24,750 nt of DNA from a virus. The position numbers and the translations under genes were made by a program. The stretch spans positions 1-24,750 of the IMG/VR virus record IMGVR_UViG_3300025769_000796. One strand, given 5' to 3'. The notes beneath the pieces are model-generated. The model had not been told where the DNA came from, did not search any database, and saw only the letters and a program-made list of their open reading frames with translations. Shown here piece after piece: positions 1 through 24,750 of the stretch; the first letter of the stretch is position 1, and each line of letters opens with the position of its first letter.

Positions 1-1
1 C

Positions 2-1894
2 AAGGGCATCAAGGCCGTCAGCGCGCAGGTACGCGAAACGCTCAAAGAGAAGGCCGAAGAACACAACGAAGAAGTGGGCGATGCCAAGAGCAAGCGAACC
101 AACACACGCACGCTGATTGCTGTCTTCGAGCGTGGCATTGGTGCTTACCGTCAGAACCCATCGTCAGTGCGGCCCACCGTGGCTGGTGCTGAGCAGTGGG
201 CATACGCTCGCGTCAACGGATTCTTGCACGCTCTCAAAACCGGCAAGTTCAAGCGCAAGCCATATGACACTGACTTGCTGCCCGAAGGCCACCCGCTGTC
301 GAGCAAAGAGAAGAACGCCAAGGCTGCACTTGAGAACTTCCCTGACGTATACACCACGCCAGAGGAAGCCGAGAGCCGTGCCGAGGTGCTTGGCTGTGAT
401 GGCATCCACGAACACCCCGGCGATGCCTACGGCTATGACGGCGTGATCTACATGCCATGCTCGTCGCATCGTGACTACGAAGCAGCCATCAAGGATCAGC
501 AGAAGAAGTATGAGGACATTGACTTCACGCCGCCTGCTGACGTTCAGGAAGAGGCACAGCGCGGCTTGGATTGGCGGGCCGAGCATGGACGCGGCGGTAC
601 TGAGGTCGGCGTGGCTCGTGCGCGTGACCTGAGCAACGGCGTGTCTGTCTCGCCTGAGACAATCCGCAGAATGGTCAACTTCTTCACACGGCATGAGGTT
701 GACAAAGAAGCAGAAGGCTTTGAGCGTGGTGAGGACGGCTACCCGTCAGCCGGTCGCATTGCGTGGGCGTTGTGGGGTGGCGATGCCGGGCAACGATGGG
801 CCAACTCGATTCGTGATCGCATGGACGCAGAAGACGAACGCGGAGAGAAGGTATCGCGGAGAGAAGGTGAGAGCCTTGACAACTGCGTTGCACGCGGCAT
901 CGAGGTGCTGATGGCTGAGGGCTACGAGCGTGACCAAGCGGTTGCTATTGCCTACCGTCAGTGCGGCACAGCCACCAAGCGTGCGGTTGCCTTCTTGACC
1001 GGCATGGAGCCGGAGATGCAGAAGAAGGCGTTCGACGGGCCAAGCAAAGAAGACTGGCCCGAACGTACCAAGGAAGCCCGCAAGGCTATTGAAGACGTTG
1101 AGGACTACGAGCCAGAACCGGCAAGCGAAGACATCCGAGCAGGCGAACCAGCCAACCCAGCACGCCGGATTCAAACCAACTTGGTGCGGGTACTCGACGA
1201 GCAGAAGCGTGAGATCATCAACGCCCTGCTTGGTGCGAAGGGCGGCAAGAAGCAGTTTGGCCCGCAAGACCTGATGCGATTGCTGACCGCTATGGGAGCC
1301 TTCGAGGTGCAATATCAAGAAGCAGTTGCTGGGCCAATGGCTGAGGCGACTGCATCCGGCAGCACCTTCGGCACGAACGAGGTTGGCGTGTCTGGTGCGT
1401 TCGATGTGACCAACCCGCGTGTGGCTGAGTTTGCTGCAACGTACTCACAGCAGTTTGCTAGTGAGGCTGCTGCGGCATCCTTGCGACGAGCGCGGACGGT
1501 GATTGCACGCGGCTTGGAGCAAGGCCAAAGCGCACAGCAGATTGCAGACCAGATCAGCGTTGACTATGCGTTCAGCCCTGAGCGAGCGACCGTGGTGGCA
1601 CGCACTGAGACTGCCCGTGCGTTCGTGGAAGGCGAGCGGCTTGGGTGGGAAGAGTCCGGCGTGGTGCGTGGCAAGCAGTGGCAACTCGCCGCAGGTGCTT
1701 GCCCGTTCTGCCAACAGACTGCCGTGAAAGGCACAGCCAAGGTCTTCGGCCTCAATGAACCCTTCTGGAAGAACGGTGACACCATCTCTGCTGGAGGCGG
1801 CACCTATTCCGTCCGATATGGCGATGTGCAAGGTGCGCCACTTCACCCCAACTGCCGGTGCGACATCATCCCCGTGCTTGGAGATACTGACTGA
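2..1894 (+). CDS. Head morphogenesis protein, Mu F / SPP1 gp7-like C-terminus (5' partial)
   Basis: The frame is open to the left edge, so the true start lies outside the window; GTG at 74 is only the first internal start codon, and residues here are counted from it. The last ~140 residues form a Mu F/SPP1 gp7 minor head domain: helical stretch, RTETARAF motif, CPFC (C543-C546), then HPNCRCD (H591-C596), a likely metal site. Ahead of it are small modules I recall from other phage head proteins: an 'FERGIGAYR' block (~16-60), a Cys/His block (~89-140), a 'GRGGTEVGVARARDLS' block followed by 'GEDGYPSAGRIAWALWGGD' (~164-255) and a 'ARGIEVLMAEGYERDQAVA' block (~273-298). Proteins of this family sit inside the head and assist assembly or DNA ejection. 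It overlaps the protease-capsid gene by 1 nt (TGATG). The C-terminal call is firm; the role of the N-terminal modules is unknown. Confidence 0.85.
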   Translation, partial: KGIKAVSAQVRETLKEKAEEHNEEVGDAKSKRTNTRTLIAVFERGIGAYRQNPSSVRPTVAGAEQWAYARVNGFLHALKTGKFKRKPYDTDLLPEGHPLSSKEKNAKAALENFPDVYTTPEEAESRAEVLGCDGIHEHPGDAYGYDGVIYMPCSSHRDYEAAIKDQQKKYEDIDFTPPADVQEEAQRGLDWRAEHGRGGTEVGVARARDLSNGVSVSPETIRRMVNFFTRHEVDKEAEGFERGEDGYPSAGRIAWALWGGDAGQRWANSIRDRMDAEDERGEKVSRREGESLDNCVARGIEVLMAEGYERDQAVAIAYRQCGTATKRAVAFLTGMEPEMQKKAFDGPSKEDWPERTKEARKAIEDVEDYEPEPASEDIRAGEPANPARRIQTNLVRVLDEQKREIINALLGAKGGKKQFGPQDLMRLLTAMGAFEVQYQEAVAGPMAEATASGSTFGTNEVGVSGAFDVTNPRVAEFAATYSQQFASEAAAASLRRARTVIARGLEQGQSAQQIADQISVDYAFSPERATVVARTETARAFVEGERLGWEESGVVRGKQWQLAAGACPFCQQTAVKGTAKVFGLNEPFWKNGDTISAGGGTYSVRYGDVQGAPLHPNCRCDIIPVLGDTD

Positions 1895-3912
1895 TGAATG
1901 AACTGAACCCAACCGAATACGGGTTGAAGTCTGATGTGCCAACCGTCTGGCGTGAACTGTCGATCAAGAACATCGAGATTGATCAGCCCAAGCGCAGCGT
2001 GCTTGCGTACATCACCACGGATCGCGTGGACGAAGAAGGCGAGGTGGTCGTGCCTGAGGGCATTGACTTCTCACGCTTCAAGAAGACTGGCACGGTGTTC
2101 TATAACCACGACTACGCAGCCCCGTGCGGCGTCTGCACCAGCATCAAGCACACTGATCGTGGCATCATGGCGGTCACGCAGTTCCCTGAGCGGCCTGAAG
2201 GCTACGAGGGCAAGTGGCTGCCTGATGAGGTGTTCGCCATGTTCGCCTCTGATCCGCCGATTGTGAAGGCGTTTAGCATCGGCTTTGCGTACACCCAAGT
2301 GCGCCAGCCCACCAAGAAAGACTTTGACCGATACGGTCGTGATGACATCAAGCGAATCGTGAGCAAGTCACGCATGCTGGAGTACAGCGTTGCACCCTTG
2401 CCCATGAACGAAGACGCCATTGCCGTTCAAGTCACCAAGCAACTAAATGACACCGGCGACGTAGCCGATGTATGTAATTGTTCGCAGGCATCGTGCGAGA
2501 CCCCTGAGAGCGTCAACTGTCGGCAGGCAGTTGGAGAAGCAGAGCAGGCATCAGCGACTCAGCCAGAGCGAAGTTCTATTGAATCTGAAATGAAAGGTTT
2601 ACCCATGTCGGAAGATATCCGAAAGAAAATGATGGTTGACCTCAAGCCAGACATGACCATCGCCGAACTCGTGGCTGCCATGCAAATGGAAGACGAGGCC
2701 GACGCTGTGCGTGCTGAGGTTGAGGAAGAAGTCGAGAAGGCTTCTGTAAAGACCGAAGATGAAAAAGAAGAGGACAAGGCTGCCAAGTCCGCTGTCGCTC
2801 TTGTCGCTGATCTGGTCAAGAAGCAAGCCGCAGAAGGTCGCCGTCGTGTTGCCGCTGCTACGCCTGTCGTGACCGCTCCAAGTGCCACTGGCAATCTGAA
2901 GCACTTGAAGGACGCTGAAACCGCACACGGTATCGGTCAGTTCTTCTTGGGTTCGATGGGCAACAAGTCTGCCCAACAGTGGGTGTCTGACCGCTACGGC
3001 ATCAAAGCCCACGGCGAAGGCAACAACTCACTCGGTGGCTTCTTGGTTCCTGACGAACTTGAACAAGCAATCATCGACCTGCGTGCCAAGTTCGGCAAGT
3101 TCCGTGCGAACACCCGCGTCTTGAACATGAGCCGAGACACCTTGCTGATTAACCGAATCGCTGGCGGCCTGACCGCTTCGTTCGTTGGTGAAGGTTCCTC
3201 GATCACCGAGACCGATGCTTCCTTCGATCAAGTGTCCTTGGTTGCCCGTAAGGCTTCCACCCTCACCCGATACAGCCGCGAGTTGGCAGAAGATTCAGTT
3301 GTGAATCTTGGCGACTTCTTGGCTGGCGAAGTGGCCCGTGCTTTTGCCAACGCAGAAGACGAAGCAGGCTTCAACGGTGATGGTGGTTCTGGCAACGGCG
3401 GCATCGTCGGACTCAAGAACGCTGTTGGCTCTGCTGGTCAAAAGACCGGCTCTGGCAACGAGTACTCTGAGTTGACTCTTGCTGACTTCACCGGCACTGT
3501 TGGTCTGGCCCCTGAGTACGTCTTCTCGCAAGGCACACCAAAGTGGTACATGTCCACCCAGTTCTACCACACCGTGGTTCTGGATCTTCTCGCTGACGCT
3601 GGCGGAAACACCAACCTCACACTCGCTGGTGGCGTGGCTGTGCCTTCCTTGTTCGGCTACGAAGTCGTGCTTGCTGACGTCTTGCCTAAGACTCAAGCCA
3701 ACTCTCAACTGTGTGCTTACTTCGGCGCACTCGAACTCGGAACCACGATGGGCGACCGTCGGCCTACCGAGATTGCCGTGAGCGAAGACCGCTACTTCGA
3801 GTCCGATCAAATCGGTGTTCGTGGTACGACTCGCTTTGACATCAACTGCCACGATGTTGGTGACAGCAGCGCCGCTGGTGCTATCGTTGCCCTCAAGACG
3901 GCTGCTTCCTAA
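1894..3912 (+). CDS. Fused HK97-type prohead protease and major capsid protein
   Basis: One 672-residue reading frame joins two proteins that are usually separate. Residues ~20-180 are an S78-like prohead protease: 'TTDRVDEEGEVVVPEG', candidate catalytic His72 in YNHDY and Ser128 in AFSIGF. A Cys-containing linker (~185-237) follows, then an acidic, coiled-coil-rich delta-like scaffold domain (~238-300). Residues ~330-672 are an HK97-fold capsid ('SLGGFLVPDELEQAIID', 'FVGEGSSITETDASFDQ', 'RYSRELAEDS', 'NGDGGSGNGGIVGLKNA'). An ATG at 2605 (M238) lies 7 nt after AAAGG, matching the leader of the next gene, so a separate 435-residue capsid precursor is probably also made by internal initiation. 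The protease should mature the prohead by removing the scaffold domain. Confidence 0.9.
   Translation: MNELNPTEYGLKSDVPTVWRELSIKNIEIDQPKRSVLAYITTDRVDEEGEVVVPEGIDFSRFKKTGTVFYNHDYAAPCGVCTSIKHTDRGIMAVTQFPERPEGYEGKWLPDEVFAMFASDPPIVKAFSIGFAYTQVRQPTKKDFDRYGRDDIKRIVSKSRMLEYSVAPLPMNEDAIAVQVTKQLNDTGDVADVCNCSQASCETPESVNCRQAVGEAEQASATQPERSSIESEMKGLPMSEDIRKKMMVDLKPDMTIAELVAAMQMEDEADAVRAEVEEEVEKASVKTEDEKEEDKAAKSAVALVADLVKKQAAEGRRRVAAATPVVTAPSATGNLKHLKDAETAHGIGQFFLGSMGNKSAQQWVSDRYGIKAHGEGNNSLGGFLVPDELEQAIIDLRAKFGKFRANTRVLNMSRDTLLINRIAGGLTASFVGEGSSITETDASFDQVSLVARKASTLTRYSRELAEDSVVNLGDFLAGEVARAFANAEDEAGFNGDGGSGNGGIVGLKNAVGSAGQKTGSGNEYSELTLADFTGTVGLAPEYVFSQGTPKWYMSTQFYHTVVLDLLADAGGNTNLTLAGGVAVPSLFGYEVVLADVLPKTQANSQLCAYFGALELGTTMGDRRPTEIAVSEDRYFESDQIGVRGTTRFDINCHDVGDSSAAGAIVALKTAAS
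2593..2607 (+). promoter_or_regulatory. Internal ribosome binding site and start inside the protease-capsid gene
   Basis: AAAGG (2593-2597) precedes ATG 2605 by 7 nt, in frame and exactly at the protease/scaffold boundary. The surrounding 'TGAAAGGTT' also occurs before the next gene's start at 3931. I infer internal initiation that yields free capsid precursor in excess over the fusion. Confidence 0.55.
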
Positions 3913-3930
3913 TTGAAAGGTTGATACCAA

Positions 3931-4347
3931 ATGATTTCACTTCAAGACATCACCTTCAAACACTTCTCCGAGTCTGACGCTTCGGCAACGACCAAGGAGA
4001 TTGACACCCTGAACGCTGACTATCTCGTCATTCAGTTCTTCACCTCTGGTGGGTCGAATGGCGCTATGGCAGCACTCAAGTTGCAAGAGTCCGACGCTTC
4101 TGGATCTGGTCAAGCCGACATCTCCGGCACTGACTTGTCCAGCACCGTCACCTCTCCAACCAACGTTGCCGCTGATGATGGCTGTGCTTTGTACTTCGTT
4201 GACCTGCGTGGTCGGAAGCGCTACATCACCATCTCGTTTGACGGGCCTGCCTCGTCCAGCAACTATGTTGCAGCGTTTACCCTCAACGATCAGCGACCAA
4301 TCACCGCAGCCGACGCCGACTGGCAAGGCCGCGTTGTGGTCATCTGA
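3931..4347 (+). CDS. Probable head decoration or capsid-associated protein
   Basis: This is a 138-residue protein with no motif I can assign to a named family. It is rich in Ser, Ala, Asp and Thr, has few Cys or Lys, and alternates hydrophobic and polar residues as beta-sheet proteins do ('YLVIQFFTSGGSNG', 'RKRYITISFDGP'). It starts 18 nt after the capsid stop with its own TTGAAAGG ribosome binding site and is followed by a hairpin, so it is probably co-expressed with the capsid. Small beta-rich proteins in this slot are commonly capsid decoration or cement proteins, which is the inferred role. A tail component is less likely because all the head-tail joining genes come afterwards. Confidence 0.5.
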   Translation: MISLQDITFKHFSESDASATTKEIDTLNADYLVIQFFTSGGSNGAMAALKLQESDASGSGQADISGTDLSSTVTSPTNVAADDGCALYFVDLRGRKRYITISFDGPASSSNYVAAFTLNDQRPITAADADWQGRVVVI

Positions 4348-4370
4348 TCACTCACACCCGTGACCTTCCT

Positions 4371-4410
4371 CTCAAAGGCCCGGCAGTCCATTCGTGGCTG
4401 CCGGGCTGAG
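4371..4410 (+). terminator. Strong hairpin after the capsid operon, no U-tract
   Basis: A perfect 9-bp stem (4378-4386 with 4398-4406, GCCCGGCAG/CTGCCGGGC) has an 11-nt loop. CTCA (4371-4374) can also pair with TGAG (4407-4410) across a 3-nt bulge. G-rich sequence follows on the + strand rather than T, so it is not a canonical intrinsic terminator. It may act as an mRNA stabiliser, processing site or weak attenuator between the abundant capsid transcript and the connector genes. Confidence 0.5.
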
Positions 4411-4430
4411 GGGGGAAAAGGAGACTGCTG

Positions 4431-5318
4431 ATGGCTCTGGCTGACAACGCACTCGTATCTCTGGCTGATGCAAAGGCGTACATGGGGGTTGGCACATCCG
4501 GCGATGATGCCCTGATCGAACGCCTGATCAACGCAGAGTCAACTCGTATCGAGCGGTACTGCGACCGCAACTTCAGAAAGCAGTCATACCGCGAGTCATA
4601 CAACGGCTCCGGGCAACGGCGGTTGCGGCTTCGCAACTTCCCCGTGATCAGCGTGACCCGTGTTGCCATCGGCAGCAAGTTGGCGTTCACCGTCACCAGC
4701 GACACTTCAACCGACCTTCGTGCCATCGTTGAAGTTCGAGACAACCGGCTTGACTTGACCCGTCATGCTTCGGATGGCACGAAGACAGAAACTCACTTTG
4801 AGTTCACAGCCAGCGGCAAGGAAACCGCACAAGGCTTGGTCAACCACATCAACGCCACGACCGGCTATGACGCCACGCTCTCAACCAACTGCCTGAGTCA
4901 AGACCTGTTCCGCACTGGCGGCGTGAACGTCATGCTCTCATCGGCACAGATCTACTTCCCTGACCGCGACGATATCCCGTATCGGATCCACGATGACCGT
5001 GCCACGCTTGAGTTCATTGACTCTGCTGACATGCTGTTCTTTGGCAAGCGGACTGACGCAGGTCTGCCGATGCCAGAAACCTTCGCGGGCATCCTTGTTG
5101 AATACGATGCCGGGTATGACGGCTTGACCGAGATACCTGCTGACCTTGCACAAGCCTGCATTGAGTTGGTGCAGTACGCCTACAGCAACAAGGCCGAGAA
5201 CCCAACCATGCAGTCTGAGTCAATCGGCTCATACTCGTACACCCGTGCATCCGATCCCATCCGATCATCGGAGCGGATCAGAGAACTTCTGGCCCAGTTC
5301 ATTGATAGGAAGTCATGA
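4431..5318 (+). CDS. Head-tail connector (HK97 gp6 / SPP1 gp15-like adaptor) with an inserted domain
   Basis: The N-terminus ('LVSLADAKAYMGV...DDALIERLINAEST') and the C-terminal segment ('IPADLAQACIELVQYAYSN', 'ERIRELLAQF') match the helical pattern of phage gp6-like connectors, which form a ring below the portal. At 295 residues it is much longer than the usual 100-200. Residues ~75-200 look like an inserted beta-rich domain ('ETHFEFTASGKETAQGLVNH', 'SQDLFRTGGVNVMLSS') whose function I do not recognise. GGAG precedes the ATG by 8 nt, and the gene overlaps the next by ATGA. Position between capsid and head-closure genes supports the call. Confidence 0.75.
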   Translation: MALADNALVSLADAKAYMGVGTSGDDALIERLINAESTRIERYCDRNFRKQSYRESYNGSGQRRLRLRNFPVISVTRVAIGSKLAFTVTSDTSTDLRAIVEVRDNRLDLTRHASDGTKTETHFEFTASGKETAQGLVNHINATTGYDATLSTNCLSQDLFRTGGVNVMLSSAQIYFPDRDDIPYRIHDDRATLEFIDSADMLFFGKRTDAGLPMPETFAGILVEYDAGYDGLTEIPADLAQACIELVQYAYSNKAENPTMQSESIGSYSYTRASDPIRSSERIRELLAQFIDRKS

Positions 5319-5689
5319 GCGTCACCGAACTCATCACAAAGCATGGCGTGTCAATCACCATTCAGACCGCCGGAACCGCGAACGATGCGTCAGGCTTCCC
5401 GGTGCTGACGTACTCGGACGGCTCAACCGTCACTGGGTTCATTCAGCCTGCTGGAGCGTCGGAGCCTTTGCAAGCCGGTCGTGACGAACTCGTGATCACG
5501 CACCGCGTGTACTTCGATGCAGGCGTGACCATCGCACCAACCAACCGGCTGAAGTTCACCGATCCGGCAGACAGCAGCGTGCGGTTCTTGGAAGTGGTCG
5601 GCGTGATTAAGCCCGGCATGTTTGCTGGTGCTGCGTCCCTTGCCCACGTTGTGGTTGACTGCTCCGAAGATTCAACGGCGGTGGCATGA
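5315..5689 (+). CDS. Head closure / head-tail joining protein (SPP1 gp16-like)
   Basis: This 124-residue protein is predicted almost entirely beta: a leading 'ITKHGVSITIQTAG', a 'DELVITHRVYFDAGV' strand pair, then 'NRLKFTDPADSSVRFLEVVG'. That pattern fits the phage head-tail joining family, in which a small beta-barrel plugs the connector and contacts the tail. It lies exactly where such a gene is expected, after the connector and before the gp10-like gene, with 4-nt ATGA overlaps on both sides. Similarity to the family is by pattern, not by an invariant residue. Confidence 0.65.
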   Translation: MSVTELITKHGVSITIQTAGTANDASGFPVLTYSDGSTVTGFIQPAGASEPLQAGRDELVITHRVYFDAGVTIAPTNRLKFTDPADSSVRFLEVVGVIKPGMFAGAASLAHVVVDCSEDSTAVA

Positions 5690-6129
5690 GTTATCAGTTC
5701 AACAACAAACTGGTGATGCAACTTGGCGAGAAGATGGCGGCTGGTGCAGTGTTCGCAGCGGGCACACTGCTGCAAACAGAGATCAAGGAGCGTCTCAACC
5801 TCAAGTCATCAAGGCCACCGAACCCACCATCAGTTGCACCTGCTGGCCCGTATCGGAATCTTGGCACACTTGGTCAAAGCATCCAAGTTGATGATCGAAA
5901 CAATAAAGGCAAAAAGCCATTTGTGCGCGTTGGCACATCGCTGGTCTACGCGGCTCGGCTTGAGTTCGGGTTCGTTGGTTCAGACAGCAAGGGCCGCGTG
6001 ATCAACCAAGCAGCCAGACCGTACATGCGTGACTCGCTGAACAACAATGTCAAAGAGATGCGTAAAGCCGCCATCAATGCTGCCAATGACGTATTCAAGA
6101 AGTTCGCGGCACAGCGAGGTGGACGATGA
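5686..6129 (+). CDS. HK97 gp10-like tail completion / neck protein
   Basis: A 147-residue protein with the features of HK97 gp10-like proteins: an N-terminal amphipathic helix, the central 'PPNPPSVAPAGPYRNLGTL' segment typical of this group, a 'VGTSLVYAARLEFGF' strand-helix and 'ARPYMRDSLNNN' near the C-terminus, ending in a basic helix. These proteins complete the neck at the head-tail junction. It overlaps the genes on both sides by 4 nt. Confidence 0.75.
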   Translation: MSYQFNNKLVMQLGEKMAAGAVFAAGTLLQTEIKERLNLKSSRPPNPPSVAPAGPYRNLGTLGQSIQVDDRNNKGKKPFVRVGTSLVYAARLEFGFVGSDSKGRVINQAARPYMRDSLNNNVKEMRKAAINAANDVFKKFAAQRGGR

Positions 6130-6539
6130 GCCAAGACGTTGTAAAAGCGTTCTACACGCAACTGATCAGCGACACCAGTGGCGGCTCGTTCCATACAGCC
6201 GTTGGCGGTCGGATCTACGAGCAGGAAGCCCCAAGCATGGAAGCCGTGCCGCTGTCCACGTTCCAACTGATCAGCGCACCTTTTGAGCAGACGTTCAACG
6301 GCAGCACAATCAAGGACTATCTGTTCCAAGTCGATATCTACAACAGGAAGCAGGATGGTATGACAGCCCTCGGCGGCATCCAAACCAAACTGCTTGCGCT
6401 TATGAATAACAGCACGCCAAGCATCGACAACCACGGGCGTGCGAAAATCGAATGTACCAACGACGGTATTCGCTCAGTCGAGGGCGAGTACCTTAGAGTC
6501 ATCACTGAGTTCAGGCTTCGCACTGGGGCCGTCACCTAA
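6126..6539 (+). CDS. Tail terminator protein (SPP1 gp17 / DUF3168-like)
   Basis: The 137-residue sequence has the DUF3168 arrangement: N-terminal helix, 'AVGGRIYEQEAP', 'PLSTFQLISAP', a 'YLFQVDIYNRKQDG' strand, a following helix ('ALGGIQTKLLALMNN') and a final 'RVITEFRLR' strand. This family caps the finished tail tube and joins it to the head. Immediately upstream of the tail tube gene is its usual position. The fold call is by pattern and synteny. Confidence 0.7.
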   Translation: MSQDVVKAFYTQLISDTSGGSFHTAVGGRIYEQEAPSMEAVPLSTFQLISAPFEQTFNGSTIKDYLFQVDIYNRKQDGMTALGGIQTKLLALMNNSTPSIDNHGRAKIECTNDGIRSVEGEYLRVITEFRLRTGAVT

Positions 6540-6550
6540 GGAGCCAACAC

Positions 6551-6967
6551 ATGGCAAACCGTATCACCGGATCCGATGGTCAATGCACCGTTGCGAACCA
6601 CAACATCCTCTTCAACACTTGGTCAGCAACCTTCTCGCAGGTTGTCTCTGATGTCACGTCGTTTGCTGATTCGTTCGCACAGAAGCGTGGCGGCTTGATG
6701 TCCGGCACATTCTCTGCTTCTGGCATCATGCAAGACAACGCAGGCACAACCGAGCCAATGCCAACTTCAACAGATGTGCTGAACTTCAGCAAGGCTGGTG
6801 AGGCTGTGACTTTGCAAACTGGATCGACCACCAAGAACTTGAGCCAGTGGTCTGGTACTGCTGTCATTGGCAACGTGTCACCCACCAGCACGCAAGGCGG
6901 TGATGCCTCGATCAGTGTTGACGGCGAGTTCACTGGTGACATCACCTTGACTTGGGATGAAACCTAA
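6551..6967 (+). CDS. Major tail tube protein
   Basis: The protein has 138 residues. A strong AAGGAG site sits 9 nt before its ATG, consistent with high expression. It is beta-rich with a lone helix-like region ('SDVTSFADSFAQKRGG') and ends in 'GGDASISVDGEFTGDITLTW', as small tail tube proteins do (two antiparallel strands closing the ring subunit). It is placed between tail terminator and chaperone-like genes. At ~14 kDa it is at the small end for the family. No diagnostic motif exists, so the call rests on composition and gene order. Confidence 0.65.
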   Translation: MANRITGSDGQCTVANHNILFNTWSATFSQVVSDVTSFADSFAQKRGGLMSGTFSASGIMQDNAGTTEPMPTSTDVLNFSKAGEAVTLQTGSTTKNLSQWSGTAVIGNVSPTSTQGGDASISVDGEFTGDITLTWDET

Positions 6968-6969
6968 GC

Positions 6970-7215
6970 ATGGCAAGGAAGTCGCCTGATGATTGGGTCT
7001 CGGTTGTGCAGTTCAAAGGGCTGAAGACCGGCAAGATCATCACGAGGAAGTGCGGCTGCTCCGCAGAAACACTTGAGGAAGCACAGCGTTGTGCTATCTC
7101 GCTCTATCGTTTGACCAACGACATCAACCGTCTGGTCAGTATTGAAACCAAGCGGCGGCGGGACTGGACTGAATCCACAGTCTCGCTGCCGCCTAACCTG
7201 AGAGGAACAGCATGA
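6970..7215 (+). CDS. Small basic protein in the tail operon, unknown function
   Basis: An 81-residue protein with an N-terminal beta hairpin ('VSVVQFKGLKTGKIITRKCG'), an 'EEAQRCAISLYRL' helix and a basic tail (KRRRDW). It has three Cys, two of them in CGC. It starts 2 nt after the tail tube stop and overlaps the next gene by ATGA, so it is surely co-translated with tail genes. I do not recognise a family. A tail assembly or tail completion role is inferred only from position. Confidence 0.55.
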   Translation: MARKSPDDWVSVVQFKGLKTGKIITRKCGCSAETLEEAQRCAISLYRLTNDINRLVSIETKRRRDWTESTVSLPPNLRGTA

Positions 7216-7649
7216 ACAAGGAAGTCACGATCACGTTGGATGGGCAAGAGTTCATTGTGCCGCGTCTGACCGTACGACAGATCCACGAGGTAGGCCACCG
7301 GATCTTCGAGACTCGCCGGAAAGAATGTATTGATGATTGCCGTGCCGTTGGAATGGACAACAAGCAGACGATGGCTGAGGTGGCACAACTTCGGGCGGCG
7401 TGGGATCAAGGCACAGAAGTCAAGCGGCAGGCGTACACCGAACTTGGTGCAAGGATGTTCGTTGCAGCAGCCCTTGAAGGAGCCAACAAAGAGCCTGACG
7501 TACTTGACGCGGTTGATGACTTGGTTGCTCTTGCATCTGCTTCGGCTGCCGTCTGCGGGCTTTGGAACCCGTGGGAAGAATCTAACGACGAGCAGGCAGA
7601 AGAGATTGATCCAGATGCAGAGGAGATCGTTGCCAACAATCAAGCGTGA
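7212..7649 (+). CDS. Tail assembly chaperone-like protein (gpG position)
   Basis: A 145-residue protein that opens with a short beta segment ('VTITLDGQEFIVPRLTVRQ') typical of phage tail assembly chaperones, then becomes helical and ends in a strongly acidic tail ('EESNDEQAEEIDPDAEE'). It lies between tail tube and tape measure, the gpG/gpGT slot, where such proteins hold the tape measure during tube assembly. The stop overlaps a GTG start for the next small gene (GTGA at 7646-7649). I see no clear slippery heptamer in the 7610-7649 stretch that would allow a -1 fusion. Confidence 0.6.
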   Translation: MNKEVTITLDGQEFIVPRLTVRQIHEVGHRIFETRRKECIDDCRAVGMDNKQTMAEVAQLRAAWDQGTEVKRQAYTELGARMFVAAALEGANKEPDVLDAVDDLVALASASAAVCGLWNPWEESNDEQAEEIDPDAEEIVANNQA

Positions 7650-7801
7650 GGCCGGGCGTGAGTCTGGTTCACCGGGACTGGACGAAAGAGCGGGCGTACA
7701 TTGCCCACTTCTTCCCCGGCGTTGGCGAGCCGATAGAACTAACGCTGCCAGAATGGAACGGCCTACTGGAGCAAGTCGAGGCGTTTGCAAAGATGAGGTG
7801 A
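7646..7801 (+). CDS. Short tail gene downstream of the chaperone (gpT-like position)
   Basis: This 51-codon gene lies between the chaperone stop and the tape measure start. GTG at 7646 overlaps the upstream TGA; GTG at 7658 is an alternative start. The product reads 'VHRDWTKERAYIAHFFPGVG' then 'LPEWNGLLEQVEAFAKM', a well-formed Trp- and aromatic-containing sequence. It occupies the -1 frame relative to the upstream gene, which is open only from 7610. That is the geometry of gpG/gpGT pairs, but here simple translational coupling appears more likely than frameshifting. It stops 3 nt before the tape measure ATG. Confidence 0.6.
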   Translation: MRPGVSLVHRDWTKERAYIAHFFPGVGEPIELTLPEWNGLLEQVEAFAKMR

Positions 7802-7804
7802 CAC

Positions 7805-8917
7805 ATGGCTGATATCAAAGCAGGCTCTCTGAATGTTGAGATCACGGCTGACAACAAGCCGCTGACCGAAGGCTTGAGAAAAGCCGAACAGCAAGTCAAA
7901 AAGACTGATGACAAACTCAAGCAACTGACTCGCACCACCAACACCGCGAGTGATGCAGCAGGCGGTGGTTTCCTTGAGGCGACCGGCAAAGTTCAGCAGT
8001 TCCAGTCTCAGATATCAGCAGCCCTTGGAGTTGTCGCTGGCTTTACCGCAGTCGCCACGATCGTTGGTGGTATTGCAAAAGCCTTTCAAGAAGTAGGAAA
8101 CGAAGTAGGCAGATCAAGAGATTCACTCGAGTCTTTCGAGCGATTGCTTCGTAGCACGGCAAAGAACACGCCTGTGCTTGGTCAAATCTTGGGGGTTGGA
8201 TTCAGCCTTGCTGACGCTTTTTCATCTGCACGCTTTGAGGCTGGTACTGAGAAGAATATTGCAGACCTAGAGCGGCAGATTAGAGATGCAGAACGGCGGC
8301 TTCAGTCAGGGGCAGCCGGTGGTGAATTTGTCGGGCCGGGTGGCACAATAAGAACCAGCAGGCAAGACGTACTTGATGAAATCACAGACCTTGAAACAAG
8401 GCTTCAACTTGCGCAAGAAGCAAGACGAGAACTTGAAGCAGAATTGTCGTTGCGCGCTACTAGCCTTGGTGTTCAAGCACAACAAGTCAAACTTGATCTT
8501 GAGAGTCAAGCCCTGCGTTTGGTGGGCAAAGAAGATGAAGCAGACTTGCGTGACATCAGAAAAGAAGAGTTGGCAATCGAAGACCAAATCAATCTTCTGA
8601 TTGCTCAAAGGAACTCACTTGAGTCAGCAGGGTTCAACAATATTGCCAGCACGCTTGATGCTCAGATCAAAGCGTTGCAGGCCGTCAAAGATCAAACCAT
8701 CGAACTGAAAAAGCAAGAAGTGTTGCAGAAGTCAATCTCCGCAACAGTCGGCGGCACGACCGCCATCGGTGCGTTCAAGACTGCTGCTTCAATCGCCAAG
8801 AGTTCTGCTACCGTCCCGCAATCATCACCGGCAGAGAACGCACAAGTTAGTCTGCTCGAAGAGGCCAACCGCCTTCTTGGTCAACTGGTATCTGGACAAG
8901 GGACAGCATTCGCATGA
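7805..8917 (+). CDS. Tail tape measure protein (short)
   Basis: A 370-residue, largely alpha-helical protein. It opens 'GSLNVEITADNKPLTEGLRK' and continues with 'AEQQVKKTDDKLKQL', the signature N-terminus of tape measure proteins. It has a hydrophobic Gly/Ala segment (~68-90) and a long coiled coil (~145-310). Tape measures set tail length at roughly 1.5 Angstrom per residue, implying a tube near 55 nm, which is short for a siphophage. No peptidase or lysozyme domain is visible. The middle (about 8200-8700) is more A-rich than neighbouring genes. Confidence 0.75.
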   Translation: MADIKAGSLNVEITADNKPLTEGLRKAEQQVKKTDDKLKQLTRTTNTASDAAGGGFLEATGKVQQFQSQISAALGVVAGFTAVATIVGGIAKAFQEVGNEVGRSRDSLESFERLLRSTAKNTPVLGQILGVGFSLADAFSSARFEAGTEKNIADLERQIRDAERRLQSGAAGGEFVGPGGTIRTSRQDVLDEITDLETRLQLAQEARRELEAELSLRATSLGVQAQQVKLDLESQALRLVGKEDEADLRDIRKEELAIEDQINLLIAQRNSLESAGFNNIASTLDAQIKALQAVKDQTIELKKQEVLQKSISATVGGTTAIGAFKTAASIAKSSATVPQSSPAENAQVSLLEEANRLLGQLVSGQGTAFA

Positions 8918-9807
8918 CGATCACAAGCAACGAAGTCAAAGACAGTGGCGGTCTGATCATCGACTCGAAGGAGCCGAAGAGTACGACCAAGCGACGGTTC
9001 GTGGTGTCATCCGATACGGCTGGCGAACTCGACACCGACTACCAAGCCATCCGGTTCACCCGTGTTCGTATGGGCGATCCGCACCCGGACTACCCGACGC
9101 TGGTGGCTGTGCGTGTGGAGTCCAAGCGTGACGTTGACAACCCGCTCGTCTGGCGTGTGGTGTTCGAGTACGAGACACAGCAGTTGCTTGGTGAGCCTTC
9201 GACTGATATTGAACAGTTCTCGCAGAAGTGGAACCTTGCCATTGATGCCAAGTTCCGCGATGTATACAGAACCTCAGAAGATGCTGGTGCAGACTTCTCG
9301 CCGTTTGTCAATCCAGCCGACGCAGGCTTTACACTTTTGCCATTGGCATCACAACCAGACATTGGCGGCACACCTGTTGACTCTGGTGGCAAGCCGACCA
9401 GCGTACTTGTGCGTGAAGCCAAACTAGTCGTTGACATCGAGATTGTGACCGACCCAGCAAGGGCTGGATCGTATCTCGCATCGTTGCTGCAATACGCAGG
9501 CCGACGCAATCAGGGCAAGTTCTTGGGTGCGCCAGAAGGCACGCTGGTCTACCTTGGCGCTCAAACGCAGTACCTCGGTGACACAGAGTTTGGCACACGG
9601 TATGCAATCAAGCACACGATTGCCTTTGACGAGTTTTATCACCGAATCCAAGTGGCACAAATCAGTGCTTCACGACAAGGCAAGGTGCAACTTGGTGGTG
9701 ATGTGACGGGTGCTCCTGCTGGTTATGCACGGCACGCATTCTTTGTGAACTGGGTGCAACCGTTCCCACGGAAGTTCGACTTCAGGCTTTTGGGTATCCG
9801 TCTGTGA
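8914..9807 (+). CDS. Tail or baseplate structural protein, unknown family
   Basis: A 297-residue protein directly after the tape measure, where distal tail or baseplate hub proteins are encoded. It has mixed alpha/beta sequence with many short strands ('TKRRFVVSSDTAG', 'NPLVWRVVFEYETQQ', 'AKLVVDIEIVTDPA') and a C-terminal 'PFPRKFDFRLLGIRL'. It contains no Cys. It begins with an ATGA overlap and ends in a GTGA overlap, so it is part of one translational unit with its neighbours. I recognise no domain; a distal-tail role is inferred from order only. Confidence 0.55.
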   Translation: MTITSNEVKDSGGLIIDSKEPKSTTKRRFVVSSDTAGELDTDYQAIRFTRVRMGDPHPDYPTLVAVRVESKRDVDNPLVWRVVFEYETQQLLGEPSTDIEQFSQKWNLAIDAKFRDVYRTSEDAGADFSPFVNPADAGFTLLPLASQPDIGGTPVDSGGKPTSVLVREAKLVVDIEIVTDPARAGSYLASLLQYAGRRNQGKFLGAPEGTLVYLGAQTQYLGDTEFGTRYAIKHTIAFDEFYHRIQVAQISASRQGKVQLGGDVTGAPAGYARHAFFVNWVQPFPRKFDFRLLGIRL

Positions 9808-10430
9808 GTGGCAACATACCACCCATCACGCAAGGGCTTGGCAAGTTCACGCCAGATGTGTGGCGTCGGATGTCCGAGTCGATCTATGAAACGGAAGAGT
9901 CACAAGGCAAACGACCGCCAAGCAGGGATGATGACCAAGGCATCGTGACCTTCCCGGCCCAAATCACCGGGTACAACTTGATCAACCCAAGTGAACAGTC
10001 ATTCACAAACCCAAGCCGGTTCTACTACTACCGCTGGTCAGAAGTAGAACTAAAGTTCACGATCAACGATGGCGTGACTGTCACCGTGCCAACTGGTGCA
10101 AGGACGAGCGGCACACCCGGTGACGACACGTTCATTCCTGCCATCAACGGCAGCGAACTTGGGCAGCCCTCAGACCGCAACAGTTCGATGCTGGGTGTCA
10201 ATCTCGAAGGCTACCCCGAGCGCGTGGCGGTGATGCCATCGGTGCATCGTGATGACCCGGTCAGCGGCAGCGGGATCGTGGATACAGTCCACACCACAGT
10301 TGGGCCGATTGTCATGCTGTCTCTGCTTCGATGTGTTGTTGACGAAGATCCGGGAACAGGCAACAACCGGCAGCACCCGATCATTGGCATGTTCTACTCA
10401 GCCATCAAGTTTGATGGTGTCTGCGACTAA
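9804..10430 (+). CDS. Tail-associated structural protein, unknown family
   Basis: A 208-residue protein starting with GTG, whose last G and following A form the previous gene's TGA. An early segment is Pro/Asp/Glu rich ('EETEESQGKRPPSRDDDQG'-like, ~25-50). The rest looks beta-rich with aromatic strands ('SRFYYYRWSEVELKFTINDG'), then a Gly/Asp/Ser loop region and a final hydrophobic stretch with two Cys. No family was recognised. Position suggests a baseplate or tail-tip component. TAATG couples it to the next gene. Confidence 0.5.
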   Translation: MSGNIPPITQGLGKFTPDVWRRMSESIYETEESQGKRPPSRDDDQGIVTFPAQITGYNLINPSEQSFTNPSRFYYYRWSEVELKFTINDGVTVTVPTGARTSGTPGDDTFIPAINGSELGQPSDRNSSMLGVNLEGYPERVAVMPSVHRDDPVSGSGIVDTVHTTVGPIVMLSLLRCVVDEDPGTGNNRQHPIIGMFYSAIKFDGVCD

Positions 10431-11995
10431 TGAACCTCAAGCGACGTTGCTGCTGCGACTTCCCTGCTGCACCTATCCGGTACATCGAGGTTCAGCCAGT
10501 CATTGCGATCCCTGAGCAGTGCATACTCGTCGGCAACCTGTCTTGGTGGGTTGACCTCAATGACGTTGTAGAGGTTTCGCCGGGCTTCGTCTTGTACGAG
10601 GGTGGCAGCGCTTCATCGTTCGGTCAGCCAATCACGGTCGGTGATAATCCTAGGTTCGTGTGGAACGACTCCAACCCCACGGTCTGGTGGCCTGACAATG
10701 ACATCACGGGCGGCACAAACTTGGGCAAGATATTCTCGCTCCGACATCGAGGCTGGCGGATCAAGCAAGGCGGTCGCCGGGTTGACTTCCAAGGATTAGC
10801 CGAGGTTGGTGGTACAAGGATCGTGTGGGGTCTGCCGGGTTCGGCATCTGATGACCTGATTGATCAGGTGCAAGATGGTGGGTTCTTCTTCTTGCCGCAA
10901 GAGTTCTCTGACACTCCAGCCCTTGTGCAGCAACGATCAAGCACCGACTTCAACGGCGATGCAGTCACGTTCTCGGTCGGATACAACCCACGAAAAGAAT
11001 GCGTCAAACCAGAGCAAGGCCGGTACTACGGCAGCGCTGCCCACCAAGGTTTGCTCTTTGACTTTACGCAGCAGTTCCCTGACAGCATCACTCTTGAGTT
11101 CGTCTATAAGTTCCGAGCCACATCTTCAAGCAGTCCCCTTGAAACGTACACAATAAACAAGACATATGAAAAGTTTGTAGCCGGTGGTGCTTCAAACCCG
11201 ACCGTGGAACTCGAAGATGGCGTTCTTGTAGTCACGGGCTTTGACGATCAGGATCCAGAAGACTCTGACTACATCAAGTTTGGGTATCGGGCTGTGCGAC
11301 CATTCGTGCGGACTGATGGTGGTGCTGGAATCACTCGAACCATTTCAGCACCTTCAATCCCTTTCTACTACTTTTCCTTAGGCAAAGAAGAAAATTTTGG
11401 AGGCCAATCATCTTCAGTTGGTGATGCGCAACTTGCTATTGGCGAAGGCTCAAATCTGCAAGGCATCCTGCGGACAAACGTTGCGTTTTCCACAACACCA
11501 AAGTCTGACTTCGTACCTCACAAACGTCGGGTTGGTGACGTTATGCAAGATGTCACCTACGCACCAGACTTGGGTGATATTGCAGGGGTTTCCGGCAAAG
11601 TGGCAGGGATGCGACAGTTCCCCCCAACGACAACACCCACCACGAATCAAGATTCGTCTGCTGGATCATACAAAGGCGCATTCGCTTTGGATCACAACTA
11701 CACGCACAGCATGATGGATGCGCACATTGGTTTCATCCGGCAAGACATAATGATCAGCACCAACTCAACCAACAACGCTGCAAGAGGTGTTGAGGCTTTC
11801 CCAACCACCTCGGTTCCAGTACTTGCGTGGGGAACTAATGCAGGTTTATTGCGTTTGCAAAGCATGACCAACCCGATCGTTGGCGGATATCACAGGCTGA
11901 CAGATGGGCTACCTTCTGGCGTCACACAAGTCTTCAACCTTGGTGGCTTCGGTCAACCCGACAAACTACCCCCACCAGAGGTGACTCTGTCTTGA
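10430..11995 (+). CDS. Large tail-tip or baseplate protein, unknown family
   Basis: A 521-residue protein opening with 'MNLKRRCCCDFP', a triple Cys after basic residues. It is rich in Gly, Trp, Phe and Asp ('WVDLNDVVEVSPG', 'TVWWPDNDITGG', 'LRHRGWRIKQGGRR'), as expected for beta-structured virion proteins. I see no enzymatic motif. Sequence around 11340-11400 is noticeably more AT-rich than flanking parts, possibly an acquired segment. It couples to a TTG-started gene at its stop. Likely a tail-tip or receptor-interacting structural protein. Confidence 0.55.
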   Translation: MNLKRRCCCDFPAAPIRYIEVQPVIAIPEQCILVGNLSWWVDLNDVVEVSPGFVLYEGGSASSFGQPITVGDNPRFVWNDSNPTVWWPDNDITGGTNLGKIFSLRHRGWRIKQGGRRVDFQGLAEVGGTRIVWGLPGSASDDLIDQVQDGGFFFLPQEFSDTPALVQQRSSTDFNGDAVTFSVGYNPRKECVKPEQGRYYGSAAHQGLLFDFTQQFPDSITLEFVYKFRATSSSSPLETYTINKTYEKFVAGGASNPTVELEDGVLVVTGFDDQDPEDSDYIKFGYRAVRPFVRTDGGAGITRTISAPSIPFYYFSLGKEENFGGQSSSVGDAQLAIGEGSNLQGILRTNVAFSTTPKSDFVPHKRRVGDVMQDVTYAPDLGDIAGVSGKVAGMRQFPPTTTPTTNQDSSAGSYKGAFALDHNYTHSMMDAHIGFIRQDIMISTNSTNNAARGVEAFPTTSVPVLAWGTNAGLLRLQSMTNPIVGGYHRLTDGLPSGVTQVFNLGGFGQPDKLPPPEVTLS

Positions 11996-12240
11996 GTTGT
12001 AAACATCTGACAATCTATCACCGGCAACGCATGTGCGGTCTCAACCGGCACGAGCGCCCGACCGAAGAAGAATGTGCAGCCTGCAAAGACGCGGGCCGTG
12101 ATTCCATTGGTGGACTGGGTGACAAGGTTGCCCGATATATCAACAAGACACCGCTGCGGCGATTGAAGCCGAAAGGCTGTGGCTGCAAGCAAAGGCAAGA
12201 ACGGCTCAACGAATTGATGCCAGCAAAGGATTCTGACTGA
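11992..12240 (+). CDS. Small Cys-rich, probably zinc-binding virion-region protein
   Basis: An 82-residue protein starting from TTG at 11992, which overlaps the upstream TGA; no ATG gives a better N-terminus. Six Cys occur as 'MSCKH', 'RMCGL', 'EECAACKD' and 'KGCGCKQRQERLNELMP'. The terminal 'GCGC-(K/S)-R-x5-LN' pattern recurs, from memory, in short proteins encoded near tail-fibre genes of environmental phages. Paired Cys suggest a metal site. It may be a fibre assembly factor; this is inference. The next gene starts within its stop (TGATG). Confidence 0.55.
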   Translation: MSCKHLTIYHRQRMCGLNRHERPTEEECAACKDAGRDSIGGLGDKVARYINKTPLRRLKPKGCGCKQRQERLNELMPAKDSD

Positions 12241-13088
12241 TGCCAAACACTTTGATCTGGACAGGCGGCGAGTCAGCCACGACCAAGACATTCACAACAG
12301 CAGCCAACTGGGGAGGAACCGCACCAAGCAACGATGACACTCTGATCATCAACAGCAGCAGTGACACCATTGGCGGTGCGGCAACTGGCCTCACTGGTAT
12401 CACGTTCAGAGTTGGCGAAGGGTTCACCGGCACGATTGGTGACAGCACAACATCGCTTGACCTTGACGGCCCGCTTTGCGAGTTCGCATCAGGTGGAACC
12501 GAAGCGTACATCACCGGCACTTGGACTGACTTCAGGATCACCGGCGGTTCTGCCTCTGACGCATTCTTGACGCTCAAAGGCAACGCCAGCACCGCCATCA
12601 CAACGCTGCTTGCTTCTCGATTGAACGGCACAGTCACGGTCGGATCGTCCGCAGCCGTGACCACTGTGCTGATGAACGGCAACAGCACCGGCACGATTGC
12701 GTTGTCGAGCAGCATCACAGGGCTGGCAAACATCACCGCAAGTGAAGGCACGATTGAGTGTGCATCGACGATCAGCGGTACGGCGAACGTGCTTGGTGGC
12801 ACGGTGCAGACCAGTGGTAGTGCAGCGTTCCCAACCATCACGATTGACACTGGCGGATCGGTGGACTACCGCAGCAGCGGGACAGTCACCACGCTCAACA
12901 TCTATGACGGTGTATTCAGCAGCCGCGACAATGAAACGGCTGGGTACACGATCACGACCGTCAACAATTACAGCGGCGGTCGCTTGCTGCTTGACTCGGC
13001 CTTGAACAACGCCACCGTGTCCAACCCGATCAGCATGCTTGGCGGTGACGCCTCGTTTTCCGTCGGCAGCACGATCAGCCTTGGCTGA
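12240..13088 (+). CDS. Beta-rich spike/fibre-like protein (paralogue 1)
   Basis: A 282-residue protein beginning 'NTLIWTGG' and 'AANWGGTAPSNDDTLIIN', the W-x-G...N-W...P...D module found at the start of beta-helical autotransporter-like and planctomycete surface proteins. The remainder is Thr/Ser/Gly/Asn-rich with short hydrophobic strands spaced about every 10-15 residues, as in a parallel beta-helix. The C-terminus ends on a strand ('GDASFSVGSTISLG'). It resembles the protein at 23109-23990 in both its opening module and its final third. Likely a tail spike or particle surface protein. Its end overlaps the convergent minus-strand gene by 14 nt. Confidence 0.6.
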   Translation: MPNTLIWTGGESATTKTFTTAANWGGTAPSNDDTLIINSSSDTIGGAATGLTGITFRVGEGFTGTIGDSTTSLDLDGPLCEFASGGTEAYITGTWTDFRITGGSASDAFLTLKGNASTAITTLLASRLNGTVTVGSSAAVTTVLMNGNSTGTIALSSSITGLANITASEGTIECASTISGTANVLGGTVQTSGSAAFPTITIDTGGSVDYRSSGTVTTLNIYDGVFSSRDNETAGYTITTVNNYSGGRLLLDSALNNATVSNPISMLGGDASFSVGSTISLG

Positions 13089-13413
13089 AGAGTTCCAACT
13101 GATCACCGGGCTTCTGCCCGACGAAGTGCCAGTGCAACGCCACAAGCAACTCGCCGTGGGCCATCTGCTGCACTGAGTGTTCCAGCAAGGCCATCGCCAG
13201 CAAGACCACGCCTTCGGGTTCCCGTCCTGAGCCGTGGCTGCAAACCTGCCACAAGGCGTCTGAGAGGGCTTCTTGCATCCCGGCGGCTGCTTGCCCATTG
13301 TCCTGCTGCTTGGCCCGTAGAACGCACTCAGCGGCGAACACGCGGGCATCCCGTGTCAGCCGGTCGTAGGCCGTGTACGTTTCTACATTCTCAAAGCCCA
13401 TGAATTTCGCCAT
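13075..13413 (-). CDS. Only minus-strand gene, unknown function, possible regulator
   Basis: A 112-residue product from ATG at 13413 (frame open upstream to 13503, but M31 of that longer frame gives the natural 'MAKFMGFENVETY' start). It is mainly helical ('AYDRLTRDARVFAAECVL', 'AMALLEHSVQQMAHGELLVA') and ends 'GDQLELFSQG'. No plus-strand gene competes for 13089-13532. No clear Shine-Dalgarno site precedes it. It sits at the boundary between structural and early-type genes and faces away from the candidate promoter at 13469-13496, a position typical of phage control genes. I see no helix-turn-helix, so regulation is a guess. Confidence 0.6.
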   Translation of the reverse strand: MAKFMGFENVETYTAYDRLTRDARVFAAECVLRAKQQDNGQAAAGMQEALSDALWQVCSHGSGREPEGVVLLAMALLEHSVQQMAHGELLVALHWHFVGQKPGDQLELFSQG

Positions 13414-13468
13414 ACAGGCATCATCGGAAAAAAGTCTGAAAAATGTTGGATAATGTCTAATCACCGAC

Positions 13469-13496
13469 TTGCATTGTGACGATGACTGTGTATGAT
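13469..13496 (+). promoter_or_regulatory. Candidate sigma70-type promoter for the early-type operon
   Basis: TTGCAT (13469-13474), a 16-nt spacer and TATGAT (13491-13496) lie about 37 nt upstream of the first ATG of the rightward operon. The -10 matches consensus at 5 of 6 positions and the -35 at 3 of 6. The stretch 13420-13500 is also AT-richer than its surroundings. Confidence 0.5.
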
Positions 13497-13532
13497 AGGA
13501 CATCGGGCAATAACGCTCGGAAAGGAATTGAC

Positions 13533-13706
13533 ATGAACACCCTTGAACAAGAACGAGAAGAAATGGTCAAAAAACTCGTAGACCAGTTTTTAAACGCAGA
13601 TGGCCGCAAGGATTTTTCTGAAGTCGAAAAAGTCGAATGGGATGCACTCAGCGAGATTGCTGAAGAGATTTTTACACTCGATATTGAGATTCAAGAAAAC
13701 CAATAA
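13533..13706 (+). CDS. Small acidic helical protein, first gene of the rightward operon
   Basis: A 57-residue protein from ATG 13533, preceded by GGAAAGGA with a 6-nt gap; the frame is open upstream to 13476 but only this ATG has a good ribosome binding site. It is highly charged and acidic ('LEQEREEMVKKLVDQ', 'SEIAEEIFTLDIEIQE'), predicted all-helical, without Cys or membrane segments. No family was recognised. As the first gene behind the candidate promoter it is expected to be made early. Small acidic early phage proteins often bind host proteins or mimic DNA, but nothing here shows that directly. Confidence 0.6.
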   Translation: MNTLEQEREEMVKKLVDQFLNADGRKDFSEVEKVEWDALSEIAEEIFTLDIEIQENQ

Positions 13707-13717
13707 ACGCACAGCCC

Positions 13718-13749
13718 CCGGTCGCCCACCCTTCGGGGTGGGCATCCGG
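13718..13749 (+). terminator. Very stable UUCG-tetraloop hairpin
   Basis: GCCCACCC (13724-13731) pairs perfectly with GGGTGGGC (13736-13743) around a TTCG tetraloop closed by C-G, the exceptionally stable cUUCGg form. CCGG at 13718-13721 and 13746-13749 can add four outer pairs after a 2x2 internal loop. No T-run follows, so it may work as an mRNA-stabilising element or partial attenuator between the small acidic gene and the lysozyme gene. Confidence 0.6.
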
Positions 13750-13777
13750 CGACTCTGCCGAACTGAAAGGAACTGAC

Positions 13778-14185
13778 ATGATCACCACACTGATTGCAAC
13801 CGTAGCCCTGAGCATCGACATGACACCGCTCGAGCGTGCCATCTGGAAGGTCGAAACCAACTGCCGCACTGGCGAAATCTGGGGCGACAACCATACCAGC
13901 GCGGGCGCATTCCAGATCGGAAAGCCCTATTTCACAGACAGCAAAATCAAGGGCAAGTGGCCTGATGCCGTCTTTGATCTGGACACCAGCGTGCTTTGCT
14001 TCCGGTCGTACATGGCCCGCTACGCCAAGCCGCACCGCATCCCTGAAGACATGACCAAAGCCGAAGCCATGGCCCGTATGCACAACGGCGGCCCTGCTGC
14101 CCTGCGTGCTACGGGCAAGAAAAAAGAGAACCTTGACCGCTACTGGGCAAAGGTCAAAAAAGCATTGAAGGAGTTCACCCGATGA
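13778..14185 (+). CDS. i-type (invertebrate/destabilase-like) lysozyme, probable endolysin
   Basis: This 135-residue enzyme probably hydrolyses the peptidoglycan glycan chain. It aligns by eye with invertebrate-type lysozymes: 'WKVETNCRTG' holds Glu26 at the catalytic Glu position, Asp37 in 'WGDNHTSAGAFQI' at the catalytic Asp position, followed by 'KPYFTD', 'FRSYMARYAK' and the family's 'ARMHNGGP' (102-106), ending 'DRYWAKVKKAL'. Unlike the disulfide-rich animal enzymes it keeps only Cys29 and Cys74. Residues 1-13 are hydrophobic without a basic n-region, perhaps a weak signal or signal-anchor. It has a good GAAAGGA site, follows a stable hairpin, and lies far from the membrane genes at 20418-21084. 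Confidence 0.75.
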   Translation: MITTLIATVALSIDMTPLERAIWKVETNCRTGEIWGDNHTSAGAFQIGKPYFTDSKIKGKWPDAVFDLDTSVLCFRSYMARYAKPHRIPEDMTKAEAMARMHNGGPAALRATGKKKENLDRYWAKVKKALKEFTR

Positions 14186-14385
14186 ATGCACCTCACCGTA
14201 TCGTGATCGAGAAGTCTGCTGACGAATGGATCGTTCGTGACAGGCTCAATGGTGACGACATCCGAATCGGCAGCGCGCCGAACATCCGATCCGCGTCTGA
14301 TCTGGCGGCAGACTTTGTGACCGCCTATGAAAACCAAGAGAGGAAGTCAGATGAAGCAAATGCCACTGACCATCCAAATCAATGA
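14182..14385 (+). CDS. Small protein of unknown function
   Basis: A 67-residue protein with AAGGAG 8 nt upstream and an ATGA overlap with the lysozyme gene. Its first half looks like a small beta sheet ('HRIVIEKSADEWIVRDRL') followed by a helix ('SASDLAADFVTAYENQERK') and a polar tail. The tail coding region overlaps the next gene's start (14351). No family was recognised. It may be a conserved early accessory protein. Confidence 0.5.
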   Translation: MNAPHRIVIEKSADEWIVRDRLNGDDIRIGSAPNIRSASDLAADFVTAYENQERKSDEANATDHPNQ

Positions 14386-14539
14386 CGAGCGAGCAATTCG
14401 CATAGTGATTGACGAAGCCGAACGCCGTGGGATCAACTACCGTGGCGGGCGACAGATTGCAGCAGCGATCATCAAAGAGTGGGCCGCACTTCAAGGTGGC
14501 TCGAAATCCGAGTTCAACATTGTCACAAAGGAGGCGTAA
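14351..14539 (+). CDS. Small protein, possibly ribbon-helix-helix-like
   Basis: A 62-residue product from ATG 14351; the frame is open from 14327, but GAGAGGA ends 6 nt before this ATG and matches the leader used by other genes here. The sequence has one N-terminal strand ('PLTIQIND'), a helix ('ERAIRIVIDEAERRG') and a second helix ('GRQIAAAIIKEWAALQ'). That strand-helix-helix order is seen in ribbon-helix-helix DNA binders, but no diagnostic residue confirms it. It overlaps the preceding gene by 35 nt and precedes the ERF gene. Confidence 0.5.
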   Translation: MKQMPLTIQINDERAIRIVIDEAERRGINYRGGRQIAAAIIKEWAALQGGSKSEFNIVTKEA

Positions 14540-14542
14540 GCC

Positions 14543-15154
14543 ATGACAACTGAGAGGAAGGCCAACGTGTGGACGGCCCTGAAGACCGCACAACAATCAT
14601 TGGAAGCCGTGGGCAAAGGCTCGCAGAACCAGTACCACGGGTACAACTACACCAGCGCCGAAGACATGCTGAAGGCTTGCCGCAAGGCGTTGCACGACGC
14701 AGGGCTTGTGGCCTACCGCCGGTCGTGGTCAATCCAGCAAACCGACTTGGGTTGCATGGTGATCAACAACTTCTGCGTGGCTCTGGCGACGGATCAGCAA
14801 GCCGAAGAAGACTGCCTTTGTGCAGAGGTCACATACCCTGCAATTCCCGGCAACGGTCGCCCGCTTGACAAGGCAGTGAGTGCCGCACTAACCACAGCGT
14901 TCTCCTACTGGCTGCGTGACATCTTGATGCTGCCACGGGTTGACGGTCTGGAAGTGGACACCCGCGACGATTCAACATACAAGCACGATGAGCAAGAAGC
15001 CGTCGGCCTTGCGGTTGAGATTGAAGACCGGGCGACCGATGAACAGATGCAGAAGTTGCTTGACGCCTTGCCCAAATACAAGGCCAGCAAGTTGGAAGAA
15101 GTCCCTGTGGTCACGCTGAAAGCGTGGCTGAAAAGAGTGAAGGAAACAGCATGA
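14543..15154 (+). CDS. erf: ERF-family single-strand annealing recombinase
   Basis: This 203-residue protein has the ERF core: 'ALKTAQQSLEAVGKGSQNQ', 'YNYTSAEDMLKACRKALHDA' and the 'DKAVSAALTTAFSYWLRDIL' helix followed by 'MLPR'. ERF proteins form rings that bind single-stranded DNA and anneal complementary strands for phage recombination or genome circularisation. The C-terminal ~55 residues are charged and probably bind a partner. AAAGGAGG lies 8 nt before the ATG. The gene overlaps an SSB-like gene by ATGA, the usual pairing for recombination proteins. Confidence 0.85.
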   Translation: MTTERKANVWTALKTAQQSLEAVGKGSQNQYHGYNYTSAEDMLKACRKALHDAGLVAYRRSWSIQQTDLGCMVINNFCVALATDQQAEEDCLCAEVTYPAIPGNGRPLDKAVSAALTTAFSYWLRDILMLPRVDGLEVDTRDDSTYKHDEQEAVGLAVEIEDRATDEQMQKLLDALPKYKASKLEEVPVVTLKAWLKRVKETA

Positions 15155-15405
15155 AGCAGTACAACGACGTTGGAAATGGTGCCTTGTTCAACAATGGCGA
15201 GGCAGGTGGTAAGCGACCTCCATACAGCGGCCCGCTTGAAATCGAAGGACGCAAGTTGCAAATCGCAGCATGGGTCAAAGAGAAGGACGGCAAGCGGTTC
15301 TTCAGTCTCAAAGTAACTGAGGTTGTTGAGTTGGACGAAGAGCCTAGGGCTGCGTTCGGACAACAAACCAGAGCGCCAATCAACGAGGGTGAGATTCCGT
15401 TCTAA
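15151..15405 (+). CDS. Single-stranded-DNA-binding-like protein with an SSB-type tail
   Basis: An 84-residue protein from ATG 15151 (ATGA overlap with the ERF gene, GAAGGAA upstream). 'GALFNN...PPYSGPLEIEGR', 'LQIAAWVKEKDGKRFFSLKV' and the following 'EVVELDEEP' give a compact strand pattern like small OB-type or DUF736-like proteins. It ends 'NEGEIPF', close to the acidic 'DDDIPF' tip that bacterial SSB uses to recruit partners. Together with ERF next door this supports a ssDNA-binding role. At 84 residues it is shorter than a classic SSB (~110-180), so the OB fold would have to be minimal. Confidence 0.6.
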   Translation: MKQYNDVGNGALFNNGEAGGKRPPYSGPLEIEGRKLQIAAWVKEKDGKRFFSLKVTEVVELDEEPRAAFGQQTRAPINEGEIPF

Positions 15406-15417
15406 TGAGAACAGCCA

Positions 15418-15444
15418 GAGGCCACCGCATCGGGCGGTGGTCTC
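15418..15444 (+). terminator. 11-bp hairpin after the SSB-like gene, no U-tract
   Basis: GAGGCCACCGC (15418-15428) pairs with GCGGTGGTCTC (15434-15444), eleven pairs with one G-U, around a 5-nt loop ATCGG. No T-run follows. It lies 12 nt after a stop and 30 nt before the next gene. Like the hairpin at 13718 it may tune or protect the mRNA rather than end it. Confidence 0.5.
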
Positions 15445-15474
15445 GAACCCAAACGAAACCAGAGAGGAACTGAT

Positions 15475-15783
15475 ATGAACTTTTGGACGAACGAAACTCG
15501 TGATCCTAAAGACGATCACCACGAAGATGAACAAATCTCGCCAGCGGGCGAGGTCGTGCTTAGGCGAAGAGAGTGCCTGCACGATTGGCAAGAGATAAGC
15601 GACAGCACTTGCTTGTGCCGACTCTGCGGCGAAGCAAAGCGGTGGGATGATATGCCCGCCAAGAACGATACTGTGATGATGAAGGCGTATGGCATCACCT
15701 TCATGGTTCCTATGAACTGCCTGCCTAAACAGTTTCAGCAGACGATCCAGACCCGTCGCAAGATGCAAGAGGAGGTCAAATGA
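15475..15783 (+). CDS. Small Cys/His protein, possible zinc-binding
   Basis: A 102-residue protein translated from the repeated 'GAGAGGAACTGA' leader. It is acidic and His-rich at the N-terminus ('DPKDDHHEDEQ') and has a central 'RRECLHDWQEI...STCLCRLCGEA' cluster (C, H, C-x-C-x2-C) able to bind a metal. The C-terminal third is hydrophobic then helical ('GITFMVPMNCLPKQFQQTIQ'). No family was recognised. It ends in GGAGG-tcaa-ATGA, so its own last codons carry the ribosome binding site for the methyltransferase locus. Confidence 0.55.
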   Translation: MNFWTNETRDPKDDHHEDEQISPAGEVVLRRRECLHDWQEISDSTCLCRLCGEAKRWDDMPAKNDTVMMKAYGITFMVPMNCLPKQFQQTIQTRRKMQEEVK

Positions 15784-16664
15784 CATGCGCCATCTTTCCC
15801 TCTGCGCTGGTATCGGAGGCATCGACCTCGGACTGCACCGATGCATCGAAGGCATGCGAACAGTGGCTATGGTGGAACGGGAAGCCTTCTGTGTATCAAT
15901 CTTGGAGCAAAAGATGCGAAAAGGTGAGTTGGATGCAGCACCTATCTACCCGGATCTTCACAGGTTCCCTTGGTCAAAGTATCGAGGATGCGTGGATATT
16001 GTCTCTGGCGGATTCCCCTGCCAACCATTCAGTCTCAGTGGTAGCCGTAAAGCGACCAAAGACCCTAGACACCTCTGGCCCGTCATCACTTCAGGGCTTG
16101 CTGTTCTCAAACCTAGGGCTTGCTTCTTCGAGAATGTTGAGGGGATCACTTCAGCAGAATCACCGGGACACCATTCCGTACTCCACAATGTCTTGTGCGA
16201 CTTGGAACGATTGGGTTTTAGATCGACGGCTGGCTGCTTCACAGCGAGCGAAACTGGCGCACCACACCAACGGACGCGATGGTTCATACTTGGCGTTTCC
16301 AACCCCGACTGCTTCGATGGCAAACAACATGGGACATATAGCAACCTTGAGGAAAGCAGTGTTCAGGGGAGCATTATCAATGAAAACAGCAAACGCTTTT
16401 TTGAACTTCAATATCTTGAAAGAGAAGGCACTTCTGCCAAGAATCAAGTCTCATCAGGACAAAGATGGCCTGCATCTGCCAACAGACAGCAATACGAATG
16501 GGAACCGCCGCACACAGTTGAATGCAGCGTGGGTGGACACTCTGATGGGCTTCCCGATGAACTGGACGATGCAAGAGAACACAAAGCAAGAAACAGAGCC
16601 CTCGGCAACGCAGTCGTGCCAGCAGTCGCAGAGGTCGCATTCTCAACCTTATGGTACGAACTAA
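15780..16664 (+). CDS. Overlapping +1-frame reading frame inside the methyltransferase gene
   Basis: A 294-codon frame starting at ATG 15780, 4 nt after the same GGAGG and in an ATGA overlap with the upstream stop. The N-terminal half has no recognisable motif. From about codon 150 it reads 'ATWNDWVLDRRLAASQRAK', 'GSYLAFPTPTASM' (16281-16319) and 'TQLNAAWVDTLMGFPMNWT' (ending 16568). From memory these match the 'WPTPTA...LNPxWVEWLMGFPxGWT' C-terminus of many phage methyltransferases or methyltransferase-linked proteins. The DNA encoding 'DGLPDELDD' in the main frame encodes 'MGFPMNWTM' here. It could be translated from ATG 15780, from an internal start, or as a +1 frameshift product, or it may be a relic. 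Expression is unproven. Confidence 0.45.
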   Translation: MTCAIFPSALVSEASTSDCTDASKACEQWLWWNGKPSVYQSWSKRCEKVSWMQHLSTRIFTGSLGQSIEDAWILSLADSPANHSVSVVAVKRPKTLDTSGPSSLQGLLFSNLGLASSRMLRGSLQQNHRDTIPYSTMSCATWNDWVLDRRLAASQRAKLAHHTNGRDGSYLAFPTPTASMANNMGHIATLRKAVFRGALSMKTANAFLNFNILKEKALLPRIKSHQDKDGLHLPTDSNTNGNRRTQLNAAWVDTLMGFPMNWTMQENTKQETEPSATQSCQQSQRSHSQPYGTN

Positions 16665-16681
16665 ACCCAGAGAGGAACTGA
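15785..16681 (+). CDS. C5-cytosine DNA methyltransferase
   Basis: A 298-residue enzyme that transfers a methyl group from S-adenosylmethionine to carbon 5 of cytosine in DNA. The motifs are in order: I 'LCAGIGGIDLGL' (6-17), IV 'GGFPCQPFS' with catalytic Cys79, VI 'FENVEG' (115-120), VIII 'QRTRW' (162-166) and X 'RALGNAVVPAVAE' (271-283). 'WPASANRQQYEWEPPHTVE' and 'SDGLPDELDD' precede motif X, as in phage enzymes. The target recognition region is short. ATG 15785 is 9 nt after GGAGG. No restriction enzyme gene is adjacent, so it is probably protective or regulatory. The gene is AT-richer (16290-16480) than neighbours, hinting at acquisition. A second open frame runs through it. Confidence 0.9.
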   Translation: MRHLSLCAGIGGIDLGLHRCIEGMRTVAMVEREAFCVSILEQKMRKGELDAAPIYPDLHRFPWSKYRGCVDIVSGGFPCQPFSLSGSRKATKDPRHLWPVITSGLAVLKPRACFFENVEGITSAESPGHHSVLHNVLCDLERLGFRSTAGCFTASETGAPHQRTRWFILGVSNPDCFDGKQHGTYSNLEESSVQGSIINENSKRFFELQYLEREGTSAKNQVSSGQRWPASANRQQYEWEPPHTVECSVGGHSDGLPDELDDAREHKARNRALGNAVVPAVAEVAFSTLWYELNPERN

Positions 16682-16682
16682 C

Positions 16683-16877
16683 ATGACAACCATTCACATT
16701 GAAGCCGTTGACCTGCTGGCGATCGCAGGCAAGTGCAAAGAAATCAAAGAGACTGCCGTGGAACTGAAAGCCACCGGGCATGATCAAGACTTGCTGCAAA
16801 TCGAGCAGCAACTTGAGGCCATCATTGACACCGTGATTGAAGCAGCCAAGGCTGAGTTCGGAAAGGTGGAAGCATGA
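16683..16877 (+). CDS. Small helical protein of unknown function
   Basis: A 64-residue protein starting 2 nt after the methyltransferase stop from the 'CCAGAGAGGAACTGAC' leader. After a short N-terminal strand ('TTIHIEAVDLLAIAGK') it is predicted to be one long helix or helical hairpin ('QDLLQIEQQLEAIIDTVI'). It is slightly acidic. No family was recognised. It overlaps the next, also helical, gene by ATGA; the two may form a complex. Confidence 0.55.
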   Translation: MTTIHIEAVDLLAIAGKCKEIKETAVELKATGHDQDLLQIEQQLEAIIDTVIEAAKAEFGKVEA

Positions 16878-17083
16878 CACCAGCACGCATGAACCATCTG
16901 CGCGAAGTGACCAAGCGCATACTTGTCACGAGCCAGTGCATCAATGACCTGAGCCAGAACATCATGGCTGAGCAGCCGACAGATCAGGAACTGAACACGC
17001 TTGACCAGTTCATCATCAGGCTGCAAGGTCAGATGATCGAACTGGACGATGCAGCCCAAAGCCTTCAGGGGGACTTGGTATGA
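16874..17083 (+). CDS. Small helical protein of unknown function
   Basis: A 69-residue protein, predicted two-helix coiled coil ('HLREVTKRILVTSQCINDLS', 'ELNTLDQFIIRLQGQMIELD'). GGAAAGGTGGAAGC precedes the ATG. It overlaps neighbours by 4 nt on both sides, between another small helical gene and the DUF1376 gene, so it is translated with the replication-type module. No family was recognised and no enzymatic residues are visible. Confidence 0.55.
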   Translation: MTPARMNHLREVTKRILVTSQCINDLSQNIMAEQPTDQELNTLDQFIIRLQGQMIELDDAAQSLQGDLV

Positions 17084-17760
17084 ACTTCGCATTCGTCAAG
17101 TGGTATCCCGGCGCGTTCATGGCTGGCACGGCTCACCTGTCCAACGAAGAGGTGGGTGCGTATATCCGCCTTCTCTGCTGGCAGGCTCAGTCCGGCGAAC
17201 TGCCCAACGACTTCGACCGCCTGAGCCGTCTGGCGGACGGCATGAGCGTTGACACATGGAAGGCGATCCGTGACAAGTTCCAAGTCGATGAGGAATCTGA
17301 TGGCCTCTACAACGAGCGGATGCGGGCTGAAATGGACGCCGCAGCCGATCGAGTAGCGAAGGGTCGCAAAGCAGCGCAAACCCGGTGGGGCAAAGGAGAT
17401 AATGCTAGCGCATATGCGGATGCATTGCCGACCCATATGCCAAAGAAAGAAAGAGAGAGAGAAAGACAGAAAGAGCCTCAGCAATCACTGACTGAATCTA
17501 TTACCGATTCGGAGACAAGGCTGCAGGCTGCTGGCCTCGATCCTGAATCTTCGCCATACAAGGTCGAGGTTGCCCGCTGGGCCGTTGCAAACGGTTTGAC
17601 GCCTACTACCTCAATGATTCTCCCAAGGCTTGTAGAGGGCATCCACGGCCCCGCAAAAGGAAAGGTCTGGTTGCAAGACTTGGACTCTCGGATTGCGACA
17701 GCAGACAAACCGGCAGCGTATCTTCGCAGTGCTATCAAGCAGGAGTTCGGCAGACAATGA
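17080..17760 (+). CDS. DUF1376 replication-type protein
   Basis: A 226-residue protein whose first ~85 residues are a DUF1376 domain: 'FVKWYPGAFMAGTAHLSNEE', 'GAYIRLLCWQAQSGELPNDF', 'LSRLADGMSVDTWKAIRDKF'. This winged-helix-like domain occurs in phage and prophage proteins that initiate replication or load helicase, in the manner of lambda O. Residues ~95-140 are a basic then acidic linker with 'KKERERERQKE'. The C-terminal part (~145-226) is helical ('SPYKVEVARWAVANG', 'PAAYLRSAIKQEF') and may contact a helicase loader. The linker-coding DNA contains short repeats and a purine tract, a possible origin. Confidence 0.75.
   Translation: MNFAFVKWYPGAFMAGTAHLSNEEVGAYIRLLCWQAQSGELPNDFDRLSRLADGMSVDTWKAIRDKFQVDEESDGLYNERMRAEMDAAADRVAKGRKAAQTRWGKGDNASAYADALPTHMPKKERERERQKEPQQSLTESITDSETRLQAAGLDPESSPYKVEVARWAVANGLTPTTSMILPRLVEGIHGPAKGKVWLQDLDSRIATADKPAAYLRSAIKQEFGRQ
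17404..17475 (+). other. Candidate replication origin: short repeats plus purine tract
   Basis: Within the linker of the DUF1376 gene, CATATGC occurs at 17411-17417 and 17434-17440, with palindromes GCTAGC (17404-17409), GCATATGC (17410-17417) and ATGCAT (17419-17424) nearby. A 25-nt uninterrupted purine run follows (17442-17466). Repeats beside a strand-asymmetric easily melted tract, inside an initiator gene, resemble the lambdoid origin in gene O. The repeats are few, so this is tentative. Confidence 0.35.
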
Positions 17761-17966
17761 GCCACTACACCGTTGACCATCCGAGTGGAAGCGTGGCCTA
17801 TGGCTACAGCAGCGACCACCAGCAATACTTTCTGGAACTCAAACACGGCACTGACGAGGCCGAGGAGTTCACCAACCGCACCAAGATCCTTGAACTGATC
17901 GACGTGCTTGAGATTGAAATACCTGACCAACATCTGACGAAGTTGGTTTTTGACTTACCGTTCTAA
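17757..17966 (+). CDS. Small protein of unknown function
   Basis: A 69-residue acidic protein overlapping the DUF1376 gene by ATGA. It begins with strands ('YTVDHPSGSVAYGYSS', 'HQQYFLELKHG') and ends with a helix and the segment 'HLTKLVFDLPF'. The aromatic-tipped C-terminus is mildly like the SSB-type interaction tail. No family was recognised; its place among replication genes suggests an accessory role. Confidence 0.5.
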   Translation: MSHYTVDHPSGSVAYGYSSDHQQYFLELKHGTDEAEEFTNRTKILELIDVLEIEIPDQHLTKLVFDLPF

Positions 17967-17979
17967 TTGGAGGGAACCC

Positions 17980-18285
17980 ATGACCGTAGGAAGAGGAAAG
18001 GGCAAGCAGCCCAAAGCCAATGACGAGTGCAGCAACGAAGCCTTCGCACTCAAATCAAACACAGTCGCCGCCAAGGTGCTGGCGTACATCACCAAAGCCA
18101 GATTGGTCACATGCGACCGTGCGGAACTCGATCTTGAGATGTCGCACCAGTCATGCTCAGCCACGTTTAACTATCTAGTCAAGAAGGGCTTGATCGAGAA
18201 GTCAGGCAAAGTCGGTGTCACCCGGTACGGACGCAAGGCCAACTTGTATCGCCCGGTCTACCGAGAAACGTTGTTTGAACTATGA
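17980..18285 (+). CDS. Winged-helix DNA-binding protein
   Basis: A 101-residue protein from ATG 17980 (TTGGAGGG 5-6 nt upstream; the open frame extends to 17950 but that start has no such site). After a basic leader it has 'AAKVLAYITKARLVTCDRAE', 'LDLEMSHQSCSATFNYLVKK' and 'GLIEKSGKVGVTRYGRKANL', the helix-turn-helix plus wing of small MarR-like phage proteins. The 'MSHQSxSATFNxLxKKGLI' recognition helix region is characteristic. It could be a transcription regulator of this operon or a replication accessory factor. Confidence in the fold is good; the target is unknown. Confidence 0.7.
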   Translation: MTVGRGKGKQPKANDECSNEAFALKSNTVAAKVLAYITKARLVTCDRAELDLEMSHQSCSATFNYLVKKGLIEKSGKVGVTRYGRKANLYRPVYRETLFEL

Positions 18286-18611
18286 GGAAGCCCAAATCAC
18301 CACTACGACGCAAGTTGCTTGAGATGGACACGCTCTACAACCACTACTGCCCACGCAGGCCGATTGAACGCATGCAGGGAATGGCTCTCGTGCCACCATC
18401 TAGATTCCATGGTTTCAAGTGGCTCAAGCCTTACAAGTTCTTTGGATCGTCCTGCGACTACTTTGGCTTGACTCAAACGTGCAAGTATGTAGGTTTCAGT
18501 CGTGAGGAGGGAGCCTTTGTGTATCGGGTGTACCGGAAGCATTTTGGTGTTGACGGTCGGCTAGAACTTTTGCAGATTGCTTGCAATCAGGTGGCAAGGC
18601 TGTACCATTAG
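18282..18611 (+). CDS. Basic protein of unknown function at the operon end
   Basis: A 109-residue, strongly basic and aromatic protein ('PLRRKLLEMDTLYNHYCPRR', 'HGFKWLKPYKFFGSSCDYFG', 'GAFVYRVYRKHFGVDGR') with four Cys. It overlaps the winged-helix gene by ATGA and is followed 14 nt later by a terminator-like hairpin, so it closes this transcription unit. Last genes before terminators are often late-expression regulators, but no known antiterminator motif is recognised. Confidence 0.5.
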   Translation: MRKPKSPLRRKLLEMDTLYNHYCPRRPIERMQGMALVPPSRFHGFKWLKPYKFFGSSCDYFGLTQTCKYVGFSREEGAFVYRVYRKHFGVDGRLELLQIACNQVARLYH

Positions 18612-18625
18612 CAGACACCCTCCTG

Positions 18626-18660
18626 CCGTCGTTGATCTGGCGACCAGCGGCGGTTTTCCT
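18626..18660 (+). terminator. Probable intrinsic terminator 1
   Basis: CCGTCG (18626-18631) pairs with CGGCGG (18648-18653, one U-G). After a 5-nt bulge, CTGG (18637-18640) pairs with CCAG (18644-18647) over a CGA loop. TTTTCCTTT follows at once, a partial U-tract. It lies 14 nt after the stop of the preceding gene. Confidence 0.55.
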
Positions 18661-18783
18661 TTCTGTAGCGGCGTGTGGATGGACTACTCGCCAGCCTCAT
18701 TCGTTCGCAAGTGCGGGTGAGGTTCTAGCCTTCGGGCGACAACTCAGTTCCCTTGCTCCTTGCCTCCCGATCAAGTGAGCCAG

Positions 18784-18824
18784 CAGGCCCGCAGTTTGAC
18801 TCACTTCTGCGGGCTTGTCTGTTT
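18784..18824 (+). terminator. Intrinsic terminator 2
   Basis: GCCCGCAG (18787-18794) pairs perfectly with CTGCGGGC (18807-18814), extendable to 11 bp outward (18784-18786 with 18815-18817, one G-U), loop 12 nt. TTGTCTGTTT follows. This is the most conventional rho-independent terminator in the window and isolates the replication-type operon from the next. No gene is seen in 18612-18897; the rest of that stretch holds terminator 1 and the GC-alternating promoter-like run. Confidence 0.7.
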
Positions 18825-18839
18825 ACTGGTTCGGACAGT

Positions 18840-18866
18840 TTGCCCGCGCGCGCGTGCGCGTATAAC
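18840..18866 (+). promoter_or_regulatory. Candidate promoter with an alternating GC spacer
   Basis: TATAAC (18861-18866) is a good -10 element (5 of 6). TTGCCC (18840-18845) could be a weak -35 with a 15-nt spacer. The spacer is an almost pure alternating G/C run (18846-18860) capable of Z-DNA. It lies between terminator 2 and the metallophosphoesterase GTG at 18898, where a promoter is needed. Confidence 0.45.
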
Positions 18867-18897
18867 AGAATGAGACCGCGACTGCCGATATACAAAT

Positions 18898-19671
18898 GTG
18901 GACACGGCACGCATCGCAGCCATCTCATGCAGCCACTCGCCCTTCACGAGTCCTGTGGCTCACGCAAGGCTGATGGAGTTGCTCGATGACGTTGGCCCAA
19001 GCCTCACCCACTTCGTCCACTGTGGCGACCTGCTCGAAGCAGCAGCAGCCAGCGTCCACGCAGGCGAGCATGACCACACGCTTGCTGACGAGTTCGAGCA
19101 TGCCAGCAACTTCCTGCGGTCGATCCGGGAAGCCTTGCCTGAGTCCTGCCGTCTGATCTGGATGAATGGCAACCATGATGACAACATCTTCAAGCGTGAT
19201 CCGCGCCGGATTCCAAAGGCTCTGCGGGACATGATCGAAATAGGCCGCGACTCCCGGTGGCCTGAGTTCTCAAAGTGGGCGCAATATCCGTATGCAAAGA
19301 ACCAGCGTGGGCAGGTACAGATTGGGCAGGTGGTCTTCTTTCATGGCTTCGATGCCGGGCAGACTTCAGACGAGTTGGAGGCGTTGCAGTTCAACAACAT
19401 CACTGGCGGCCATTCTCATCGCCTCTTCGTGCGTGGTCACACCCACCGACCCGTACCGCCCACACAGTGCTACCGAACCCGCAAAGTTCCTCTGCCTTAC
19501 TGGTATGCGAACGTTGGTACTCTTGGGCCGCTCACGCCGGACTGGGCGAGCCGTATGGATACCTCTGCATGGGGTGCTGCGTGCCTCATCGCGGAGACCA
19601 AGACGGATAGACCGAACCGGCTCTGTGCAAAGAATTGGGAGGCGGAACTTGTCCGCTTTCAGGAGACATAA
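18898..19671 (+). CDS. Metallophosphoesterase (calcineurin-like) with an altered first motif
   Basis: A 257-residue protein with the metallophosphoesterase motif series: 'ISCSHSP' (10-15) in place of the usual 'SDxH', 'HCGDLL' (Asp44), 'NGNHDD' (Asn92-His93), 'FFHGF' (His149) and 'RGHTHRP' (His181, His183), with an extra 'GGHSH' just before. The first metal-binding Asp is Cys11 here, so one metal site may differ or be weak. The family cleaves phosphomonoesters or diesters, in phages often of nucleic acids or nucleotides. GTG 18898 is the likely start; ATG 18896 is in another frame and no Shine-Dalgarno site is visible. It is the first gene after the terminators. Confidence 0.75.
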   Translation: MDTARIAAISCSHSPFTSPVAHARLMELLDDVGPSLTHFVHCGDLLEAAAASVHAGEHDHTLADEFEHASNFLRSIREALPESCRLIWMNGNHDDNIFKRDPRRIPKALRDMIEIGRDSRWPEFSKWAQYPYAKNQRGQVQIGQVVFFHGFDAGQTSDELEALQFNNITGGHSHRLFVRGHTHRPVPPTQCYRTRKVPLPYWYANVGTLGPLTPDWASRMDTSAWGAACLIAETKTDRPNRLCAKNWEAELVRFQET

Positions 19672-19674
19672 GCC

Positions 19675-19890
19675 ATGGCTACCGATCCGAGCGTGAAGTT
19701 GCAGATGACCATCTTGAAGTGCTGCCGGTACATGGGTGTCGAGTGGGATATGTCGCTGCACGAAGTTCTTGGTGCGGTCGAGCAGGCCAAGTTGACGCTG
19801 TGGAACGATTGGGACAATCTGCACCCGCCCGACCTAGACTCGCTGATCGAGTTTGATGCAGACGATGATGACGAGGAAGACGATGAATAG
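19675..19890 (+). CDS. Small protein with a polyacidic tail
   Basis: A 71-residue protein starting 3 nt after the phosphoesterase stop, with AGGAGA inside that gene's end. The first ~50 residues are helical with aromatic positions ('LKCCRYMGVEWDMSLHE', 'AKLTLWNDWDNLHPP'). The last ~15 are almost all Asp/Glu ('DADDDDEEDDE'). Such tails can mimic DNA or bind basic proteins. No family was recognised. Confidence 0.55.
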   Translation: MATDPSVKLQMTILKCCRYMGVEWDMSLHEVLGAVEQAKLTLWNDWDNLHPPDLDSLIEFDADDDDEEDDE

Positions 19891-20083
19891 AACCAGCCGT
19901 ATTTGTCTTGGTTGCCGCCAGCACTTGCCGGTGGCTGCCTTCCTTCGTGAACGCAATGCCAAAGACGGCTGCGGCCCGTTCTGCCTTGGGTGCATCCGGA
20001 AGAGCGACAACAACTTTCAGCCCAAGCCTGATCCGGTGGCGATGAGCAAGAAGCACTGGACTGAGATACAACGCACGCCATGA
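19883..20083 (+). CDS. Small four-cysteine zinc-binding protein
   Basis: A 66-residue protein from ATG 19883, which overlaps the previous stop (GAGGAAG just upstream). It has 'ICLGCRQHLPVAAFLRE' and 'GCGPFCLGCIRK', that is C-x2-C...C-x2-C with an intervening 'P-x3-F', the treble-clef-like zinc motif seen in many small phage proteins and HNH-type nuclease N-termini. No HNH catalytic residues follow, so it is a zinc-binding domain alone. It overlaps the nuclease gene by ATGA and may be its partner. Confidence 0.55.
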   Translation: MNRTSRICLGCRQHLPVAAFLRERNAKDGCGPFCLGCIRKSDNNFQPKPDPVAMSKKHWTEIQRTP

Positions 20084-20448
20084 CCAACTCAAGACAAAAG
20101 GGCAAGCGCGGCGAACTCGAAGCAGCCAAGGCGTGGGAGGATGCCACAGGGCTGAGCGTCAGACGCACGGCACAAGTAGACGGCAAGTTGTCTTCTGACC
20201 TCACTGGCGTTGAGGGCTTGCACCTTGAGGTCAAACGACGCGCCCGGATTGCTTCGCTTGACTTCTTGCTTCAGGCTGAGACAGATGCAGCCGATGAACA
20301 TCAAAGCCACGGCGGCGTGCCGGTGGTACTCATGCGTCAAGACAACGACCGCAATTGGGCTGTGATGGTTCGGTTGGAGCGTCTTGCTGATCTGGTATCC
20401 GTTCTTGCAGGGCAAGCATGCAATCAGAACTCTTCCCCGAACTCATAA
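20080..20448 (+). CDS. PDDEXK nuclease, Holliday-junction-resolvase-like
   Basis: A 122-residue protein with the small archaeal-type resolvase pattern: 'KGKRGELEAAKAWEDATG' (an early Glu on the first helix), 'SSDLTGVEGLHLEVKRRAR' giving the catalytic Asp and the E-x-K of the PDDEXK core, then a helix with 'HGGVPVVLMRQDNDRNWAVM', where the resolvase core strands continue. Such enzymes cut branched DNA during recombination and before packaging. It fits with the ERF and SSB-like proteins encoded upstream. The last ~30 nt overlap the next gene. Confidence 0.7.
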   Translation: MTNSRQKGKRGELEAAKAWEDATGLSVRRTAQVDGKLSSDLTGVEGLHLEVKRRARIASLDFLLQAETDAADEHQSHGGVPVVLMRQDNDRNWAVMVRLERLADLVSVLAGQACNQNSSPNS

Positions 20449-20621
20449 CCCCCGCCAGCATCATCTTTGGTGTTGTCTTTGGAGCAGGCCGCGTCAAGGC
20501 TGCGATCGACGAACTGCGGCGTGCCGTGGATCGACTCGAAGCGGCGGTGCAACTCATCGAGAACCGTACGCACGAAGTCGAGCAGCGCGTTGCCCGGTTG
20601 GAGGGCAAGACCGGATCATGA
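20418..20621 (+). CDS. Small membrane/coiled-coil protein, possible lysis accessory
   Basis: A 67-residue protein overlapping the nuclease gene by 31 nt. A weakly hydrophobic segment ('LITPASIIFGVVFGAG', ~9-24) is followed by a long amphipathic coiled coil ('AAIDELRRAVDRLEAAVQLI', then 'ENRTHEVEQRVARLEGK'). A short membrane anchor plus coiled coil resembles i-spanin or haemolysin-XhlA-like lysis accessory proteins. It overlaps the next membrane gene by ATGA. The role is inferred from form and context. Confidence 0.5.
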   Translation: MQSELFPELITPASIIFGVVFGAGRVKAAIDELRRAVDRLEAAVQLIENRTHEVEQRVARLEGKTGS

Positions 20622-21061
20622 GGTACTTGCTGCCCATCTTGATGCTTGGTTGTCAGTCCACTCAGGGGGGTGGACTGTCTTTCCCTTTTGCCAAAGCGAT
20701 AGCGGAGACACCAAGCACGGAAGTGGCGCACGCTCTCGATCCGTTGAAGTTCAGCGGCACGCTTCTGATACTGACGGGCGGCGGTCTGCTGTTCGTGACC
20801 AGAGGCAACCGGGGTTGGATTCCAGTAGCCTTGGGCATCGCACTCACAGTTCTCATGGCGATTCTGGCGAAGGTGCTGGAGTCGCAGATATTCGTATTCA
20901 CACTGATAGCCGGACTCTGCGTGACAGCGGGAGTCGCGGCCCTGAACTTCAAGGAGATCAGAACATGGATCAAGTTATTTCCTTCCTCGCCATCGCTTCG
21001 GGGTACATCATCGCCTTTGCCGTCGGCGCGTGGATCGGGCGACCGCTCCTCGGACTCTTGA
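20618..21061 (+). CDS. Multi-span membrane (lipo)protein, possible holin or spanin
   Basis: A 147-residue product from ATG 20618 (ATGA overlap). It opens 'MRYLLPILMLGCQSTQGGG', a plausible lipoprotein signal with Cys12. Three hydrophobic segments follow: 'FSGTLLILTGGGLLFVT', 'WIPVALGIALTVLMAILAKV' and 'IFVFTLIAGLCVTAGVAALN'. The last ~30 residues ('FPSSPSLRGTSSPLPSARGS') are Ser/Pro-rich and overlap a separate small gene in another frame. Membrane proteins in series next to coiled-coil genes suggest a holin/spanin unit. The function is not proven. Confidence 0.55.
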   Translation: MRYLLPILMLGCQSTQGGGLSFPFAKAIAETPSTEVAHALDPLKFSGTLLILTGGGLLFVTRGNRGWIPVALGIALTVLMAILAKVLESQIFVFTLIAGLCVTAGVAALNFKEIRTWIKLFPSSPSLRGTSSPLPSARGSGDRSSDS

Positions 21062-21084
21062 GCGACCGCATCTTCAAGAAGTGA
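20965..21084 (+). CDS. 39-residue single-span membrane protein nested in the preceding gene
   Basis: ATG 20965 is preceded by AAGGAGA (20951-20957), one of the best ribosome binding sites here, lying inside the preceding membrane gene. The product 'MDQVISFLAIASGYIIAFAV' continues 'GAWIGRPLLGLLSDRIFKK': one transmembrane helix, periplasm-compatible N-terminus, basic cytoplasmic tail. It overlaps the preceding gene by 97 nt in a different frame. Size and form suit a mini-holin, antiholin or phage membrane accessory protein. It ends 1 nt before the LamG gene's ATG. Confidence 0.6.
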   Translation: MDQVISFLAIASGYIIAFAVGAWIGRPLLGLLSDRIFKK

Positions 21085-21085
21085 T

Positions 21086-21883
21086 ATGCCTGACTGGACG
21101 CCCGACTATCTGTCTGCCGGAACCTTGACCGCGTGGTACAAGGCCGATTCGTTGTCGTTGAATGACGGCGACGGTGTGTCTTCGTGGACAGATTCAAGCG
21201 GCAACGGCAATACTGTCAGTCAAGCCACATCGGCACGCCAACCAACATTTGAAACCAACGAACTCAATAGCAAGCCTGTGGTGAGGTACGACGGCAGCAA
21301 CGACATCTTGAGCGATGGTGACATTGCAGCCCTTGACGTTGGCACGGGCGATATCTGGATGGCGTCGGTGTTCAAGTCAACTGATGACGGCGGTGCGCAG
21401 TTCTTCTTTGAGAAAGGCAACACCACGTTTGCTTTGATGACAACGGCGGCAGGTGTTCTGCAAGCCCGCATTGGTGGCACTACGAATATCCCGGAGCAGT
21501 CCGCAGGCAACTGGAGCCGCACCGAGTTCGTTATTGTGACGGCTTCGCGTGTTTCTTCCTCGTGCAACGGGTTTGTCAACGGTTCTGATATGACCACAAC
21601 CGGAACGACAAACAGCGGTTCAATCAGCAACAGCAACGTGCTTGACCTTGGTGCAAGTGCAGTCGGTGGCAATCCGCTGACCGGCGATATCGCAGAAGTA
21701 CTGGTTGGCGGTGCGACTCTCGACACAAACGAACGCCAGAAGATTGAAGGCTATCTGGCTCACAAATATGGCTTGGAAGCCAACCTGCCAAGCGACCACC
21801 CGTACAAGTCAGCGGCTCCCGGATACCGCGTGCAATACGGAATCTCATCCGGCCTGATTGATGGAGGCTTGATACAAGCATGA
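21086..21883 (+). CDS. LamG (concanavalin-like) domain virion surface protein
   Basis: A 265-residue protein with a Laminin-G-3/concanavalin-like jelly-roll. It starts 'LSAGTLTAWYKADSLSLNDG' then 'VSSWTDSSGNGNTVSQAT', has 'PVVRYDGSNDILSDGD' and ends with 'GDIAEVLVGGATLDTNERQK' and 'IEGYLAHKYGL', where the last phrase is a hallmark of this family in planctomycete and aquatic phage proteins. LamG domains bind glycans, so host-surface recognition is the likely role. It is followed by an ATGA overlap with the fibre gene. Confidence 0.8.
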   Translation: MPDWTPDYLSAGTLTAWYKADSLSLNDGDGVSSWTDSSGNGNTVSQATSARQPTFETNELNSKPVVRYDGSNDILSDGDIAALDVGTGDIWMASVFKSTDDGGAQFFFEKGNTTFALMTTAAGVLQARIGGTTNIPEQSAGNWSRTEFVIVTASRVSSSCNGFVNGSDMTTTGTTNSGSISNSNVLDLGASAVGGNPLTGDIAEVLVGGATLDTNERQKIEGYLAHKYGLEANLPSDHPYKSAAPGYRVQYGISSGLIDGGLIQA

Positions 21884-23109
21884 GCAACTTCGGTGATATC
21901 CAACAAGGCGACTCAGTCAACGCCTTCTTTTCAACGTCCAGCCAAGCCGGTGCTGCTGCAACCATCACCAGCGGATCGGTTGTGATCTACAAGGACGGCA
22001 CAACGTCGAACTCCACATCGGGTGCGACGCTCACTGTGGATGTGAACTCGCTGACCGGCTTTCACCGGGTGACGATCACGACCAGCAGTGACGCCTCGTT
22101 CTACTCGGTTGGCTCGACGTTCTCGGTGGTGGTGGCTGGAACGGTTGACTCGCAATCGGTGCGTGCCGTCGTTGGCACGTTCTCGGTGCAAGCCCGTACA
22201 GGTGCAGGCGGCAGAGTGACCAGCCAGAACCTTGGGCTGATCGAGCAAGCCGAAACAACCACCGTGGCAATCGGGCCGCTGCTTGATCCGACCAGCGGCG
22301 AGCCTGTGACCTCATTGACGCCCGGCGACATCACCGCACGGTTGATCAAGGACACCACAAGCAGCACGCTCACGCTGACCGCGAGCGGCGGCACTAACGA
22401 CTTCACCCACATTGCCAACGGCATCTGGGCGCTCGAACTCACCAGTGCCAATACGAACCACATGGGGCAGTTCAGCATCAGCCTTGTGGATTCCAACGTG
22501 TTCGTGCCGGTCTTGGCTTCGGGCGTTGCGATGCGAACCCAAGCGTACGAGTCATTGGTGCTTGACGATGACACGCTGCAAGTGGATGTCACGCAGGTTG
22601 GCAACTCGAACGTCACATCATCGAGCGGCGTGCTTGAGGTCAACACCAAGCAGATCAACGGTGACGCCTCTGCGGCTGCGGCCCTTGACGCTGCGATTGA
22701 CAACAGCAACAACGTCGTGGCTGTGAATGTCAAGCGGATTGATGACAGCACCACCAGTGCAACCAACTTGTCTGACTACACCGATGGCACGAGCAACCAG
22801 CCTGTTGATGCAGTCAAGATCAGCGGTGACAGCACTGCGGCTGACCGGCTCGAGGCCATGATGGACTCTTGCCCAATCTTCTCGGTTGACAATACCTCGT
22901 TCACGCCAACCACAACGGCGTTCGAGACCAACGCAAGCGAAGCCACAGCGGATCACTTCAACGACCGCATCTGCTTGTTTGTCACGGGCAACCTTGCCGG
23001 GCAGCAGAAGTTGGTGACTGACTACGCACTGAGCGGCGGTCGTGGCAAGTTCACGGTCAACGCTCTCACTGAGGCTCCAGCGAACGGTGACACGTTCATC
23101 CTTGTCTGA
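21880..23109 (+). CDS. Modular fibre / receptor-binding protein with internal repeats
   Basis: A 409-residue, Thr/Ser/Val-rich protein with no Lys-rich or membrane part. Two related beta-sandwich-like domains come first: ~1-100 ('FHRVTITTSSDASFYSVGST') and ~115-220 ('IWALELTSANTNHMGQFSIS'), reminiscent of BppU-type upper baseplate domains. A shaft with degenerate repeats follows ('VLEVNTKQINGDASAAAALD' and 'PVDAVKISGDSTAADRLEAM'). The C-terminal ~75 residues ('FSVDNTSFTPTTTAFETN' to 'TEAPANGDTFILV') form a compact tip domain often found at fibre ends. Likely trimeric tail or baseplate fibre. It is coupled to neighbours by ATGA and TGATG. Confidence 0.65.
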   Translation: MSNFGDIQQGDSVNAFFSTSSQAGAAATITSGSVVIYKDGTTSNSTSGATLTVDVNSLTGFHRVTITTSSDASFYSVGSTFSVVVAGTVDSQSVRAVVGTFSVQARTGAGGRVTSQNLGLIEQAETTTVAIGPLLDPTSGEPVTSLTPGDITARLIKDTTSSTLTLTASGGTNDFTHIANGIWALELTSANTNHMGQFSISLVDSNVFVPVLASGVAMRTQAYESLVLDDDTLQVDVTQVGNSNVTSSSGVLEVNTKQINGDASAAAALDAAIDNSNNVVAVNVKRIDDSTTSATNLSDYTDGTSNQPVDAVKISGDSTAADRLEAMMDSCPIFSVDNTSFTPTTTAFETNASEATADHFNDRICLFVTGNLAGQQKLVTDYALSGGRGKFTVNALTEAPANGDTFILV

Positions 23110-23990
23110 TGGTTCTACCTGTACTTGACAACCGGAACAGCAGCGCAGCGGCAGCAACCGGCAAGGCTGTCACGTTGTGGCAAGGCACAGACAACTCGTA
23201 CACCGACAGCAACAACTGGAGCAACGGCGTACCGGCTGCTGGTGGCTTCGTCTACTTCGCAGGCAACAACCAAGACGTTGGCAACAGCAACCAGAAAGCC
23301 GTGAACCTGCGTGAGTTCCGGGTGGCTGACTCGTACGGTGGCACGCTTGGCGGCGGCTCATTGCAGATCAGTGCGACAACAATGGTGCTGGCTTCGAGCC
23401 GTTGTGCCATCGGCATACGCCCGTTCGTCGAGGATCTGCACATCGTCGCAATGCCGCGTGAGATGACCATATCCGCAGGGCGAATCAACCGGCTGCACAT
23501 CCACACCACGACCGGGGTGCTGACTCTCACACGCGCAACGATCAACGATATCGTTGTCTCGCCCGGTTCAAGCCAAGTGACCATTGGTGCAAACATCATC
23601 ACAGACGATCCAACTGCAAGTGCGGCAGGGCCGTCAGACGTACGGATTGGACGCGGTAGCCGTGCAACGTCAGCCGCCCCCATGAACACCGTGAACGCTT
23701 CTGGTGCGTTCGAGTCAAGTGCAACGATTGTCAACGCCAGTGCCAATGGTCGTGTCGGTCAAGTTGCATCTTCGGGTTCTGTGATCACCACGCTGACACT
23801 CAACGGTGGTGAACTGCTGCTGAAAGACTCTGATGACAACGCCACGCTGACCATCGGCAACGGCACGATCAATGGCGGTCGTATCTCAAGCGGTGACAGC
23901 AACCGGCGCGTGACCAACACCAACCCGATGAAGGTGCAAGGCGAGATACAAGTGCGACTGCTGAGCGGGCAAACGGTGACGCTTGCATGA
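23109..23990 (+). CDS. Beta-rich spike/fibre-like protein (paralogue 2)
   Basis: A 293-residue protein starting with an Ala/Ser-rich leader, then 'VTLWQGTDNSYTDSNNWSNG' followed by 'VPAAGGFVYFAG', the same opening module as the 12240-13088 protein. The remaining sequence has regular short strands and Asn/Gly turns of a beta-helix, and near the end 'LNGGELLLKDSDDNATLTIG' parallels 'YSGGRLLLDSALNNATVSNP' of the other copy, before a final strand. Likely a second surface spike or an enzyme-less fibre. The two copies sit more than 10 kb apart, each at the end of a fibre block. Confidence 0.6.
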   Translation: MVLPVLDNRNSSAAAATGKAVTLWQGTDNSYTDSNNWSNGVPAAGGFVYFAGNNQDVGNSNQKAVNLREFRVADSYGGTLGGGSLQISATTMVLASSRCAIGIRPFVEDLHIVAMPREMTISAGRINRLHIHTTTGVLTLTRATINDIVVSPGSSQVTIGANIITDDPTASAAGPSDVRIGRGSRATSAAPMNTVNASGAFESSATIVNASANGRVGQVASSGSVITTLTLNGGELLLKDSDDNATLTIGNGTINGGRISSGDSNRRVTNTNPMKVQGEIQVRLLSGQTVTLA

Positions 23991-24475
23991 CCTGCCCGAA
24001 GTGCGAACAGCGAGCCAAGGATGAGCGGCAAGCCCTGAGCCAGTGCGAGAAGCAGCAGCAGCAAGCCGTGAAGGTCAACCAACGCATGGCGATTGCTGTG
24101 GCTGTGCTGTCAACCCTGATCGGCAAGGAAGCCTTCGACCGATTCACGCAAGTCACCGAGGTTGTGAACACGCTGCAAGTTGGGGACGCAAGCAAGGCTG
24201 ACGATGAGTTGATCTATCCGACGATTGCTGCCAGTACTCCGCAAGCACCCAAGCCAAGGCTCAGCACAAGCATGCCTGACTTGGGCTTCACGGTGTCACG
24301 GTCTGTGTTAACTGCTATACCCGGCAGCATCTTGCCACCGTTCAAGCCAGAGATTAGCCCGCCACTGTTGTCGGCTGGCTTTCTGCCCGATCCACCAGAT
24401 AGGTTTGTGCCGTTCGCCGGGCCGATGCTGTTGTTCGGTTTGGCGATGGTAAGACCAAGAAAGAGGAAGCAATGA
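23987..24475 (+). CDS. Membrane-anchored protein with a PEP-CTERM-like C-terminus
   Basis: A 162-residue protein. The N-terminus has 'MTCPKCEQRAKDERQ', a zinc-knuckle-like CPKC, and a charged Gln-rich helix, then a moderately hydrophobic helix ('RMAIAVAVLSTLIGKEAF'). The centre is Pro/Ser/Thr-rich and unstructured. The last 25 residues, 'VPFAGPMLLFGLAMVRPRKR', are a short hydrophobic segment followed by a basic tail, resembling bacterial PEP-CTERM/exosortase sorting signals or a simple C-tail anchor. There is no N-terminal signal peptide, which argues against true sorting. Its function is unknown; a membrane or lysis role is possible. It overlaps the ParB-type gene by ATGA. Confidence 0.5.
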   Translation: MTCPKCEQRAKDERQALSQCEKQQQQAVKVNQRMAIAVAVLSTLIGKEAFDRFTQVTEVVNTLQVGDASKADDELIYPTIAASTPQAPKPRLSTSMPDLGFTVSRSVLTAIPGSILPPFKPEISPPLLSAGFLPDPPDRFVPFAGPMLLFGLAMVRPRKRKQ

Positions 24476-24750
24476 CAGATATACACGAATCGCTCAAGCC
24501 GTTAGCCGTCAGTATTGACAGCCTGACGCCCGACCCGTCCAACGCCCGAAAGCACGACAAGCGGAACATCGAAGCAATCAAAGCCAGCCTTGCCCGCTTC
24601 GGGCAGACCAAGCCCATCGTGCTGCACAGCAACGGCTCAACCATCATTGCAGGCAATGGCACTTGGCACGCGGCGAAGGAACTGGGATGGACGCACATCG
24701 CAGCAGCCCAGACCAACCTTGACACAGCCGAGGCCGTGGCGTACGGCATC
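24472..24750 (+). CDS. ParB/Srx-like N-terminal domain protein (3' partial)
   Basis: The first 93 codons of a gene cut by the right edge. They form a ParB N-terminal-like domain: 'SLTPDPSNARKHDKRNIEAI', 'ASLARFGQTKPIVLH' and 'IIAGNGTWHAAKELGWTHI', followed by 'TAEAVAYGI'. In phages this exact type of domain often precedes a DNA methyltransferase or occurs alone as a ParB-like nuclease/CTPase-fold protein. The rest of the gene would decide. ATG 24472 overlaps the previous stop and follows AGAGGAAG. Confidence 0.8.
   Translation, partial: MTDIHESLKPLAVSIDSLTPDPSNARKHDKRNIEAIKASLARFGQTKPIVLHSNGSTIIAGNGTWHAAKELGWTHIAAAQTNLDTAEAVAYGI

Follow-up and report, generated by a model that had tools for sequence, protein, structure and literature searches.

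Two overlapping reading frames of a viral locus very probably encode the two chains of a single cytosine-C5 DNA methyltransferase

M.BsuMI (YdiO/YdiP) is a split C5 methyltransferase like M.AquI, with a catalytic chain and a second chain that carries the target-recognition region (TRD) and motifs IX and X. In M.EcoHK31I, and likewise in M.EaeI, the gene for the small chain lies within that for the large chain, in a different frame. In M.AquI the enzyme is divided after motif VIII: one chain is catalytic, and the small one has the TRD and motifs IX and X (PMC3404938). M.EcoHK31I is a two-polypeptide C5 methyltransferase whose large chain holds motifs I-VIII and X and the predicted TRD, while motif IX is found only in the small chain (PMC3404938), and it is a precedent for a kind of system of which the original prediction on the locus studied here knew no described example. 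In phages, the families phrog_363 and phrog_1008, both named DNA methyltransferase, are entered separately, and the entries are silent on being two frames of one locus. In Paenibacillus phage Sitara, gp60 is annotated as the 'g59 internal gene' of the methyltransferase gp59. The two-polypeptide plan is already known from M.EcoHK31I, and the overlap has been annotated singly before (Sitara gp60, a YdiP-like protein and a protein of phage JY39). A search of the open subset of the literature found no paper on the overlap reported below and no description of the arrangement as general.

The locus was analyzed in an IMG/VR virus record of 24,750 bases (the window, meaning the whole stretch of DNA studied), which also carries head, Erf-like recombination, ssDNA-binding and primosomal genes. 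Two genes on the plus strand overlap for about 880 nt, and in relatives the overlap reaches about 1,500 nt. The +1-frame gene, called beta, spans 15780-16664 (294 aa, ATG start, TAA stop), and the frame-0 gene, called alpha, spans 15785-16681 (298 aa). Both open reading frames had been predicted at these positions, together with one Shine-Dalgarno-like GGAGG (15771-15775, plus strand) lying 4 nt before ATG 15780 and 9 nt before ATG 15785, and all were confirmed in the sequence; the GGAGG would serve both starts. The third frame contains 15 stops at the locus. We consider it very likely, from the sequence comparisons described below, that two polypeptides, a catalytic alpha and a recognition beta, are encoded here in two frames and together form a single cytosine-C5 DNA methyltransferase.

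Alpha matched Pfam PF00145 (E 8.5e-34), only at positions 1-238 of the 324 of the profile, and phrog_363 (E 2.7e-50), and a PDB profile search gave a match to M.HhaI across motifs I-VIII. The PF00145 motifs I, IV (PCQ), VI (ENV), VIII and X were all located in alpha, motif I being conserved in alignment A1. On the plus strand these are the AdoMet-binding motif I LSLCAGIGG (15794-15820), motif IV GGFPCQPFS with the catalytic Cys (16007-16033), where the +1 frame reads DSPANHS, motif VI FENVEG (16127-16144), motif VIII GAPHQRTRWFILG (16256-16294) and motif X ALGNAVVP (16598-16621). However, a single-chain enzyme has motif IX and the TRD in the same chain, and here motif IX is in beta. The main frame had been described as a complete methyltransferase through motif X; motif X is indeed present, but motif IX is absent from it and sits in the +1 frame.

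The TRD region assigned to beta, between motifs VIII and IX, covers 16310-16531 of the plus strand in the +1 frame, where frame 0 holds only a linker of low conservation before motif X. Motif IX of beta, TQLNAAWVDTLMGFPMNWT (16512-16568, plus strand), also given as LNAAWVDTLMGFPMNWT in the +1 frame of the window, was assigned through a profile built on the IX-X segments of relatives, which matched the plant C5 methyltransferase DRM2 (4onj; E 6.7e-6); in this alignment LNPxxVEWLMGxP corresponds to motif IX and LGN to motif X. The same bases read DGLPDELDD in frame 0 (16544-16570) and MGFPMNWTM in the +1 frame (16545-16571). This dual reading had been noted correctly, but its interpretation as two homologous-looking alternative C-termini was not supported: DGLPDELDD is what the bases of motif IX give when read in frame 0, and frame 0 has motif X as its true C-terminus.

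Beta matched phrog_1008 (E 2.3e-15), and no match above threshold was found in sequence searches of Pfam, NCBIfam, PADLOC and the PDB, the last giving no solved structure. The beta profile scored 76 bits in the window, in comparison with a maximum of 53 and a mean of 30 in 300 synonymous shuffles; this profile was trained on dual-coded loci, so the shuffled controls score too. Two AlphaFold runs on beta alone gave models of low confidence (pLDDT about 59, pTM about 0.24), which are therefore uninformative on the fold of the predicted TRD.

By its described motif layout, M.EcoHK31I (YGGCCR) is like the locus in the window, with motifs I-VIII and X in the large chain and motif IX in the small one. 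However, its TRD is predicted in the large chain, whereas the corresponding region of the window is constrained in the frame of beta only. M.EcoHK31I is also a restriction-modification enzyme, whereas no restriction gene was recognised beside the methyltransferase in the window. M.AquI and M.BsuMI share with the window the split into a catalytic chain and a chain with the TRD and motif IX. The small chain of M.AquI includes motif X, which the window has in alpha, and PMC3404938 describes no full-length two-frame overlap for M.AquI, whereas that of the window is nearly complete. The two products of the window match both phage families, alpha phrog_363 and beta phrog_1008. Sitara has the same +1 arrangement, but its internal start lies about 180 nt into alpha and gp60 carries no assigned function.

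We compared the openness of the +1 frame with chance. The +1 run of the window was 292 codons, and the mean after shuffling of frame-0 synonymous codons was 138 (p = 0.0005). Antisense open reading frames of 288-346 codons are also present in the window, so length alone is not decisive, and homology and the substitution pattern settle the matter. Among 75 loci the longest +1 run had a median of 258 codons versus 110 expected by synonymous shuffling, and p<0.05 was reached in 93% of the loci for the +1 frame versus 1.3% for the third frame. Most of these 75 loci had been picked via the +1 motif, and for this reason a second set was picked on alpha alone. In that set the beta profile matched in the +1 frame in 80 of 80 viral loci and in all 78 assessable bacterial loci, the bacterial ones including Verrucomicrobia, Bacteroidota, alphaproteobacteria, actinobacteria and Firmicutes. 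Four canonical controls (Bsp6I, NgoI and Eco29kI types, and one from Acetobacter), which are restriction-type methyltransferases or their relatives, gave no beta match and no excess openness; an obvious frame-0 motif IX (LTPRE/LTPRM) was seen in two of the four. A Carnobacterium plasmid dcm gene (L310, 1432-2925) has its own frame-0 motif IX, LTPMECWRLQAFP, yet shows a weak beta match and a +1 run of 165 codons, and is possibly a relic or an intermediate.

The substitution pattern was examined by codon position. Between the window and locus L006, which is 90% identical, the substitutions at frame-0 codon positions 1, 2 and 3 numbered 6, 3 and 19 across motifs I-VIII, versus 38, 11 and 11 across 16310-16531, where amino acid identity was 77% in the +1 frame and 47% in frame 0. 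The shift in pattern between the two segments was significant (chi-square, p 2.6e-5). When 14 pairs were pooled, the counts were 297, 158 and 679 for motifs I-VIII and 231, 111 and 97 for the TRD (chi-square, p 4e-40, the pairs being not independent). Strong frame-0 constraint ends at motif VIII, after which constraint switches from frame 0 to the +1 frame. From this pattern by segment it follows that alpha is constrained in its catalytic half and beta in its TRD region. In the segment of motifs IX and X, in which both frames count, 4 of 150 sites differed, and among third positions 1 of 50 did; for genes nearby, among them Erf and DUF1376, the value was about 0.18. The original prediction had named scattered +1 stops in homologous loci, a +1 product without database matches and a lack of constraint as grounds for giving up dual coding; instead, the +1 frame stays open, phrog_1008 and relatives match its product, and constraint is seen in both frames.

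Stop avoidance upstream of motif IV was measured in loci grouped by alpha similarity rank. In the loci nearest the window, a single stop was present in the +1 frame where 61.3 were expected; the third frame had 135 versus 135.3. The more distant loci had 55 stops in the +1 frame versus 52.7 expected, which is no avoidance, and have internal beta starts; such starts do occur in the other subfamily, as in Sitara. An internal start at ATG 15933 was considered for the window and dropped for its subfamily, in which the +1 frame is held open back to the start of alpha. The start codons of beta and alpha are paired a few nucleotides apart in related loci too, and L153 and L223 have ATGACATG in common with the window. 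These data support independent initiation of beta, probably from a ribosome-binding site shared with alpha, and we infer that beta is translated. The proposal of dual coding with two proteins from one ribosome-binding site is supported.

The pair recurs in phages and bacteria. Phage C75C1 has the same pair, with alpha 51% identical and beta 35% identical across 172 residues, and with a +1 frame that stays open over about 450 codons and ends in LNPNWVEQLMGLPTGWTAL. Among cultured phages, mycobacteriophage SG4 of M. smegmatis (gp64) and Lc-Nu (ORF40) also have the arrangement. When viral contigs were scanned for DNA that encodes WVEWLMGFP, 80 loci were found; nearly all of them have a methyltransferase in the frame preceding that of the motif, the +1 frame being open and the third closed. 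The correspondences between the frames are regular: GGFPCQPFS in frame 0 corresponds to DSPANHS in the +1 frame, and EPxVGRVxDGxP to LNPxWVEWLMGFP. In sampled genomes of one phylum, phrog_1008 was present in 14 of 299.

Annotators usually record just one of the two overlapping frames. Proteins of Klebsiella, Salmonella and Komagataeibacter phages were considered as stand-alone beta and rejected, for alpha is present in the -1 frame with SPPCQPFS as motif IV. These loci (L136, L139, L140 and L142) form a divergent dual-coding subfamily annotated as 'C-specific methylase' or 'Mte8-like'. In Synechococcus phage Ssp-JY39 (L305, 969-2084), beta is annotated as a hypothetical protein and the overlapping methyltransferase frame is unannotated; this locus was rejected as a natural one-frame fusion, the annotated reading frame being that of beta. 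In Mycobacterium phage Llama (L306, 801-1560), where frame 0 looks interrupted, the locus is annotated as the consecutive DNA methylases gp74 and gp75. One member, from a Paenibacillus larvae phage, carries a YdiP-like annotation.

The division of motifs between the chains was surveyed in 158 loci. Motif IX is in beta at most of them, and the strict motif IX pattern misses about a dozen loci with a degenerate motif IX visible by eye. At four actinobacterial loci (L274, L280, L287 and L291), motif IX is in alpha and beta ends earlier; at these loci the division point of the enzyme has moved. The apparent presence of motif IX in both chains of L175 and L217 comes from loose-pattern matches in alpha. 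Where alpha stops after motif VIII, beta has motif IX and usually motif X; at L075, L078, L162 and L208, alpha stops just after motif VIII and beta bears both. Since alpha ends just past motif VIII in L075 and L078, the TRD and motifs IX and X can come from beta only in these two loci, and their beta chains, the two tested, match phrog_1008 at about 1e-30. In a few of the 158 loci (L179, L192), the motif search did not find motif X in either intact reading frame. At L043 (1972-3601), the beta reading frame enters, near motif IX, the frame of alpha with motif X, while motif IX stays behind in a different frame. This layout would be explained by an indel of one base, whether genuine or an assembly error.

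Alternatively, programmed +1 ribosomal frameshifting past motif VIII could fuse the catalytic half of alpha to the TRD and motif IX of beta in a single chain. The pieces are colinear in order, and one shift would give motifs I-X in one chain at L075, L078, L162 and L208. In the window, however, beta ends before motif X, and a second shift would be required; most loci have no frame-0 stop at the junction, and the start codons of beta lie close to those of alpha. In addition, a frameshift at that point would create no need for a +1 frame open from the start of alpha, so the openness upstream of any such shift in window-type loci (1 stop versus 61 expected) speaks against it. This mechanism is unlikely, and the specificity-swapping frameshift put forward originally is not needed, since beta has its own start.

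It is quite improbable that beta is a real overlapping protein acting as a regulator or an anti-restriction factor and not as an enzyme subunit. Such a role would agree with the lack of a Pfam, NCBIfam or PADLOC annotation for beta itself, but alpha lacks motif IX wherever beta has it, motif IX is in alpha at the four actinobacterial loci, and it moves together with motif X when alpha is short. Beta is called a subunit mainly because the pieces of both chains sum to one enzyme. The open +1 frame as a by-product of codon usage and a conserved frame-0 protein is extremely unlikely: long chance reading frames exist on the antisense strand and some beta signal survives shuffling, but the shuffle tests with their clean third-frame control, the switch of substitutions to the +1 frame, and the end of frame 0 before the beta TRD in L075 and L078 all argue against it.

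Both frames exist, are selected in complementary segments, recur in all surveyed alpha relatives and share out the motifs of the enzyme. For the two-polypeptide enzyme, we propose that ribosomes at one Shine-Dalgarno site would initiate at ATG 15780 for beta or ATG 15785 for alpha. Alpha would supply the AdoMet-binding and catalytic motifs I-VIII, with the catalytic Cys, followed by an unconserved stretch and motif X. Beta would supply the TRD and motif IX after an N-terminal stretch overlapping the catalytic half of alpha; it would recognise the target, and its motif IX would complete the fold. The two chains would assemble into one active enzyme, which would methylate a specific sequence in the phage genome and in this way most likely protect it from restriction.

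We also think it probable that phage and prophage C5 methyltransferases of a common kind, found in several bacterial phyla and annotated as single-chain, are obligate heterodimers whose catalytic and recognition parts are interleaved in two frames, with the dispensable half of each protein lying over the essential half of the other. If so, the recognition half would be missing from many DNA cytosine methyltransferase genes whose annotation presents them as complete; that half would be the one now entered under hypothetical protein or second methyltransferase, or left without annotation, and expression of the annotated gene alone could fail or mislead. The overlap would then be among the longer conserved same-strand gene overlaps, occurring in a wide range of hosts, and would offer a natural case for testing how two frames share selection between them.

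Elsewhere in the window, two overlapping sense reading frames of 225 and 205 aa (20384-21061 and 20467-21084) had no family match, and the first of them has a membrane-like stretch.
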